A DNA stretch of 64,000 bases, from NCBI GenBank assembly GCA_017395065.1, contig JAFPWH010000011.1, forward strand, positions 1 through 64,000, written 5' to 3'. The translations under genes were made by a program, and so were the position numbers. The stretch comes from Clostridia bacterium (GTDB lineage Bacteria; Bacillota; Clostridia; Christensenellales; Aristaeellaceae). Every line of letters begins with the position of its first letter. Positions within the stretch are counted from its first letter, which is position 1. The notes beneath the pieces are model-generated. The model saw nothing but the letters and a program-made list of their open reading frames with translations, did no database searches and was not told the origin of the DNA. Shown piece after piece: positions 1-64,000 of the stretch.

Positions 1-1872
1 CGTGGCTGTTCCGCTCTCCACGGTCTGCACCTTGTTTTTGAGCACGGCGCGGAAGGTGTAGGTCGCGGTGTTTTCGGTGACCTTGACGGAGAGGGTGTAG
101 GTCTTCGCGTTCTGGAAGGTCGGGGTCTCGCCGAGGTCGACGAAGCCGTTGCCGTCGTTCCTGTTCACCTGCCACTGTACGCTCGTGGCGTTCTTGGCGG
201 TCACGGTAAACTGCACGGTCGCGCCGATGACGCCCTGCTGGTTCTCCGGCTGAGAGGTGATGACGATGGGGGACCACGCGGTCAGCTTGACGACGTTCGA
301 TTTGGTTTCGCCCGCGAGGTTCGTCGCAACGAGGCGGAAGGAATAGGTGGCCGTGCTCGCGGTGGCCTTTACGGAGAGCGCGTCGGTCGTCGCGTTCTTA
401 TAGGTCGCCGTTTCGCCAAGGTCCACGTAGCCTTTTCCGTCGTTGCGGTTGACCTGCCACTGCAGGCTGTCCGCATCGGTGACGGACGCGGTGAACACGG
501 CATAGCTGCCGACCAGCGCGTCCTGATCGACGGGTTGGGTCTTGATGACGGGCGGGAGGATGTAGGGGTTGATCCGAACGGTATTGGAAACGACCTCGCC
601 CGCCAGGTTGCTCAGCACTGCGCGGAACTTGTAGTTCGCGGTGCTGTCGCTGCCCTTGACGGTCAGGGCCTTGGTGGAAGTGCCCTTGTAGGTGGCGGTC
701 TCGGTGAGGTTCACGAAGCCGTCGCCGCGGTCCACCTGCCAGTGGATGACGTCGGCGTTCTCGGCTTCCACGGTGAAGGTGGAGTACGCGTCCTTCGCGC
801 CGGGCTGGTTCGTGGGCTGGGTCGTTATGACGACCTTGGGCACCACGGTGAGCGTTACGGGATTGGATTTCGTCTCGCCGGCCAGGTTCGTCAGCACCGC
901 CTTGAACTTGTACTTCGCGGTGCTTTCGGTGCCCTTGACGGAGAGCGTCGCGGTAGCGACGTCCTTATAGGTGGGCGTGTCGCTCAGCAGGTCCACGTAG
1001 CCTTCGCCGCGGTCCACCTGCCAGCGGATCGAATCGGCGCTGTCGTACTTCACGGTGAACTTCGCAAAGCTGCCCTCGCCGACGGTCTGGTTGGTGGGCT
1101 GCTTCGTGATGACGGGCTTAAAGACGACGTTGAGCCTGACAGTGTCGGAAACGACCTGCCCCGCTTCGTTGGCGAGCACGACCCGGAACTTGTAGTTCGC
1201 GGTGCTCGTGGTGCCTTTGACCGAGAGGGTCTCGCTCTTGACGTTCTTGTACGTGGCGGTTTCGCCCAGGTCGACGAAGCCTTTGTCGTCGCCGCGGTCT
1301 ACCTGCCACTGGATCGTCTTGGCATTATTCTGCTTGACGGTGAAGGATGCGTAGCTGCCCTCGCCCACGGTCTGATTTTCGGGCTGCTGCGTGATCACGG
1401 GCGGGAGGATGGGGATGAGCTTCGCATAGGAAGACTTGACCTCGCCCGCCGCGTTGCTTACGACCACGCGGTACTTGTAGGTGGCGAACAGCTCCTTGCT
1501 GACGACGGAGAGCGTATCGGTCTTCACGCCGCTGTAGCTGGGGGAGTTGCTCAGATCGACGTAGCCTTCGCCGCGGTTGACCTGCCACTGGTATTTGTCG
1601 GCGCCGGTCGCCTTCACGGTGAAGACGGCGGTCGTACCGACGGGCGCGGTCTGATCGGCGGGCTGCTCGGTGATGACCGGCAACTGAATGAGCGAAATCT
1701 GTGCATTCTCGGAATTCACGGAACCGGCCGCGTTGCTTACGACGACGCGGTACTTGTAGGTGAGGAACAGCTCCTTGGCGACGACGGAGAGCTTGTCGGT
1801 GGTGACGCCGCTGTAGCTTGCGGTGTTGTTCAGGTTGACGAAGCCTTCGCCGTTTCCGCGGTCGACCTGCCA
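1..1872 (-). pseudogene. Downstream part of interrupted Ig-like repeat surface protein (open at window start)
   Basis: Directly after the TAG at 1873-1875 the same reading frame continues with no further stop that I could find for 624 codons, to the window edge. It encodes about seven more copies of the Ig-like unit found upstream. Each copy has a WQV[DN]R core, a following G(F/Y)V(D/N)L strand, a TLSVK or similar strand, a Y(K/S/T)(F/Y)R strand and an A.N.(A)G turn, then a PxIxxQPxNQ linker. No start codon with a Shine-Dalgarno site was seen near the break, so this part is probably translated only by readthrough of the TAG or not at all. The true C-terminus, where an anchor would be expected, lies outside the window. 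Seen: open frame and repeats. Inferred: it belongs to the same gene as the next entry. Confidence 0.8.
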
Positions 1873-2490
1873 CTAATAGTTCTCCGCGTCGGTCGCCTTG
1901 ACGGTGAAGACCACGGTAGAACCGCCAGCGCCGGACTGATTTGCGGGCTGCTCGGTGATGACCGGCTTTTCGACGATGGTCAGGGTGACTTCGTCGGAAA
2001 CCGTTTCGCCCGCGACGTTGCTGAGCACGACGCGGTATTTATAGGATTCAAACAGCTTCTTGGCGGTGTTGCCCAGATTTACGAATTCGTTGCCGTCCGC
2101 GCGGTCGACCTGCCACTGATAGCTGTCTGCGTCGGTCGCAGTGACGGTGAAGGTCACGACGGCGCCTGCTGCGCCGGACGCGTTCACGGGCTGCTTTGTG
2201 ATCTCCGGCTTCTCCACGATGGTGAGGTGCACGTTCTTGGAGATGACCTGATCGGAACCGTTGCCGACGACGGCGCGGAAGTCGTACTGCACGGTCGAGG
2301 CCGTGGCCTTGACTTCGAGCGTCGCGGTCGCGGTGCCCTTGTAGCTGGCGGTGCTGGAAAGGTTCACGAAGCCCTTGTCGTCCTTGCGGTCGACCTGCCA
2401 CTGATAGGTGGTGGCGCCGCTTGCCGCGACCGTGAACACAGCCGTTCCGCCGAGGGCCGCCTTCTGATTGGAAGGCTGCGTCGTGATGGC
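1..2490 (-). repeat. Nine tandem Ig-like protein repeats, period about 280 bp
   Basis: The WQV core recurs on the minus strand near 2397, 2113, 1870, 1586, 1307, 1021, 737, 456 and 173. The spacings are 284, 243, 284, 279, 286, 284, 281 and 283 bases, i.e. about 94 residues per unit, with one short unit of 81. The copies are clearly related at DNA level (a 'gacctgccactg'-like core on the plus strand) but have diverged. Such arrays can expand, contract or be misassembled. Confidence 0.85.
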
Positions 2491-3276
2491 GAGGGCAGCC
2501 GCGTTTGCGGACTCGTCTGCAGGGGCAGACTCGGTCTTCAGCGTTTCCTCTGCCTCGAGCTCTTCATAGACGGTCGTCTGTTCGCTTGCTTCCGGCTGAG
2601 ATACAAGCTTGAGAACCGTGACGTCCAGGGGAAGCTTCCTGTACAGGCGCGCGCCTTCGCTTTGCAAAAGCTCGGCCTTGAACGCCTCGGTCTCCTCGGC
2701 GCTCAGGGGCGTTACGTTCTTTAAGCGAACGTAGACGGTCACGAAGTCTTCTTCGCTGTTCCTTGCGCGCGCGGTGTCCAGCGTGAGCGCGAGCCAGCTG
2801 TTCGCATATTCGCCGCTTCTCATCGAGATCTCGGCGAAGACGACGCTGTCCTTGGCGAAGGTCGCATAGACCGTGCCTTCGTTCATCGACTCGTACACGG
2901 CGGTCTTTGCGGCGACGCGCACGTAGCCGGAGACGAAGAGCGCCTCTTCCGTGGCCGCTTCTTCGACCGCTTCTTCGGCTTCTTCGGTCTCTTCGGTTTC
3001 TTCGACTTCCTCGGTCTCTTCGGATTCGTCGGCGTCTTCCTCCGCCGCTTCGTCCTCGGGAGCCGATTCGTCTTCTTCCGCTATGGGCAGGCCGTCCGGC
3101 TCGTCGCCGTCCGTCTGCTCCGTTGCTTCTTCTGCGTCGTCCTGAACGTCGTCCGGGACGATTTCCGCCACGACGGGCGTGGGATCGCCGCCGGCTGCGT
3201 CTTCCGCGAAGACGTCCAGCGACAGGCTGCCCAGCAGCAGGACTACTGCGAGCAATGTGCTTAAGAATCTGCGCAT
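1873..3276 (-). CDS. Secreted Ig-like tandem-repeat protein, N-terminal part ending at an in-frame TAG
   Basis: Residues 1-25 are a signal peptide (MRRFLSTLLAVVLLLG, then a VFAED cleavage region). Residues about 26-125 are an extremely Glu/Asp/Ala/Thr-rich low-complexity stretch. Next comes a beta-rich SH3-like region (SGYVRVAAKTAVYES, later VYVRLKNV), then the first Ig-like copies. The start at 3276 is preferred over an ATG-initiated extension to 3330 because AAAGGA lies about 8 bases before it and the signal peptide begins exactly there. The frame ends in TAG where the equivalent position in neighbouring repeats is CAG (Y-Q-W-Q), so one C-to-T change explains the stop. Likely role: cell-surface adhesin or matrix protein (inference from architecture). 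The domain class is clear; the function is not. Confidence 0.8.
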   Translation of the reverse strand: MRRFLSTLLAVVLLLGSLSLDVFAEDAAGGDPTPVVAEIVPDDVQDDAEEATEQTDGDEPDGLPIAEEDESAPEDEAAEEDADESEETEEVEETEETEEAEEAVEEAATEEALFVSGYVRVAAKTAVYESMNEGTVYATFAKDSVVFAEISMRSGEYANSWLALTLDTARARNSEEDFVTVYVRLKNVTPLSAEETEAFKAELLQSEGARLYRKLPLDVTVLKLVSQPEASEQTTVYEELEAEETLKTESAPADESANAAALAITTQPSNQKAALGGTAVFTVAASGATTYQWQVDRKDDKGFVNLSSTASYKGTATATLEVKATASTVQYDFRAVVGNGSDQVISKNVHLTIVEKPEITKQPVNASGAAGAVVTFTVTATDADSYQWQVDRADGNEFVNLGNTAKKLFESYKYRVVLSNVAGETVSDEVTLTIVEKPVITEQPANQSGAGGSTVVFTVKATDAENY

Positions 3277-3590
3277 GTTCCATTTCCTTTCTTGGCTTAG
3301 AATATACTTGTCAAGCAGCATATCATCCAAATTATATCATATCGCTTCGGCCGGTCTGTAGTTTTAACTTTTTCACAATAATTGAGAAGGCCGTTTCAGG
3401 GCCGTTTTAAGGCACTTTCCGGGGATCGACTTAACATTCTGAAAAATTAATGAAAATTTTACGGGCAAAAAGCGGGAATTTGTTGCCCGGCAGAGGGGAA
3501 AAACGGTGTATAATGGGGTATGCGGATGCCGTGGCCGCGGTCCGTGGGAAGCGGCCGCGCGTCCGAAAGCGTAAAGGAGAGGTAAGCGCA
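3277..3590. other. Divergent intergenic region with two probable promoters
   Basis: This 314-base gap separates the Ig-repeat gene (minus) from the NUDIX gene (plus). On the plus strand TTGCCC (3483-3488) and a perfect TATAAT (3509-3514) are 20 bases apart, longer than ideal. They lie about 75 bases before the NUDIX start. On the minus strand a TATAAT is read from 3336 to 3331 without a convincing -35 element. No RNA gene or other open frame was supported here. Confidence 0.45.
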
Positions 3591-4109
3591 ATGGACCGTT
3601 TTGACAGCCCGAAACAGATCGACATCCTGGGGGACAATCGCTTTGAGACCTTTACCGGCACCCGTTTCGGCAGCCGCGCCGTCGTCGTGCGGGACGGAAA
3701 AATACTGCTTTCGCACGAGGTCAATTCCGGCTGGTACCTGATCCCTGGCGGAGGGCAGGAGGCGGGGGAGACGCCGGAAGCTTGCTGCGTCCGGGAGGTC
3801 GAGGAGGAGACCGGGCTGATCGTGCGCCCGATAAGCTGCTTTCTGATCCTGAACGAATACTACGAGGACATGCGCTACGTCAGCGCTTATTTCGCATGTG
3901 AGCCGGTCGGCCGTGGGCAGATGCGCCTGACCCCCGCGGAGATAAGGCGCGGGGCAAGGCCGGAATGGCTCGGCCTGGACGAAGCCGTGGAGATATTCTC
4001 GCGCCACCGGGACTATGCCGACACCAGCGAGGAAAAGCGCGGCTCGTATCTGCGCGAGTACACGGCGCTCACGGAGTATCTTTCTCAGACGCAGCGGAAA
4101 GAGAAATGA
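3591..4109 (+). CDS. NUDIX hydrolase
   Basis: The 172-residue protein carries a complete NUDIX box at residues 54-76: G, five residues, E60, seven residues, then R68-E69-V-E-E-E-T-G-L. This provides the Mg2+-binding glutamates for hydrolysis of a nucleoside diphosphate linked to another moiety. The substrate cannot be told from the sequence. The start at 3591 is chosen because AAAGGAGAGG precedes it, although the frame is open further upstream. Its stop is only 14 bases from the start of the radical SAM gene, so the two are probably co-transcribed and possibly translationally coupled. Confidence 0.88.
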   Translation: MDRFDSPKQIDILGDNRFETFTGTRFGSRAVVVRDGKILLSHEVNSGWYLIPGGGQEAGETPEACCVREVEEETGLIVRPISCFLILNEYYEDMRYVSAYFACEPVGRGQMRLTPAEIRRGARPEWLGLDEAVEIFSRHRDYADTSEEKRGSYLREYTALTEYLSQTQRKEK

Positions 4110-4123
4110 TCGGGAGAACAGAA

Positions 4124-5134
4124 ATGTCGGACACTCTTCTCAATCTCGTGGTCGATCTGCATGGCTGCCCGAACCGCTGCAGACACTGCTGGCTCGGGCA
4201 CATGCCCAACGTCACGATGGAAAACGGCGCGGATCGTTTCATCGTGGATTATTTCGCGCCCTATTTTGACAGGATCGCGTTTTACAGCTGGCTGCGCGAG
4301 CCGGACTTTTGCGACGACTACGCCCAAAGGTGGCAAAGGGACATCGCGCTTTCGAAAAACGCGCAGCCCGAGCGCTTCGAGCTTGCAAGCTTTTACCGGA
4401 TCGTGCGGGACGAAAACTACATCCCCTTCCTGAAATCGGTGGGCGTAAAGAAGGTGCAGCTCACGTTTTTCGGCCTGAAGGCCACGCAGGACAGGTACGT
4501 GGGGCGAAAAGGCGCGTTTGAGGAAGTGCTTTCAGCGAGCCGCCTTCTGATTAAAAACGGCGTGATCCCGCGCTGGCAGTGCTTCATCAACGAGGAAAAC
4601 AAGGACGAGATCGTGCGCGTCTTTGCGCTTGCAAAAGAGATCAGGCAAAACGAATGCCCCGGGCTCGAGTTTTTCGTGCACGAGGGCAGCTGCGACGGCG
4701 AAAACCGAAAGCTTTATCCGATACGGATAAGGAAACAGGACATCCCCGAAGAGTTAAAAGAGGTGTATCTCGACCCCGGCGAACTGCTGAGCGAAAGGGA
4801 ATGCTGTGAGATGCTGAAATCCGACGACTCCTCTCCGTCTTTTCCCATCGGGGACACGATCACGCTCAACATTTCCAACCGCTTCGACGTGTACTACAAC
4901 TTCACCCACATGTGCCCGCCGTGGATCGTCGGCAACCTGAAAACGGACGCGCCCGGCGAGCTCGCAAGGCGCATAAAGGAGGGCGACACTTTTGCGCTCA
5001 GAAGGGCCGCGCAGTGCAGCTGGGCGCTTTTGGTGTCGAAGTACGGCGATTTCGCCTCCGAAAGGGCCTTCCGTCTCGACGACTACAAAATGTATCTGTT
5101 CAACAACGAGCTTGAGGATTCTTTCGCGCGCTGA
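4124..5134 (+). CDS. Radical SAM family protein
   Basis: The 336-residue protein has the radical SAM [4Fe-4S] motif C-x3-C-x2-C at C15, C19 and C22 (HGCPNRCRHCW), at the N-terminal end of a predicted TIM-barrel. Further cysteines occur in the C-terminal third (a CC pair, an MCPPW motif, and AQCSW), which could bind an auxiliary cluster. I cannot assign a SPASM or B12 domain with certainty. ATG 4124 is preferred because GGGAGA lies 7 bases upstream; another ATG at 4106 overlaps the NUDIX stop. Substrate unknown. Pairing with a NUDIX hydrolase suggests modification or turnover of a nucleotide-linked compound, but this is inference only. Confidence 0.75.
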   Translation: MSDTLLNLVVDLHGCPNRCRHCWLGHMPNVTMENGADRFIVDYFAPYFDRIAFYSWLREPDFCDDYAQRWQRDIALSKNAQPERFELASFYRIVRDENYIPFLKSVGVKKVQLTFFGLKATQDRYVGRKGAFEEVLSASRLLIKNGVIPRWQCFINEENKDEIVRVFALAKEIRQNECPGLEFFVHEGSCDGENRKLYPIRIRKQDIPEELKEVYLDPGELLSERECCEMLKSDDSSPSFPIGDTITLNISNRFDVYYNFTHMCPPWIVGNLKTDAPGELARRIKEGDTFALRRAAQCSWALLVSKYGDFASERAFRLDDYKMYLFNNELEDSFAR

Positions 5135-5137
5135 AAA

Positions 5138-5187
5138 AACGCGCCCGGCGGAGAGGCTGACCTCCCGTTCGGACGCGTCGCTTTTTA
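5138..5187. terminator. Bidirectional terminator between convergent genes
   Basis: An imperfect 17-bp stem (5140-5156 with 5161-5177, 4-base loop) is flanked by A6 on the left and T5 on the right. It sits between the stops of the radical SAM gene (plus) and the esterase gene (minus) and could act in both directions. Confidence 0.55.
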
Positions 5188-5195
5188 TATCCGGA

Positions 5196-6441
<1,246 letters not shown>

Positions 6442-6966
6442 TCAAGAGATTTTTCTTCCCATCTCGATCCGCATATTGTGTTCCTCAGGACCATTGTTGG
6501 AATATGCGTACCGGTCAAAGCCGATGATCGCAAACCCGTTTTTTTGATAAAACGAGACAGCCTTGAAATTAAAGCTCTGCGTTTCAAGCACCGCCATCCT
6601 CGCACCGCAACTTACGGCATCAACCATGATCCTGTTCAGAAGCAGCGTTCCTACCCCGCACTTACGGTCTGATTCGTCAAAAACACAGATATTGGTGATT
6701 CGAAAGCGGTTATTCCACTTCTCAAGAAAACCCTCGACAAATCCCACCATCCTGCCGTCTTCGAATGCGCCATAGGCAATCGGGTCTTCCAGCCAGTCTG
6801 AAAGCATACTGTCCTGAATCGACATTCTCAAATCAGTCCCAGCATCAACCCAATACATTTCAAATCCATTATCCCCGGGCTCAATAGACAAATACCGATC
6901 CGAATGGATCTCAGCGCTGTATCTTCTCCCCTTGTACTCTCTGTAATCGAGTTGGCTGATTATCAT
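6442..6966 (-). CDS. GNAT family N-acetyltransferase
   Basis: The 174-residue protein has the GNAT acetyl-CoA loop R-K-C-G-V-G-T (R-x-x-G-x-G type) after an ICVFDESDRK strand. It ends with the usual N-F-K-A-V-S-F-Y-Q-K-N-G-F motif. Overall it resembles the streptothricin-acetyltransferase-like branch, but the substrate is not predictable. Among the starts at 6975 (GTG), 6972 and 6966, the last has GGAG at a good 8-base distance. The gene is visibly more A+T-rich than its surroundings, so it may have been acquired horizontally. Confidence 0.85.
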   Translation of the reverse strand: MIISQLDYREYKGRRYSAEIHSDRYLSIEPGDNGFEMYWVDAGTDLRMSIQDSMLSDWLEDPIAYGAFEDGRMVGFVEGFLEKWNNRFRITNICVFDESDRKCGVGTLLLNRIMVDAVSCGARMAVLETQSFNFKAVSFYQKNGFAIIGFDRYAYSNNGPEEHNMRIEMGRKIS

Positions 6967-7079
6967 TCCCATCACTCCATCGAAAATGATTCCAGAAATA
7001 TCTGCTCATTGACAAATACCGATTTGTCCTCAACCGGGCTTCGCTTTTGACATATCGTCGGGAGCGCGGCAGAGCGGAA

Positions 7080-7502
7080 TCATGCGTATACCAATTCGAA
7101 TTCTTCGCACACGACCGGCGTGTGTTCGGAAAATGTTTTATGGATCTGTGCAAGCTCAAAGGTCAAAAAGTCTCTGTGAACCCTTCTCCAATACTCCAAC
7201 GATCTGTCGCCTTCTCCTTCTTTATAGGCATGTTCCCGTGATACCTGATCGAATGCGGTCACATACACTTTCGTCGTCTTCACGATGCATACAGCCTCTC
7301 CCCTGGAATCGAGAATAACGCTGTAATCTCCTGCTTTGGGGATGGGTTCGTCTTCAGGCTGATACAGCTCATAGGCTGAACATGTGGCAGTCTTCACACC
7401 GCTTTTGACTAAAGCTGCCAGCTTGTCCGACGTGTCGTCAAACGACCACGCTTCATACTGTCCGGTTAATCCGGCCTTTCTCCATAACTCTTCTGCCGTC
7501 AT
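7080..7502 (-). CDS. ASCH domain protein
   Basis: The 140-residue protein fits the small ASCH family. Its N-terminal helix is W-R-K-A-G-L, followed by K-S-G-V-K-T-A-T, a P-K-A-G-D-Y-S-V-I strand, V-C-I-V-K-T-T-K-V, and a C-terminal E-Y-W-R-R-V-H-R-D-F helix. ASCH domains are related to PUA domains and are thought to bind RNA or modified nucleotides; some bacterial members are nucleases or amidohydrolases. GGAG lies 7 bases before the ATG. It shares the low-G+C composition of the GNAT gene, and the two may have moved together. The exact role is unknown. Confidence 0.8.
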   Translation of the reverse strand: MTAEELWRKAGLTGQYEAWSFDDTSDKLAALVKSGVKTATCSAYELYQPEDEPIPKAGDYSVILDSRGEAVCIVKTTKVYVTAFDQVSREHAYKEGEGDRSLEYWRRVHRDFLTFELAQIHKTFSEHTPVVCEEFELVYA

Positions 7503-7541
7503 CGTTCTGCTCCGCCTTTCTGCGAAAGATACCGAAGGGGG

Positions 7542-8216
7542 TTATGAAACCCGGTGACCTTTCATTTTCTGTCTTCCATCCTCCGCGCAGCCCAAAGGAG
7601 CCGGGACGGCTTCGCCGAGTCCCGCCGCTCTCAGTGCGCCGAGGCAGTGGATCCGCACGACCCGGTTTTCGTCTGTCCCGGCAAGAAGCCGCAGCTTTTC
7701 CACATAGGGCTTTACGAAGTCCGGCCTGCGCTTTCCGAGGACGCGGAAGATTTCAGGCGCTTCCATGCGCACGCGGTCGTCTGCGTCGCACAGCAGCTTT
7801 TCAAAGACCTCCATGCAGCTTTTGCAGACGTCCGGCGCGTTCACCGCGATGTTTTCCGACGCCCAGATGAAGCTCAGCCTGACCTTCGCGTCCGTATCCG
7901 ACGCAAAGCGGAAAAGCGCCTCCCAATGGGCTTCGATCGCGGAAAAGCTGCCCCGCCCGATCCGGCCCAGCGCGTTCAGCGCGCGCTCCCGAAGTAGCGG
8001 CTCATCGCTTTCGAGGAAGGCAGCGATTTCGGGAACCGCGTCTTTTACGGATCGGGGATGCGCAAGCCCGATCTCGCCCAGCAGCCACAGCGCTTTTGCC
8101 CGGATTTTCACGGAATCGTGACAAAGGAGCGAAATGACGAACGCGGCATTCTGCTGCCAATTATCCTTGCTTTTCGTAAGCTGCCCAAGTGCCCTGTAGA
8201 GCTCTGCTTCGTCCAA
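7542..8216 (-). CDS. HEAT-repeat protein
   Basis: The 224-residue soluble protein consists of HEAT-like helical pairs, for example V-K-I-R-A-K-A-L-W-L-L-G-E-I-G, L-L-R-E-R-A-L-N-A-L-G-R-I-G and D-R-V-R-M-E-A-P-E-I-F-R-V-L-G. Such scaffolds mediate protein binding. The start is a TTG at 8216 with GAGGAG exactly 8 bases upstream, located one base after the stop of the preceding gene; the frame extends upstream to 8258 without a better start. Third gene of a coupled minus-strand operon with pepF and an unknown gene. No catalytic motif. Confidence 0.72.
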   Translation of the reverse strand: MDEAELYRALGQLTKSKDNWQQNAAFVISLLCHDSVKIRAKALWLLGEIGLAHPRSVKDAVPEIAAFLESDEPLLRERALNALGRIGRGSFSAIEAHWEALFRFASDTDAKVRLSFIWASENIAVNAPDVCKSCMEVFEKLLCDADDRVRMEAPEIFRVLGKRRPDFVKPYVEKLRLLAGTDENRVVRIHCLGALRAAGLGEAVPAPLGCAEDGRQKMKGHRVS

Positions 8217-8217
8217 T

Positions 8218-8673
8218 TCAGTCGCTCCTCGTCTGTCTGACACCGGGCTGCAACGCAAGCAATTCTTTTTGCTGCAAAAGCTGATCCCGGATCAGGCTGA
8301 ATTCGCTTGCGCCGGACGTTTGCGGGCTTTTAAGCGGCTGAGACGCTCTGCTATGCGCGATGGCCGCCGTATAGTCCGTAAGGCTCCGGCGAATCGCGAT
8401 CAGTTCGTTTTCGCCTGCGATCACCAGCTTTCCGGCCTGCGCGCAGCCGTCCAGTTCAGACAGCGCTTCGATCAGCTCGTCCAGCGCTTCCTCGTCGATC
8501 TTTCCCTCGCGCGCGGCGCTCAGATACGTCGCCGGCGTCGCCTCCAGCGCGCCGCAGCTGCGGTTGATCTGCGCGGCTGCGCCGTGCAAGCACAGATGCG
8601 CGATTTGCCGAAGAATCAGTTCTCTTCTTCCGAACCGCCGAAGATTTCGATATCCTCGGGCTGCGGCGCTCAT
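8218..8673 (-). CDS. Unknown helical protein between pepF and the HEAT-repeat gene
   Basis: The 151-residue predicted protein has a basic N-terminus and mostly helical, Glu/Leu/Ala-rich remainder (D-E-L-I-E-A-L-S-E-L-D, a Q-Q-K-E-L-L region). I recognise no family. Its ATG overlaps the pepF stop (ATGA at 8670-8673), and the HEAT gene follows one base after its own stop, which argues for translational coupling and for this being a real gene. No signal peptide or membrane segment. Confidence 0.6.
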   Translation of the reverse strand: MSAAARGYRNLRRFGRRELILRQIAHLCLHGAAAQINRSCGALEATPATYLSAAREGKIDEEALDELIEALSELDGCAQAGKLVIAGENELIAIRRSLTDYTAAIAHSRASQPLKSPQTSGASEFSLIRDQLLQQKELLALQPGVRQTRSD

Positions 8674-10481
8674 GCGCTTATCCCGTCGATCTCTTCGCTC
8701 AGACGGCAGATCTCGTCTATCAGCGAGCCGATGTAGTCGATCGTCCCCTTCAGGGGCGCGTCGGTCGTAATGTCGACGCCGGCAAGCTTTGCAAGGCCCG
8801 CCGGGTCCAGCGTGCCGCCGGCGGAGAGGAAGTTTTTCCAGTCCTTTACGGCGCCTTCCCCCTCCTTCTCTATGCGCAGCATCGCCTGCGTGGCCAGCGT
8901 GAGCCCCGCGCTGTAGGTGTAGGAGTAAAGGCCCATGTAGTAGTGCGGCTGCCGCATCCAGGTCAGCTCCGCGCCCTCCGGGATCTCGACGGCGTCTCCC
9001 CAGAACGATTCCAGATTTTTGCGGAACAGTTCGCTCAGAATGTCCACGTTCACGCTGCCGCCCTGGTCGACGATGCGGTACACCTCGCGCTGATACCAGG
9101 CTTCCCGCAGGTGCGTCACGAAGTTGTGGTAGTACGTGTTGCTGATCAGGCTCGAAAGCACCCAGCGGCGGAAGCGCTTGTCCGCGCTCGTGCGCGTAAG
9201 GTAATGCGAAAGCAGCAATTCGTTCATCGTTGACGGTGCTTCGACAAGGTACATCGAGGGGTCGGTATCGTACAGGGACTGCGCTCTGTCGCCGTACATG
9301 GACTGGCCTGCGTGCCCCAACTCGTGCGCGACGGTGAACACGTCCGCCATGCGGTCGTTCCAGTTGAGCAGTATGAACGAATTCTGGCGGTACAGGCTCG
9401 AGCAGAAGCCGCCGGTGCTCTTGCCGACGTTGCGCGCAAAGTCGATCCAGCGCTCGCTGTAAGCCCGGTCGACCATCTGCCGGTAGTCTTCGCCGAGGAT
9501 GCTCAGCGCCTCCCGTACGTACTTGTGAGATTCTTCGATCGTGACCTTCGGGTCGTAGGCGGGGTCAACCGCGATCTTGAGGTCCGCAAAGGTCATTTTG
9601 TCCAGCTTGTGCAGCTTCTGAAGCAGCCTTGCGTACCTTTGCATGTGCGGGGCCAGGCGCTGTGTGATCAGGTCGATCTGGCGCTCGTACATCTCCCGCG
9701 TCACCTTCTGTTCAAACAGCAGGTATTCGAACACGTCGCTGAAACCGCGCAGCTCGGACATCGTCTTTTCCTGCGTGACGCAGGCGTTGTAGGCCGTCGC
9801 GGTCGTGTTCTTGTACTTTTTGAGCGTATCGTAGAACGCCCTGAACGCGGCGCGGCGCACTTCGGTGTCCGCCTCCAATTCGTAGTCGTCCTCGTACAGG
9901 GAATAGCCCAGCGGATACTCCTTCCCGCTTACCGTGAAGGGGTCGAAGGAGATGTCCGCGAGCTTCATCGTGTTGTACACGTCGTAGGGCACTTCCAGCG
10001 AACGGCCGAGCGCTGCCAGCGCCTTTTCGGTCTCGGGCGAAAGCATGTGAGCCTTTTTGCGGATCAGGTCCTGCAGGTAGACGCGGCAGCCTTTCGCGAT
10101 TTCGACCGCCGCTTTCAGCTCGCTTTCCGGCGCCAGAAGGATCTCGCTGTCGACGAAGGAAAGATCCTTTTGCATGTGCGTGATCTCATCGCTGATCTTT
10201 TCGTCGGTCTCGCGCAGCTTCGTGTCGGTATAGTCCGTCTCCACCGCAAGGCCGCTGTAACTCCAGATGCGGTCGATCGACTGCTTTATCGCTTCCAGAT
10301 CGTTTAAACACCCGACGATCTTTTCCGCAGTCTTCAGCTGTCCGGCATAGGCTTCGACCAGCCGCCCGACCGCCGCCTTCGTTTTGTCAAGCTCCTCCCA
10401 CATCTGCTTTTCTTCCGCAAAAATCAGGGACAGGTCCCATGTCTGTTCGACGGGCACATCCCTGCGGGCACACAGTTCCAT
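8670..10481 (-). CDS. pepF: Oligoendopeptidase F (M3 family)
   Basis: The 603-residue protein has the normal length for PepF. Its zinc motif is H-E-L-G-H within FTVAHELGHAGQSMYG, with the third ligand expected in the downstream E-A-P-S-T-M-N-E segment. It is a cytoplasmic metallopeptidase that cuts imported oligopeptides. Start 10481 is set by a strong AAGGAGG 8-10 bases upstream, and a promoter with a 17-base spacer lies 55 bases further. First gene of a three-gene operon (pepF, unknown, HEAT). It could process peptides brought in by the Opp system at 42-48 kb (inference). Confidence 0.95.
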   Translation of the reverse strand: MELCARRDVPVEQTWDLSLIFAEEKQMWEELDKTKAAVGRLVEAYAGQLKTAEKIVGCLNDLEAIKQSIDRIWSYSGLAVETDYTDTKLRETDEKISDEITHMQKDLSFVDSEILLAPESELKAAVEIAKGCRVYLQDLIRKKAHMLSPETEKALAALGRSLEVPYDVYNTMKLADISFDPFTVSGKEYPLGYSLYEDDYELEADTEVRRAAFRAFYDTLKKYKNTTATAYNACVTQEKTMSELRGFSDVFEYLLFEQKVTREMYERQIDLITQRLAPHMQRYARLLQKLHKLDKMTFADLKIAVDPAYDPKVTIEESHKYVREALSILGEDYRQMVDRAYSERWIDFARNVGKSTGGFCSSLYRQNSFILLNWNDRMADVFTVAHELGHAGQSMYGDRAQSLYDTDPSMYLVEAPSTMNELLLSHYLTRTSADKRFRRWVLSSLISNTYYHNFVTHLREAWYQREVYRIVDQGGSVNVDILSELFRKNLESFWGDAVEIPEGAELTWMRQPHYYMGLYSYTYSAGLTLATQAMLRIEKEGEGAVKDWKNFLSAGGTLDPAGLAKLAGVDITTDAPLKGTIDYIGSLIDEICRLSEEIDGISA

Positions 10482-10535
10482 GCGTTTCCTCCTTCGATAT
10501 GATCGCGTCAGCGATCGCTTTCCGATTTGCTCTTC

Positions 10536-10564
10536 ATTATACACGATTTGGGAAAAACCCGCAA
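10536..10564 (-). promoter_or_regulatory. Promoter of the pepF operon
   Basis: Minus strand: TTGCGG (10564-10559), 17-base spacer, perfect TATAAT (10541-10536), about 55 bases before the pepF ATG. Confidence 0.75.
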
Positions 10565-10630
10565 GGGCTCTTTCGCCGCAAATGCCGCAGGGACGCAGGT
10601 GCGCGGGATGTTTTCCGTGCAAAAAGCATA

Positions 10631-10659
10631 TGGACGAAAGCGAAACGGCATGCTATAAT
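10631..10659 (+). promoter_or_regulatory. Promoter of the deformylase-like gene
   Basis: Plus strand: TGGACG (10631-10636), 17-base spacer, TATAAT (10654-10659) with an extended TGC just before it. The start codon is at 10721. It is divergent from the pepF promoter. Confidence 0.75.
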
Positions 10660-10720
10660 AGAGCATCGAAGCTTGACGGCGCGCAGGACGCAAAAGAGCC
10701 TGCGGCCGGGGAGGAACACA

Positions 10721-11131
10721 ATGGTAAGGACGATCGTACGCGACCCGCTTCTTCTTGCGCGGGTATCCGAACCTGCGACGAAGGCGGACGGGCAGATCGC
10801 AGACGACCTGATGGACACGCTGCGCTTTCATCTGGACCGCTGCGTCGGCATGGCGGCGAACATGATCGGCGAAAACAAGAGAATCATCGTATTCAGCAAC
10901 GGCTTTGCGCTGAACACGATGATCAATCCCGTGATCACGGAAAAAGACGGCGCCTACGAAACCGAAGAGGGCTGCCTTTCCCTGATCGGGGTCAGAAAAA
11001 CCAAGCGCCACAGGAGGATACGCGTCGAATACCTCGACCGTTCCTTCGTCAAAAGAAAGGGCACGTTCGAAGGCTACACCGCGCAGATCATACAGCACGA
11101 GATCGATCACTGCGACGGGATACTGATCTGA
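10721..11131 (+). CDS. def: Peptide deformylase family protein with altered motif I
   Basis: The 136-residue protein belongs to the PDF family: motif II is E-G-C-L-S (residues 83-87, metal ligand C85) and motif III is Q-H-E-I-D-H (125-130, metal ligands H126 and H130, catalytic E127). Motif I, normally G-x-G-x-A-A-x-Q, reads G-M-A-A-N-M (43-48). The conserved glutamine that helps stabilise the transition state is therefore Met48. The protein is also shorter than classical Def (about 150-170). GGGGAGG precedes the ATG. It may be a PDF paralogue with altered or reduced activity; a canonical def is expected elsewhere in the genome. Confidence 0.82.
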   Translation: MVRTIVRDPLLLARVSEPATKADGQIADDLMDTLRFHLDRCVGMAANMIGENKRIIVFSNGFALNTMINPVITEKDGAYETEEGCLSLIGVRKTKRHRRIRVEYLDRSFVKRKGTFEGYTAQIIQHEIDHCDGILI

Positions 11132-11201
11132 ACCTGTACCCGGCGCGGCCGGGCACGAAGGACGGCGGACGAAGGATCCGTTCCGAAAGGAGAGGCGGGC
11201 A

Positions 11202-13184
11202 ATGAGATACAAGCTTTCCTGGCGCATGGCCACGCAGGACGCGGCCGACCCGAAGGAGTTTTCCGGGCTCCTTCGCATGATGAACGAAGGCGGGAAGACG
11301 GCGGACGAGATGTGGCTGTTCATCGAAGAGCCAACGTCCAACGGCTACGAACCGCTTGAGGAGATCGCGCGAAAGTGCGAAGCGTACAAGACGCCCGCAG
11401 CCCTTGCGCGCGCGGCGGGCATCCGCGTGGGCATCAATCCCTGGCCGACCTTCGGCGCGGGGGAGAGCTACCGCGCAGGGCAGGGACAGCCGGCTTTGCC
11501 CTATCAGGGCATGGTCGGCTTTGACGGGCGCGTGTCCGACCGCATCGCCTGCCCCGTCTCGCCGGAATTTCTGGAATATACGCGGCAGCGCTACAGGCTG
11601 TTTGCCGCCGCGGGCTGCGATTTCGTCTGGGTGGACGACGACTGCCGCTTTACGCATCTGGGCGGCGTGGAATACCCCTGCTTCTGCCCGCGCTGCGTGC
11701 GGGGCTTCGAGAACGGGCGCTTCCGGGACAGGGAAAGCCTGGTCGCGGCACTCAACGAGCCCCAAAACGGCGCGCTGCGCAGAAAATGGTCATCCTACGG
11801 GGCCGAGCGGCTGGCGAGGTACTGCGCGGCCGTGCGCGCGGCGGTGGACGAGGTCGATCCCTCGATCGAAACGCCGCTTATGACCGTGGGCTACGGCCAC
11901 ACCACCTACGCCGGGAACTACATCGAAAAGTGCATCAAGGCGCTTCGCGCAAAGAGCGCGCGCCCCGGTCACGGCTTTTACTGGGACGAGACGCCCATGG
12001 GCCTGTTCGACAAGGCGTACGAAATGGCACGCCAGGTCGCGGACATGCCGGCGGAGGTATTGAGCGACGTGCAGTACGAGGAGGAAAGCTACCCGCGAAC
12101 GCCGCTGAACAAGACCGCGTACACGCGAGTCCTGGAAATGGCCGTCTCCGTCTGGGGCGGGTGCACGGGCGTCGCGATGAACCACCTGTACCACGCGGGC
12201 GGCTCGAGGCCCTTTGCCCATCTGGCCCACGAGATCAGACTGCTCAGGGACAACCGCGCCTTCTTCGACCGCTATCTGAGCTTTGCCCACGATTTGCCGC
12301 AGTCGGGCCTCTGGGCTGCCTACAGCTGCTGGAAGATGAGCGCGATGAAGGTGGACGAGAAAGGCTGGTTCAACGAATTCGACAAAGCCTGCGACACAAG
12401 CCGCTTTGCGCATGAGTGGCCTGCCTTCGGCATCCCTGTGACCGCCGACAGAAGGGGCGCGTGGGGGACGCTGCTTCAGGGGCGAATACCGGACGCGCTT
12501 TCGGACGAAGAAATCGAAAAGCTGTTTGAAAAGCCCCTGATCCTCGACGGAATCGCGCTCGAAACCCTGTGGGAGCGCGGATTTGGTAAAAGAACGGGCG
12601 CGCGTGTCAAAAAGGCCAACTTCGGCGGCAGCGAAAAGCTGGCCAAGACGCGCTGGGCGGGGCCGTTTGCGGGTGCGATCCGAAGCGCGCTGTTCGACCT
12701 GGCTTACGATCTGGAGCTGACGGACCCCGAGGCCGAGGCGCTGGCTTACACCGCGCGGCCCTACGGGCAAAAGGACGAGATCTGCGCCGTCAAATACAAA
12801 AACGTCGTGACGCTGGGCTACGATCCCTATCAGTTCACGGGCACGCCCGGTCACATGCATTTAAAGCGCGAACTGTTCAGGGAACTGGGCGCGGACGTCT
12901 GGCTTCAGCCGACGGACGAATACGACATGCCGCGCGTGGCGGTATTCGCCCGCGCAGACGAAAAGCGCGCCGCGATCCTTTTGATCAACGCCGAGCCCTC
13001 GCCCGCCCACGCCTTCGACCTGTGCCTGCGCGGCAGGGTAAAAAGCGCCCTGAGCCTGGGCCTTGACCGCCCGGACACCGTGCTTCAGGCGCGCCCGGCA
13101 GACGGCGGGAAGACGAGCGCGATCCGCATCGAAAAAATGGACGTCTGGGAGATGGCCGTGATCCTCGCCGAAAAGGAGTGCTAA
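11202..13184 (+). CDS. Putative glycoside hydrolase-like TIM-barrel protein (GH42-like zinc motif)
   Basis: The 660-residue intracellular protein has no signal peptide. Its N-terminal half looks like a TIM barrel: G-I-N-P-W-P-T-F-G-A, F-V-W-V-D-D-D-C-R-F, and the cysteine cluster C-F-C-P-R-C. That cluster matches the C-x-C-x2-C zinc site of GH42 beta-galactosidases. The GH42-type acid/base N-E pair is not obvious; three aspartates occupy a similar place. The C-terminal part resembles the accessory beta domains of such enzymes. AAGGAG precedes the ATG. Its stop overlaps that of the response regulator on the opposite strand. The YesMN pair and sugar ABC importer next door support a carbohydrate role. 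The family is uncertain. Confidence 0.55.
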   Translation: MRYKLSWRMATQDAADPKEFSGLLRMMNEGGKTADEMWLFIEEPTSNGYEPLEEIARKCEAYKTPAALARAAGIRVGINPWPTFGAGESYRAGQGQPALPYQGMVGFDGRVSDRIACPVSPEFLEYTRQRYRLFAAAGCDFVWVDDDCRFTHLGGVEYPCFCPRCVRGFENGRFRDRESLVAALNEPQNGALRRKWSSYGAERLARYCAAVRAAVDEVDPSIETPLMTVGYGHTTYAGNYIEKCIKALRAKSARPGHGFYWDETPMGLFDKAYEMARQVADMPAEVLSDVQYEEESYPRTPLNKTAYTRVLEMAVSVWGGCTGVAMNHLYHAGGSRPFAHLAHEIRLLRDNRAFFDRYLSFAHDLPQSGLWAAYSCWKMSAMKVDEKGWFNEFDKACDTSRFAHEWPAFGIPVTADRRGAWGTLLQGRIPDALSDEEIEKLFEKPLILDGIALETLWERGFGKRTGARVKKANFGGSEKLAKTRWAGPFAGAIRSALFDLAYDLELTDPEAEALAYTARPYGQKDEICAVKYKNVVTLGYDPYQFTGTPGHMHLKRELFRELGADVWLQPTDEYDMPRVAVFARADEKRAAILLINAEPSPAHAFDLCLRGRVKSALSLGLDRPDTVLQARPADGGKTSAIRIEKMDVWEMAVILAEKEC

Positions 13185-13942
13185 AGCAGCTGCTTTCTGA
13201 ACTCGCTGGGGCTTAAGCCCGTATACTTTTTGAACGCGATGCTGAAGTACTGCGCGTTGTCGCCGTAGCCGGTCCTGCGGGCGATCTCCTGGATCAGTAT
13301 GTCGGGGTCGTTAGAGATCAGGCGCTTGGCCAGCAGCATTCGCTGTTCGTACAGGTAGGCGGTGAAGCGCTGGCCTGTCTCCTTCTGAAAAAGCTTGCCG
13401 AGGTAGTTCTCGTTCAGAAACATTTTTTGGCGCGAGATCCACTTGAGCGACAATTCTTCGTTAGCGATCTCCTCGTCCAGAAGGCTCAGCAGCCTTGAAA
13501 CCGTAGGGGAGAAATTGCGCGCGGGGCGCAGCTGCGCGCCAAGCACCCTTATGTCGCGCTGCATTTCCCACTCGTCGCGGGCCTTGCAGACCGCGTTTAC
13601 CAGCGTGTTCGTGTCGACGGGCTTGAGCAGGTAGTCCCGCACGCCGTAGCGCATCGCCTGCCGGGCGTATTCGAAATCGGCGTAGCCGCTTATGATGATG
13701 AAATCCATTTCCGGGTGCTTTTCGCGCAGTATCTCAACCAGCGCAAGGCCGTCGATCACGGGCATGCGGATGTCCGTGATGACGAGATCGGCCTTGTTTT
13801 CCTCGAGCCACGCCATGGCCTCGGGCGCGTTCGCCGCGCAGGAGACGATCTCGACCTGATGCTGCTCCCACGGGATCGTGCCCCTGATCGCCTCACGCAC
13901 GATGTCTTCGTCGTCCACGACCAATACGCGGTATGCCCTCAT
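13181..13942 (-). CDS. YesN-type response regulator with AraC DNA-binding domain
   Basis: The 253-residue protein has an N-terminal receiver domain with acidic D10-D11, phospho-acceptor D57 (ITDIRMP) and K107 (LLKPVD). It is followed by a two-helix-turn-helix AraC domain that includes the signature I-A-R-R-T-G-Y-G-D-N-A-Q-Y-F and K-Y-T-G-L-S-P-S-E-F. It is co-translated with the kinase (ATGA overlap at 13939-13942). This family normally activates adjacent carbohydrate-uptake and glycoside-hydrolase genes, here probably the ABC importer at 15.9-19.1 kb (inference from position). Confidence 0.93.
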   Translation of the reverse strand: MRAYRVLVVDDEDIVREAIRGTIPWEQHQVEIVSCAANAPEAMAWLEENKADLVITDIRMPVIDGLALVEILREKHPEMDFIIISGYADFEYARQAMRYGVRDYLLKPVDTNTLVNAVCKARDEWEMQRDIRVLGAQLRPARNFSPTVSRLLSLLDEEIANEELSLKWISRQKMFLNENYLGKLFQKETGQRFTAYLYEQRMLLAKRLISNDPDILIQEIARRTGYGDNAQYFSIAFKKYTGLSPSEFRKQLL

Positions 13943-15690
13943 TGCTGCGCCTCCTGCATTTTTTCGAAGGGAATCGCCGTAAATTCGACCTTCGTGACCG
14001 TGCGCTTACTCTCCTCGTCCCTGTAGACGGAAACGCCGCACTCGCCGCCGAACATCGCGCGGATGCGCCTGTCTATGTTTACAAGGCCGATGCCTGTTCC
14101 GTGACCCACGATGTTGCCCTCCCTTATGCGGCGGCTGAGATCCGCCTCGGGTGCGCTGCCCTCGTTCATGACCTTGCAGACGCATTTTTCGCCCTCCCGG
14201 GAGACGTGCACGTACACGGTGCCGCCGCTGATTGAGGGCTCCACGCCGTACTTGATCGCGTTTTCCAGAAGCGGCTGTATCGTAAATTTCGGCACGGCCA
14301 GATCGCTGACCTCCGATTCGATGTCGAATTCCACGTTCAGCCGCTCGCGGTAGCGGTGCTTCTGTATGCGTATGTAGTTGCAGGCGATCTCCAGCTCCCT
14401 GTCCACCGATACGACGTTTTCGTCGGTGTTCACCGCGTCGCGCAGCAGCTGCGACAGATCCTGCGTCATCGCCGCGGCCTCCTCGTTTTCGCCGGATTTG
14501 GCCGCCCAGTAGATGGAGTTGAGCGTATTGTAGAGAAAGTGCGGATTGATCTGCGCCTGCAGCGCGCTCAACTGCGCGTCCTTTACGGCCAGCTGCGCTT
14601 CGTAGTTGTCGTGCACGAGGCGGTTGATCTGCTCCGCCATGGAGTTGAAGGACTGAAACAGCTCGTCCGCGTCCCTGCTGCGCCCCTGCGCGGCGTAGGT
14701 CGGTATCACGTCGGTATTCCCCGCGGAGATGCCGTGCAGATGCCTGCGGAAGCGCGCGAAATCCGCCGTCATGAAGCGGGTGAGCGTGAGCGCCCCGGCG
14801 AAGATCAGCGCGCAGATCAGCGCGTAGATCAGCGTGTGCTTAAGGAACAGCTGCCGGGACGTGTCGAAAATGGGGCTGTAGGGCAAAACGGCCATGCACT
14901 TTTCAAAGATTTTGCCGGAGATGCCGAGCACGAAATACTGCACGCCGCCGTACTCCCTGAGGCTGTAGCCGTTCAAGGCGTCATCGGCCTCGAAGCCGTT
15001 TCTGAGCTCGCTGCCGAGCTCGAAGGCCATGTCCCCGTTTTCGAGCAGGAACGTGCCCTCCCAGCTGTCGGTAAGGCTCGATCCCAGCTCCCTTATGTCC
15101 AGAAACAGTATCACCACGCCCGTGTGCCGCATGCTCAGGCGCCTTTTTTCGCGCAGCTGCTTTAGCACGAGCAGCGTGTCTTTGCCGAGCCCCAGGCCTT
15201 CCCCGGACATAAGCAGCGTCCCGCCGTCCTCTTTGACGGCTTCGGCGCTGAGAAAAGCGGCCTGCTCCGGATTCAGCTTGATGTGCTTTCTTGAGGCCAC
15301 GACCTTCACCGCGCCGTCCGCGTCGATGAAATCCGCGCAGAGCACGTCGTCGTTCCCGTTTATATAGGTGGCGACGGAATTGGTGATGCCGTCCGTCCAG
15401 TTGATCAGCGCGACCCTGCCCGCGCCGGCGTCATACGCGTCCCAGTAGCCGCTCACGCTCGTCTGCGTGGCGTCGGAGACGATGATGTCGTAGGCCGTCT
15501 GCTTCGCGGCGGCGATCCTGTCTTCGGTCTCTCTGAGCGCCTGCTTTATCAACTGCTGCGTGCGCCCGTAGAGCAATTTGAGGTGTGCGCGCTGCAGCGA
15601 CTGCATCACGCCCAGACCCGATAGGAACAAAACCAGCATGCAGACGACCAGTATGACGCCGGTCTGCCTCGAAATGGTGAAACGCTTCAT
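13939..15690 (-). CDS. YesM-type sensor histidine kinase
   Basis: The 583-residue membrane kinase has TM1 at about residues 10-30, an extracellular sensor region of about 250 residues, TM2 near 288-308 and a HAMP segment. The His-kinase box is Q-I-N-P-H-F-L-Y-N-T-L-N. The ATPase domain has N-box Q-P-L-L-E-N-A-I-K-Y-G and G-box G-H-G-T-G-I-G-L. It phosphorylates the response regulator encoded immediately downstream. The start has no clear Shine-Dalgarno site, and a TATATT lies immediately before the ATG, so the start is somewhat uncertain. A terminator upstream separates it from the ABC genes. Confidence 0.92.
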   Translation of the reverse strand: MKRFTISRQTGVILVVCMLVLFLSGLGVMQSLQRAHLKLLYGRTQQLIKQALRETEDRIAAAKQTAYDIIVSDATQTSVSGYWDAYDAGAGRVALINWTDGITNSVATYINGNDDVLCADFIDADGAVKVVASRKHIKLNPEQAAFLSAEAVKEDGGTLLMSGEGLGLGKDTLLVLKQLREKRRLSMRHTGVVILFLDIRELGSSLTDSWEGTFLLENGDMAFELGSELRNGFEADDALNGYSLREYGGVQYFVLGISGKIFEKCMAVLPYSPIFDTSRQLFLKHTLIYALICALIFAGALTLTRFMTADFARFRRHLHGISAGNTDVIPTYAAQGRSRDADELFQSFNSMAEQINRLVHDNYEAQLAVKDAQLSALQAQINPHFLYNTLNSIYWAAKSGENEEAAAMTQDLSQLLRDAVNTDENVVSVDRELEIACNYIRIQKHRYRERLNVEFDIESEVSDLAVPKFTIQPLLENAIKYGVEPSISGGTVYVHVSREGEKCVCKVMNEGSAPEADLSRRIREGNIVGHGTGIGLVNIDRRIRAMFGGECGVSVYRDEESKRTVTKVEFTAIPFEKMQEAQQ

Positions 15691-15804
15691 AATATAAATA
15701 CCCGTATGCTTCGGCGGCTTTTTTTCTTACGCGTTACTATTCGCCGCGCCGAAGGATAAATCCTGCAAGGAAAGCGTCATGGGCAGAAATATTCGCCCGG
15801 CCGA

Positions 15805-15841
15805 CTCAAAAGGAAAGCAGCCCGCATAAAGGCTGCTTTCC
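15805..15841 (-). terminator. Terminator of the sugar ABC importer operon
   Basis: Perfect 11-bp stem (15812-15822 with 15831-15841, 8-base loop) followed on the minus strand by TTTT. It lies 30 bases past the stop of the second permease gene. Confidence 0.8.
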
Positions 15842-15870
15842 ATTCGGATGGATTAAATACATATCTTTCG

Positions 15871-16713
15871 TCAGGTCTTGAGGCCCGAAGTCGCTATGCC
15901 CTCTACGATGTACCTCTGCGTGAACAGGAACAGCACGATCACGGGCAGAAGCGACAGAACGCACATCGCGAACATCGCGCCGTAATCCGATACGGCGGTC
16001 GGGTCGCAGAACAATTTGAGCGCGATCGAGACCGTGTAGTTTTTCGGCGAATTCAGGTACAGAAGCGAACCCATGAAGTCGTCCCACTTCCAGTAAAACG
16101 CGAAGATGGCGGAGGTGGCCATCGCGGGCACGATCAGGGGCATGATGATGCCGATGAACATGCGTATGCGCCCGCAGCCGTCGATCATCGCGGCCTCGTC
16201 CAGGTCCTTGGGGATACCGGCGATGAACTGCATCATCATAAAGATGAAGAACGCGCGGCCGCCCCATTCGGGCACGATCAGCGGAAGGAACGTGTCCACC
16301 CAGCCCAGCGAGTGAAACAGCACGTACTGGGGGACCATCAGGATCTGGGAGGGCACCATCATCGTGATCATCATGCAGATGAACCAGAGCGAGCGCCCGC
16401 GAAAGCGTATGCGGGAAAAGCCGTAGGCCGCCATCGCCGAGGCCAGAACGCTGCCGATCACCGTGAGGATCGTGACGATGAAGGAGTTTTTGAAGAAGGT
16501 GGCAAACGTCGTGTTGCCAAAGCCGGCCCAACCGTTTACGTAGTTGTCGATGCGCCACTCGGAGGGGAACAGCTGCCCTACGGTCTTGAGCACGAGGCTG
16601 CTTTCCTTGAAGGAGGAAAAGATCATCCAGATCAGCGGATAGATCATTATGAAGCCGAGCGCGGCTACGAAAACGTGGAACACGACGGTCGAGATCATGC
16701 GTCTGCGTTTCAT
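15871..16713 (-). CDS. Carbohydrate ABC transporter permease (MalG/AraQ type)
   Basis: The 280-residue protein has six predicted membrane helices. The permease signature EAA loop (D-L-D-E-A-A-M-I-D-G-C-G-R-I-R-M-F) contacts the ATPase. AGGAGG lies about 10 bases before ATG 16713; the frame extends upstream but without support. It is the inner-membrane half-channel partner of the next gene. No ATPase gene lies in the cluster, so a shared MsmX-type ATPase encoded elsewhere is expected (known for this transporter class). Confidence 0.92.
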   Translation of the reverse strand: MKRRRMISTVVFHVFVAALGFIMIYPLIWMIFSSFKESSLVLKTVGQLFPSEWRIDNYVNGWAGFGNTTFATFFKNSFIVTILTVIGSVLASAMAAYGFSRIRFRGRSLWFICMMITMMVPSQILMVPQYVLFHSLGWVDTFLPLIVPEWGGRAFFIFMMMQFIAGIPKDLDEAAMIDGCGRIRMFIGIIMPLIVPAMATSAIFAFYWKWDDFMGSLLYLNSPKNYTVSIALKLFCDPTAVSDYGAMFAMCVLSLLPVIVLFLFTQRYIVEGIATSGLKT

Positions 16714-16730
16714 CGGAACAGTCCTCCTTC

Positions 16731-17654
16731 CTATCGTATTTCGTTTTCGTAGAAGACCCAGTAGTTGGACGACTTGAACACCAGCGCCGTGAACACGCCC
16801 ACGATCGCGATCAGTATCCACGCCATTGCGCTTCCGTAGCCCATGCGGTAATACGTAAACGACTGCCTGTACAGGTACAGCGCGTAGACCAGCGTGCGGT
16901 TGAGCGGCCCGCCCTCGGTCACGATCATCGCCTGCGAGAACACCATGAAGCCGCCGATCATCTGCATGATCAGGTTAAAGAAAATGATGGGCGTGAGCAT
17001 CGGCAGCGTGATTTTGAAAAAGCGCTTTACGGAGCCCGCGCCGTCGCACTCCGCGGCCTCGTGGTAGCTCTTGGGTATCTGCTTCAAGCCCGCAAGGAAG
17101 ATGAGCATGGGGGAGCCGAACTGCCATATGAACATGAGCACGAGGCTCCAGATCGCCGTGTCGGTGTTTGAGATCCACGAGATGCTGCAGGGGATGCCGA
17201 GGGCTCTGAGGGCCGTGTTGAACACGCCGTCCCGGTTAAAGCAGTAGCGCCACATGACGGCGACGGCTACCGACCCGCCCAGGATCGAGGGCAGGTAGTA
17301 GACCACGCGGTACAGGGGCACCGCCTTGGATTCGCGGTTCAGAATCAGCGCGACCAGCAGCGCGAACATCAGCCTTAGCGGTATCGCAAGAAACACGAAC
17401 TCGAACGTCACGCCCAGAGACTTGCCGAAGAGCTGATCCTCCGTGAACAGATCCACGAAGTTCTTGAAGCCGATGAACACGGGGTCGCTGAGCATGTTGT
17501 ATTCCATCATCGACAAAACGACCGAGGAGATCAGCGGGATCAGCGTGAAGGCCAGAAAGCAGAAAAGCCAGGGACCTATGAAAAAGTAGCCCGCAAGGTT
17601 GTCGCGGCGCTTTACGCTGCGATAGCGGGACACGCCTGCGCTCGTATCGGACAA
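16731..17654 (-). CDS. Carbohydrate ABC transporter permease (MalF/UgpA/LplB type)
   Basis: The 307-residue protein has six predicted membrane helices, the first being L-A-G-Y-F-F-I-G-P-W-L-F. Its EAA loop is S-Y-H-E-A-A-E-C-D-G-A-G-S-V-K-R-F-F. There is no ATG at the N-terminus. The TTG at 17654 is chosen because AAAGGAG lies 10 bases upstream; another TTG at 17711 has no such site and falls within the hairpin region. It forms the heterodimeric channel with the MalG-type permease, 17 bases downstream. Confidence 0.9.
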   Translation of the reverse strand: MSDTSAGVSRYRSVKRRDNLAGYFFIGPWLFCFLAFTLIPLISSVVLSMMEYNMLSDPVFIGFKNFVDLFTEDQLFGKSLGVTFEFVFLAIPLRLMFALLVALILNRESKAVPLYRVVYYLPSILGGSVAVAVMWRYCFNRDGVFNTALRALGIPCSISWISNTDTAIWSLVLMFIWQFGSPMLIFLAGLKQIPKSYHEAAECDGAGSVKRFFKITLPMLTPIIFFNLIMQMIGGFMVFSQAMIVTEGGPLNRTLVYALYLYRQSFTYYRMGYGSAMAWILIAIVGVFTALVFKSSNYWVFYENEIR

Positions 17655-17712
17655 GGAAACCGCACTCCTTTCAATGATCGGGATCGGGGAAAAAACGTGC
17701 CGCTTAAGCAAA

Positions 17713-17760
17713 CGGCTCCATTCAGGAAAGCGAAGGCATTCCCTTTCCTGAATGGAGCCG
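17713..17760 (-). terminator. Perfect 18-bp hairpin between binding-protein and permease genes
   Basis: Arms 17713-17730 and 17743-17760 are perfectly complementary (loop 12). On the minus strand only TTTG follows, so it is likely a leaky terminator or 3'-end stabiliser that lets the binding protein be made in excess over the permeases. Confidence 0.75.
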
Positions 17761-17791
17761 GCCGCTTTTTAAGGGCGACCGGCTGAGAAGA

Positions 17792-19072
17792 TTACTTGGC
17801 GAGCATCACGGTGGCCTGCTCGACGAAATCCTTCACGCAGTCCTCGGCGCTCATCTCACCGTACATGACGGCCTGATAGTCTACCTTCAGAACGCTGATG
17901 GGCTCCGCGGAGTTGGCGGGGTCGGCGGGGTTGACCGTGGAAACGACCTTGGAGACGGCGCTGACGTAGTTCAGCACGTTCGTGGTCGCCGCGTCCGTGG
18001 TCTCGGAATTGGCCAGAAAGTCGCGCACGGCGCTGCTCAGGGAGATGCCGCGGTCGGTTCCGATGTAGGCGGCGGCGTCGGTGGAGTTGATCATGTAGTT
18101 GAGCAGCTTCGCCGCTTCCTCGGGATACTGGGAATTGGCGGAGATGCACCAGTACATGTTGGAGTTCAGGTACATGCCGCTCTGCGTGCCGTCGTCGATG
18201 GTGGGCAGCATCGCCATGCCGAGCTCGCCCTTGTCGGCGTCGAGCGCAGCGGCGTACACGCCGTAGTAGTTGCTCAGCAGGAAGGCGCAGGCGCTCTTGC
18301 CCTGCACGATGTAGTTCTCTTCGGTGGTCGCCCAGGCAAGCTGCACTTCGGGATCGATGAACCAGCCGGCCTTCACGCCGTCGTAGATGTCCTGGATCGC
18401 GCCGGCGACGGCAGCCTTGACCGCCTCGTCGTCCGCCCAGGGCAGGGACTTGCCGTCCTCGGAGAAGAAGTCGTAGCCGAAAGCGCGCACCCAGGTCTCG
18501 ACGACCCAGCGGGCTTCGGTCAGGAAGGGAATGTCGCTCTGGATGCCGGTGGCCTCGTAGATCTCCTGAACGGTGGCGATGTAGTCGCTCCAGGTCCAGT
18601 CGTCGGCGGGGTACTCCACGCCGGCCTGATCGAAGATGGCCTTGTTGTAGATCACGGTCACGGTGTTGGTGCCGGTGGTGAAGCCGGCGAGCTTGCCGTC
18701 GACGGTGCCGCCGGAGAGGCTGGCGGGATCGACGTAGGTCAGGTCGATGATGCCTTCGTCCACGAACTGGTACAGGTCGACGATCTGGCCGTTGGTGGCG
18801 TAGTTGATGATGTCGGTGGTGGACATCTGAAGGATGTCGGGCAGGTTTTTGCCGACGGACTGGGTGGCCAGGGTCTCAAAGTAGCTGCTCCAGCTGTTGG
18901 GCTCGTAGCCGATCTTGATGCCGTTGGCTTCGGCGTAGGCGTCCATGGCCGCCATGGTGTTGTTATGGCGCTCCTGGCCGCCCCACCACGCGGCGCGCAG
19001 CTCGATTTCGGCGAAAGCGGTCAGGGACAGCGCCATGACGAGCGCGATCGCGAGGGCAAGGATCTTTTTCAT
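17792..19072 (-). CDS. Extracellular sugar-binding protein of ABC importer (family 1)
   Basis: The 426-residue protein has signal peptide MKKILALAIALVMALSLTAFA, then the mature E-I-E-L-R-A-A-W-W-G-G start typical of family-1 solute-binding proteins. Later elements include N-T-V-T-V-I-Y-N-K and a P-Y/W-rich cleft. Unusually for a Gram-positive binding protein there is no lipobox cysteine near the cleavage site, so it appears to be a soluble exported protein rather than a lipoprotein. GGAGG lies 8-9 bases before the ATG. First gene of the importer operon; YesN is the likely regulator. Sugar specificity unknown. Confidence 0.92.
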   Translation of the reverse strand: MKKILALAIALVMALSLTAFAEIELRAAWWGGQERHNNTMAAMDAYAEANGIKIGYEPNSWSSYFETLATQSVGKNLPDILQMSTTDIINYATNGQIVDLYQFVDEGIIDLTYVDPASLSGGTVDGKLAGFTTGTNTVTVIYNKAIFDQAGVEYPADDWTWSDYIATVQEIYEATGIQSDIPFLTEARWVVETWVRAFGYDFFSEDGKSLPWADDEAVKAAVAGAIQDIYDGVKAGWFIDPEVQLAWATTEENYIVQGKSACAFLLSNYYGVYAAALDADKGELGMAMLPTIDDGTQSGMYLNSNMYWCISANSQYPEEAAKLLNYMINSTDAAAYIGTDRGISLSSAVRDFLANSETTDAATTNVLNYVSAVSKVVSTVNPADPANSAEPISVLKVDYQAVMYGEMSAEDCVKDFVEQATVMLAK

Positions 19073-19123
19073 TTTGAGTTCCTCCTGTCAAATCTGATCG
19101 TGGCTTTACCAACGATTGCTTTC

Positions 19124-19151
19124 ATTATAGCAGGTTTTGGTGCGATGGAAA
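19124..19151 (-). promoter_or_regulatory. Promoter of the sugar ABC importer operon
   Basis: Minus strand: TTTCCA (19151-19146), 16-base spacer, TATAAT (19129-19124) preceded by an extended TGC. It lies about 50 bases before the binding-protein ATG. The poor -35 element fits activator dependence (YesN, inference). Confidence 0.65.
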
Positions 19152-19399
19152 TGTAAAAAACACACCGAAACTTTCAAAAAACAGACGAAAAAGCAAGCGC
19201 AGGCGCAGTCGCACGTTTCTTGCGCCGGCGTCTCCGGCGGGCGGACACATTTCGGACACGATCGGCTTTTGCGGTCTTCCGCTTATCCGTGCCACAAAAT
19301 TTAATACGCTTCGCGCCGCAGATACGCGAACATTTTGGTCTCCCGCGCGTACTTATATATGGCGGACCCAATGGGGTCCGGGAAAGGATGATTGAACGT
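19152..19399. other. Gene-free region upstream of a secreted-protein gene
   Basis: Between the importer promoter and the next gene I see no RNA gene. A small hairpin (CGGACCC with GGGTCCG, about 19364-19381) lies just before the Shine-Dalgarno site of the next gene. No convincing plus-strand promoter could be identified; a TATATA near 19352 lacks a properly spaced -35 element. Confidence 0.35.
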
Positions 19400-20413
19400 A
19401 TGAGAAAAACGATCGCACTGATACTGAGCGTATTGCTGGCCCTTTCGGCCGCGGCCTTCGCCGAAACCGGCGCGGAGGGCTTTGAGGAGCTGACCGGGCT
19501 GGAATGGTGCTTTACGAGCGGCGCGGGCGCCTGGTCGACCGACATGAGGATCGCGTCGGACGGCTCGTTTACCGGTGAGTACCACGACAGCGAAATGGGC
19601 GAAGCCGACGAAAAGGCCTATCCCTACGGCACGGTGTACGCTTGCTCGTTCAGCGGGCAAATGCGTTTCGGTGAGCAGGTGAACGAATATGCCCGGAAGC
19701 TGCATATCGACGCGCTGACGATGGACGGAACGGTCGACGAAGAGCGGATCGAGGAAGGCATCCGCTTCGTCACGACCGAGCCCTACGGCATCCGTCAGGG
19801 GGACGAGATGCTCCTGTACAGGCCCGGTACGCCGGTAAGCGAAATCCCGGAGGAAATGCTGCCCTGGGCACACGTGCTCGACGGTGAAAATACGCAAAGC
19901 GAGCTGGAAACCTGGTTTTTGTGCAGCGAGGCAAACGACTCCGGCTTTGTAGGCCTTTCGCTTGACGAATTTGCGATGGAAAACCCGTGGCTCGAAATGA
20001 CCGAAGAGGAACTGACGGAGGCTTCGGAGCTGTCCTTCGGCGTGCCCGAGGGCGCGCAGGACGTCGTTTACAGTTTCCTGCCCGGGGAAAACCTGGCGCA
20101 GATGCTCTTCACGCTGGACGGCGACGAATACACCGCCCGCATCTGCCCCGCTGCGCTCGAAGCGGGTCAGCTCATGAACATCGCCGATATGTACTTTGCC
20201 TGGGAAAACGAGGAAACGATCACCGTCGGCCATTGCAGCGGCACGATCGCGCAGGCGCAGACCGGCAGCGAGGACTGGGTGGAGCTTTGCCTGTGGTACG
20301 ATCTCGTGCCCGGACTCATGTATTCGCTCTCCGTATGCACGACCGAACCGGACGGCCTCGACCTGACCGCCGTCGCCGAGCAGGTGTATATTCCCGTTCA
20401 GGGCGACAACTGA
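19400..20413 (+). CDS. Secreted protein of unknown function
   Basis: The 337-residue precursor begins with a signal peptide (MRKTIALILSVLLALSAAAFA, then ET). The mature protein is acidic and beta-rich. An N-terminal segment (L-T-G-L-E-W-C-F-T-S-G-A-G-A-W-S-T) looks like a lipocalin- or META-like barrel strand pattern. I do not recognise the family. No lipobox or sorting motif was seen. AAAGGATGA lies about 9 bases before ATG 19400; an in-frame ATG at 19388 directly abuts the same site and is less likely. A strong terminator follows, so it is probably monocistronic. Confidence 0.7.
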   Translation: MRKTIALILSVLLALSAAAFAETGAEGFEELTGLEWCFTSGAGAWSTDMRIASDGSFTGEYHDSEMGEADEKAYPYGTVYACSFSGQMRFGEQVNEYARKLHIDALTMDGTVDEERIEEGIRFVTTEPYGIRQGDEMLLYRPGTPVSEIPEEMLPWAHVLDGENTQSELETWFLCSEANDSGFVGLSLDEFAMENPWLEMTEEELTEASELSFGVPEGAQDVVYSFLPGENLAQMLFTLDGDEYTARICPAALEAGQLMNIADMYFAWENEETITVGHCSGTIAQAQTGSEDWVELCLWYDLVPGLMYSLSVCTTEPDGLDLTAVAEQVYIPVQGDN

Positions 20414-20439
20414 CTTAAAGCGCCCGGCAAATTGCCGGC

Positions 20440-20475
20440 CCTCCCGCGGACACGTTTTCCGCGGGAGGTTTTTTT
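20440..20475 (+). terminator. Rho-independent terminator
   Basis: Perfect 10-bp G+C stem (20440-20449 with 20459-20468) followed by T7 (20469-20475), 26 bases past the secreted-protein stop. Confidence 0.9.
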
Positions 20476-20497
20476 CTTTGCTTTCCGCTTTCGTCGG

Positions 20498-20525
20498 TTG
20501 ACTTTTGCGGCGTTTTATGTACAAT
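20498..20525 (+). promoter_or_regulatory. Promoter of the PHP/URO-D gene pair
   Basis: TTGACT (20498-20503), 16-base spacer, TACAAT (20520-20525), 51 bases before the PHP-gene ATG. Confidence 0.75.
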
Positions 20526-20576
20526 GGTATCGTGATTCCAAACCGTATTTCAAATTGAAGATTCCGGGGTGATGAT

Positions 20577-21371
20577 ATGCGCTTTCCCATCGATCACGAT
20601 ATGCACTGCCACACGCATCTGTCCCTGTGCTCGAACGACCCGCAGCAGTCGGTCGCAAGCATCCTTTCCTTTGCCAAAGCGCACGGCTACACGCTGCAAT
20701 GCATAACCGACCACCTCTGGGACAGTCTCGTCCCGGGCGCGAGCGGCTTTTACAGGCCGCAGGACATAGAGCACGTGCGCCAAAGCCTGCCCTTGCCCAA
20801 AGACGACCGGGTGCGCATGGTGTTCGGCTGCGAAACGGAGTACTGCGGCGGAGACAGGCTCGCCCTCGATCCCCGCTCCTACGACAAGTTCGACTTCATC
20901 GTGGTCCCGCCCAACCATTACCACATGATCGGCCTCGTAAGGCCGGCCGACCGGGACAGCGAGGAAAAGATCGCCGATTTGCTGGTGGAGCGGCTGGAGC
21001 AGCTGAGCCGGATCGATCTGCCCTGGCACAAGGTCGGGATCGCCCACATGACCTGCAGCCTGATCTTCAAGGAGGGCGACCAGTACAGGGTGTACGAGCT
21101 GGTGGACGAGAAGCGCTTCCGCGCGGTGATGCGGCGCTTTGCCCGCCTCGGCGCAGGCATCGAGATCAACCTTTCCTGCTTCACCGACGGCTGGCGCGCG
21201 CACGAGGACGCCATGCTGCGCCTGTACCGGCTGGCCGGCGAGGAGGGCTGCAAATTCTACCTCGCAAGCGACGCGCACCATCCTGACGAGCTGAACGTCG
21301 TGCCCGAGCGCGCGCCCGAGGTGATCGCGCTGCTTGGACTTACGAAAGAAGACCAGTTCCTGCTTGAATAG
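20577..21371 (+). CDS. PHP-domain phosphoesterase
   Basis: The 264-residue protein starts with the PHP metal-binding motif H-x-H (D-M-H-C-H-T-H-L-S, residues 8-16). It continues with the second-motif T-D-H-L-W (about residue 44), an E-T-E-Y acidic motif near 88 and a C-terminal S-D-A-H-H motif. All are expected for a three-metal phosphoesterase of the histidinol-phosphatase (HisK/HisJ)-like group. No His-biosynthesis gene is nearby, so its substrate is open. GGGGTGAT lies just before the ATG. The next gene begins 37 bases downstream, probably in the same transcript. Confidence 0.85.
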   Translation: MRFPIDHDMHCHTHLSLCSNDPQQSVASILSFAKAHGYTLQCITDHLWDSLVPGASGFYRPQDIEHVRQSLPLPKDDRVRMVFGCETEYCGGDRLALDPRSYDKFDFIVVPPNHYHMIGLVRPADRDSEEKIADLLVERLEQLSRIDLPWHKVGIAHMTCSLIFKEGDQYRVYELVDEKRFRAVMRRFARLGAGIEINLSCFTDGWRAHEDAMLRLYRLAGEEGCKFYLASDAHHPDELNVVPERAPEVIALLGLTKEDQFLLE

Positions 21372-21408
21372 CAAAAGCCCTGAATGCAATGCAAAGGCGG
21401 TGACCGAA

Positions 21409-22557
21409 ATGACCTCGAGACAGCGGCTTTTGACCGTGCTGCGCGGCGAGATACCCGACTGCGTGCCGGTGAGCCCCGATACGTCCAACATGATTCCGGC
21501 GCGGCTCACGGGCCTGCCGTTTTGGGACATCTACCTGTTCCGCAAGATCCCGCAGTGGAAGGCCTATATCGACTGCGTGAAGCATTTCGGCTTCGATTCG
21601 ATGATGGACGGCTACGCGCCGATCCTCTTCGACGAGCTGGGCGAGATCGACCGGGACATAAAAGAAGCGATCGTCTATCGCAACGAGGACAGGATCGTCA
21701 CCCGAAAATACAGACTCGCCAACGGAAAAGTTTTCTGGCAGCCGTCGGCTTCGATCTACTACCGCTTCAGCCCGCCGTTCCGGGACGTCGATCCGGTGAA
21801 GGCGGGCGCCGATTTCGAGCCCAACCACTATGAGACAGTGGTCAGCCAAAACCCCTACGAGGGCATCGAGGGCGAGGCGCTGCTGAAGATCGCAAAGCAG
21901 GAAATGGGCGAACACGGCCTGGTCGGCGTCTGGTGCGGGCGCTCGACCTTCGTGACGAACGCGGAGCAGGTCTACGCCTACTGGGACGATCCCGAGCCCT
22001 TCGAGGAGGCCGCGGCCGAATACCTGAGAAAATCGGAAATACGCTTTAAAAAGCTCATGAGCCTGGAGACGAAGCCGGACTTCATCTGCACCGGCGGCTC
22101 CGGCACGCTCGTGTATCAGACCCTGGATATGTTCCGAAAGCTCGGCCTGCCCGTCGTAAAGCGGATGACGGAGCTCAGCAGCCAATACGGCATCCCTTCC
22201 TACGTGCATTCCTGCGGACCGGAGAAGGAACTGGTCAAGATTTGCCACGACGAAACGAGCCTTACCGTCATCGACCCGTTGGAGATCCCGCCGATGGGAA
22301 ACTGCGACCTTAAGGAGATAAAGCGCCTCTACGGGGACAAGCTGGTTTTGAAGGGCAATCTGCACACCACGAACGTCATGCTCCGGGGCAGTGCGGACGA
22401 CGTGCGCAAAGCTTCCAGACAGGCGATCGACGACGCGGCCGAGGGCGGCAGGTTCATACTGTCCACGGGCGACCAGTGCGGCAGGGACACGCCCGACGAA
22501 AACCTCTTCGCGATGATCGAGACGGCGAGGACCTACGGAAAATACGAAAAAACCTGA
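21409..22557 (+). CDS. Uroporphyrinogen decarboxylase (URO-D) family protein
   Basis: The 382-residue protein has the URO-D-fold opening (S-R-Q-R-L-L-T-V-L-R-G-E-I-P-D-C-V-P-V). It also has the H-S-C-G motif typical of the methyltransferase branch (MtaA/CmuA-like), where His and Cys bind zinc, and a G-N-L-H-T-T barrel strand. The true decarboxylase arginine signature is not evident, so corrinoid:thiol methyl transfer or an unknown reaction is more likely than heme synthesis. ATG 21409 is preceded by AAAGGCGGTGA; upstream in-frame starts would overlap the PHP gene. No corrinoid-protein gene is adjacent. Specific substrate unknown. Confidence 0.8.
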   Translation: MTSRQRLLTVLRGEIPDCVPVSPDTSNMIPARLTGLPFWDIYLFRKIPQWKAYIDCVKHFGFDSMMDGYAPILFDELGEIDRDIKEAIVYRNEDRIVTRKYRLANGKVFWQPSASIYYRFSPPFRDVDPVKAGADFEPNHYETVVSQNPYEGIEGEALLKIAKQEMGEHGLVGVWCGRSTFVTNAEQVYAYWDDPEPFEEAAAEYLRKSEIRFKKLMSLETKPDFICTGGSGTLVYQTLDMFRKLGLPVVKRMTELSSQYGIPSYVHSCGPEKELVKICHDETSLTVIDPLEIPPMGNCDLKEIKRLYGDKLVLKGNLHTTNVMLRGSADDVRKASRQAIDDAAEGGRFILSTGDQCGRDTPDENLFAMIETARTYGKYEKT

Positions 22558-22614
22558 ACCTGCGCCGCGGCCTGCGGTCGGGCAAAAGCGGATATGAATT
22601 CTTTATGAATCTTA

Positions 22615-22644
22615 TTGCAAAGCCGGCGCGTTTAATGTTATAAT
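22615..22644 (+). promoter_or_regulatory. Promoter of the ABC-F gene
   Basis: TTGCAA (22615-22620), 18-base spacer, TATAAT (22639-22644), 31 bases before the ABC-F ATG. Confidence 0.6.
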
Positions 22645-22674
22645 GAAACATCAATTCTTTTCGGAGTGAACCCA

Positions 22675-24579
22675 ATGACGCTGCTTACGGTAACCGGTCT
22701 GAGTAAAGCTTTCGTGATGAACACAGTGCTCAGGGACATAAATCTCACCCTGAACGAGGGCGGACGCATGGGCCTCGTCGGCGTGAACGGCTCCGGCAAG
22801 AGCACGCTGCTTCGGATCATCGCGGGGCTGGAGGAGGCGGACGAGGGCAGCGTTTCGCTTATGAAGGGAGCTACGCTGGGCTTTCTGAGCCAGCACGCGG
22901 ACATCAAAAGCGAGCTCAGTGTCACCGAGGAGCTTTCGCGGGTGTTCGACGACGTAAAGCGCATGGAGGAAAAGCTGCGCGAAACGGAAAAGCTGATCTC
23001 CGAGGGGCACGAGGAGCTGGGCGAAAGCTACGCGCGCCTCATGCAGCGCTTCGAGGACGCGGGCGGCTACGAATGGCCCAGCCGCATACAGGGCGTGCTC
23101 GCGGGTCTCGGCTTTACGAAGGAGAGGGCGATGCAGCCCGCCCAGCTGCTCAGCGGCGGCGAAAAGACGCGCCTTTGCCTTGCAAGGCTCCTTCTGCGGC
23201 ACCCCGATCTTCTGATCCTGGACGAGCCCACCAACCATCTGGACCTTCAGGGCACGCAGTGGCTGGAGGAGACGCTTTCCAAATACAAGGGCAGCGTGCT
23301 GGTCGTAAGCCACGACCGCTATTTTCTCAATTCCGTCTGCAACCAGATGGCGGAGCTGCGCCAGACGCATCTTACCCAGTACAGCGGCAACTACGACGAG
23401 TTCGCCGTAAAGCGCGAGGCCGATCTGGAACGCCAGCTCAAGGAATACAAGCTGCAGCAGGCCGAGATCGAGCGCCAGGAGGCGATCATACGCCGCTACC
23501 GCATGTACAACCGCGAAAAGAGCATCAAAAAGGCCGAGAGCCGCGAAAAGATGCTCGAAAAGATCGAACGGCTGGAAAAGCCCGTCGACGACAAGCGCGT
23601 GCGCTTCAGCTTTCACGCGCGCAGGCGAAGCGGCGACGACGTACTGATCATAAAGGACTTAAGCAAAAGCTTTGACGGGCGTACGCTCTTCAGCGGCTTC
23701 GACCTGCACCTAAGAAGCGGCGACCGCGTGGCCGTGATCGGCCCAAACGGCGTGGGCAAGAGTACGCTGCTCAACATCATCACGCACAGACTCAACAAGG
23801 ACAGCGGCACCGTCGTCTACGGCTCCAACGTGGACATCGGCTATTACGACCAGCAGCAAAGCTCCCTGCATCCCGAAAAGGACATCATGAGCGAGGTCTG
23901 GGACGATTTTCCGCTGTTGGAGCCCGGGCAGGTGCGAAGCACGCTGGCGCTGTTCCTGATCACCGGCGAGGACGTGTTCCGCCCCGTTTCCACGCTTTCG
24001 GGCGGCGAAAAGGGCAGGGTCGCGCTGAGCAAGCTCATGCTCAAGGGCGACAACCTGCTTTTGCTGGACGAGCCCACGAACCATCTGGACATGGACAGCC
24101 GCGAGGTATTGGAGTGCGCGCTGGAGGACTACGAGGGCACGATCCTTACCGTGAGCCACGACCGTTATTTCATAAACAGGGTCGCAAACCGCGTGATCGA
24201 AATGACGCCGGAGGGCGTGTCCTGCTACGAGGGCAATTACGACGCGTACCTCGAAAAGAAGCAGAGCATGCAGCGCCTTATGACCGAGGCGGAAACGGGC
24301 GGCAAGACGCGAACGCAGCTCGAAAAGGAGCAAAGAAAAGAGCGCCTGAGCCGGGAAGAAGCGAGGGCGAAAAAGGCGCTTTTCAGGCAGCTCGAGGCCG
24401 AGATCGACCAAAGGGAAAAGCAGATAGGCGAAATGGAGAGCGTCATGGCCGCAGGAGACATCTGGGCGGACATACAAAAGGGCATGGCGAAACAGAAAGA
24501 ACTGGACGAAGCCAGACGGGTCCTTGGCGAGATGTATTCACGCTGGGAAGCGCTGGCGGAAGAGCTGAGCGAGGAATGA
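22675..24579 (+). CDS. ABC-F family ATPase (YdiF-like)
   Basis: The 634-residue soluble protein contains two ABC domains without membrane segments. Domain 1 has Walker A G-V-N-G-S-G-K-S-T, signature L-S-G-G-E-K-T and Walker B L-L-I-L-D-E-P-T-N-H-L-D. Domain 2 has G-P-N-G-V-G-K-S-T, L-S-G-G-E-K-G and L-L-L-L-D-E-P-T-N-H-L-D. The Arg/Glu-rich linker and C-terminal coiled coil (about 540-630) are typical of ribosome-associated ABC-F factors that relieve stalled or antibiotic-bound ribosomes. GGAG lies 8 bases before ATG 22675. The next gene starts at or just after its stop. Confidence 0.93.
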   Translation: MTLLTVTGLSKAFVMNTVLRDINLTLNEGGRMGLVGVNGSGKSTLLRIIAGLEEADEGSVSLMKGATLGFLSQHADIKSELSVTEELSRVFDDVKRMEEKLRETEKLISEGHEELGESYARLMQRFEDAGGYEWPSRIQGVLAGLGFTKERAMQPAQLLSGGEKTRLCLARLLLRHPDLLILDEPTNHLDLQGTQWLEETLSKYKGSVLVVSHDRYFLNSVCNQMAELRQTHLTQYSGNYDEFAVKREADLERQLKEYKLQQAEIERQEAIIRRYRMYNREKSIKKAESREKMLEKIERLEKPVDDKRVRFSFHARRRSGDDVLIIKDLSKSFDGRTLFSGFDLHLRSGDRVAVIGPNGVGKSTLLNIITHRLNKDSGTVVYGSNVDIGYYDQQQSSLHPEKDIMSEVWDDFPLLEPGQVRSTLALFLITGEDVFRPVSTLSGGEKGRVALSKLMLKGDNLLLLDEPTNHLDMDSREVLECALEDYEGTILTVSHDRYFINRVANRVIEMTPEGVSCYEGNYDAYLEKKQSMQRLMTEAETGGKTRTQLEKEQRKERLSREEARAKKALFRQLEAEIDQREKQIGEMESVMAAGDIWADIQKGMAKQKELDEARRVLGEMYSRWEALAEELSEE

Positions 24580-24599
24580 CGGATACGGGGGTATGGACG

Positions 24600-25748
24600 A
24601 TGGATAGGCAGATGGAAAGGGCGCGCGCGTTTATCGACGCGCTGACCGTCGCTTCGGCGGAAAACGATCCAAAGGAGATCGTCGAGGACGAAGACAGGTT
24701 CTTCGCCTGGGACAACGAGCACAGGAGCCTCAAAAACGGCAAAAAGCTGCTCTACGACTGGAGCTATTACATCGGCGTGGTCATGGAGGGCCTGTACTAC
24801 ATGTACGAGGCCGGGCAGGGCGAGATCTACAAGGATTACGTGAAGCGCTACCTGCACGCCGTGGAGACGGACGGCACGCTGAACAAATACGCGGGCTACG
24901 TGATCTGGCACGGCGTGGACTGCTACAAGACCGCAAGCCTTTTGCCGTACTTCTTTGACGAGGACGCGGAGCTTAAAAAGCTCGCGGACAATCTGTGGCA
25001 CGACCTGTACGAGGTCAATTCCGTCTACGCCACGCCGGACGTCGGCGGCAACTATTGGCACTGCTGGGACGACGGCAAGCCCCCGCGCTACAAGGTCTGG
25101 CTGGACGGGCTGTACATGAGCCAGGTGTTCCTGGCAAGGTACGCAAAATACACGGGCAACCAAAAGGCGCTGTCTCAGATCGCCGGCAGACTGCGCTGGG
25201 TGAACCGCGAACTGCTGAATTCCCAGACGGGCCTTCTCTACCACGCGGGCAACGGCAAAGACGACGTCTGCCCCTTCCACTGGCTGAGGGCCTGCGGCTG
25301 GTACGCGATGGCGCAGGCAGACGTGCTGGAATGCCTGGACGGCGCGGACAGGCAGGAGCTCTCCAAGGCCTTTTCGGCCTTCTGCGACAATATGCTTCGC
25401 TATATGGACGCCGAAAGCTGCATGTGGCTAAACCTCATTGACCGGCCGAAGGGAGAGGGCAACGAACCCGAGACCAGCGGCACGGCCATGATGAGCTACG
25501 CGCTGCTCAAGGGCGCGCGGCTCGGCCTGATCGACGAAAGCTATTCCGACGTCGGCGCGAAGGTCTTTAAGCGCCTGACAGAACAGAAGCTGACGGGCAG
25601 CGCGCTGACGGGCGTATATCTGGTCGCCACGGCCAGCGGAGAGGACAACTACCGCCGAAAAGAATACTACATGCCCCAGGAGGGCAAGGGCGTCGGCCCG
25701 TACATCATGGCTTACGCCGAGATGCTCAAGAAGGAAAACGGCCGCTGA
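24600..25748 (+). CDS. Glycoside hydrolase family 105 (unsaturated rhamnogalacturonyl hydrolase)
   Basis: The 382-residue intracellular protein has the alpha/alpha-barrel motifs of GH105. These include Y-D-W-S-Y-Y-I-G-V-V-M-E-G-L near the N-terminus and W-L-D-G-L-Y-M-S-Q-V-F, whose Asp corresponds to the catalytic residue of YteR. Also seen are H-A-G-N-G, R-A-C-G-W-Y-A-M-A and E-T-S-G-T-A-M. These enzymes remove delta-4,5-unsaturated galacturonate from pectin fragments released by lyases. ATG 24600 has G5 8 bases upstream; ATG 24576 overlapping the ABC-F stop is an alternative. The GH4 gene follows 56 bases later, probably as part of one pectin-utilisation unit. Confidence 0.88.
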   Translation: MDRQMERARAFIDALTVASAENDPKEIVEDEDRFFAWDNEHRSLKNGKKLLYDWSYYIGVVMEGLYYMYEAGQGEIYKDYVKRYLHAVETDGTLNKYAGYVIWHGVDCYKTASLLPYFFDEDAELKKLADNLWHDLYEVNSVYATPDVGGNYWHCWDDGKPPRYKVWLDGLYMSQVFLARYAKYTGNQKALSQIAGRLRWVNRELLNSQTGLLYHAGNGKDDVCPFHWLRACGWYAMAQADVLECLDGADRQELSKAFSAFCDNMLRYMDAESCMWLNLIDRPKGEGNEPETSGTAMMSYALLKGARLGLIDESYSDVGAKVFKRLTEQKLTGSALTGVYLVATASGEDNYRRKEYYMPQEGKGVGPYIMAYAEMLKKENGR

Positions 25749-25804
25749 AGGCTGCGGCACAGAAATCGTTTGCCTGAAATCGTACGACTGAAGGAGGAAA
25801 CACC

Positions 25805-27115
25805 ATGCCGAAAATCACTTTTATGGGCGCGGGCTCTACCGTGTTCGCAAAGAACGTGCTGGGCGACTGCATGCTCACGCCGTCGCTTGCGGACAGCGAA
25901 ATCGCCCTGTACGACATCGACGCGCAGCGGCTCAGGGAGAGCGAGCTAATGCTCAGCGCCGTCAACAAATTCGCCGGCGGCAAGGCGAAGATCAAAGCGT
26001 ATCTGGGCGTGGAAAACCGCCGCAAGGCGTTGAAAAAGGCCGACTACGTGGTCAACGCCATACAGGTGGGCGGGTACGAGCCCTGCACCGTCACGGACTT
26101 CGAGATACCCAAAAAGTTCGGCCTGCGCCAGACGATCGCGGACACGCTGGGCATCGGCGGCATATTCAGGGCGCTCAGGACCATTCCGGTGCTCAGGGAT
26201 TTTGCGCGGGACATGGAGAAAGTCGCGCCCGGCTGCTGGTTTTTGAACTACACCAACCCCATGGCGATGCTCACGGGCTACATGCAGCGCTATACCGGCG
26301 TTAAGACCGTGGGGCTCTGCCACAGCGTGCAGTCGTGCGTTCCGGACCTGCTAAAGCAGTTGGACATGGAATACGACGAAAAGATCGAATCCCTCATCGC
26401 GGGCATCAACCACCAGGCGTGGCTGCTCGAGGTCAAAAAGGACGGCAAGGACCTCTATCCCGAGATCAAGCGCCGCGCGCTGGAGAAGAACAGGGAAAAG
26501 CACGGCAACATGGTGCGCCTGGAGCTGATGCGCCGCTTCGGCTACTACGTGACCGAGTCCAGCGAGCATTCCAGCGAATACACGCCCTGGTTCATCAAGG
26601 ACAAGTATCCGCAGAACATCGAGCGCTGGAACATCCCGCTGGACGAATATCCGCGCCGCTGCGTGAACCAGATCAACCGCTGGGCGACGCTTAGAGACGA
26701 GCTTACGAAGAAGGACACGCTCGAGCACGTGCGCACGCTGGAGTACGCTTCGCGCATCATGGAGGCGATGGAGCTGAACAAGCCCTTCAAGCTGGGCGGA
26801 AACGTACTGAACACCGGGCTTATCACCAATCTCCCCGCGAAGGCGTGCGTCGAGGTGCCCTGCTTTACGGACAAGAGCGGCGTCACGCCCACCTACGTGG
26901 GCGACCTGCCGGAGCAGTGCGCCGCGCTCAACCGCACGAACATCAACGTTCAGCTTCTCACGATCGAAGCCGCCGTCACGCACAAAAAGGACGCGATCTA
27001 TCAGGCCGCGCTCATGGATCCGCACACCTCGAGCGAATTGGACGTCGACGACACCGTGGCGCTGTGCGACGCGCTGATCGAAGCGCACGGCGACTGGCTT
27101 GAAAAATACGAATAA
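25805..27115 (+). CDS. Glycoside hydrolase family 4 enzyme (alpha-galactosidase/alpha-galacturonidase type)
   Basis: The 436-residue protein begins with the dinucleotide-binding G-A-G-S-T-V-F motif. It contains the GH4 metal-binding L-C-H-S-V-Q (Cys) and G-I-N-H-Q-A-W (His) motifs and N-Y-T-N-P-M. GH4 enzymes use NAD+, Mn2+ and a redox elimination mechanism. The C-H-S-V-Q form is shared by MelA-type alpha-galactosidases and LplD-type alpha-galacturonidase. The adjacent GH105 gene favours an oligogalacturonide substrate (inference). AAGGAGG lies 8 bases before the ATG. Cytoplasmic. Confidence 0.9.
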   Translation: MPKITFMGAGSTVFAKNVLGDCMLTPSLADSEIALYDIDAQRLRESELMLSAVNKFAGGKAKIKAYLGVENRRKALKKADYVVNAIQVGGYEPCTVTDFEIPKKFGLRQTIADTLGIGGIFRALRTIPVLRDFARDMEKVAPGCWFLNYTNPMAMLTGYMQRYTGVKTVGLCHSVQSCVPDLLKQLDMEYDEKIESLIAGINHQAWLLEVKKDGKDLYPEIKRRALEKNREKHGNMVRLELMRRFGYYVTESSEHSSEYTPWFIKDKYPQNIERWNIPLDEYPRRCVNQINRWATLRDELTKKDTLEHVRTLEYASRIMEAMELNKPFKLGGNVLNTGLITNLPAKACVEVPCFTDKSGVTPTYVGDLPEQCAALNRTNINVQLLTIEAAVTHKKDAIYQAALMDPHTSSELDVDDTVALCDALIEAHGDWLEKYE

Positions 27116-27129
27116 AAACTCAATCGGAG

Positions 27130-27189
27130 AAAAAAAACCGGAGAGGATGCGCACGCGGCTAAACGCCGTATTTCACGCGCATCCTCTCC
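27130..27189 (-). terminator. Terminator overlapping the end of the ECF S-component gene
   Basis: A 13-bp perfect inverted repeat (27140-27152 with 27177-27189) encloses a second small hairpin. On the minus strand it is followed by T8. The outer arm 27177-27189 is inside the coding sequence of the ecfS-like gene and its stop codon (27159-27161) lies in the loop. On the plus strand T5 follows, so it may also end GH4 transcripts. Confidence 0.8.
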
Positions 27190-27845
27190 AGTTTTTCGCC
27201 GAAGGGCCTTGCAAACAGAAGCAAAAAGAACACGTTGGAAAGCACGTAGCTCACCGTGTACGGCACGGCGCTGACCAGCGCGGTCAGGTAAAGGCTCAGA
27301 TGGAACGAACCGTTGTACCACACGACCGTCCAAATGTCCATGATGAAGGAATAGAGCACGCCCGCAAACACGCCGTATACCAAAAGGAGTATGCGGCTCT
27401 TTTTGAGGGGCGAAGCGAGCAGCCCCGCGACGAAGCCGATCATGCCCCAGGAAAGCATCTGAAACGGCGTCCAGGGCCCCTGACCGAAGTAGAAGTTGCT
27501 CAGCGCCGCCGTGAGCGAGCCCGTCAGAAAGCCGGATTCCGCGCCCAGATACATGCCGGTCAGCACGGTAAGCGCGGTCACGGGCTTGAAAAACGGTATG
27601 AAACGCCCGACGATGGACAGCGCGGTCAATACCGACACGATGACCAGACGGCGCGTGCCGGTCTTTTTTTTGTCGAAACCGGAGGCGAACAGCACCACGG
27701 ACAAAACCGCCAGGCACAGCGAAATGAACGCGTAGCGCTTTTCGTGAAACACGGCGATCCCCAAAGCGACGAGCCCCGGCATGAGCACCCAGGGCACCGC
27801 AAAGCGGATCAGCTTCCTCAGGCGCGGATTTTTGATTGGCCTCAT
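27159..27845 (-). CDS. ECF transporter substrate-binding S component
   Basis: The 228-residue integral membrane protein has about six to seven helices. Its core (R-F-I-P-F-F-K-P-V-T-A-L, then G-M-Y-L-G-A-E-S-G-F-L-T-G, then F-G-Q-G-P-W-T-P-F-Q-M) is characteristic of the ECF S-component group that includes predicted cobalamin transporters. It is the vitamin-binding subunit of the importer formed with the ATPase and T protein encoded just upstream. Its ATG overlaps the ATPase stop (ATGA). Last gene of the five-gene operon. The substrate is not provable from sequence; corrinoid is favoured by the toroid/DUF4430 partner. Confidence 0.85.
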   Translation of the reverse strand: MRPIKNPRLRKLIRFAVPWVLMPGLVALGIAVFHEKRYAFISLCLAVLSVVLFASGFDKKKTGTRRLVIVSVLTALSIVGRFIPFFKPVTALTVLTGMYLGAESGFLTGSLTAALSNFYFGQGPWTPFQMLSWGMIGFVAGLLASPLKKSRILLLVYGVFAGVLYSFIMDIWTVVWYNGSFHLSLYLTALVSAVPYTVSYVLSNVFFLLLFARPFGEKLERMRVKYGV

Positions 27846-29464
27846 GCGCGCCTCCGATGGTCCTTGAGAAGCGCACAGGCCTGATCGACCGTGGAAAGAT
27901 TTGCGACCCTATCCCGCGTCATGCGGCTGACGGCGGTGGTGTAGAAGCTGTTGGTGCCGAAAAACGCCCGCGTTTCGTCGCTCGAAACGACCTCGCCCAG
28001 GAAAAACAGCGCGCAGCGGTCGGCGACCTCGGCGGCGAACTCCACGTCGTGCGTCACGATGAGCACGCTCGCGCCGCCCTGCCTTAGCTGCCGTACGATG
28101 TTTGCGAATTGCGCCTTCGTGTTTGCGTCCAGCCCCTTCGTGGGCTCGTCCAGCATCAGCAGGCGCGGCTTTTGCGAGAGCACCTTGGCAAGCGCGAGCA
28201 GCTGCTGCTGCCCGCCGGACAGGTCGTAGGGGTGCATGTCGTAAAGCTCCGTAAGATCGAAGGGGAAGGCAGACGTGTCCACGCCCTTCAATTCCTCGCG
28301 CACGCTGTTTCTCAAAAACACGGTCTGCGCGTCCTGCGGAAGGAGCGCCACGCAGTTTTTGTACAGATCCTGATTTTTGTAGTCCCTGATCCGCTTTCCG
28401 AAGACGCTGACGTGACCGGCGTAGGGCTTGCTCAGGCCGGAGGCGATCCTCAGCATCGTGCTCTTGCCGGAGCCGTTTCCGCCCAGCACGCAGAGGATCT
28501 CGTTTTCGTACAGCGTAAAGCTCGTGCCCCTGAGCACGTCCGGCAGTTTTTGCGCGTAACGGAAGTATACGTTTTTGAATTCCAGCGCCTTGCCTTCCGC
28601 GTGGACGCGGGGGCTTATTTCCGCCGCGGGCGGCAGAGCGTCAAACGCCGCTTCTATGAAGCGCCTTCCCTCGTTCACCGTAAGGGGACAGGGAAGAGGA
28701 GTGTCGAAACGCGCGTGCAGCCTTACGGCCGCGGGCAGATAGGGCAGAAATTCGCTGTCCTTTTGAAGTGCACAGGCGGTCTTTCGGGTTTCGCCGAAGG
28801 CGTACACGCGCCCTTCCCTGAGCGCGATGAGCTTTTGGCTGATCGGCAGCGCCTCCTCCAGCCGGTGCTCGATCATCACGACGGTCAGGGAAAGCTCGCG
28901 GTTGAGCTTTGCCACGGTCGAAATGAATTCGCCGGCGGCGATCGGGTCGAGCTGGCTGGTCGGCTCGTCCAGCAGCAGTATGTCCGGCTGCATCACCATC
29001 ACGGCGGCCAGGCTCAGAAGCTGCTTTTGCCCGCCGCTTAATTCGCTCACGCGCTTGTCGAACCAGCTCTCGATCCCGAAAAAACAGGCCATCTCGGCTA
29101 CGCGCCTTCTGATCTCCGCGCTGCTCAGCCCCAGGTTTTCAAGGCCGAAGGCGAGCTCGTGCCAAACCTTGTCGGTCACGATCTGCTGTTCGCTCTTTTG
29201 CATCACGAAGCCGATGCAGGAAGCGGAGACGGCGTCCGGCAATTCGTATACGCTCTGCCCGCCGTATTCGACGCGGCCCTTGAGCTCCCCAAGGGGCGTG
29301 AGCTCCTTTTTGAGGAGCTTGAGCAGCGTGCTTTTGCCGCTGCCCGTCGCGCCGCAAAGCAGCGCAAAGTCGCCCTTCTCGAGCGAAAAGCTTACGCCGC
29401 TGAGCGCCGGGTGGTTTTGGCCGGAATAGGTAAAGCTTACATCTTTGATCTCAAGTATTGCCAT
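27842..29464 (-). CDS. ecfA: ECF transporter ATPase with two fused ABC domains
   Basis: The 540-residue protein fuses the two ECF ATPases. Domain 1 has Walker A G-A-T-G-S-G-K-S-T, signature L-S-G-G-Q-K-Q and Walker B I-L-L-L-D-E-P-T. Domain 2 has G-G-N-G-S-G-K-S-T, L-S-G-G-Q-Q-Q and L-M-L-D-E-P-T. The Q-loop and E-H-R-L/T-H-D-V switch regions are present. It powers uptake by the S component through EcfT. Start 29464 begins with the usual MAILEIKDVSFTY and has GGAGA about 10 bases upstream. It overlaps the ecfT gene by 28 bases, suggesting translational coupling. Confidence 0.93.
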   Translation of the reverse strand: MAILEIKDVSFTYSGQNHPALSGVSFSLEKGDFALLCGATGSGKSTLLKLLKKELTPLGELKGRVEYGGQSVYELPDAVSASCIGFVMQKSEQQIVTDKVWHELAFGLENLGLSSAEIRRRVAEMACFFGIESWFDKRVSELSGGQKQLLSLAAVMVMQPDILLLDEPTSQLDPIAAGEFISTVAKLNRELSLTVVMIEHRLEEALPISQKLIALREGRVYAFGETRKTACALQKDSEFLPYLPAAVRLHARFDTPLPCPLTVNEGRRFIEAAFDALPPAAEISPRVHAEGKALEFKNVYFRYAQKLPDVLRGTSFTLYENEILCVLGGNGSGKSTMLRIASGLSKPYAGHVSVFGKRIRDYKNQDLYKNCVALLPQDAQTVFLRNSVREELKGVDTSAFPFDLTELYDMHPYDLSGGQQQLLALAKVLSQKPRLLMLDEPTKGLDANTKAQFANIVRQLRQGGASVLIVTHDVEFAAEVADRCALFFLGEVVSSDETRAFFGTNSFYTTAVSRMTRDRVANLSTVDQACALLKDHRRRA

Positions 29465-30315
29465 TTGAGCGCGTCTCCGATCTCGATCAATGAGGGCAGC
29501 AGGCACAAAAGAAGGTACGCCCCGTAAGCCGCCGCGCGCGCGGGCGTGAAGAGCAGGGGGTCGGTCGCGGGATAGTAGTTAAAATCCAGATGCCCAAGCC
29601 CCATCAGGATACACACCGCCGCGCCGCTTAGCAGCGTAAGTATCGTCAGCAGCGCGTCCTTTCCCCTGAAACGGTAGGGGGAAAAGCAGGTGCGTTTGCC
29701 GATCCCGTAGCCCCGCGCCGCCATGCTGTCCGCCGTCACGATGCCGTTTTCCAGCGCCCAGCTCACCATGATCGAAAACACGCTGAGCTTGAGCCTTATG
29801 GCGTCGATGACGTTGTCCTCCCTGTACTGTCCCATGGCCCTTTGCGCCGCGTCCACGTTTTTAGCCTGCGCCTTGAACAGGGGCACGTACCTCAGCGCCA
29901 TGCTGACCAGCAGCGCGAGCTTCGACGAAACGAGCCCGAAGAGGTACAGCAGCTTGTCGCTCGTGATGATCGCCGAGAAGGAGCGGAACCAGTACAGCAC
30001 CGAAACGATCATCGCAGCGGCGGATATGCCGTACAGGAGCGCTTCGAGGGTGACGGGATTGTCGTTGAGCACGAACAGCACCGTGACGCCGTTATGCTGA
30101 AACAGCGGGTTGATCAGTGAAAGCCCGATAAACAGCATAAGACTGAACAGATGCGTGCCCCGCTGGGAGGAACGTGTCCGTATGCAGTAGAGCAGCACCG
30201 AGCCCAGCATGGACAGACTTAGCAGCACCGGGTCGGACGCGAACATGGCGATGCCCGCTGCGGCCAAAAAGTACACGAACACGCTCAGGGGGTTGAATTC
30301 GTCGAAGGCGTTCAA
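29437..30315 (-). CDS. ecfT: ECF transporter transmembrane T component
   Basis: The 292-residue protein has several predicted membrane helices and the cytoplasmic coupling motif A-A-R-G-Y-G (the Ala-Arg-Gly motif of EcfT/CbiQ that docks on the ATPases). A second coupling region is Q-Y-R-E-D-N-V-I-D-A. The start is TTG at 30315 with AAAGGAG 7 bases upstream; no ATG is available in that position. It links the S component to the fused ATPase. Confidence 0.92.
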   Translation of the reverse strand: MNAFDEFNPLSVFVYFLAAAGIAMFASDPVLLSLSMLGSVLLYCIRTRSSQRGTHLFSLMLFIGLSLINPLFQHNGVTVLFVLNDNPVTLEALLYGISAAAMIVSVLYWFRSFSAIITSDKLLYLFGLVSSKLALLVSMALRYVPLFKAQAKNVDAAQRAMGQYREDNVIDAIRLKLSVFSIMVSWALENGIVTADSMAARGYGIGKRTCFSPYRFRGKDALLTILTLLSGAAVCILMGLGHLDFNYYPATDPLLFTPARAAAYGAYLLLCLLPSLIEIGDALKWQYLRSKM

Positions 30316-30348
30316 GCGTTTGCTCCTTTGCAGGCGAAAATTGTTTGG

Positions 30349-31968
30349 CTATTTGCCGCCCGGGCTCTGCTCCCCGTCCCCGGACGGCTTTGTGAGGTAG
30401 GGCTGTACGTCCTGGCCGATGTCCATCGAATACATCCACTGAACCACGTCCCCGTCCTTCAGTCTGTATTCGCCGGCGTTCACGCTCGGGGCGACCCCGT
30501 TTACGTAGTACATCCAGCCGGACTGCTCGCCGTACTCCAATTCGTAGATGTAGGCGATGCCCTTCACGTAGGTCATGGCGATCGCGGAGCCCTGCGCGTC
30601 CAGCTGAATGCCGTACTGCCGGGCGGCCTCGGTCAGGATCTGGTAGGCGCTGTCGCCCGAGGAGATCTCAAAGCGCGTTTCGGGCAGGATCACGCCGTCT
30701 TCGGGGATATACGCGCGCCTTGCGTGGTCGTAGGCGATCGTGTCGCAGCGGATGGACATCGTGACGGCGCCCACGGCATCCTGCTTTTCGGCCCTTTTGC
30801 CGCTGTAATAGGACGCGGTGGATTCGAAATTCGTAAGCAGTATCACCGCGCTCAAAAGCACGAACGCGCCGCCTATGAACAGGTAGTTCTTCGGGCTTTT
30901 TTTGCCCCTGATCCTCAAAAGCACGCAGCAAAACACGCTCAAGAGCGCGAGAAAAGCGATCGCGACGGTCTTGTAGGAGACGCCGGACGTCTCGCTCCGG
31001 ACGGCCTTTTCCCTGTGCGTGTCCGTAAACAGGTACAGGCCGCTCAGCCCGTTCTGATACCGCCAGAGGCTCACGCACGCCGTGAAGGCCTGCGTCGTCG
31101 CGGTCGCGTTGAAAGGACCGCCCAGCACGTGGCTGAAGCTTCCGTCGTCAAGCCTGTAGAGCATGAGCCCGTCGTAGGCGCTGTGTCCGTTTTTCAAAAA
31201 GCGTTGGTCTTTGAAAGGGTCTACGCCCAGCGAGCACAGCGCGATGATCACCTGCGCGGTGCTTTCGGGATTGACGGTCGCGCCGAAACCCATGAACGCG
31301 CCGTCGCTTTGCTGCTTCGTGCTGAGAAAGGCAAGCGCCTCTTCGCAGGCGGAACGCACCGCTTCGTTTTCCGCGCAGTGCGGGGCGAGCGCCTGCAGCG
31401 TCATCGCGGTCACGTCCGTATCGGAATAATTGCCCATGACCGCCCAGCCGCCGTCGCTTTTGCGCAGGGAAAGCAGTGCGGAGACCATTTCTTCAGCGCC
31501 CGGGCCGCCGCCTGTGCGCGTGTTGTTCACAAGATGCAGCCCGTAGACGTAGCTCATGATGCCCTGCGCGCCCGCGCTCTGGTTAAGCGCCTTCTGTACA
31601 TATTCGTCCCCGGCCTGCCCACAGGCGGTCAGCGCCAGCGCGTATTTGAGCTCCTCGGAGGCGGAAAGCACGCGGCCTTCGCTTAGCGCGTTCTTCAGGG
31701 AAGCGCAGTAGGCCTGCCTGTCCAATTCGCAGCCGAACTGCAAAAGCGAGACGACGTACCATTCCGCGCCGCCGGCGGGGGAGGGGATGAGCTCGTTTTT
31801 TATCCAGTCGTCAAGGCTTTCCCTGCCCGAGCGCCGGATCAGGAAGTTCAGCAACTCGTCCGCCGTCTGCTCGGGCGTAAGCCCATCATCGCCAAGGCAG
31901 GAAAGCCCCGACGCGGCGACGGCCAAAAGCGTCAGCAGGCAAAGAAATTTCACGGTGATTCGTTTCAT
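30349..31968 (-). CDS. Membrane protein with alpha-toroid (prenyltransferase-like) and DUF4430/transcobalamin-C-like domains
   Basis: The 539-residue protein has a signal sequence (MKRITVKFLCLLTLLAVAAS). An extracellular helical region of about 270 residues follows, with squalene-cyclase/prenyltransferase-type repeats (R-K-S-D-G-G-W-A-V-M-G, K-Q-Q-S-D-G-A-F-M-G-F-G, R-L-D-D-G-S-F-S-H-V). Two closely spaced membrane helices come next (about residues 330-350 and 362-382). A final beta-domain contains Y-E-L-E-Y-G-E-Q-S-G-W-M-Y-Y-V-N-G and L-K-D-G-D-V-V-Q-W, matching DUF4430 (transcobalamin-like C-terminal, PF14478). Both domains would face outward. This is the domain order of animal intrinsic factor and transcobalamin. 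It lies 33 bases before ecfT, so it is likely a surface ligand-capture subunit of the importer (inference). Confidence 0.75.
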   Translation of the reverse strand: MKRITVKFLCLLTLLAVAASGLSCLGDDGLTPEQTADELLNFLIRRSGRESLDDWIKNELIPSPAGGAEWYVVSLLQFGCELDRQAYCASLKNALSEGRVLSASEELKYALALTACGQAGDEYVQKALNQSAGAQGIMSYVYGLHLVNNTRTGGGPGAEEMVSALLSLRKSDGGWAVMGNYSDTDVTAMTLQALAPHCAENEAVRSACEEALAFLSTKQQSDGAFMGFGATVNPESTAQVIIALCSLGVDPFKDQRFLKNGHSAYDGLMLYRLDDGSFSHVLGGPFNATATTQAFTACVSLWRYQNGLSGLYLFTDTHREKAVRSETSGVSYKTVAIAFLALLSVFCCVLLRIRGKKSPKNYLFIGGAFVLLSAVILLTNFESTASYYSGKRAEKQDAVGAVTMSIRCDTIAYDHARRAYIPEDGVILPETRFEISSGDSAYQILTEAARQYGIQLDAQGSAIAMTYVKGIAYIYELEYGEQSGWMYYVNGVAPSVNAGEYRLKDGDVVQWMYSMDIGQDVQPYLTKPSGDGEQSPGGK

Positions 31969-32025
31969 TCGTTCAATGCACCTTCGCGGTGTGCGGCGGA
32001 AAGCATCCGCCGGTCCGTATGCAAA

Positions 32026-32049
32026 GTGGAGGGGCCGATACCCCTCCAC
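32026..32049 (-). terminator. Hairpin between the first two genes of the ECF operon
   Basis: Perfect 9-bp stem (32026-32034 with 32041-32049), 6-base loop. On the minus strand only TTTG follows, so it is probably an attenuating or mRNA-stabilising hairpin after the first gene, not a full stop. Confidence 0.6.
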
Positions 32050-32106
32050 ATCGGTCGGCTGCTTTTTCACGGCAGCCGCAAGTTCCTCGGCGCGGGTACG
32101 GAAAAC

Positions 32107-32769
32107 TTATTCCACCACACAGACCGGAGGCACGAGGTTCAGACTGTCGCTCACGGCGCTGATCAGCTTTGCGCCGTCGGGCAGGTTGAAGCTCACATTT
32201 CCTTCGGCGTCGGTGACGAACTCGGTCTTTTCGCCGTCGATCACAATGACCGCGCCCTCTACCGGCACGCTCACGGGCATGAAGTTTTCGTCGAAGGTGA
32301 CCATGCTGAGCTTGAGCGTGACATTGCCCGCGCTCACAGCGGCCTGGTCAAAGAAGCTGTAAGCGTCGCTCCAGCCGACGAGGTCGGTGTACACGTAGGC
32401 GTAGACGCGGTCGCCGTTCGTCACGGGATCGGTAAGGCCGTAGGACATGGTGTCGTTTACGTAGTAGCCGTAGCTGCCGCCGTTCTCGACGCCCCAGAGC
32501 TTGGCGAGGGAAAGGCCCCAATCGCCGTAGGCGCTCAGGTAGCCCGCTTCCGCGCCGCCGTCGTAGGCGAACTCGTGTGCAAGATAGAGCGCGTCGTTTA
32601 TGGTCAGCGCGCCGTCCGCGTCCGCGTCGCTCAGCGCGATCGGGCATTCGGCAAGCACGAGGCTGCCGTCGGAGATGGTGACGTATACCACGGGGGTTTC
32701 TTCGGCGCATGCGGCGAACAGGGCGCACAAAAGCGCGGCGCAAAGCATAAGCACGGTTAACTTCTTCAT
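32107..32769 (-). CDS. Small exported protein with EF-hand-like and DUF4430-like segments
   Basis: The 220-residue precursor starts MKKLTVLMLCAALLCALFAACAEE. The cysteine before AEE could be a lipoprotein cysteine, although the lipobox is imperfect. The mature part has a calcium-loop-like D-A-D-A-D-G-A-L-T-I-N-D-A motif. A segment with G-G-S-Y-G-Y-Y-V-N-D and T-N-G-D-R-V-Y-A-Y-V resembles the end of DUF4430 domains. A carboxypeptidase-regulatory-like strand set follows (V-E-G-A-V-I-V-I-D-G, D-A-E-G-N-V-S-F-N-L). AAAGGAG lies 10-11 bases before the ATG. First gene of the ECF operon. Likely a surface ligand-binding accessory protein (inference). Confidence 0.7.
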   Translation of the reverse strand: MKKLTVLMLCAALLCALFAACAEETPVVYVTISDGSLVLAECPIALSDADADGALTINDALYLAHEFAYDGGAEAGYLSAYGDWGLSLAKLWGVENGGSYGYYVNDTMSYGLTDPVTNGDRVYAYVYTDLVGWSDAYSFFDQAAVSAGNVTLKLSMVTFDENFMPVSVPVEGAVIVIDGEKTEFVTDAEGNVSFNLPDGAKLISAVSDSLNLVPPVCVVE

Positions 32770-32866
32770 GATGGCGTAACTCCTTTGATACTTTGAAATT
32801 CCGGCGGGCGCGGCGCGTTTTTCGCGCATGCACAATAAGCGCGGCGCACTTTGCCCAACACAGATA

Positions 32867-32895
32867 ATCTTATCAGCTTTCCACTGTTTCGTCAA
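32867..32895 (-). promoter_or_regulatory. Promoter of the ECF importer operon
   Basis: Minus strand: TTGACG (32895-32890), 17-base spacer, TAAGAT (32872-32867). The leader to the first ATG is only about 90 bases, too short for a cobalamin riboswitch, and none is recognised. Confidence 0.65.
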
Positions 32896-32949
32896 GCTTT
32901 GACGCGCGATATTTTAAGAAAAAAACAAACTTGCGGCGCGCTGCGGGCA

Positions 32950-32978
32950 TTGAAAAAGCGCGCGAACTGTGGTAGAAT
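32950..32978 (+). promoter_or_regulatory. Promoter of the HATPase-like/STAS pair
   Basis: TTGAAA (32950-32955), 17-base spacer, TAGAAT (32973-32978), divergent from the ECF operon promoter; start codon at 33066. Confidence 0.7.
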
Positions 32979-33065
32979 ACCCTTAAAGTTCCCAAAGGGC
33001 GCTTGCCGCCTCCGCACGGCGGCACCCGGTTACGCAAGCGAAACGATTTAGGAGGAAATAAACCC

Positions 33066-33620
33066 ATGAGATCGGATACGGTTTTTATCGACAATCAGGG
33101 CAACGGTTTTGAAGAAGCGCTCAACCAGACCCGCAAGGTGGCCGCTTATGAAGAGCTTGGCGAGAAAAATTCGCTGCAGCTGCAGCTGATGACCGAAGAA
33201 ATGCTCTCGCTCGCGCGCAGCGTGACCGGCGAACTGCAGGCCAAGTTCTGGCTGGAGTGCGAGGAGCAGAAATACGTGCTGCACATGAGCACGAAGACCA
33301 TCATGGACAACGACAAGCGCTATAAGCTCATCTCCTCGACCACGTCCAACAGGAACGAGGCCGCAAAGGGCTTTCTGGGCAAGCTCAGGGACGCTTTCGA
33401 GCAAGCCATGGTCATGGATACCGACTTCAGTCGCTTTGACGCGCCCGTGGACATCATGGTCACCATGCCCCAGATCGTCTACCACGAATCGCCCGAATGG
33501 GACGGCTACGAGAGAAGCATTTTGCAGCGCATCGCCGACAACGTAAAGATCGGCATTCGCGGCGGCACGGTCGACATGAGCGTGACGAAGGATTTCGCTG
33601 CCCGAAAGGAGAATGTGTGA
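33066..33620 (+). CDS. Degenerate anti-sigma-factor (HATPase)-like protein
   Basis: The 184-residue cytoplasmic protein is encoded directly before a STAS gene. The segment L-Q-L-M-T-E-E-M-L-S-L-A-R resembles the N-box helix of RsbW/SpoIIAB-type kinases, but the ATP/Mg asparagine is replaced by Ser. I cannot find the D-x-G-x-G and G-x-G boxes. It may have kept the fold and STAS binding without kinase activity, or be a different family. GGAGG lies 11 bases before the ATG. It overlaps nothing; the STAS start is 2 bases after its stop. No sigma-factor gene is nearby. Confidence 0.55.
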   Translation: MRSDTVFIDNQGNGFEEALNQTRKVAAYEELGEKNSLQLQLMTEEMLSLARSVTGELQAKFWLECEEQKYVLHMSTKTIMDNDKRYKLISSTTSNRNEAAKGFLGKLRDAFEQAMVMDTDFSRFDAPVDIMVTMPQIVYHESPEWDGYERSILQRIADNVKIGIRGGTVDMSVTKDFAARKENV

Positions 33621-33621
33621 T

Positions 33622-33918
33622 ATGACCATAAACAAAAGCCTGACCGGCGGAAAGCTCACCCTGAGCCTCGACGGACGTCTGGACATTTTGACCGCGCCCG
33701 ACTTCGAGCATCTCGTGAAAAACGAACTGGAAGACGTGACGGAGCTCGTCATCGACATGGAAAAGCTGGAGTACATCTCCTCCGCAGGCCTCAGAGTCCT
33801 TCTGACCGCCAGAAAGCTCATGCAGAACAAGGGCGGCATGAAGATCGTCGGCGCCAACCAGCTCGTCAAAGAGGTGTTCGAGGTGACCGGCTTTGCGAGT
33901 ATTCTGAACATCGAGTGA
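33622..33918 (+). CDS. STAS-domain anti-anti-sigma factor
   Basis: The 98-residue protein is a complete SpoIIAA/RsbV-like STAS domain: L-D-G-R-L-D-I-L-T-A-P, then the phosphorylation-site loop Y-I-S-S-A-G-L-R-V (S53/S54). Such proteins bind an anti-sigma kinase when unphosphorylated. ATG 33622 is chosen over ATG 33613 because AAAGGAGA is 9 bases from the former and almost touching the latter. It pairs with the upstream HATPase-like protein in a partner-switch-like module; the output is unknown. Confidence 0.88.
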   Translation: MTINKSLTGGKLTLSLDGRLDILTAPDFEHLVKNELEDVTELVIDMEKLEYISSAGLRVLLTARKLMQNKGGMKIVGANQLVKEVFEVTGFASILNIE

Positions 33919-34059
33919 CGCTTTTTTTTGAAGTACACATGCGCCGCGGCCGATCGCCGCGGCTGCGTTTTGTTTATCGGGAACCCCTTTGCAGGCCTTC
34001 GCGGCCGAATGATGTGCTTGCATCCGATACCGCCAGACGAAAAAAATTTTGAAAAACGG

Positions 34060-34088
34060 TTTACTTCCGCGCTTTAATGTGTTAAAAT
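34060..34088 (+). promoter_or_regulatory. Promoter of the yerC-paaK-ACT operon
   Basis: TTTACT (34060-34065), 17-base spacer, TAAAAT (34083-34088), about 88 bases before the yerC start. Confidence 0.6.
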
Positions 34089-34175
34089 ACAAAATAAAGA
34101 AGCCCGTCGCCGTTTTCCGCGCAGGCCGCCGACAGGCACGCACCCTGCGCATACTCTGCAAAAGGGGGAGAGAAC

Positions 34176-34484
34176 TTGGGTAAAAAGACCAAACAAAACG
34201 GCACCGACAGCATGTACGAGGCGATACTGCTGCTGAAGGATCTGGATGAATGCAAGCGCTTTTTTGAGGACCTTTGCTCGCCCACGGAGCTTAGGAGCAT
34301 GGAGCAGCGCTACGACGTGGCGGTATACCTGATGCAGGACAAGGTGTACGCGGATATTCTCGACAGGACCGGCGCCAGCAGTGCGACTATCAGCCGCGTG
34401 CGCCGCAACATACTCGACAGCCGCACCGGGGGCGCGATGAGGCAGCTCATCGTGCGTCAGGGGCTGGCAGAGGATAAAGATTAA
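34176..34484 (+). CDS. yerC: YerC/YecD-family TrpR-related repressor
   Basis: The 102-residue helical protein matches the TrpR-like fold. The DNA-binding helices include L-C-S-P-T-E-L-R-S-M-E-Q-R-Y and the turn T-G-A-S-S-A-T-I-S-R-V-R-R. The start is TTG with GGGGGAG 5 bases upstream. In this family the signal may be tryptophan or unknown. It is followed 29 bases later by paaK, so it may regulate that operon, perhaps in response to aromatic amino-acid status (inference). Confidence 0.88.
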   Translation: MGKKTKQNGTDSMYEAILLLKDLDECKRFFEDLCSPTELRSMEQRYDVAVYLMQDKVYADILDRTGASSATISRVRRNILDSRTGGAMRQLIVRQGLAEDKD

Positions 34485-34513
34485 ACCCACTCGACGAAAG
34501 GAATGAACAGCCC

Positions 34514-35815
34514 ATGGAACGTTATTTTCAACCGGAAATCGAAACCGCGAGCCGGGAACAAATCAAAGCCTGGCAGGACGAACGCCTCGTTAAACAGGTA
34601 AAACACGTCTGGGACAACGTGCCCTACTACCGCAAAAAAATGGAAGAAAAGGGCCTGACTCCGGACGACATCAAATCCACCGACGACCTTCACAAACTGC
34701 CGTTCCTCAGCAAGTACGACCTGCGCGAGGCCTATCCCTACGGGCTGCTCGCCGAGCCGCTTGAAAACTGCGTGCGCATCCACTCCACCTCCGGAACGAC
34801 CGGCAAGCGCGTCGTCGCGTTCTATACGCAGCACGACATCGACTTATGGGACGACTGCTGCGCCAGGGCCATCACCGCGGCGGGCGGCACAAAAGAGGAC
34901 GTGTGCCAGGTTTCCTACGGCTACGGCCTGTTCACCGGCGGCGCGGGCTTGAACGGCGGAAGCCACAAAGTGGGCTGCCTCACCGTGCCCATCTCCAGCG
35001 GCAACACCGAAAGGCAGATCATGTTTATAATGGACCTGCAGGCGACGATCCTCTGCTGCACGCCGTCCTATGCCGCCTACATCGGCGAGACGATGAAGGA
35101 GATGGGGCTCACGCCCGATCAGATCCCGCTCAAGGCCGGCATCTTTGGCGCCGAGGCGTGGAGCGAGGAAATGCGCCATGACATCGAAAAGACGCTGGGC
35201 ATCAAGGCCTACGACATCTACGGCCTGACCGAGATCAGCGGCCCCGGTGTGGCCTTCGAGTGTTCCGCCCAGAGCGGCATGCACATCAACGAGGACCACT
35301 TCATCGCCGAGATCATCGACCCCGTGACCGAAGAGGTGCTGCCCGAGGGCAGCGAGGGCGAGCTCGTGTTCACGTCGATCACCAAGGAAGCGTTCCCGCT
35401 TTTGAGATACAGGACGCGCGACATCTGCGTGCTCACGCGCGAAAAGTGCCCCTGCGGCAGGACGCACGTCAAAATGTGCAAGCCCCGCGGCCGCAGCGAC
35501 GACATGCTCATCATCCGCGGCGTGAATGTGTTCCCCAGCCAGATCGAAACCGTGCTCATCAACCAGGGCTATCCCGCGAACTACCAGATCATCGTCGACC
35601 GCGTAAACCACACGGACACGCTGGACGTTCAGGTGGAAATGACGCCCGAAATGTTCACCGACAACATGGGCGAGATCGCTTCGCGCCAGAAGAAGCTGGT
35701 CGAGGGCCTGCGCTCCATGCTGGGCCTGACCGCCAAGGTCACGCTGGTCGCGCCCAAGACCATCGTCCGCAGCGAGGGCAAGGCTGTCCGCGTGATCGAC
35801 AAGCGCAAGATTTAA
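34514..35815 (+). CDS. paaK: Phenylacetate-CoA ligase (AMP-forming)
   Basis: The 433-residue protein has the normal length for PaaK. It contains the adenylation P-loop S-T-S-G-T-T-G-K, the motif Y-D-I-Y-G-L-T-E-I and a C-terminal domain with the conserved G-R-S-D-D-M-L-I-I-R-G hinge. It activates phenylacetate or a related aryl acid as an acyl-AMP, then a CoA thioester. AAAGGAA precedes the ATG. In anaerobic Firmicutes this gene is typically paired with an ACT protein, as here, in reductive or oxidative aromatic amino-acid metabolism. Confidence 0.93.
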   Translation: MERYFQPEIETASREQIKAWQDERLVKQVKHVWDNVPYYRKKMEEKGLTPDDIKSTDDLHKLPFLSKYDLREAYPYGLLAEPLENCVRIHSTSGTTGKRVVAFYTQHDIDLWDDCCARAITAAGGTKEDVCQVSYGYGLFTGGAGLNGGSHKVGCLTVPISSGNTERQIMFIMDLQATILCCTPSYAAYIGETMKEMGLTPDQIPLKAGIFGAEAWSEEMRHDIEKTLGIKAYDIYGLTEISGPGVAFECSAQSGMHINEDHFIAEIIDPVTEEVLPEGSEGELVFTSITKEAFPLLRYRTRDICVLTREKCPCGRTHVKMCKPRGRSDDMLIIRGVNVFPSQIETVLINQGYPANYQIIVDRVNHTDTLDVQVEMTPEMFTDNMGEIASRQKKLVEGLRSMLGLTAKVTLVAPKTIVRSEGKAVRVIDKRKI

Positions 35816-35827
35816 GGAGGGCTGAAG

Positions 35828-36259
35828 ATGAGCGTAAAGCAGATTTCGGTATTTCTCGAAAACAAGGCCGGCGCGCTGAGCGACATGACCCAGGTGCTGG
35901 CAGACAACGATATCGACATGCGCGCCTTCTCCCTGGCCGAGGCCAGCGATTTCGGCATCGCCCGCATGATCGTGGACGACGTGTACAAGACTACCACGGT
36001 GCTCAAGGACGCGGGCTTCGTGCATTCGGTCAGCACCGTGCTGGCCGTGCCCGTGCCGGACAAGCCGGGCGGGCTGAACGGCGTGCTTGCGGTGCTCAAG
36101 ACACTCGGCATCAACGTCGAATACATGTACGCTTTCCTCGGCGCGAAAAAGGAAACCGCCTACATGATCATGAAGAGCGACGACGCTCAAAAAGCCGAGG
36201 TAGCCTTGACCGCCCACGGCGTGCGCCTCGCGGATCAGGAAGAGCTGAGCGGGCTGTAA
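35828..36259 (+). CDS. Tandem ACT-domain regulatory protein
   Basis: The 143-residue protein consists of two ACT domains: residues 1-70 (Q-I-S-V-F-L-E-N-K-A-G-A-L-S-D) and 71-143 (P-V-P-D-K-P-G-G-L-N-G-V). ACT domains bind amino acids. The spacing to paaK is 12 bases with AAGGAGGG before the ATG. It may sense an aromatic amino acid and modulate the ligase (inference from conserved pairing). Confidence 0.9.
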   Translation: MSVKQISVFLENKAGALSDMTQVLADNDIDMRAFSLAEASDFGIARMIVDDVYKTTTVLKDAGFVHSVSTVLAVPVPDKPGGLNGVLAVLKTLGINVEYMYAFLGAKKETAYMIMKSDDAQKAEVALTAHGVRLADQEELSGL

Positions 36260-36280
36260 AACGTCCCGTCGGAACCCGGC

Positions 36281-36325
36281 AAAAAAACGCCCGGACTGCC
36301 GTACAGGCAGCTTCCGGGCGTTTTT
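36281..36325. terminator. Bidirectional terminator between ACT and GH29 genes
   Basis: Stem 36287-36294 with 36314-36321, continued by CTGCC/GGCAG (36296-36300 with 36306-36310), flanked by A7 and T5. It serves the convergent operons on both sides. Confidence 0.85.
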
Positions 36326-36336
36326 CGGCTTTCTCG

Positions 36337-37677
36337 TCAGCCCTTTCCGGAGAAATACACTTCGGAAACGGTCGCCTTGACGCGGGCGTCGAGCGTGAGC
36401 TTTACGACGACGTCGGTCTCAGGCAGCAGGCAGGAGATGTCGAAGCAGTAGCCATCATCGTTTTCGGAAAATGCGATTTCATTTCCGTCCAGCGTGCGCG
36501 CCGAGAGCACTTTGCCGGGCAGGCCGTTTATGCGCTGCTTCGCAAACTCGGCCGCGTCCAGTATGTGCAGGTAAACGATATTCTCTCTGAACGTCGTGCC
36601 GAACACGCCGTCCACGGGCTCGACCGGGCCGCCGCGCGTGCCGTAGACGGCCTCGCCGTTTTGCCTGATCCAGCTTCCAAGCTCGCGGATGCGCGCGTGG
36701 ATCTCGTCCGAGAGCTTTCCGCTTTTGTCCGGCGCGATGTTCCACAAAATGTTGCCGTCGCGGCAGATGACGTTCACGGTCATTCTGATCAGCCAGTCCA
36801 GATCGCGCACGGGGTCGTTTTCCATCCAGCCCCAGCTCGCGCCGCTGCACAGGCACAGGTTCTTTTCCCACGGCACGGTGATGATCTTGCCGCTCAATTC
36901 CTTGCTGCCCTCGTCGCAGTAAAAGTCGCCCTCCCAGCCGGAGCGGGGGTTGATGACCGCTTTGGGCGCGTGCGAGCGCACCATTTTGTTCAGCTTGTCC
37001 GGCTCCCAGAACCAGCTGCTGGAGGTGTCGCTGCCCTTGTGGGCCAGCCACCCGCCGTCGTACCAGAGTATGTCCGGCGCGCCGTAGTTCGTGACGAGCT
37101 CTTCGACCTGCCGATAGCACTGCGTTTTCATTTTGAGGGCGTTGTCCTTGAGGCCCTTCGGGTCGAAATATCCGGGAAAGCGCCAGTCCATGGGGGAGTA
37201 GTAGTACCCGACGCGCATGCCGTATTTGCGGCAGCTGTCGGTGAATTCCTTTACGAAATCGCGCCCGGCGGCGGAATGCGCCGAATCGAAGTTCAGATAG
37301 CTTCCGGGGCTGTTCCAAAGCGCGAAGCCGTCGTGATGGCGCGTGACCATGACCATGTAGTTCGCGCCCAGATCGCGCGCGGTCTCGGCCCATTCGTCGG
37401 TCGAAAAATCCCTGGGATCGAACGCATCCTTCAGCGCCTCGTATTCGTGATACGGCAGCTTTTCGTTGAAGCGCGCCCATTCGCCGCGCCCGAGCAGGGA
37501 GTAAAGCCCCCAGTGGATGAACATTCCCACCTTGGCGCTGCGCCACCAGGCGAGGTCCTCTTCACCGAGTTTGAGCCCGGGCACGCGCATGCCGCCCAGA
37601 CTTTTGAAGTTGACGCTGCTTTTGAGCATCGATTGGAGCTCCGCTCCGGTCATTTCCCTTGGAAGCGTGATGGGCAT
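36337..37677 (-). CDS. Alpha-L-fucosidase (GH29)
   Basis: The 446-residue protein has the GH29 barrel: F-I-H-W-G-L-Y-S, T-R-H-H-D-G-F-A-L-W, and the nucleophile strand D-I-L-W-Y-D-G-G-W. W-N-I-A-P-D-K-S-G is near the end of the barrel, followed by a beta-sandwich. It releases L-fucose from host mucin or plant glycans. No signal peptide is present, so it probably acts on imported oligosaccharides. The likely start is ATG 37677, although a TTG at 37686 is possible. It follows the DprA-like gene by 36 bases in the hydrogenase-containing transcript but need not belong to it functionally. Confidence 0.92.
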   Translation of the reverse strand: MPITLPREMTGAELQSMLKSSVNFKSLGGMRVPGLKLGEEDLAWWRSAKVGMFIHWGLYSLLGRGEWARFNEKLPYHEYEALKDAFDPRDFSTDEWAETARDLGANYMVMVTRHHDGFALWNSPGSYLNFDSAHSAAGRDFVKEFTDSCRKYGMRVGYYYSPMDWRFPGYFDPKGLKDNALKMKTQCYRQVEELVTNYGAPDILWYDGGWLAHKGSDTSSSWFWEPDKLNKMVRSHAPKAVINPRSGWEGDFYCDEGSKELSGKIITVPWEKNLCLCSGASWGWMENDPVRDLDWLIRMTVNVICRDGNILWNIAPDKSGKLSDEIHARIRELGSWIRQNGEAVYGTRGGPVEPVDGVFGTTFRENIVYLHILDAAEFAKQRINGLPGKVLSARTLDGNEIAFSENDDGYCFDISCLLPETDVVVKLTLDARVKATVSEVYFSGKG

Positions 37678-37713
37678 ATCCTTCAAACCTCACTGTCGTT
37701 TCTGTGCCGCGCG

Positions 37714-38670
37714 TCATAAAAAGCTCATCTGCTGCGCAAGCGGCCTTCGCCACTTCGCGGCGTGCGTGGCCGTGTCGAAACTGCTCAGATCCCTTACCGG
37801 CTCGAAGCCCTTGTTGACGAGGCTCGCGTTCTGCGGGAGCGACGGGTCGGTCAGCACGTAATTGTAGTCGCAGAGTTTTTTCTTCGCGGCGTCCGCTTCG
37901 CCGCGCCTTAAGTCCGTGGTCAGCACGAAACAGGCGTGGGAGAGCGTGAAGATGAGCTTGTTTCTCAGCTGCGACACCGCCGGGTTCGGTGCCGCCGCGG
38001 GGTGCGCGGTGCTCAAAACCAGCATGCTGCCGTCTTCGATCGCGTAGGCGTGCCCTTCGTCGGTCGTAAAATCGTCGAAGCCGCCCGTGAGCGCGCAGAT
38101 GAGCCGGCTTTCGTTCTCCAGCGCATAGCCCGCGGCCAGGCGGCAAACGCCGGCCTCCTCGCCGGTCACGAGCCCGAAATTGTTGAGCGCGCAGGTGTAC
38201 AAAAGATGCTCGATCCCTTTTTTGACCTCCGGCGCGGTCCGTATGCCGGAAATGCCGGTGATGCCTATGTAGGGCGCATCCAGCAGGGCGAGGTTGCCCT
38301 TTGCGAAGAAGATGGGGCTGTAATATACGCCGAGGCGCTGTTTTACGTTTTCGGGATAGGGCTCGTCGAAGGGGGTGACGATTTCCGTGCCCTTGCTCAC
38401 GCAGTCCTCGACGAGGCGGCTTAGCAGCATGTCCCTCCCCAAAAGCAGGCACAGCCTGTAGGCGTACTCCTCGTCTATGCCGAACAGACGCATCAGGCTG
38501 AACATGTCCTGCCCCAGCAGGCGGCTCAGCCGTCCCTCGCTCTCCACGCCGAGTTTTCCCGCGAGCGCGCTCAGCTCGTCGAAGCTCAGAGGCCTGACCG
38601 TGCTGTCGCCCATCGGGCTGAGCGGCAGCGTAAGAAGCATCATCGCAAATGCGTCGTCGCTGTGATACAT
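37714..38670 (-). CDS. DprA/Smf-like Rossmann-fold protein (divergent)
   Basis: The 318-residue protein keeps the DprA outline. A short helical N-terminus is followed by Y-P-E-N-V-K-Q-R-L, Y-S-P-I-F-F-A-K-G, Y-I-G-I-T-G-I-S-G-I-R, a G-L-V-T-G-E-E-A-G-V strand and R-N-K-L-I-F-T-L-S (equivalent to R-N-R-I-I-S-G-L-S). The G-S/T-R and S-G-G/A-A-x-G-I-D motifs are altered, so nucleic-acid loading activity is doubtful. GAGGG lies 7 bases before ATG 38670. It sits downstream of the PHP gene in the hydrogenase operon. A role in DNA processing is therefore only suggested by fold. Confidence 0.65.
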   Translation of the reverse strand: MYHSDDAFAMMLLTLPLSPMGDSTVRPLSFDELSALAGKLGVESEGRLSRLLGQDMFSLMRLFGIDEEYAYRLCLLLGRDMLLSRLVEDCVSKGTEIVTPFDEPYPENVKQRLGVYYSPIFFAKGNLALLDAPYIGITGISGIRTAPEVKKGIEHLLYTCALNNFGLVTGEEAGVCRLAAGYALENESRLICALTGGFDDFTTDEGHAYAIEDGSMLVLSTAHPAAAPNPAVSQLRNKLIFTLSHACFVLTTDLRRGEADAAKKKLCDYNYVLTDPSLPQNASLVNKGFEPVRDLSSFDTATHAAKWRRPLAQQMSFL

Positions 38671-38680
38671 GCGTTCCCTC

Positions 38681-39379
38681 TCATTGATGGAGTATATAGT
38701 CGAAAAAGGCATCGGGCGTCGGCGCGTCGAGGTCGAGAAATTCGGTGCGCTCGAAGATGTTTTCGAGGTAGTGCGCGTCGGAGGAGTGCAATTGCTTTAC
38801 GGGCGGGATGCCCTTGTGCGGCAAGGGCAGGCCGATCGAAACCTCCAGCGCCGGAAACGGTATGTCCGGCGGCAAAAAGCCCAGCGCCTGCAAGATACCG
38901 TTGCTTCCGCGGTTGATGTGCGCGGGGATCGCAAGCCCGCCCCGATCCGTGACCATCTTAAACAGGTCGTCGACGGAAAGATCCAGCGCGGAGATCAAAA
39001 GCTTTTCCTCTTCGCGGATTATTTCGTCGTCGTCGTTCATATAGGCCTGCACGCCGAAGAGCGAGGGCTTGTTTTTGATCGGCGGAAGATGCTGATAGAT
39101 CTCGTCCGAAAACGCCTGCGCCTCCTCCACGGTGCGGAAGTAGGCCAGCATGTGCGCGTCCTCCGCCGTCGTAAGCTCGAGCCCCGGCAATAGCCCCACG
39201 CCCAGCGCGTCCGCGATCAGCTTTATGGGCTCAAGCTGCCCCGCCGTGTTGTGGTCGGTCACGGCGATCATGTCCAATTCCTTGAGCTTGCACATGTTCA
39301 CGATGTTGTTGGGCGTCATGTCCATGTCTCCGCAGGGAGACAGGCACGAGTGCATGTGCAGGTCGACCGCGTATTTCAT
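38681..39379 (-). CDS. PHP-domain phosphoesterase linked to the hydrogenase operon
   Basis: The 232-residue protein begins with the metal site D-L-H-M-H-S-C-L-S. It continues with V-T-D-H-N-T, a G-L-E-L-T-T acidic motif, I-P-A-H-I-N-R and S-S-D-A-H-Y. All PHP metal-ligand positions appear intact. The ATG begins 2 bases after the stop of the DRTGG gene. Related PHP genes recur beside clostridial sensory [FeFe]-hydrogenases, which suggests a nucleotide-type signal or repair substrate (inference). Confidence 0.88.
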   Translation of the reverse strand: MKYAVDLHMHSCLSPCGDMDMTPNNIVNMCKLKELDMIAVTDHNTAGQLEPIKLIADALGVGLLPGLELTTAEDAHMLAYFRTVEEAQAFSDEIYQHLPPIKNKPSLFGVQAYMNDDDEIIREEEKLLISALDLSVDDLFKMVTDRGGLAIPAHINRGSNGILQALGFLPPDIPFPALEVSIGLPLPHKGIPPVKQLHSSDAHYLENIFERTEFLDLDAPTPDAFFDYILHQ

Positions 39380-39380
39380 T

Positions 39381-39722
39381 TCAGCACGCGCCTATGCCCG
39401 CGGCGGCGAGGCGCCCGCAGATGTCGAAGGCCGTGAGCGAGGAGGAAAGCACGCAGATGCCCTCTTCGTCCGCCTTTTCCACGACGTCGTCCTCCATGCG
39501 TATGCCTTCGGGGATGATGACGCAGCTCATGTCGTGCAGGCTGGCGACGGCGATCACGTTCATGTGCGTCTGCACCGTCGTCCAGGCCATGCCTTCGCGC
39601 CCGTGCGCCATGACCCAGCTCAGAAGGTCGCAGGTATAGCCTTCCTTCACCTGCTTTTCGGTGTCGGCCTGTTTGGTAAGAATGCTCGCGCCGATTATGT
39701 CGGCCACTTCTTTAACTGTCAT
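39381..39722 (-). CDS. DRTGG-domain protein (second copy)
   Basis: The 113-residue single-domain protein has the DRTGG fold pattern: V-A-D-I-I-G-A, a V-I-A-V-A-S-L-H-D-M-S-C-V-I-I-P strand and a terminal helix. DRTGG domains also occur in BioD-like and phosphotransacetylase-linked proteins and are thought to bind a nucleotide. It is encoded 66 bases after the hydrogenase gene and is a diverged relative of the protein at 41565-41915. Confidence 0.8.
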   Translation of the reverse strand: MTVKEVADIIGASILTKQADTEKQVKEGYTCDLLSWVMAHGREGMAWTTVQTHMNVIAVASLHDMSCVIIPEGIRMEDDVVEKADEEGICVLSSSLTAFDICGRLAAAGIGAC

Positions 39723-39788
39723 GTGAGCTTATCCTTTCTTATTTGTATGGAATCTGTGTCCGATTTGCGGGCGGGGCTTTGCGAGGCG

Positions 39789-41114
39789 CTATTCCCTCGT
39801 AAGCTCGCTGACCTCCACCATCTGCTTTGCCATGTCGGTGACCTTTTGCTTGAGCAGGAAAAGGCAGTCCAGCTCCCTTGCGTAGCCCCTTACGATGTCC
39901 TCGGCCAGCGCCTGGCAGGTGGGGGAGCCGCAGGAGCCGCAGTCGAGGCCGGGCAGCTTTTTGCGGATCTCTTCGATCTGGTCCATTTTCTTGAGCGCCT
40001 CGGAGAAATCCTGGTCCAGCTTCATCGCCTCGATCGGCTCGATGGGCTTGTCGAAGCACACGTCGTTGCCCAGCTGCTTTACCTCTTCGAGGGTGACTGC
40101 GTCGCTGATCTTTTCCTTGGGCAGGTCGACCACGAGCTTTCGTATGCGGTTTCGGGCGATGTACACGTTTTCGAACACGATCGGCCCGCCGACGCAGCCG
40201 CCGTCGCAGGCCAGCCCCTCGAAATACTTGAGGTCGGGCAGGCGGTCGTTTTCGATCTCTTCAAGCACCTTGCTCACGTTCTCTATGCCGTCCACGGCGA
40301 GGGCCTCTTCCTCTTCGATGGCGAGGCTCTCTCCGCCGCTTCTGGCCCAGCCGATGCCAAGGGCCGTTCCGCCGTGGGTTCGCGTATCGAGGTCGTCGCT
40401 GTCGCCCATTCTGTCGCGCCTTAACTGGCTGGACAAAAGGCCGTAGATCTCGATGATCGAGATCGCCCCGTCCACGGCGCTCTTTTTGTGGCCGATGGGG
40501 TTTCGGATCGCCGTGGCCTTGGCAGCGCAGGGGGTGATGAAAAAGCAGCCGACTTCCTCGGGCTTTACGCCGTTTTTCTCGCAGAATTCGCGCTTTGCCG
40601 CGCTGGCCGCGATCTCCATGGGGGAGCGCACGTCCACGACGTTGTCGATCAGCTCGGGAAAGCGCACCTGAATCAGCCTGAGCACCGCGGGGCAGGCCGA
40701 GGAGATCAGCGGATGGGGGCAGCTGGGGTTTTTGAGCTTTTCCATGATGGCGCGCGAAGCGATGTCCGCGCCGCGCGATACGTCAAAGACGTAGTTAAAG
40801 CCCATGCGCAACAGGCCGCGGGATATGCTGTTTACGTCCGTAAGCTTTTTGAACTGGCCGAACAGTGCCGGCGCGGGCAGCGCAATCTTATACTTGAAGC
40901 GGTTGATGGAGCTGAGCGGATCGGTAACGGCGATCTTCGCGTGCTGCTGGCAGACGCGGATGCACTCGCCGCAGTCTATGCACAGTTCGTCTATGATCGT
41001 GGCCCGGCCCTTTCGGATGCGTATGGCCTCGGTGGGGCAGCGCTTTAAGCACCCCGTGCAGCCCACGCATTTGCCCTTGTCCAGCTTGACCGAATGCAGG
41101 TTTTTCAGCGCCAC
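39789..41114 (-). CDS. Sensory-type [FeFe]-hydrogenase catalytic subunit homologue
   Basis: The 441-residue protein has two N-terminal [4Fe-4S] ferredoxin motifs (C-V-G-C-T-G-C-L-K-R-C-P and C-I-D-C-G-E-C-I-R-V-C). The H-cluster domain carries all four expected cysteines in degenerate motifs: S-S-A-C-P (L1), T-P-C-A-A-K (L2) and L-A-C-D-G-G-C-V-G-G (L3). An added Fe-S domain follows (C-G-S-C-G-S-P-T-C). The degenerate L1-L3 motifs and neighbours (DRTGG, HATPase, PHP) mark the group C/D putative sensory hydrogenases, not the fermentative enzyme. The start is GTG 41114 with AAGGAGG 7 bases upstream. It probably senses H2 or redox state (inference). Confidence 0.88.
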   Translation of the reverse strand: MALKNLHSVKLDKGKCVGCTGCLKRCPTEAIRIRKGRATIIDELCIDCGECIRVCQQHAKIAVTDPLSSINRFKYKIALPAPALFGQFKKLTDVNSISRGLLRMGFNYVFDVSRGADIASRAIMEKLKNPSCPHPLISSACPAVLRLIQVRFPELIDNVVDVRSPMEIAASAAKREFCEKNGVKPEEVGCFFITPCAAKATAIRNPIGHKKSAVDGAISIIEIYGLLSSQLRRDRMGDSDDLDTRTHGGTALGIGWARSGGESLAIEEEEALAVDGIENVSKVLEEIENDRLPDLKYFEGLACDGGCVGGPIVFENVYIARNRIRKLVVDLPKEKISDAVTLEEVKQLGNDVCFDKPIEPIEAMKLDQDFSEALKKMDQIEEIRKKLPGLDCGSCGSPTCQALAEDIVRGYARELDCLFLLKQKVTDMAKQMVEVSELTRE

Positions 41115-41126
41115 AGGCAGTCCTCC

Positions 41127-41549
41127 TTATTTGATGTCGAATACCATTTCGATCTTCGTGCCTTCGCCGACTATGGACTCGATGTTGAAGTGGTCGGCGT
41201 TCCTTGCCATGTTGGCAAGGCCCATGCCCGCGCCGAAACCCATCATGCGCACGTCGTCGCTGGCGGTGGAATAGCCCTCGCTCATCGCAAGGTCTATATC
41301 GGGAATGCCGGGACCGACGTCTTCGCTGATGAGCGTCACGTTGTCGGGATTGAGCTCCAGCATCAATTTTCCGCCGTCGGAGTGGATGACCAGATTGATC
41401 TCGGCCTCGTAGCAGGCGATGGCCAGGCGGCGTATCACGCCCGGGTCGACGCCCAGCTTCTTGAGCATGCGCTTGATCTGCGCGCTGGCCTCTCCGGCGG
41501 TCACGAAATCCATTGCGGCTACGGGGAATTCTTCTTTGAGTATGCTCAT
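41127..41549 (-). CDS. RsbW-like ATP-binding protein (HATPase)
   Basis: The 140-residue protein is a small Bergerat-fold ATPase: N-box E-A-E-I-N-L-V-I-H, G1 box E-D-V-G-P-G-I and G2 box G-F-G-A-G-M-G-L. It resembles anti-sigma-factor kinases. It lies between a DRTGG gene and the hydrogenase gene and is 12 bases from the latter, so it may relay the hydrogenase signal by phosphorylation or partner switching (inference). Confidence 0.9.
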   Translation of the reverse strand: MSILKEEFPVAAMDFVTAGEASAQIKRMLKKLGVDPGVIRRLAIACYEAEINLVIHSDGGKLMLELNPDNVTLISEDVGPGIPDIDLAMSEGYSTASDDVRMMGFGAGMGLANMARNADHFNIESIVGEGTKIEMVFDIK

Positions 41550-41564
41550 GCTTTACCCCCCTCG

Positions 41565-41915
41565 TCAGCCGATGGTCCCGTTGTTCATGCCGCCGGCATA
41601 GAGCTTGCCGCTGGCGATGAACATCGTAAGATCGGTAGCGATCACGCTGATGCCGTCCTCGTTGGCCATTTCGAGCGCCTCGGCGGTGGGCAGCTTGCCC
41701 CGCGTAAAGCACACGGCCCGTATGTCGAGCATGTCGCAGGTGCGCATCACCTGATGGTTCACAAGTCCCGTGAGCAGGATCATATGCTCCTTGGGGAAGG
41801 CCAGCACGTCGCTCATCATGTCGCTTGCGCAGGCGCAGGATATCTCGAGCTCTTCGTCCACCACGTCGGTAAGCGGCCGGGCGGAGAGCAGCTGCATGAT
41901 CTGTTTGAGTTTCAT
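41565..41915 (-). CDS. DRTGG-domain protein (first copy)
   Basis: The 116-residue protein shows the DRTGG pattern: L-T-D-V-V-D-E-E-L-E-I-S-C-A-C-A-S-D-M-M, M-I-L-L-T-G-L-V-N and a final I-S-V-I-A-T-D-L. AGGAG lies 8-9 bases before the ATG. It leads the hydrogenase operon behind a near-consensus promoter. Confidence 0.82.
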   Translation of the reverse strand: MKLKQIMQLLSARPLTDVVDEELEISCACASDMMSDVLAFPKEHMILLTGLVNHQVMRTCDMLDIRAVCFTRGKLPTAEALEMANEDGISVIATDLTMFIASGKLYAGGMNNGTIG

Positions 41916-41949
41916 AGGCTTTCTCCTGTCGGTAAAATAATCTCTTACT

Positions 41950-41978
41950 ATTATACATGAACTTTACTTTTTTTTCAA
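41950..41978 (-). promoter_or_regulatory. Promoter of the sensory-hydrogenase operon
   Basis: Minus strand: TTGAAA (41978-41973), 17-base spacer, perfect TATAAT (41955-41950), 35 bases before the first ATG. The region further upstream is unusually A+T-rich. Confidence 0.85.
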
Positions 41979-42108
41979 CGGTTGAAGCGCGTCATTCGGC
42001 AGAAAAACATTTTTGACGCAATACTGCATATTTTTTCGTCTCGCAATTCATTTTTGCGTTATTTTTATTAAATTACTAAAAATATTTGCAATTTCACGTA
42101 TGCAGGTA

Positions 42109-42137
42109 TTGCAATTTGCGCGGGCGTATGGTATTAT
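42109..42137 (+). promoter_or_regulatory. Promoter of the oligopeptide importer operon
   Basis: TTGCAA (42109-42114), 17-base spacer, TATTAT (42132-42137), 51 bases before the binding-protein ATG. Confidence 0.7.
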
Positions 42138-42187
42138 TTGCCCAACATTGCCGCCGGTGGCGGCCAAAAAGGAATGGAGGATACGCA

Positions 42188-44023
42188 ATGAAAAAGCTTC
42201 TTGCCCTCGCGCTGTGCCTCATGCTCATGCTCAGCTGCATGGCGCTTGGCTCGGCCGAGCAGGCTCAGACAGTTTACCGCACGCTTTATTCCGGCGAGGT
42301 AAGCACGCTGAACTACCTGACCACATCCACCACAAACGAGTTCACCATTTCCGCCAACGTCGTGGACACGCTGATCGAGCACGACCGCTTCGGCCAGCTG
42401 GTGCCCTGCCTTGCCACGGATTGGGAGCTCAGCGAAGACGGCTGCACCTGGACGTTCCATCTCCGTAAGGACGCGACCTGGGTAAACAGCAAGGGCGAAT
42501 TCTACGCCAACGTTACCGCGGAAGACTTCGTCACGAGCGCCAAGTACGTGCTGGACGCGGCCAACGCTTCCTCCACCGCCTGGATCCTGACCGATTACAT
42601 TCTGGGCGCCGAAGCGTACAACGAAGGCGAAACGACCGATTTTGAAACCGTGGGCGTCAAGGCGCTGGACGAATACACCGTCGCCTACACCACCTTCGAG
42701 CCCTGCCCGTATTTCCTGAGCATGCTGGACTACGTCTGCTACATGCCCCTGAACGCGGCCTTCCTCGCCGAAGTCGGCGATCAGTTCGGCGTCGCTAGCA
42801 GCCCCGACAACATCCTCTATTGCGGCGCTTACATTTTAAGCGAGCTTAAGCCCCAGGAGAAGAGGGTCTACACGAAGAACCAAGCCTACTGGGACAAGGA
42901 GCACGTCTACATCGACGCGATCGAGCAGACCTACAACCTGGAAGCCTCCACGCTCAGCCCCGAAATGTACCTGCGCGGCGAGATTGACGCGGCGGACATC
43001 TCCACCGAGGTCGCGGCTGCCTGGCTCAAGGATCCCGACAAGGCCGCACGCATCCATCCTGTCCGCCAGTACGGCCAGTACAGCTACTTTTGGACCTTCG
43101 ACTTTGACGCCAACTTCGACGAGGAATACGAGCCCGCCAACTGGCTCATCGCCGTAAACAACGAAAACTTCCGCCAGTCCTTCAAATTCGCGCTCGACCG
43201 TGTGCGCGCAAAGAGCGCCATCGAGCCCAACAACCCCGAAGACCTGCTTTGGGACACCATCATGCCCGAAGGCATCTGCGTAAACGAAGGCCTCGACTAC
43301 ACCGACACCGGCGCGCTCAGCGGCATGGAGATCGTAATGGACACCGAAAAGGCGCTCGAGTACAAGGCCAAGGCCGTCGAAGAGCTCACAGCCGCCGGCG
43401 CGACCTTCCCGATCAAGGTGCTGGTTCCCTACAACCCCTCCTCCAACAACTGGGCCAACGAGTGCCTGATCGTGGAGCAGCAGCTTGAAGAAGCGCTGGG
43501 CAGCGACTACATCGACCTGATCGTAGAGCCCGGCCCGTCCTCCGGCTTCCTGGGTGCCGTGCGCAGGAGCGGCAACTACGCCTTCCTCAAGTGCAACTGG
43601 GGCCTCGACTTTGACGATCCCGTCAACCTGACCGAGCCCTTCAAGGAGACCAACAACTACAACTTCATGATCAACGCCACCGATCCCGCCCTGATGGGTG
43701 AAGACGGCACGCTCGAATACTACAAGCTGCTCAACGCCGCCAAGGCCATGCCCGGCAACGACGTGAACGCACGCTACGAGGCCTTTGCCGAGGCTGAAGC
43801 GTACCTGATCAACCACGCCATCGTGATCCCCTACGGCTCCGACAACGGCGGATACACCGCTTCGCTGCTGAACACCTTCGAGGGACAGTTCGGCGCGACC
43901 GGCCTCGCTTCCTGCCGCTACAAGGGCATGCACCTGCTGGACAAGCCCATGAGCACGAGCGACTACTTCGAGGCCTACCTCGACTGGCTGGACGAGAGAG
44001 ACGCGCTCATCGACGCAGAATAA
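42188..44023 (+). CDS. oppA: Oligopeptide ABC transporter substrate-binding protein (family 5)
   Basis: The 611-residue protein has a signal peptide (MKKLLALALCLMLML, then a GSA-EQ cleavage region) and then the SBP family-5 opening V-Y-R-T-L-Y-S-G-E-V-S-T-L-N-Y. Further on are D-G-C-T-W-T-F-H-L-R-K-D-A-T-W and P-C-P-Y-F-L-S-M. The lone cysteine in the signal peptide is not in a canonical lipobox, so the protein may be secreted rather than lipid-anchored. GGAGG lies 8-9 bases before ATG 42188. First gene of an importer operon; peptide specificity unknown. Confidence 0.92.
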   Translation: MKKLLALALCLMLMLSCMALGSAEQAQTVYRTLYSGEVSTLNYLTTSTTNEFTISANVVDTLIEHDRFGQLVPCLATDWELSEDGCTWTFHLRKDATWVNSKGEFYANVTAEDFVTSAKYVLDAANASSTAWILTDYILGAEAYNEGETTDFETVGVKALDEYTVAYTTFEPCPYFLSMLDYVCYMPLNAAFLAEVGDQFGVASSPDNILYCGAYILSELKPQEKRVYTKNQAYWDKEHVYIDAIEQTYNLEASTLSPEMYLRGEIDAADISTEVAAAWLKDPDKAARIHPVRQYGQYSYFWTFDFDANFDEEYEPANWLIAVNNENFRQSFKFALDRVRAKSAIEPNNPEDLLWDTIMPEGICVNEGLDYTDTGALSGMEIVMDTEKALEYKAKAVEELTAAGATFPIKVLVPYNPSSNNWANECLIVEQQLEEALGSDYIDLIVEPGPSSGFLGAVRRSGNYAFLKCNWGLDFDDPVNLTEPFKETNNYNFMINATDPALMGEDGTLEYYKLLNAAKAMPGNDVNARYEAFAEAEAYLINHAIVIPYGSDNGGYTASLLNTFEGQFGATGLASCRYKGMHLLDKPMSTSDYFEAYLDWLDERDALIDAE

Positions 44024-44044
44024 TCCATAAAATCCATTCAAAGC

Positions 44045-44068
44045 GGGGACGGCTTTGCGGCCGTCCCC
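44045..44068 (+). terminator. Hairpin between oppA and oppB
   Basis: Perfect 9-bp G+C-rich stem (44045-44053 with 44060-44068) without a T run. It is likely a stabiliser or attenuator that favours expression of the binding protein. Confidence 0.6.
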
Positions 44069-44096
44069 AAAATGTATACACTAAGGTTGTGCTTTT

Positions 44097-45158
44097 ATGA
44101 ACCGCTTGTGGCAATTTTTTGAGGCCTGCGGCCGCTTTATCTCCGCGCACTGGCTGACGCTCGTGATCCTTATCGTGATCCTCGCCGGCTTTTTCGCGCT
44201 GATGGCCTGGCGGCATCTGGTCAAATATTCGCTCAAACGCCTCGGCGCGAGCGTCCTTACGCTGTTGATCATCATCACGGTGGTCTTCGTGCTGCTTCGG
44301 AACATGCCCGAGGAGGGCTTTATCGAAAACTACGACAAGCTCAGCAAGGAGCAGCGACTGCAAAAGCTTGAAAGTCTGGGCCTTACGAAGCCCATCTACG
44401 AACAGTTCTGGAATTTTCTGAAAAACCTGTTCCGCGGGGACTTCGGAAAATCCACCAAATACTCCATCAACCGCGACGTCATGAAAATCATCGCGGAAAA
44501 GGCCCCGCTGTCGATGATCCTCGGGGTCATCTCCATGGCGCTTTCGCTGGTCATGGGCATACCGCTCGGCGCGGCGATGGCGCGCAAAAAAGGCAAATTC
44601 TGGGACAGATTCGGCACCGCGTTCATCGTGTTCATAAACGCCGTGCCGGCTGCCGTCTACTATATATTTATACAGCTCTACGGCACGAAGCTCATGTCAA
44701 TCGACCTTACGTTCTCAAGAGGCGATCCGGTCACCTGGATACTGCCGATCTTTTCGATGTCGCTGGGCTCGGCCGCGAGCTACGCGATGTGGCTGAGGCG
44801 CTACATGCTGGACGAGATCAATAAAGACTACATACGCCTTGCCCGCGCAAAGGGCGTGCCCGGGCGAAAGCTCATGTTCCGGCACGTATTCCGCAACGCC
44901 TTCGTTCCGATGATCCAGTACATCCCGGCCTCGCTCCTTTACACAGTCGCGGGCTCGCTGTACATCGAATCGCTCTACAGCATCCCGGGCATGGGCGGCC
45001 TTTTGGTGCAGGCGATCGGGCTTCAGGACAACCCGCTTGTGCAGGCGCTGGTCATGATCTATTCCTGCATCGGCATCGTGGGTCTGCTTTTGGGCGATCT
45101 GCTCATGGCCACGATCGACCCGCGCATCAATTTTGTGAAAAAGGGCGGTGTGCGCTGA
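44097..45158 (+). CDS. oppB: Oligopeptide ABC transporter permease OppB
   Basis: The 353-residue protein carries an extra N-terminal membrane helix (about 17-38) before the usual OppB start (Y-S-L-K-R-L-G-A-S-V-L-T-L-L). The conserved loop R-L-A-R-A-K-G-V-P-G-R-K and terminal I-P-G-M-G-G-L follow, and about seven helices are predicted. It forms the channel with OppC, whose ATG shares one base with this stop (TGATG). The ribosome site before the ATG is weak. Confidence 0.92.
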   Translation: MNRLWQFFEACGRFISAHWLTLVILIVILAGFFALMAWRHLVKYSLKRLGASVLTLLIIITVVFVLLRNMPEEGFIENYDKLSKEQRLQKLESLGLTKPIYEQFWNFLKNLFRGDFGKSTKYSINRDVMKIIAEKAPLSMILGVISMALSLVMGIPLGAAMARKKGKFWDRFGTAFIVFINAVPAAVYYIFIQLYGTKLMSIDLTFSRGDPVTWILPIFSMSLGSAASYAMWLRRYMLDEINKDYIRLARAKGVPGRKLMFRHVFRNAFVPMIQYIPASLLYTVAGSLYIESLYSIPGMGGLLVQAIGLQDNPLVQALVMIYSCIGIVGLLLGDLLMATIDPRINFVKKGGVR

Positions 45159-46618
45159 TGAAGCTGTTTTTTGAAGGCAAGAAGCGCCGCGTCGAGGACA
45201 ATATCAATCAGGCCGCGAAATACGCGGGCCTGAGCGACGAAGAGCTGTTCACGCTGGCCGAGTTCGACCCGGACGCCGGCGAAAAGACGGGCTATTCCAA
45301 CTATTCCTACTGGCGCAGCACCTTCAGGGCGTTTCTGCACAACAGGCTTGCGCTGTTCATGCTGATCATCCTTACGCTGCTTGTGCTGTTTACGTTCGTT
45401 CAGCCGCTTTTGCCGGATCAGTACGACCCGCTGAAGGTGCAGACCAATCCCCTGAACAACAGCAAGATCATTTCCGCCCGGGCGCCCTCCACGACGACGG
45501 TGTACATGAGCGTGCCCGCGGGGACGATGCTCTACGCCAAGAAGGTGGACGAGGAGTGGTACGGCGTCAGAAACAGCGGCCTGACGATCCAGAGCACCGT
45601 GACCACGAAGGGCTCGAATCTGGTCTACTTCACGGTGCTGGACTACGGCGAAGAGTGGACGAAGATCGAATACGAGGACGAGATCTATTATATCAAAAAG
45701 ACCGATACGGACGGCGCACTGATCGAGTTCGGCTTCAGAAAGCTGACCAAGCCCGAAAAGCTGACCGATACGCCGTATGTCACCTATTCCAACAACTGCA
45801 TCGCCCTGTACGCGGAGCCCGAGGACATCTCGCAGGACGGCGACTACCTGTACGTCGAAGCGCAGTACCTCGACGTGCGCGAGGACGGGACCGCCGTCAC
45901 GAAGGGGGAAACGGAGCTCAGGGACTATCCCAGCAAAATGCCCTTCCTTCTTGGCACCAACAGCGCCGGGCAGGACCTGTGGGCGAGGATCTGGAGCGGC
46001 ACGCGCACTTCGCTCTGGATCGGCTTCGTGGTCGCGGTGTTCGAGGTTTTGATCGGCATCGTCGTTGGCATCATCTGGGGGTACGTGCGCGCGCTGGACA
46101 GGATCATCACCGAGATCTACAACGTCATCGACAACATCCCCACGACGATCATCCTCGTGCTGGTAAGCTACATCATGCGCCCAAGCATCAGCACGCTGAT
46201 CCTGGCGATGTCGCTTACGCGCTGGCTGGGCATGGCGCGCTTCATCCGCAACCAGATCATCATCATCCGCGACCGGGACTACAACCTGGCATCGCGCTGT
46301 CTTGGCACGGAGCCCGCGCGCATCATGGTCAAAAACCTGCTGCCCTATCTCGTGAGCGTGATCATGCTGCGCATGGCGCTGGCCATTCCCAACGCGATCT
46401 CAAGCGAAGTGTTCATCACATACATCGGACTGGGTCTCAGCGTAAAGACGCCGTCGCTTGGCAACCTGATCATCGAGGGCAAGCGGCTGATCACCGTCGA
46501 GGGTCAGCAGTATCAGCTTCTGTACTCCTCTTTGGTGCTGAGCGTCATCACGATTTCCTTCTACATCATCGGCAACGCCTTCGCGGATGCCGCAGACCCC
46601 AAGAACCATGTATTATAG
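45158..46618 (+). CDS. oppC: Oligopeptide ABC transporter permease OppC with large extracellular insertion
   Basis: The 486-residue protein is far longer than normal OppC (about 300). Residues 1-85 hold the cytoplasmic N-terminus and first helix. The normal permease resumes at about 262 with P-F-L-L-G-T-N-S-A-G-Q-D-L-W, followed by helices and the E-I-Y-N-V-I-D-N-I-P and S-R-C-L-G-T-E-P-A-R segments. Between them, about residues 102-258 form a beta-rich insertion (for example G-E-E-W-T-K-I-E-Y-E-D-E-I-Y-Y-I-K, reminiscent of SH3b strands). By topology it should face outside, where OppA docks. Function of the insertion unknown. Confidence 0.9.
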   Translation: MKLFFEGKKRRVEDNINQAAKYAGLSDEELFTLAEFDPDAGEKTGYSNYSYWRSTFRAFLHNRLALFMLIILTLLVLFTFVQPLLPDQYDPLKVQTNPLNNSKIISARAPSTTTVYMSVPAGTMLYAKKVDEEWYGVRNSGLTIQSTVTTKGSNLVYFTVLDYGEEWTKIEYEDEIYYIKKTDTDGALIEFGFRKLTKPEKLTDTPYVTYSNNCIALYAEPEDISQDGDYLYVEAQYLDVREDGTAVTKGETELRDYPSKMPFLLGTNSAGQDLWARIWSGTRTSLWIGFVVAVFEVLIGIVVGIIWGYVRALDRIITEIYNVIDNIPTTIILVLVSYIMRPSISTLILAMSLTRWLGMARFIRNQIIIIRDRDYNLASRCLGTEPARIMVKNLLPYLVSVIMLRMALAIPNAISSEVFITYIGLGLSVKTPSLGNLIIEGKRLITVEGQQYQLLYSSLVLSVITISFYIIGNAFADAADPKNHVL

Positions 46619-46631
46619 AGGGGGCGATACC

Positions 46632-47675
46632 GTGAACGAACCGATTTTGAGCGTAAAGGACCTGAATTTGAAATTCTCTCTGCGCGGGCAGACGCTCCAC
46701 GCGCTGCGCGACGTGTGTCTGGACGTGTACAAGGGCGAATCTCTCGCCATCGTGGGCGAGAGCGGCAGCGGAAAGAGCGTGCTGACGAAATGCTTTCTGG
46801 GCCTCAACGACGCAAACGGCTACATCGAGAGCGGCTCGATCCTCTACGAGGGCATGGACCTTGCCGCCTTCAAAAAGGAAAGCGAATGGCTGAAAATACG
46901 CGGCCGCGAGATCGCGATGGTCATGCAGGACCCCATGACCAGCTTAAATCCGCTCAGAACCATCGGCGCGCAGATCCTCGAGTCCATCAACCTTCATCAG
47001 AAAAACCTTACCCCCGCGCAGGCGAAAACGAAAATGCTGGACATGCTCGACCAGGTCGGCATCTACGACCCCGAAAAGCGTGCAAAGCAGTACCCGCACG
47101 AGTTTTCGGGCGGCATGCGCCAGAGGGTGGTCATCGCGATCGCCCTTGCCTGCAAGCCGAAGATACTGATCTGCGACGAACCGACGACGGCGCTGGACGT
47201 GACGATACAGGCGCAGATATTAAAGCTCATAAAGACGCTGGTAAAGGAAAGCGGCATCACCGCGATCTACATCACCCACGATCTTGGCGTCGTGGCCAAC
47301 GTCTCCACGCGCATCGCGGTCATGTACGCGGGCGACATCGTGGAGATCGGAACCAGCGAGGAGATCTTCTACGACCCGCGCCATCCCTATACCTGGGCGC
47401 TCTTGTCCAGCCTTCCGCAGCTTGGCGTCAAGGGGGAAAAGCTGTATTCCATCGCCGGCACGCAGGCAAACCTGTTCGCAAGGGTCGAGGGCGACGCCTT
47501 CGCGCCGCGCAACCCATATGCGCTCAAAATGGACTACGTAAAGCGGCCGCCGTACTTCGAGCTTTCCCCGACCCACAAGGCGAGGACCTGGCTTCTGGAC
47601 GCGCGCGCGCCCAAAGTGGAGCCGCCCGAGATCATACGCAAGCTTTCCCGCAGGGAGGTGGACCTGAATGGCTGA
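46632..47675 (+). CDS. oppD: Oligopeptide ABC transporter ATPase OppD
   Basis: The 347-residue protein has Walker A G-E-S-G-S-G-K-S, signature F-S-G-G-M-R-Q-R and Walker B I-L-I-C-D-E-P-T, plus the C-terminal OppD extension. That extension lacks an obvious four-cysteine Fe-S motif. The start is GTG 46632 with AGGGGG about 9 bases upstream; upstream in-frame ATGs would overlap oppC. Its end overlaps oppF by 8 bases. Confidence 0.92.
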
Positions 47676-48600
47676 ACCGCTTCTGAGCGTCAAAAACCTT
47701 TCTGTGGTGTTCGGAAAGCGCAGGCACCCCTTCGTCGCGGTAAACGACGTGTCCTTCGACATTTACCGGGGCGAGACCTTCGGGCTCGTGGGCGAAAGCG
47801 GCAGCGGCAAGACCACCATCGGCCGCGCGATCATCCGCGTGGTGCCCACCGCCGCGGGCGAGATCATCTTCGACGGAAAACAGATCAACAACAAGATCTC
47901 CAAGGCGCTGGACAAGGAGGTCACCCATCGGATACAGATGATCTTTCAGGACCCTATGGCCTCGCTCAACGAGCGCGCCAAGGTGGACTACATCGTGTCC
48001 GAGGGCGTGTATCACCGCTATAAGAAGCCAGAAAGGGAGCAAAAGGTCGAGCAGGCGCTGCGCGACGTGGGGCTTTTGCCCGAGTTTGCAAGCCGCTTCC
48101 CGCACGAGTTTTCCGGCGGCCAGAGGCAGAGGATCGGCATCGCCCGCGCGCTGATCATGGAGCCGGACTTTATCGTGGCGGACGAGCCGATAAGCGCGCT
48201 GGACGTCTCCATCCGCGCGCAGGTACTGAACCTGATGAGCGAGCTTCAGAAGCAGCGCGGGCTTACGTACCTGTTCATAAGCCACGATCTGAGCGTCATG
48301 CGCTTTATCTGCGACCGCATCGCGGTCATCCACAAGGGCGTCATCGTGGAGCTTTCGGATACGGAAACGCTGTTTAAGCATCCGCTGCACCCTTACACGC
48401 GCGCGCTGCTCTCCGCCGTGCCCATGCCCGACCCGATCTCCGAAAGGGAAAAGGTGCTGGAGGTCTACGACCCGGGCCAGCACGACTACGCGTCCCCGGA
48501 AAACAAGCCCCGCTTTGTGGAGATCGAACCGGGACACTTCATTCACGGAAACACTTCCGAGCTGAAAAAGTACGCGAAAATGCTCGGAAAAGACGCTTGA
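47668..48600 (+). CDS. oppF: Oligopeptide ABC transporter ATPase OppF
   Basis: The 310-residue protein has Walker [10 protein letters not shown], signature F-S-G-G-Q-R-Q-R and Walker [11 protein letters not shown]-terminal [15 protein letters not shown] motif is typical of OppF. It pairs with OppD. The alanine racemase gene starts 33 bases later and may be co-transcribed. Confidence 0.93.
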
Positions 48601-48633
48601 TACCCCTGAAATCTGACGAAAAGAGGCGCCGAA

Positions 48634-49767
48634 ATGACGCTTGAAACGGCAAAGGCCCGCTGCTGGGCCGAGATCGATCTGGACGCGCTGAAGCACAACT
48701 ATCTGGAGGCGCTGTCCATACTGGACGGGCGCGCGCAGTTGATCTGCGTGCTGAAGGCCAACGCCTACGGCCTGGGCGCAAAGCGCGTGGCAAAGGAGCT
48801 GTACGAACTGGGCGCGCGGTTTTTCGCCGTGGCCTGCGCCTGTGAGGCGGAGGAGATACGCCCGATCGTGCCCGGGGCGGAGATACTGATCATGGGGCTT
48901 GTCGGCCCCGAGGAAGCCGGGCAGGCCGTGCGGCACGGCATAAGCCTTACGGTCTTTAACCGCGAAAGCGCCGAAACCGTGCTCTCAGCCGTGCAGAAGG
49001 CCGGGACCGCGGCCCGCGTCCACGTCAAAACGGACACGGGGCTGCACAGGATCGGCTTCGACCGGGACAACCTTTCGTATCTTCCTGCGCTCGTTTCCAG
49101 TCCGTACATACAGATCAAAGGTCTGTACAGCCACCTGGCGCTTCGGGACAGGGAACACGATTTGAAGCAGTTTGAACTGTTCGACGAGGCGGACGCGTAT
49201 CTGAAAAGCCTCGGCGCGGACGGCTACATGCGCCACATCTGCGACAGCATCGGCATGGTGCGCTACCCCGAAAGGCACATGGACGCGGTCCGCGCGGGCG
49301 CGTGGCTCTATGGCGTGTGCCCCTACCGCTACGAGCACCCGGAGAGGGATTTTCCGACCGTGCGCTTCATGACGCGCGTAAGCGACCTGCACACCGTGCC
49401 CGCGGGCGAGTGCGTGGGTTACGACGACGAGCATCCGCTAAAGCACTCGGCGCGGGTCGCGACGCTCAGCGCGGGCTATGTGGACGGCTTTGCGCGCCTC
49501 AACAACGTGGGCGAGGTGGAGATCAGGGGCAAAAAAGCGCCCGTGCTCGGCCTCGTGTGCATGGATCAGATGATGGTCGACGTAAGCGAAATCCCGGCCT
49601 GCAAAGTGGGCGACGAGGTGACGCTGCTTGGCGGAGGGATCGGGCTGAACGACTACGCCGCCGTCGCAAAGCTCAACCGGAACGAGGCGCTCAGCCGCCT
49701 TGGCCGCAGGGTGCCGAAAATCTATATCAAAGACGGAAAAGCAGACGAAATCGTAAGGGACGTTTAA
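48634..49767 (+). CDS. alr: Alanine racemase
   Basis: The 377-residue protein has the PLP lysine in V-L-K-A-N-A-Y-G-L-G (K41) and the second-base tyrosine region S-A-G-Y-V-D-G-F-A-R. C-M-D-Q-M-M-V-D-V precedes the C-terminal beta domain. It supplies D-alanine for peptidoglycan. AAGAGG lies about 10 bases before the ATG. Confidence 0.93.
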   Translation: MTLETAKARCWAEIDLDALKHNYLEALSILDGRAQLICVLKANAYGLGAKRVAKELYELGARFFAVACACEAEEIRPIVPGAEILIMGLVGPEEAGQAVRHGISLTVFNRESAETVLSAVQKAGTAARVHVKTDTGLHRIGFDRDNLSYLPALVSSPYIQIKGLYSHLALRDREHDLKQFELFDEADAYLKSLGADGYMRHICDSIGMVRYPERHMDAVRAGAWLYGVCPYRYEHPERDFPTVRFMTRVSDLHTVPAGECVGYDDEHPLKHSARVATLSAGYVDGFARLNNVGEVEIRGKKAPVLGLVCMDQMMVDVSEIPACKVGDEVTLLGGGIGLNDYAAVAKLNRNEALSRLGRRVPKIYIKDGKADEIVRDV

Positions 49768-49789
49768 AGCCGGCGCGCAGCCGGCTTTT
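49768..49789 (+). terminator. Terminator after alr
   Basis: 7-bp stem (49768-49774 with 49780-49786) with a short T run at 49786-49789; it separates alr from the convergent rluF gene. Confidence 0.6.
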
Positions 49790-49808
49790 CCGTTCGTTGT
49801 TTTACTGT

Positions 49809-50531
49809 TTACTTGTTTTTGTCCAGCCGCCTGAACAGCTCGCTCAGCTCCGTGGGGGTGAGGTTGCGCCATTTGCCTGTCTTTAAATTGCCCAGGCGCA
49901 GGTGCATGATCCTTATGCGGCGAAGGCTTTTGACCTCGTAGCCCAGCGCCTCGCACATGCGGCGGATCTGGCGGTTCAGGCCCTGCGTCAAAATGATGTT
50001 GAAGGTCTTTTCGCCGGTCTTCACCAGCTTGCAGGGCAGGGTGGTCGTGCCCAGGATGTGCACGCCCGAGGACATCTTTTTTATGAAATCGTAGTCCACG
50101 GGCTTGTCGACCCGGACCTCGTATTCCTTTTCGTGCCTTTCGGCGGCGCGCAGTATGCGGTTTACGATGTCGCCGTCGTTGGTGAGCAGAAGCAGCCCCT
50201 CGCTGTCCTTGTCCAGCCTGCCGATCGGGAAAATGCGGTCGTCGTGGTCGATAAAGTCGATCACGTTGTCCTTTTCGTTGGGGTCGGCGGTGCACACGAT
50301 GCCAACGGGCTTGTTGAGCATGATGTACTTGCGCTTTGTGACGGGCTTTACGCTTTCACCCTGAACACTCACCCTCATGCCGGGATAGACCCTGTCGCCC
50401 AGGGACGCGACGGCGCCGTCGATGGTCACGAGGCCGTCTGTAATCAGCTTGTCCGCCTGCCTGCGGGAGCACTTGCCCGCGTCCGCCAGATACTTGTTTA
50501 TTCTTACGCCTTCGTCCGTTTCGTATGCCAT
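49809..50531 (-). CDS. rluF: RsuA/RluB/RluF-family pseudouridine synthase
   Basis: The 240-residue protein has an N-terminal S4 RNA-binding domain (R-I-N-K-Y-L-A-D-A-G-K-C-S-R-R-Q-A-D). The catalytic domain has the active-site motif I-G-R-L-D-K-D-S-E-G-L-L (Asp nucleophile) and N-R-Q-I-R-R-M-C. It modifies a uridine in ribosomal RNA; the RluF-like length and N-terminus favour 23S rRNA U2604 (E. coli number), not certain. Confidence 0.88.
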   Translation of the reverse strand: MAYETDEGVRINKYLADAGKCSRRQADKLITDGLVTIDGAVASLGDRVYPGMRVSVQGESVKPVTKRKYIMLNKPVGIVCTADPNEKDNVIDFIDHDDRIFPIGRLDKDSEGLLLLTNDGDIVNRILRAAERHEKEYEVRVDKPVDYDFIKKMSSGVHILGTTTLPCKLVKTGEKTFNIILTQGLNRQIRRMCEALGYEVKSLRRIRIMHLRLGNLKTGKWRNLTPTELSELFRRLDKNK

Positions 50532-50560
50532 AGCGCACCGCCCATGTCGTATTTACCCGA

Positions 50561-50588
50561 ATTATACCACAAAATCTTTTTTCCTAAA
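50561..50588 (-). promoter_or_regulatory. Promoter of rluF
   Basis: Minus strand: TTTAGG (50588-50583), 16-base spacer, perfect TATAAT (50566-50561), 30 bases before the ATG. Confidence 0.55.
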
Positions 50589-50625
50589 GCATGGAATTGT
50601 AAAGCTTAAAAGCGCGTTATCTGTA

Positions 50626-50654
50626 TTGAAAAACGTTTTGCGGCGTGGTATAAT
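50626..50654 (+). promoter_or_regulatory. Promoter of the M16C peptidase gene
   Basis: TTGAAA (50626-50631), 17-base spacer, perfect TATAAT (50649-50654); divergent from the rluF promoter. Confidence 0.85.
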
Positions 50655-50691
50655 TGATTCATATTTTTTGTAAGGAGTGTGATTTGTCCAC

Positions 50692-53600
50692 ATGAAGCGT
50701 TCCCTTTGTTTCCTGCTGAGCCTTGCACTGCTGCTGGGCGCTTTCGGCGTTTCCTTTGCCGAAGACGCGGCCGCGGCGCAGACGAACGGCTTTGTCCTCA
50801 AGAATGTGACCCGCTTTGAGATGGTGGGCGCGGACATACTGCTCTACGAGCACGAAAAGACCGGCGCGCAGGTCATGTTCATTCTCAACGACGACCTGAA
50901 CCGCGTCTTCGACATCACCTTCCGCACCCCGTGCCTGACCGACAAGGGCGTCGCGCACGTGCTGGAGCACACCGTGCTCGGCGGAAGCGCAAAGTATCCC
51001 TCCAAGTCGCTGTTTTTCAACCTGAGCTATCAGACCTACAACACCTACATGAACGCGTCCACCTACAACTTCATGACCTCCTACCCTGTGGCGTCGCTGA
51101 GCGAAGAGCAGCTTCTGCTCTACGCCGACTTCTACACCGACAGCGTGTTCCATCCCATGGTGCTTGAGGACGAGAGCCTGTTCCGCGAGGAAGCCTGGAG
51201 ATACACCCTGGCCGACGCCGAGAGCGAGCTGGGCATTGAGGGCACGGTCTACAGCGAAATGCAGGGCGCCTATACCATCAACCGCGCCGCCAGCCTCAAC
51301 TATTCCAAAACGCTCTTCCCCGGCGCTACCGACGGCAGGGATTCCGGCGGCATTCCCAAGGTGATCTACACGATGACCTGGGACGATGTGAAGGACTTCT
51401 ACCGCGCCTACTACCATCCGTCCAACTCCCTGACCTGCATTTACGGCAAGATCAAGAACGTCGAGGGCTTCCTTGCGCTGCTCGACGCCTATTTCTCCGA
51501 GTACGAGAAAAAGGAATTCAACATCGTCGAGGAAACCTACGAGCCCATCACCGAGCCGCAGAACGCCGTGTATCAGTACGGTCTGGCCGCCGACGCGGAC
51601 ACCGCAAACGGCGCGGTCGTGTACTACGGCTTCGTCTGCGAGGGCGCGGACGAAGAAGATCAGCTCCGGCTCGACTTCCTGACCACGCTCATCAACGACG
51701 ATACCTCCGTCTTCCAGCAGCGCATGAAGGACGAACTGCCCTCCGCCAGCGCCGCCTGCTACGTGGACAGCACGACGCCCGAATACTCCGTCTACTTCTA
51801 CGCGACCGGCGTAAACGAGGAAGACGCGCCTTTGTTCAAGCAGATCGTCGACGAGTCCGTCGCGGACGTCATCGAAAACGGCTTTGACGCCGACGCCATC
51901 GACGCCATCGCCGCCGCGACCGTGCTGGACATACTCCTCGCCAACGAATCCAGCGAGGTCGGCATCGACCTGATCCCCACGATCGCCTACTACTGGGCTT
52001 CCATGGACGACCTTTACTACTACATGGACTACATCGACAAGCTCGATCTGTTCGTCGATTACGCCATGAGCGGCGTGCTCTCCGAGGCGGCCGCGACCTA
52101 CCTGACCGGCAACGAGCGCACCGCTCTCGTCACCACCGTGCCCGTCGCGGGCCTGGCCGACGAGGAGGACGCGGCCTTTGCCGAAATGCTGGCCGAGGTC
52201 AAGGCGGGCATGAGCGAAGAGGAGATCGCCCAAATCCTCGCGACCAGCGAAGAGGAAGAGGAGACCGCCGAGGAAGCCGCCGAGAGCGCGAACTACGTCG
52301 CCCAGCTCACCGCCGTGTCCATCGACAGTCTGCCCGAAGAGACGCGCGTGTTCGACATCAGCGACACCGTGGACGATAACGGCATCCGCCACATCGCCGT
52401 GGACGCCAACACCAACGGCGTGGGCCAGGTAGCGCTGCTTTTGGACGCGCAGGGCCTCGAGCAGGAGCAGCTGCATTACTTCAAGCTCTTCGTTGACCTG
52501 CTCGGTTCCCTCGACACCGCCTCCCACACCCGGCAGCAGCTGGCTGCGCTTCAGAACCGCTACCTGTACAACGGCGTGATCAAGGTAAGCGTTATGGACG
52601 AGGGCGACAGCTTCCATCCCTACATGCGCTGCACCTTCATCGCCCTGGACGACGACCTCGAGGCCGGCTACGACCTGATCTACGAGCTTCTGTACGAGAC
52701 GGATCTGAGCAACGCGCAGGCAGTGCTCAACAACGTAAGCAACCTCAAGAACAACTTAAAGCGCAGCATCACCAACAACTGCTACGCCGTCATCCTCTAC
52801 CGCGCGCAGGCCGCGAGCGACCCGACGAGCGAATACTACAACTACATGACCTATCTGGAGTACTACGACTTCTTAAGCGCCGTCGAAGCGCAGCTTTCGA
52901 GCGATCCCGAGCCCGTGCTCGAGGGCCTCAGAAGCGTGCAGCAGTACTTCTTCAACCGCTCCGGCGCCGTCGCGGGCTTTGTAGGCAGCGCCGAAAGCGC
53001 CGAAAAGAACGCGGAGATCGCCGACGCCTTCCTGATGAAGCTGGACGACACCGAGCTTACGCGCAAGGAATACGACCTGGGCGAGCATTACGCCAGCGAA
53101 GCGCTGATCGTGGACGGCTCCGTGATGTACAACATGTACTACGCCACCTGGGAGGAGATGGGCCTCGAAGGATACAACGGCGCGATGGACGCGGTGGCTT
53201 CCTACGTGCTTGACACGTTCCTTCTGCCCCTGCTCAGAGATCAGTACGGCGCCTATGGCGTGTTCCACAGCGCCGACGAGGACGGCGTGTACATCATCAG
53301 CTACCGCGACCCCAACGTGCTCGAGAGCTTCGAGGTGTACAATTCGCTGCCCGCGCTGATCGACGCAGCCGAGCCCGATCAGGAGACCCTGAACGGCTAC
53401 ATTTCTTCTGCCTACTCCGCCTACGCGACCTCCAACGGTGAACTGACCGACGGCTTCAGCGCGCTGCTCAACTACTTCAACGGCGACGACATGGCTGCCG
53501 CCGAAAACGCGATGCGCGAGCTCAAGTCCCTGACGCCCGAAAGCTTCAGGACGATCGCCGCGATGTATCAGGCGCTCTGCGAGAATCCCATTTACGCGAC

Positions 53601-54168
53601 CGCCGGCTCCGCCACGGTCATCAAGGGCCTTGACGGCGTGTACGAGAACGTGCTCAATCCCTTCGGCGTAAAGAGCGCGGACGAAATCGTACTTAGCGAC
53701 CTCAGCGAAGACACCTGGTGCCTTGAGGCCGTGCAGGCCTGCATGGGGCAGGGCCTGATCTTTGCCGAAAGTGACACCCAGTTCGGCGTGGACAGCCCGG
53801 CGACCCTGGGCGACCTCGCCACGATGATGTACATTCTTATCGGCGGCGACAACAGCCCCGACGACGCGATCGCCTACCTCGCCCCCTACGGCGTCTTCCC
53901 GCAGGATCCGGCGGACACCGTGCTCAACCGCGAGCAGATGCTCCTCTATACCGCCTACTTCTGCTACGCCATGGGCCTGCCGGTCGAGGAAGCCGCGCCC
54001 GAAGGCTACGCGGACGCCGATCAGCTCAAGGAGGGCGACGACGGCTTCATCGGCTGGATCCTCCGGTACGAGCCCATCCCGCTTACCGACAACATGATCG
54101 AACCCGCGAAAGACGCTACCCGCGGCGAACTGTGCAGCATGTTCTACACGATGTTCATCGCCGAATAA
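50692..54168 (+). CDS. Secreted M16C (PreP-like) zinc peptidase with SLH-like C-terminus
   Basis: The 1158-residue protein has a signal peptide (MKRSLCFLLSLALLLGAFGV). The inverse zinc motif is H89-V-L-E92-H93, followed by the T-V-L-G-G-S-A-K-Y-P segment and a downstream E-E-A-W-R-Y glutamate. The long two-half M16C clamshell follows, with a Glu/Ala-rich hinge near residues 515-540. The last about 160 residues resemble SLH repeats (F-G-V-D-S-P-A-T-L-G-D-L-A-T-M-M, N-R-E-Q-M-L-L, T-R-G-E-L-C-S-M-F), which bind secondary cell-wall polymers. It would act as a cell-surface oligopeptidase. The Shine-Dalgarno site AAGGAG is unusually far (14 bases) from the only possible ATG. Confidence 0.88.
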   Translation: MKRSLCFLLSLALLLGAFGVSFAEDAAAAQTNGFVLKNVTRFEMVGADILLYEHEKTGAQVMFILNDDLNRVFDITFRTPCLTDKGVAHVLEHTVLGGSAKYPSKSLFFNLSYQTYNTYMNASTYNFMTSYPVASLSEEQLLLYADFYTDSVFHPMVLEDESLFREEAWRYTLADAESELGIEGTVYSEMQGAYTINRAASLNYSKTLFPGATDGRDSGGIPKVIYTMTWDDVKDFYRAYYHPSNSLTCIYGKIKNVEGFLALLDAYFSEYEKKEFNIVEETYEPITEPQNAVYQYGLAADADTANGAVVYYGFVCEGADEEDQLRLDFLTTLINDDTSVFQQRMKDELPSASAACYVDSTTPEYSVYFYATGVNEEDAPLFKQIVDESVADVIENGFDADAIDAIAAATVLDILLANESSEVGIDLIPTIAYYWASMDDLYYYMDYIDKLDLFVDYAMSGVLSEAAATYLTGNERTALVTTVPVAGLADEEDAAFAEMLAEVKAGMSEEEIAQILATSEEEEETAEEAAESANYVAQLTAVSIDSLPEETRVFDISDTVDDNGIRHIAVDANTNGVGQVALLLDAQGLEQEQLHYFKLFVDLLGSLDTASHTRQQLAALQNRYLYNGVIKVSVMDEGDSFHPYMRCTFIALDDDLEAGYDLIYELLYETDLSNAQAVLNNVSNLKNNLKRSITNNCYAVILYRAQAASDPTSEYYNYMTYLEYYDFLSAVEAQLSSDPEPVLEGLRSVQQYFFNRSGAVAGFVGSAESAEKNAEIADAFLMKLDDTELTRKEYDLGEHYASEALIVDGSVMYNMYYATWEEMGLEGYNGAMDAVASYVLDTFLLPLLRDQYGAYGVFHSADEDGVYIISYRDPNVLESFEVYNSLPALIDAAEPDQETLNGYISSAYSAYATSNGELTDGFSALLNYFNGDDMAAAENAMRELKSLTPESFRTIAAMYQALCENPIYATAGSATVIKGLDGVYENVLNPFGVKSADEIVLSDLSEDTWCLEAVQACMGQGLIFAESDTQFGVDSPATLGDLATMMYILIGGDNSPDDAIAYLAPYGVFPQDPADTVLNREQMLLYTAYFCYAMGLPVEEAAPEGYADADQLKEGDDGFIGWILRYEPIPLTDNMIEPAKDATRGELCSMFYTMFIAE

Positions 54169-54185
54169 ACGAATCCAAGCTAAAT

Positions 54186-54212
54186 GCGGCGGGCCGGACG
54201 GCCCGCCGCTTT
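54186..54212 (+). terminator. Terminator after the M16C peptidase gene
   Basis: Perfect 10-bp G+C stem (54186-54195 with 54200-54209) followed by TTT, 17 bases past the stop. Confidence 0.7.
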
Positions 54213-54291
54213 CGTATCCCGCAGACGGCCGACGCGCTTAAGCGTATACACTTAAACCGACGCGCTTGCGAACGGATGAAATGTGCGCACA

Positions 54292-54335
54292 AAACAGCGC
54301 GGCGGGAAGGAAATCGCCTTTCCGCCGCGCTGTTT
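54292..54335 (-). terminator. Terminator after the MFS gene
   Basis: 19-bp stem with one G-U pair (54292-54310 with 54317-54335), followed on the minus strand by TTTT within the flank. It lies 12 bases past the MFS stop. Confidence 0.85.
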
Positions 54336-54346
54336 GACTTTAGCGT

Positions 54347-55918
54347 TTATTTTATATGCTCCGTGGCGCTCATATGCTTTTTGCCACTGATTAGAAGGAT
54401 CAGGCCTACGAGGAACAGTGCGCTCAGGCCCAGCACGCCGTAGCTGGGATGGCCCGGGTTGAGCGAGCCGATCGTCGCGTAGATGAAGGGGCCCAGGAAC
54501 GCGGCGAACTTTCCGAAGATGTCGAAAAAGCCGTAGAATTCGTTGGACTGATCCTTGGGGATGAGCTTTCCGAAGTAGGAACGGGAAACGGCCTGTATGC
54601 CGCCCTGCACCGTGCCCACCATGACGGCCATGATCCAGAACAGAAGCGAGGAGAAGGAGATCGCGCTGCGGAAGGCTTCTGCTTTGTCGGCGTTGGCTTC
54701 GTAGGCGTCGGCGAGCGCCGTTCTGATGTAAGCTTCTTCGGTCTCGCGGAGCGCTTCGGCATTGCTTTTCAAACAAAACGGGGAATATACCTTCGTCATG
54801 GCGGCGATGTCCTTTGCGGCGTCGTCTGCCTTTTTACTCTGGTATTCGCTCACGAAATCATTCTTGATCCTGAGGGCTTCATCCTCGCCCACGCTTAGCG
54901 CTTTTATGTCCAGCCCGGCATAGGCTTCGTCGAATACCTTATTGTAGGCCTCCTGCTCCGGTTCCATGGAAAAGCCCATGTAGAAGCCCACGAGCGTCAC
55001 GCACAGGTAGATGACCACCGCGCCGATCAGCGCCTTGCGCGCGGAGAACTTTTCGCTGATCTTCGCAAAGAAGATCGAGCAGGGCATCGCCACGATCTGC
55101 GTCACCAGCAGCGCGATGATCATGCCCGTCGAGCCGAGCCCCAGCGTGGAGCCGTAGGCGGTCGAGATGGAAATGATCGTGTCTACGCCGTCGATGTAGA
55201 AAAAGTACGCCAGCACGAAGAACAGCAGGCCGCGGTTCGTGCAGATCTTTTTGAAGGTGCGCAGCACGTCGCTGAAGATGCGCCCGACGCTGAAGTGCGC
55301 GGGCTTTTCCTCGTAGTGCTCCTGATGCACGTTTTTGAGCATCGGGAAAGAGAAGACGAGCCACCAGGCGCTTACGATCAGCACCGAGAAGGTCTGCGCG
55401 AAGGTGCTGTAATCGAACAGGAGAAGGATCGCGATGGAGATGACGAAGGGGATCGTGCTTCCGCCGATGTAGCCCATCGCGTAGCCCCAGCTTGAGACCT
55501 TGTCCATGCGCTCGTCCGTCGTCACGTCTGTCAGGAACGAATCGTAGAACAGGCAGGAGCCGGAAAAGCCGATGCGCGAGACGACGTAGCCGATCAGCGC
55601 GATTTTCCAGTTTCCGAAGGCCACCATGAGCGGGGTGAAGACGACGCCGATCAGCATAAACAGCGTGAACAGCTTTTTCTTCATGCCCTTGTAATCGGCG
55701 ATCGCGCCCAGGATGGGGGCAAGAATCGCCACGATCAGCGTGGCCGCGGAAGTGGCGTAGCCCCAGCGGATGTCGCCGTTTTCCACGGTGGAGGCGAAAA
55801 TGGTGGGGTAGATGGCCGCCATGATGTTTGTGGCGTAGATGGAGTTGGCCCAATCGTACATGATCCAGCTCCATTCCTTCTTATTGAACAGGCGTCTGCG
55901 GGCGGGTTTGGTGTCCAT
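54347..55918 (-). CDS. MFS transporter of the Atg22/UMF1 type
   Basis: The 523-residue protein has about twelve membrane helices. The family's N-terminal hallmark is E-W-S-W-I-M-Y-D-W-A-N-S-I-Y-A-T. Y-D-S-F-L-T-D-V-T comes later, and the C-terminal half has G-G-I-Q-A-V-S-R-S-Y-F-G-K-L-I-P. Between the two halves is a soluble, charged segment of about 100 residues (roughly 325-430) that is not part of the usual fold. UMF1 relatives export amino acids or small molecules. AAGGAG lies 8 bases before the ATG. Substrate unknown. Confidence 0.85.
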   Translation of the reverse strand: MDTKPARRRLFNKKEWSWIMYDWANSIYATNIMAAIYPTIFASTVENGDIRWGYATSAATLIVAILAPILGAIADYKGMKKKLFTLFMLIGVVFTPLMVAFGNWKIALIGYVVSRIGFSGSCLFYDSFLTDVTTDERMDKVSSWGYAMGYIGGSTIPFVISIAILLLFDYSTFAQTFSVLIVSAWWLVFSFPMLKNVHQEHYEEKPAHFSVGRIFSDVLRTFKKICTNRGLLFFVLAYFFYIDGVDTIISISTAYGSTLGLGSTGMIIALLVTQIVAMPCSIFFAKISEKFSARKALIGAVVIYLCVTLVGFYMGFSMEPEQEAYNKVFDEAYAGLDIKALSVGEDEALRIKNDFVSEYQSKKADDAAKDIAAMTKVYSPFCLKSNAEALRETEEAYIRTALADAYEANADKAEAFRSAISFSSLLFWIMAVMVGTVQGGIQAVSRSYFGKLIPKDQSNEFYGFFDIFGKFAAFLGPFIYATIGSLNPGHPSYGVLGLSALFLVGLILLISGKKHMSATEHIK

Positions 55919-55988
55919 TTGACCACTCCTTCTGAGTTTATAACTCGAGCGTACTGGTTTCCTGGGATAAAATTACGCGAAACCGGAG

Positions 55989-56393
55989 TCAGGGCTGCTT
56001 TTTCTCGAAGTTGATGCGGTTGGGGTCGATCGGGGGCAAGCTGAAGGGCGTGAGTCCGCCGGCCAGCGTGGCGGTGGAGATGTAGGCGCGAAGCACGTCG
56101 AACAGCACCGGGAACGCCTGCTTGTGGAACTCCTTGATGTCGGTCAGCGCGTCGCCCGGCCCCTGGGCGACCGGAATGAACTGCCCGCGCATGCGCGCCT
56201 TGATGTACAGGGGAGAATTGTCGTCCATGCTGCCCACGGTGATCGTGAGGTCGCCCACCAAAGGCTTGTTTTCCTGGCGGGGCAGTACGGTAAAGTTGAT
56301 CTCGGGCTTTACCTGAAACGAGCCCGCCTTGCGTTCGGTCATATCGTTGAAAATCGTGAATTCGAGCAGGGTGTACTTTTGCAAAACCACCAT
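55989..56393 (-). CDS. SecB-like chaperone protein
   Basis: The 134-residue protein matches the SecB fold: N-terminal beta strands (F-T-I-F-N-D-M-T-E-R, I-N-F-T-V-L-P-R), a long strand with G-D-L-T-I-T-V-G, then the helical K-E-F-H-K-Q-A-F-P-V-L-F-D-V-L-R-A-Y-I-S. It ends in P-P-I-D-P-N, the same place where SecB has its conserved P-P-I-N region. SecB is uncommon in Firmicutes; solitary homologues can be export chaperones or toxin-antitoxin chaperones. No toxin gene is adjacent. GGAGG lies 11 bases before the ATG. Confidence 0.75.
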   Translation of the reverse strand: MVVLQKYTLLEFTIFNDMTERKAGSFQVKPEINFTVLPRQENKPLVGDLTITVGSMDDNSPLYIKARMRGQFIPVAQGPGDALTDIKEFHKQAFPVLFDVLRAYISTATLAGGLTPFSLPPIDPNRINFEKKQP

Positions 56394-56481
56394 AGAAACA
56401 CTACCTCCGCAATTATTTTACCTGTTTTGTGTTAAGATTCTTTTTCAAAACTGACAAGAAAAGATGTATACGCACAGAAAA

Positions 56482-56595
56482 TCATCCCGCTTCCACGATC
56501 ATGTAGCCGCCCAGCAGAAACGCCGCGACGACGATCAGTATCAGGATCTCCGCGATGAAGAGCTTCGCGTTTAAGGGCAGCTTTCTTTTGCGCAT
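56482..56595 (-). CDS. 37-residue single-pass membrane peptide
   Basis: A short frame begins 10 bases after the HAD-IIA stop, with GAGG 8-10 bases upstream. It reads M-R-K-R-K-L-P-L-N-A, then a hydrophobic helix (L-F-I-A-E-I-L-I-L-I-V-V-A-A-F-L-L) and a short G-G-Y-M-I-V-E-A-G tail. The positive N-terminus implies an outside C-terminus. It is similar in plan to small clostridial membrane peptides, but I do not know a named family. Its placement in the operon and start signal make it credible. Confidence 0.6.
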   Translation of the reverse strand: MRKRKLPLNAKLFIAEILILIVVAAFLLGGYMIVEAG

Positions 56596-56605
56596 GCGCT
56601 TTTCC

Positions 56606-57388
56606 TCACAGATACTTGTTCATGTCGCTCAGGCGTCCGAACACGCAGGAAGGCCTGATTTCGGACTTTTCAAGCATTTCCCGAGTGGTCTCGCCGCTCA
56701 TGACCAGTACGCTCAGCATGCCGTTTTTGTTGCCCGTCGCGATGTCGGTATACAGCCTGTCGCCCACCATGGCGAGCTCGGGCACCGTAAGGCCGGTCCT
56801 TTCCAGCGCGGCCTCCACGATGCCGGAATGCGGTTTGCCCACGATCAGATCCGGGCGGCGGAAGGCGGAAGCCTCGATAAAGGCGATGATCGCGCCGATG
56901 TCCGGCGCAAAGCCGGTCTCCGTGGGACAGTTGAAGTCCGGATGAGTGGCGATGTAGGGAAGACCCGAGCGCACCAGGTCGCACACGCGGGTCATCTTTT
57001 TGTAGTCGAGCGTCGTGTCGTAGCCGATGACGACGATCTCGGGCGCGTCCTCGTCGATCGGTATGCCGGCCTCGCGCATTTCGGAAAGCAGAAATTCGTT
57101 GCCCAGCACGTAGGCGCGCTTTCCCTTATAGTCCCGGTTAAGGATCCGCGCGGTGGCCTCACCGGAGGTCAGTATCTTTTCCCTGCCGACGCTCAGGCCC
57201 ATCTTTTTGAGCCTCTCCACGTAAAACAGCGCGTTGTGGGAGGAGTTGTTCGTCAGAAACAGGAAATCGCGCCCCGTCCGCCTGAGCGTGTCGATGAAGG
57301 AAAGCGAGCCTTCGATGATCCTGTCGCCCAGATAGAACGTGCCGTCCATGTCCAGCAAAAAGCATTTGATCTGTTTCAGCGCGTCCAT
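56606..57388 (-). CDS. HAD-IIA (NagD-like) phosphatase
   Basis: The 260-residue protein has HAD motif I D-M-D-G-T (residues 14-18), motif II L-T-N-N-S-S and a large cap domain. The K-P-H-S motif (G-K-P-H-S-G) and motif IV V-G-D-R-L-Y-T-D-I complete the active site. NagD-like enzymes dephosphorylate nucleotides or sugar phosphates. It starts 3 bases after the xpt stop, with GAGG inside the xpt end; a link to purine salvage or phosphoglycolate clean-up is possible but unproven. Confidence 0.92.
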   Translation of the reverse strand: MDALKQIKCFLLDMDGTFYLGDRIIEGSLSFIDTLRRTGRDFLFLTNNSSHNALFYVERLKKMGLSVGREKILTSGEATARILNRDYKGKRAYVLGNEFLLSEMREAGIPIDEDAPEIVVIGYDTTLDYKKMTRVCDLVRSGLPYIATHPDFNCPTETGFAPDIGAIIAFIEASAFRRPDLIVGKPHSGIVEAALERTGLTVPELAMVGDRLYTDIATGNKNGMLSVLVMSGETTREMLEKSEIRPSCVFGRLSDMNKYL

Positions 57389-57391
57389 ACG

Positions 57392-57964
57392 TCAGTCCTC
57401 GAATACGATCTCGCCGGCGCCCATGCGCTTTATGCTCGCCAATGCCTCCACGTGAAAGCCCATGTCCTTTAAGCGCCTGAGCCCCGGCATGAACGATTTG
57501 CAGATGACCGCGCCGACGCCCGCGACCGTGCCGCCGGCCTGCTCTATGAGCCTTGCGGCGCCAAGGGCCGCCTCGCCGTTTGCCAGAAAATCGTCGATCA
57601 GAAGCACCCTGTCGCCCTGCGCAATAAATTCGGGCTTCAGCGTCAGCATGTAGGATTTCTGCTTCGTAAAGGAAAAAACCTCGGTCTGCAGTATGCCGTT
57701 CTTTAAAACGAGAGAGGGCTGCTTTTTGAGTATGACCAGCGGCTTTTTCATGATCAGCGCGCACATCGCCGCAGGCGCGATGCCGCTTGCCTCGATGGTG
57801 ACGACGCGACTTATGCCGTCGCGGGCGAACAGGCGGCTGAACTCGCCGCCGATTTCGTACATCAGTTCGCAGTCGACCTGATGGTTCAGAAACATATCCA
57901 CCAAAAGCACCTCGTCGGAGAGGGCTTTTGCTTCCTTCAGAATGCGATCCTCCAAGAGCTTCAT
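57392..57964 (-). CDS. xpt: Xanthine phosphoribosyltransferase
   Basis: The 190-residue protein, the usual length, has the PRPP-binding loop V-L-L-I-D-D-F-L-A-N-G-E-A characteristic of Xpt. The N-terminal M-K-L-L-E-D-R-I-L and the R-V-V-T-I-E-A-S-G-I region also match. It salvages xanthine to XMP. Start 57964 is preceded by AAAGGACGG; the longer frame upstream has no support. The promoter is only about 40 bases upstream, leaving no room for the purine riboswitch that often controls xpt. Confidence 0.9.
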   Translation of the reverse strand: MKLLEDRILKEAKALSDEVLLVDMFLNHQVDCELMYEIGGEFSRLFARDGISRVVTIEASGIAPAAMCALIMKKPLVILKKQPSLVLKNGILQTEVFSFTKQKSYMLTLKPEFIAQGDRVLLIDDFLANGEAALGAARLIEQAGGTVAGVGAVICKSFMPGLRRLKDMGFHVEALASIKRMGAGEIVFED

Positions 57965-58004
57965 GCTGCCGTCCGTCCTTTGTCTGTATTCCGTGATCGC
58001 GTTT

Positions 58005-58033
58005 ATTTTACTATGAAACCGCCGCATAGTCAA
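58005..58033 (-). promoter_or_regulatory. Promoter of the xpt operon
   Basis: Minus strand: TTGACT (58033-58028), 17-base spacer, TAAAAT (58010-58005). Confidence 0.75.
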
Positions 58034-58050
58034 CAGAAAACTGTATACAT

Positions 58051-58079
58051 TTGACAATCAAGGCGCAAAGTGCTATAAT
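58051..58079 (+). promoter_or_regulatory. Consensus promoter of the GT2-GtrA gene
   Basis: TTGACA (58051-58056), 17-base spacer, TATAAT (58074-58079) with extended TGC: a full consensus sigma-A promoter, divergent from the xpt promoter. Confidence 0.9.
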
Positions 58080-58105
58080 TCGCTCTGTAAAAACAGGGGG
58101 ATTTC

Positions 58106-59173
58106 ATGAATGCTATACTGATCCCGGCCTATAAGCCGGATGAAAAACTGGTCGGGCTGTGCGAGCTTTTGCTTGGACACGAGGAGATAGAGGTCGTCGT
58201 CGTGGACGACGGAAGCGGCGAAGCGTATAAAGGCGTTTTCGGCGCGCTGGATAAGCGCGTCCATCTGATCAGCTATCCCGTCAACAAGGGCAAGGGCGGC
58301 GCGCTCAAGACCGGCATAGAATACATCTACAACAATCTGCCCTCCTGCGAGCGCCTCGTCACCGCGGACGCCGACGGGCAGCATCGCTACGAGGACATTC
58401 AAAAGGTCATCGCAAAGAGCGTCGAATGCCCCAAGGCGCTGATTCTCGGCTCGCGCAGGTTCGACGAGGAGAACGTGCCCTTCCGCTCCCGCTTCGGAAA
58501 CGGAATGACGCGCGCCGTGTTCCGCCTGGTTTCCGGCGCGAAGGTGTACGACACGCAGACGGGGCTGCGCGCCTTCGACAGGGAGCTCATGAAGCGCTTC
58601 ATGGCCGTAAAGGGCGAGCGCTACGAATACGAGATGAACATGCTCCTGGAGGCCGCAAAGCACAAGATCCCGATCCTCGAGGTCACGATCAAGACCGTCT
58701 ATCTGAACGAGAACGAGAGCAGCCACTTCAATCCCTTGAAGGACAGCGCGAAGATCTACTACTGCCTGCTCAAGTATTTCATAAAGTTCCTCGCGTCGAG
58801 CCTGTTCGCGTTCTGCGTGGAATACGTGATCGTGCTGCTTTTGAACCATTTCTTCGTCTTAAAGGGCGTCTTCGGCTTAAAGACCGCAAACACGCTGGCG
58901 CGCATCGTATCCGCGACGGTCAATTTCACCGTAAACCACACGCTGGTGTTCGAGGCCAGCGAAAAGTGGTGGAAGGCGCTGATCAAGTACGCGGCGCTGG
59001 CGCTTGTCATACTGGTGCTGGACAACTATCTGCTCGAGTTTTTCCACGACGTCGTTGGCATAAAGCTGGGGCTTGCCAAGCCCATCACCGAGATCATCAT
59101 GTTCTGCATCAACTTTCCGATACAGAAGCGCTTCGTCTACACGCGGCAGAAGCTGCCCACGAAGAAACACTAA
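58106..59173 (+). CDS. Glycosyltransferase family 2 fused to GtrA-like membrane domain
   Basis: Residues about 1-230 are a DPM1-like GT2 domain (I-L-I-P-A-Y-K-P, V-V-V-V-D-D-G-S, T-A-D-A-D-G-Q-H, Q-T-G-L-R-A-F). Residues about 230-345 are a GtrA domain with four helices (F-L-A-S-S-L-F-A-F-C-V-E-Y, F-T-V-N-H-T-L-V-F). Such proteins transfer a sugar to undecaprenyl phosphate and may flip it for cell-envelope decoration. GGGGG lies about 8 bases before the ATG. The sugar is unknown. Confidence 0.9.
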   Translation: MNAILIPAYKPDEKLVGLCELLLGHEEIEVVVVDDGSGEAYKGVFGALDKRVHLISYPVNKGKGGALKTGIEYIYNNLPSCERLVTADADGQHRYEDIQKVIAKSVECPKALILGSRRFDEENVPFRSRFGNGMTRAVFRLVSGAKVYDTQTGLRAFDRELMKRFMAVKGERYEYEMNMLLEAAKHKIPILEVTIKTVYLNENESSHFNPLKDSAKIYYCLLKYFIKFLASSLFAFCVEYVIVLLLNHFFVLKGVFGLKTANTLARIVSATVNFTVNHTLVFEASEKWWKALIKYAALALVILVLDNYLLEFFHDVVGIKLGLAKPITEIIMFCINFPIQKRFVYTRQKLPTKKH

Positions 59174-59247
59174 TATAAAATTTGCGTAAAATTTCCAAAT
59201 TGCCGTTTCTTTTAACGCGCAAAGGGCGAAAAAGGCGGCAAAGACGG

Positions 59248-59276
59248 TTGTATTTTGCGCGATTTCATGGTATAAT
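59248..59276 (+). promoter_or_regulatory. Promoter of the rimP-nusA-infB operon
   Basis: TTGTAT (59248-59253), 17-base spacer, perfect TATAAT (59271-59276), 86 bases before the rimP start. Confidence 0.75.
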
Positions 59277-59362
59277 CCAAACGTAAACTGTTTTTCAGTA
59301 GATTTCTGCCGCGCCGACCATGGGCGCGGTATATTTTGAGACAAAATACGGAGGGTGTATTT

Positions 59363-59848
59363 TTGCCCAACAATACGGCTTTACTGGCACGCCTGGCTTC
59401 GGCGGCGGCCCGAATGGCGGAGGAAAACGGCTTTGAGTACGTCGATACCGAGCTCGTTAAGGAACCCTCCGGCAGGTTTTTGCGCGTGTATATCGACAAG
59501 CAAGGCGGAATCACGCTGAACGAACTGGAGCAGTTCCACAAGCGCATCCGCCCGCTGGCCGACGACATCGACTACGACTACATGGAGGTCTCCTCCCCGG
59601 GGGCGGACAGGCCGCTCAAAAAGCCGCGCGACTTCGAAAGAGCCATGGGGCTCACGGTGGAGGTCAGGCTCTATAAGCCCATGGACGGCGCAAAGCAGTT
59701 CATCGGCACGCTCACGGGCTTTGAAAACGGTGTCATTGAAATAGAGGACGCTTCGGGCAAGCGCAGCTTCGAGCAAAAGAGCGTCGCGCAGATCAGACCG
59801 TTCGTCGATGTGGACAAGGAACTTGACGACAGCAAAGACCTTTTATAA
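59363..59848 (+). CDS. rimP: Ribosome maturation factor RimP
   Basis: The 161-residue protein has the RimP pattern: an alpha/beta N-domain (G-F-E-Y-V-D-T-E-L, F-L-R-V-Y-I-D-K, G-G-I-T-L-N-E-L), E-V-S-S-P-G-A-D-R-P-L, and an SH3-like C-domain. It assists 30S assembly. The start is TTG 59363 with GGAGGG 8 bases upstream. First gene of the classic operon. Confidence 0.93.
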   Translation: MPNNTALLARLASAAARMAEENGFEYVDTELVKEPSGRFLRVYIDKQGGITLNELEQFHKRIRPLADDIDYDYMEVSSPGADRPLKKPRDFERAMGLTVEVRLYKPMDGAKQFIGTLTGFENGVIEIEDASGKRSFEQKSVAQIRPFVDVDKELDDSKDLL

Positions 59849-59878
59849 TCAACTCTCACACAATATTTGGAGGAGCTT

Positions 59879-61009
59879 ATGGCAAAGAAAGCAAATCAGA
59901 CGGCGATCGAGACCAGCGAAATCATCATGGCCGTCGAGGATCTGTGCAAGGAAAAGAGAATCAACAAGGAGATACTGTTCTCCAAAATCGAAGCGGCCAT
60001 GGTCTCCGCTTATAAAAAGGAATTCGGCAAGCAGGACAACGTCAGCGCCAACGTGGACAGGGTGACCGGTAAGATAGAGGTACTCTCCCGCAAGACCATC
60101 GTTCAGGAGGTCAGCGATCCGACGGTGGAGATCTCCCTCGAGGAGGTCCGTGAAAAGTTTCCGGAGTTTACCGACTACGAGCTGGGCGACCTGGTAGAGG
60201 TGCCGGTCATGCTCGAGCGCTTCGGGCGCATCGCCGCGCAGACCGCAAAGCAGGTCATCGTGCAGTCCATCCGCGAGGCGGAAAGGGGCGGCATCTACGA
60301 GGAGTATTCCGAAAAGGAAAACGAGATCCTGACCGCCATCGTAAAGCGCGTGGAGCCCGGCAAGGCCTACGTAGAGCTCGGCCGCACCGAGGGCGTGCTC
60401 GACCAGAGCCAGATGATGCCCGGCGAGGAAGTCAAGGTGGGCGACAGGCTCAAGGTCTACGTGCTCGAGGTCAACAAGAGCCTGAAGGGCCCCCAGGTCA
60501 TGGTGTCAAGGACCCACACGGGCTTGGTCAAGCGCCTCTTCGAGGTGGAAGTGCCCGAGATCCGCTCCGGCGAAGTGCTCATCAAGTCCATCTCCCGCGA
60601 GGCGGGCTCCAGGACCAAGATGGCGGTGTTCGCCGCCAACCGCGACATCGACCCCGTCGGCGCGTGCGTCGGCCCCAGAGGCCTGCGCGTGGACAACGTC
60701 GTAAACGAACTCAAGACCGAAAAAATCGACATCGTGAAATGGTCGAGCGATCCCAGAGAGTACATCGCCGCGGCGCTCAGCCCCGCAAGGGTCCACCTCG
60801 TGACAATCGCCGAAAACGAAAAGATCGCGCACGTCGTCGTGCCGGACAACCAGCTTTCCCTCGCCATCGGCAAGGAAGGGCAGAACGCCCGCCTGGCCGC
60901 GCGCCTGACCGGCTGGAAGATCGACATCCAGTCCATTTCCCAGGCGGAGGCCGCCGCGCGCCTGAGCGACGTCGTGATCCCGGAAGAAACGGAACAGAAC
61001 GATGCTTAA
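59879..61009 (+). CDS. nusA: Transcription termination/antitermination factor NusA
   Basis: The 376-residue protein has the RNA-polymerase-binding N-domain, an S1 domain (near E-P-G-K-A-Y-V-E-L-G-R) and two KH domains (S-R-E-A-G-S-R-T-K, then D-P-V-G-A-C-V-G-P-R-G, and L-A-I-G-K-E-G-Q-N-A). It lacks the long acidic C-terminal repeats of proteobacterial NusA, as usual in Firmicutes. GGAGGAG precedes the ATG at 59879. It overlaps rnpM by 8 bases. Confidence 0.96.
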   Translation: MAKKANQTAIETSEIIMAVEDLCKEKRINKEILFSKIEAAMVSAYKKEFGKQDNVSANVDRVTGKIEVLSRKTIVQEVSDPTVEISLEEVREKFPEFTDYELGDLVEVPVMLERFGRIAAQTAKQVIVQSIREAERGGIYEEYSEKENEILTAIVKRVEPGKAYVELGRTEGVLDQSQMMPGEEVKVGDRLKVYVLEVNKSLKGPQVMVSRTHTGLVKRLFEVEVPEIRSGEVLIKSISREAGSRTKMAVFAANRDIDPVGACVGPRGLRVDNVVNELKTEKIDIVKWSSDPREYIAAALSPARVHLVTIAENEKIAHVVVPDNQLSLAIGKEGQNARLAARLTGWKIDIQSISQAEAAARLSDVVIPEETEQNDA

Positions 61010-61295
61010 ACCCAAAAAGGTGCCGCTGCGCATGTGCGTCGCGTGCCACGAAATGAAGCCCAAGAAGGAACTGCAGCGCGTCGTAAGGTCTCCCGAGGGC
61101 GAGGTCTCCATCGACCCGATCGGCAAAAAGCCGGGGCGCGGCGCATACCTGTGCCCCAGCGTCGAATGCCTCAAAAAGGCCCGCAAGACCAAGGCGCTCG
61201 AAAGAAAGTTCGAAGCGCCCGTAAGCGACGAGGTCTACGCGATGCTCGAAGAAAAGTTCGCTTCGCTGCCGAAGGGAAACGACGCAAATGAATGA
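61002..61295 (+). CDS. rnpM: YlxR/RnpM family RNA-binding protein
   Basis: The 97-residue basic protein has P-L-R-M-C-V-A-C-H and P-G-R-G-A-Y-L-C, the hallmarks of the DUF448 family (YlxR, RnpM), which in Bacillus modulates RNase P. It overlaps nusA and ylxQ at its two ends, so translation is coupled. Confidence 0.93.
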   Translation: MLKPKKVPLRMCVACHEMKPKKELQRVVRSPEGEVSIDPIGKKPGRGAYLCPSVECLKKARKTKALERKFEAPVSDEVYAMLEEKFASLPKGNDANE

Positions 61296-61572
61296 AACCG
61301 GGCTCGTCGGCCTGATCGGCATCGCAAAGCGCGCGGGCCGGCTTACCGTCGGCACGTTTCAGACCGAAAAAAACCTGAAGGCGGGCAAGGCGCTGCTGAT
61401 CCTGCTCGACGAAGGCGTTTCGGAAAACACGCGCAAAAAGCTGAAGCAGGACGGCGCGCAGACCGTTTTCCTGAAAAGCGGCTTGCTTCAAAGGGCGCTT
61501 GGCGATAAGATCATGGTCGCTTCGCTCACCGACGCGGGCTTTGCCGCGCAAATACGAAAATATCTCGATTGA
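61288..61572 (+). CDS. ylxQ: YlxQ, L7Ae-family ribosomal protein paralogue
   Basis: The 94-residue protein has the L7Ae/L30e RNA-binding fold: G-L-I-G-I-A-K-R-A-G, T-E-K-N-L-K-A-G-K-A-L-L-I-L-L-D. It sits in its usual place between ylxR and infB and overlaps ylxR by 8 bases. Confidence 0.93.
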   Translation: MNETGLVGLIGIAKRAGRLTVGTFQTEKNLKAGKALLILLDEGVSENTRKKLKQDGAQTVFLKSGLLQRALGDKIMVASLTDAGFAAQIRKYLD

Positions 61573-61601
61573 AAAGCTAACACGGGGGTGTTTTAATACC
61601 G

Positions 61602-64000
<2,399 letters not shown>

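Follow-up and report, generated by a model that had tools for sequence, protein, structure and literature searches.

A clostridial ECF importer operon encoding transcobalamin-like proteins, predicted to take up corrinoids

Known B12 carriers and the layout of the operon

The animal carriers of vitamin B12, transcobalamin, intrinsic factor and haptocorrin, consist of a toroid followed by a beta-domain, and are soluble, secreted proteins with no membrane segment between the two. For Gram-positive bacteria, Burroughs et al. in 2007 predicted transcobalamin-like SLBB/toroid proteins to be B12 scavengers, in an arrangement where an exported toroid lies N-terminal to a transcobalamin C-terminal-like domain and is accompanied by a second exported SLBB paralogue and CbiO/CbiQ genes (PMC1796856). 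Among importers, ECF-CbrT of Lactobacillus delbrueckii (6FNP) has been demonstrated to transport cobalamin and cobinamide, its CbrT using one ECF module jointly with other S components (PMC5997447).

We analysed a window of 64,000 nt, the whole stretch of DNA studied here, from a gut or rumen clostridium. It carries a five-gene operon, sol-tor-T-A-S, on the minus strand at 27159-32769, and the positions given for all five genes in the initial annotation were confirmed. The first gene, sol (32107..32769; ORF, structure model and fold search), encodes an exported 220-aa protein, and tor (30349..31968; Pfam, model and Foldseek) encodes a 539-aa protein with a signal or N-terminal helix, an alpha-toroid, a membrane hairpin and a DUF4430 domain. 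These are followed by EcfT, the transmembrane coupling subunit (29437..30315, TTG start; Pfam), EcfA with two fused ABC ATPase domains (27842..29464; Pfam), and a CbrT-like S component (27159..27845; Pfam and profile search against the PDB). The EcfT and EcfA genes overlap by 28 nt, and the EcfA and S genes by 4 nt.

The outline of such a B12-capture system was already predicted in 2007 from gene context, as set out in the available text of PMC1796856; that text describes no hairpin between the halves, S component or riboswitch control, and the hosts it reports are mostly without B12 synthesis, a pathway that this genome does encode. What goes beyond the 2007 prediction is the tie to B12 by riboswitch regulation, S-component type and structure. 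A search of the later literature on bacterial transcobalamin-like proteins, with subscription journals largely outside its scope, returned only PMC1796856.

Of 80 database loci, 43 carried the full sol-tor-T-A-S set with the genes arranged as here, and the S gene was found in 44 of the 50 loci with sufficient flank. One scan yielded at least 567 confirmed relatives in gut and rumen clostridia. Across 247 genomes of the order, tor occurred in 31 and this S family in 33, with both in 29 (Fisher p ~4e-31), so that toroid-DUF4430 genes do co-occur with this S-component family, a check that the initial annotation had suggested. Some tor matches in the order survey fell into separate toroid and DUF4430 pieces.

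Folds and topology of tor and sol

The toroid of tor (residues 30-320; 31009..31881, minus strand) was revealed by a family profile, which matched squalene-cyclase-type proteins at E ~1e-11, and by the structure model; single-sequence Pfam analysis gave a hint only (SQHop_cyclase_C, E 0.001, below cut-off). Four toroid residues, D185, E235, Q239 and H280, are invariant. The toroid is followed by a membrane hairpin (30844..30972, minus strand; model and hydropathy) made up of TM1 (333-353), the loop RGKKSPKN and TM2 (about 360-375), and by DUF4430 (PF14478, transcobalamin beta-like; residues 438-514; 30427..30657, minus strand), matched at E 2.8e-16 and 60.2 bits against a Pfam cut-off of 23.8. 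In a search of this genome it scored 64 bits and was the sole PF14478 match. The initial reading of the 539-residue protein as toroid, two membrane helices and DUF4430 was thus upheld throughout. Hydropathy analysis found the two-helix hairpin, also seen in the model, in 87 of 88 tor homologues, and the net charge of its loop is at least +2 in all 87. Because this conserved hairpin has a basic, cytoplasmic loop, the toroid and DUF4430 both face outward. A hairpin separating the two halves is, as had been remarked, unlike the animal proteins.

The model of tor is of moderate confidence (pLDDT 77, pTM 0.59), and the angle it gives between toroid and DUF4430 is of low confidence. When it was searched with Foldseek, the best 15 matches were all transcobalamin, intrinsic factor or haptocorrin, in alignments of ~520-540 columns spanning both domains; the comparison with transcobalamin proposed at the outset therefore holds, animal B12 carriers being the nearest solved structures over both domains. 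By contrast, VIA-align ranked toroid enzymes on the toroid alone, with no animal carriers among the best 50 rows. Profiles of the toroid, DUF4430 and sol matched no animal carrier in the PDB, nor was any found among toroid and DUF4430 profile matches up to E 10. Since no sequence similarity to the animal carriers was detected, the link to them rests on fold. The NCBIfam model NF053823 (SCO2321 family membrane protein) matched the toroid weakly and partially (31 bits, E 1.1e-7), far under its curated cut-off of 300 bits, and gives no function; a literature search on SCO2321-2325 found nothing relevant.

The toroid also raises the question of whether tor is a squalene-hopene/terpene cyclase-type enzyme in an operon for isoprenoids, as drimenyl diphosphate synthase and squalene-hopene cyclase are the best sequence matches of the toroid profile and are placed first by VIA-align for the toroid alone. 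However, the catalytic motif of class II cyclases, DXDD, is not kept in tor, which has D-x-D-V at residues 183-186; its single toroid is joined to DUF4430 and the hairpin and is encoded beside an importer in operons that carry a cobalamin riboswitch; and the whole model ranks animal B12 carriers first. We consider a cyclase role extremely improbable.

The product of sol has a signal peptide, a transcobalamin beta-like (SLBB) domain (residues ~24-134; 32368..32700, minus strand; model and fold search) and an Ig/carboxypeptidase-regulatory-like domain (residues 136-220). Structural search with the first domain of the model (pLDDT 95.4) returned animal B12 carriers as the top ten matches (Z 10.7-12.2), with unrelated folds starting at Z 7.7; the matches include 5np4, the isolated human beta domain with bound cyanocobalamin. 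The available text of PMC1796856 characterises the transcobalamin-like SLBB clade by a beta-hairpin that is inserted into the beta-grasp following the helix, and sol fits this description in model and structural matches, having a helix (57-68) followed by strands 77-82 and 85-91. Within the domain are also a loop of the EF-hand/dockerin type, D48-x-D-x-D52-G, and a histidine, His65, that is invariant. PF14478 matched none of nine sol homologues, and profile-profile comparison of sol with tor aligned no more than the signal peptide or a short segment of weak similarity near YYVN...GD; the assignment was settled by the fold search. The initial description of sol as a short exported protein was accurate as to export but fell short otherwise, since its first domain adopts the fold of the transcobalamin beta-domain. 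Compared with the animal carriers, the bacterial proteins are operon-linked to an importer and include a second beta-domain protein.

The ECF module and cobalamin riboswitches

EcfT, the ATPases and an S component are encoded together, as defines an ECF-type ABC importer. Pfam identified two ABC ATPase domains in EcfA and matched the S protein to ECF S-component families, and EcfT gave a weak match to CbiQ (23 bits, cut-off 25). Searched against the PDB, the S profile matched 6fnp (ECF-CbrT) best (E 1.8e-14, profile positions 62-227), the sole further solved match being 4hzu (E 0.001). By this sequence relationship S is a CbrT-type S component, predicted to bind and transport corrinoids; a weak NCBIfam grouping with the FolT family counts against the corrinoid reading. 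The operon shares S-component family and ECF mechanism with ECF-CbrT, but its T and fused A are dedicated rather than shared, S carries a hydrophobic N-terminal extension of ~60 residues, and putative exported capture proteins are co-encoded.

An operon-derived model detected 51 cobalamin riboswitch elements in 49 of the 80 loci. Every one lies immediately upstream of the operon, on the coding strand, and no further element was detected elsewhere in these loci. Six of the remaining seven matches of this model in 1.5 Mb preceded the operon in loci of the same family; the seventh was the btuF riboswitch. When 50 genomes were scanned whole with the Rfam model alone, a cobalamin riboswitch mapped to the leader of the operon in 17, of which 15 scored above cut-off, and direct Rfam scans also gave cobalamin riboswitches at the operon 5' end, including an AdoCbl-II riboswitch in one locus (L038). 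Other vitamin riboswitches were not found at the operon leader in relatives; association with a different vitamin, which the initial annotation named as evidence against its reading, was therefore not seen. The window's own leader contains no riboswitch by Rfam at gathering and permissive thresholds or by an unfiltered search with the operon-derived model, and none was found upstream of two same-genus copies (L018 and L019). A candidate sigma-70-like promoter, TTGACG-17-TAAGAT (32867..32895, minus strand), lies ~100 nt upstream of sol, as a consensus match alone, of a kind occurring at about chance density.

Some cobalt transporters are also preceded by B12 riboswitches (PMC2667541), and the operon might instead import cobalt or nickel in the manner of CbiMNQO, with sol and tor as metal-handling surface proteins. 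The EF-hand-like loop of sol, the weak match of EcfT to CbiQ, and the deposition of the DUF4430-fold protein RUMGNA_00854 (3u7z) as a 'putative metal binding protein' are consistent with this. Similarity to CbiQ is, however, common to EcfT proteins in general, no CbiM or CbiN family match was found by Pfam in the five operon proteins, S is nearest to the cobalamin S component CbrT, and sol and tor both have cobalamin-carrier folds. Metal import is therefore very unlikely.

The genome also encodes corrinoid biosynthesis (cbiD, cbiH, cobQ, cbiB, cobT, cobU and cobS) and BtuFCD, the latter under a strong cobalamin riboswitch; the operon importer is therefore not its sole corrinoid source. A paralogous ECF operon consists of T and an A-S fusion, with sol and tor absent in the stretch read, and is headed by a divergent cobalamin riboswitch (Rfam match below cut-off) that the operon-derived model did not match.

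Proposed function and its implications

The cobalamin riboswitches in relatives, the CbrT-like S component and the carrier folds of tor and sol support the intrinsic-factor-like corrinoid-capture reading of the initial annotation. Together with the genes, outward topology and co-occurrence established by computation, they lead us to infer that the operon is very probably a dedicated ECF importer for cobalamin or related corrinoids with outward capture proteins. Counting against this reading are the riboswitch-free leaders in the window and the two same-genus copies, a link to the animal carriers by fold and not by sequence, the uncertain arrangement of domains in the tor model, the other corrinoid sources of the genome and the weak FolT grouping. 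The ATP-driven module would consist of EcfT and the fused EcfA, with S as the membrane-embedded corrinoid binder. Anchored by its hairpin, tor would clamp the corrinoid between its outward toroid and DUF4430, as in transcobalamin, while exported sol would probably aid capture or cover the ligand. The corrinoid would then be handed from tor to S, which would move it inward upon ATP hydrolysis.

The ECF module could import a corrinoid while tor and sol bind none, acting as structural or regulatory partners or on another ligand. CbrT functions with the ECF module alone (PMC5997447), SLBB domains are thought to take diverse ligands (available text of PMC1796856), and the paralogous riboswitch-headed operon shows neither gene in the stretch read. 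Against this, in most loci sol and tor open the operon, next to the riboswitch, both have transcobalamin-like folds, the four toroid residues are invariant, and 29 of 31 tor genomes also have S; we regard a non-binding role as unlikely. Going further than corrinoid capture as such, tor may be a true surface receptor of an ECF importer, with tor as clamp, sol as second beta-domain and docking on S, and the animal carriers may descend from this bacterial lineage through a transferred form that either lost the hairpin or never had one. We put this combined proposal forward tentatively, as somewhat less probable than its opposite.

Collectively, these observations link a large uncharacterised family of gut and rumen clostridial operons to B12 uptake and suggest how many clostridia compete for corrinoids. 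To our knowledge, ECF importers are generally held to function without extracellular binding proteins, and the operon questions the view that they require no capture protein. The operon also supplies defined bacterial proteins with which to test the proposal that human intrinsic factor and transcobalamin have a bacterial origin.

Domain architecture of the operon proteins

The five genes of the minus-strand operon (27159–32769; order sol-tor-T-A-S) lie where the initial annotation had placed them, and are tightly packed, with overlaps of 4 nt between A and S and 28 nt between T and A. Pfam searches identified DUF4430 in the 539-residue Tor protein (E 2.8e-16), as had been proposed. They also showed that the fused EcfA (A) contains two ABC ATPase domains, that EcfT (T) is weakly similar to CbiQ, and that the last gene product (S) matches ECF S-component families. 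The toroid of Tor was weak in single-sequence searches and clear once relatives were added: a family profile of 11 proteins matched squalene-cyclase-type toroids at about 1e-11, and the AlphaFold2 model contains a helical barrel at residues 30–305. In place of the cyclase motif DXDD, Tor carries D-x-D-V. Residues invariant in 88 Tor proteins include, for the toroid, D185, E235, Q239 and H280 and, for DUF4430, SGW, VN, D507 and Y513.

Foldseek comparison of the Tor model (pLDDT 77, pTM 0.59) with all solved structures returned transcobalamin, intrinsic factor and haptocorrin entries as the 15 best matches, with alignments of about 520–540 columns that cover both domains; prenyltransferases and cyclases ranked next. 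The suggested transcobalamin-like two-domain fit is upheld in the ranking of the animal carriers across both domains, but with query TM-scores of 0.36–0.43 and rmsd of at least 7.5 Å the relative placement of the domains in Tor is not established. The membrane hairpin between the two halves was confirmed: in 87 of 88 homologues the linker has a pair of hydrophobic segments, and in all 87 the short loop between these segments has a net charge of +2 or more. Since positively charged loops face the cytoplasm (the positive-inside rule), the loop is predicted to be cytoplasmic, with the toroid and DUF4430 both outward-facing.

The exported Sol protein, which the initial annotation had left unassigned, gave a model with pLDDT 95.4. 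The ten top structural matches to residues 24–134 were haptocorrin/transcobalamin beta domains (Z 10.7–12.2), followed by a Ruminococcus gnavus protein (Z 10.4) and by unrelated folds from Z 7.7. The model has a beta-hairpin after a helix, a feature that Burroughs and colleagues give as defining the transcobalamin-like clade (PMC1796856), and an Ig-like domain follows the beta-like domain. Among the matches, 5np4 is the human beta domain by itself in complex with cyanocobalamin, which shows that a domain of this kind can hold B12 on its own. Two features are leads only: H65 does not vary among 74 homologues, and the beta-like domain contains a D-x-D-x-DG loop (DADADGALTIND; window 32593–32628, residues 48–59) that resembles dockerin/EF-hand calcium loops, which suggests calcium binding.

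Conservation and regulation in relatives

Of 150 genomes from this family, 12 carry Tor relatives, most of them within an operon of the same five genes and gene order. When one genome was scanned for each species, at least 567 Tor relatives were confirmed, and the best 80 loci, nearly all from metagenome-assembled clostridia and many of rumen and gut source, were studied. Gene order was sol-tor-T-A-S in 43 and T-A-S-sol-tor in seven, the remainder being mostly truncated or small variants; where at least 4.5 kb was available on each side (n = 50), the counts were 41 for sol, 47 for T, 45 for A and 44 for S. In a survey of 247 genomes of the order, Tor (some counted matches being separate toroid and DUF4430 pieces) occurred in 31, this S family in 33 and both in 29, usually about 3 kb apart on shared contigs. 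The Fisher p of about 4e-31 is overstated because related genomes are not independent; the co-occurrence stands without it. In three genomes (G226, G247 and G301), toroid matches lay within open frames of about 2000–2300 residues, and DUF4430 was matched in another frame.

The best solved relative of the S profile was ECF-CbrT (6fnp; E 1.8e-14, aligned across the entire S domain), and CbrT transports cobalamin and cobinamide (PMC5997447). No NCBIfam model named S, which was placed weakly with FolT, and CbiM and CbiN were absent from the Pfam matches of the five operon proteins.

The substrate class is decided by regulation. In 50 whole operon-bearing genomes, the Rfam Cobalamin model matched the operon leader in 17, with 15 above cut-off; matches were assigned to the leader from their contig ranges, verified in the sequences themselves, and confirmed by direct scans of locus DNA. 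A covariance model was trained on 14 elements from operon leaders and detected 51 elements, distributed over 49 of the 80 loci, all on the coding strand and immediately upstream of sol, T or tor; the model is circular for its training elements, but not for the other 37, nor are the Rfam results. Its 58 matches in 1.5 Mb included seven others: six precede the operon in loci from the same family (L021–L025 and L027), and one is the riboswitch already known upstream of the btuF operon in the window's genome. Among loci outside model building, direct Rfam scans detected a cobalamin riboswitch in L021, L034, L039 and L070; the riboswitch detected in L038 was of the AdoCbl-II type. The alternative that S serves a different vitamin, which a corresponding riboswitch in other genomes would indicate, was examined by running the whole of Rfam on 26 loci: no vitamin riboswitch other than that for cobalamin lay at the operon, and one FMN riboswitch in L036 lay 3 kb beyond the operon on the opposite strand.

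In two loci (L041 and L052) the operon region holds a pair of cobalamin riboswitches: the first precedes sol-tor, and the second, located between tor and EcfT, precedes an A frame of about 870–880 aa, long enough for fusion to S. The genome of locus L089 (G191) has seven cobalamin riboswitch matches.

The operon leader and a paralogous transporter

No riboswitch was found in the window's own operon leader or in two same-genus operon copies. A sigma-70-like promoter, TTGACG-17-TAAGAT, lies about 100 nt before sol, its consensus matching at about chance density. A paralogous ECF operon is encoded on another contig of the same genome (L030; contig C38, 8000–15314), with EcfT 36%, EcfA 45% and S 37% identical; within this stretch, EcfT occupies 5220–6077 and EcfA-S, in one reading frame, 2680–5661, both on the minus strand. 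About 90 nt before EcfT is a divergent cobalamin riboswitch match, below cut-off (26.8 versus 31.5 bits), with a readable B12-box-like AGTCGGAATACTC. Neither sol nor tor was found near this operon in the stretch read.

Proposed corrinoid capture and import

The analysis shows gene content, folds, topology, regulation in relatives and co-occurrence; we infer that Tor and Sol would capture corrinoid at the cell surface, binding and clamping it with a share of the task falling to Sol; the S component would take it over, and EcfT with the fused EcfA would drive import. The capture-module idea of the initial annotation is supported but is not new in outline, since Burroughs and colleagues (2007; PMC1796856) already predicted that Gram-positive bacteria scavenge B12 with toroid-SLBB proteins, encoded alongside CbiO-/CbiQ-like genes and in many cases another SLBB protein, and that the animal carriers were acquired from such bacteria. 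As far as the literature searched shows, what is new is the link to cobalamin riboswitches, an S component of the CbrT type, a hairpin architecture that places both domains outside, the assignment of Sol, and the ranking of structural matches. Tor may work like the animal carriers; however, it is not placed in their family, because the hairpin parts its two domains and sequence-profile searches did not detect homology to them.

A further locus of the window's genome (L029; contig C76, 148000–156500) has a strong cobalamin riboswitch (7262–7456, minus strand) before a btuFCD-like operon, which also encodes an additional BtuF-like protein and a protein that is CbiK-like and has a signal peptide. 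The genome encodes corrinoid synthesis genes (cbiD, cbiH, cobQ, cbiB, cobT, cobU and cobS), BtuFCD, and one clear B12-binding protein, a corrinoid protein of the MtgC/MtbC type; given these, corrinoid import probably saves or supplements synthesis.
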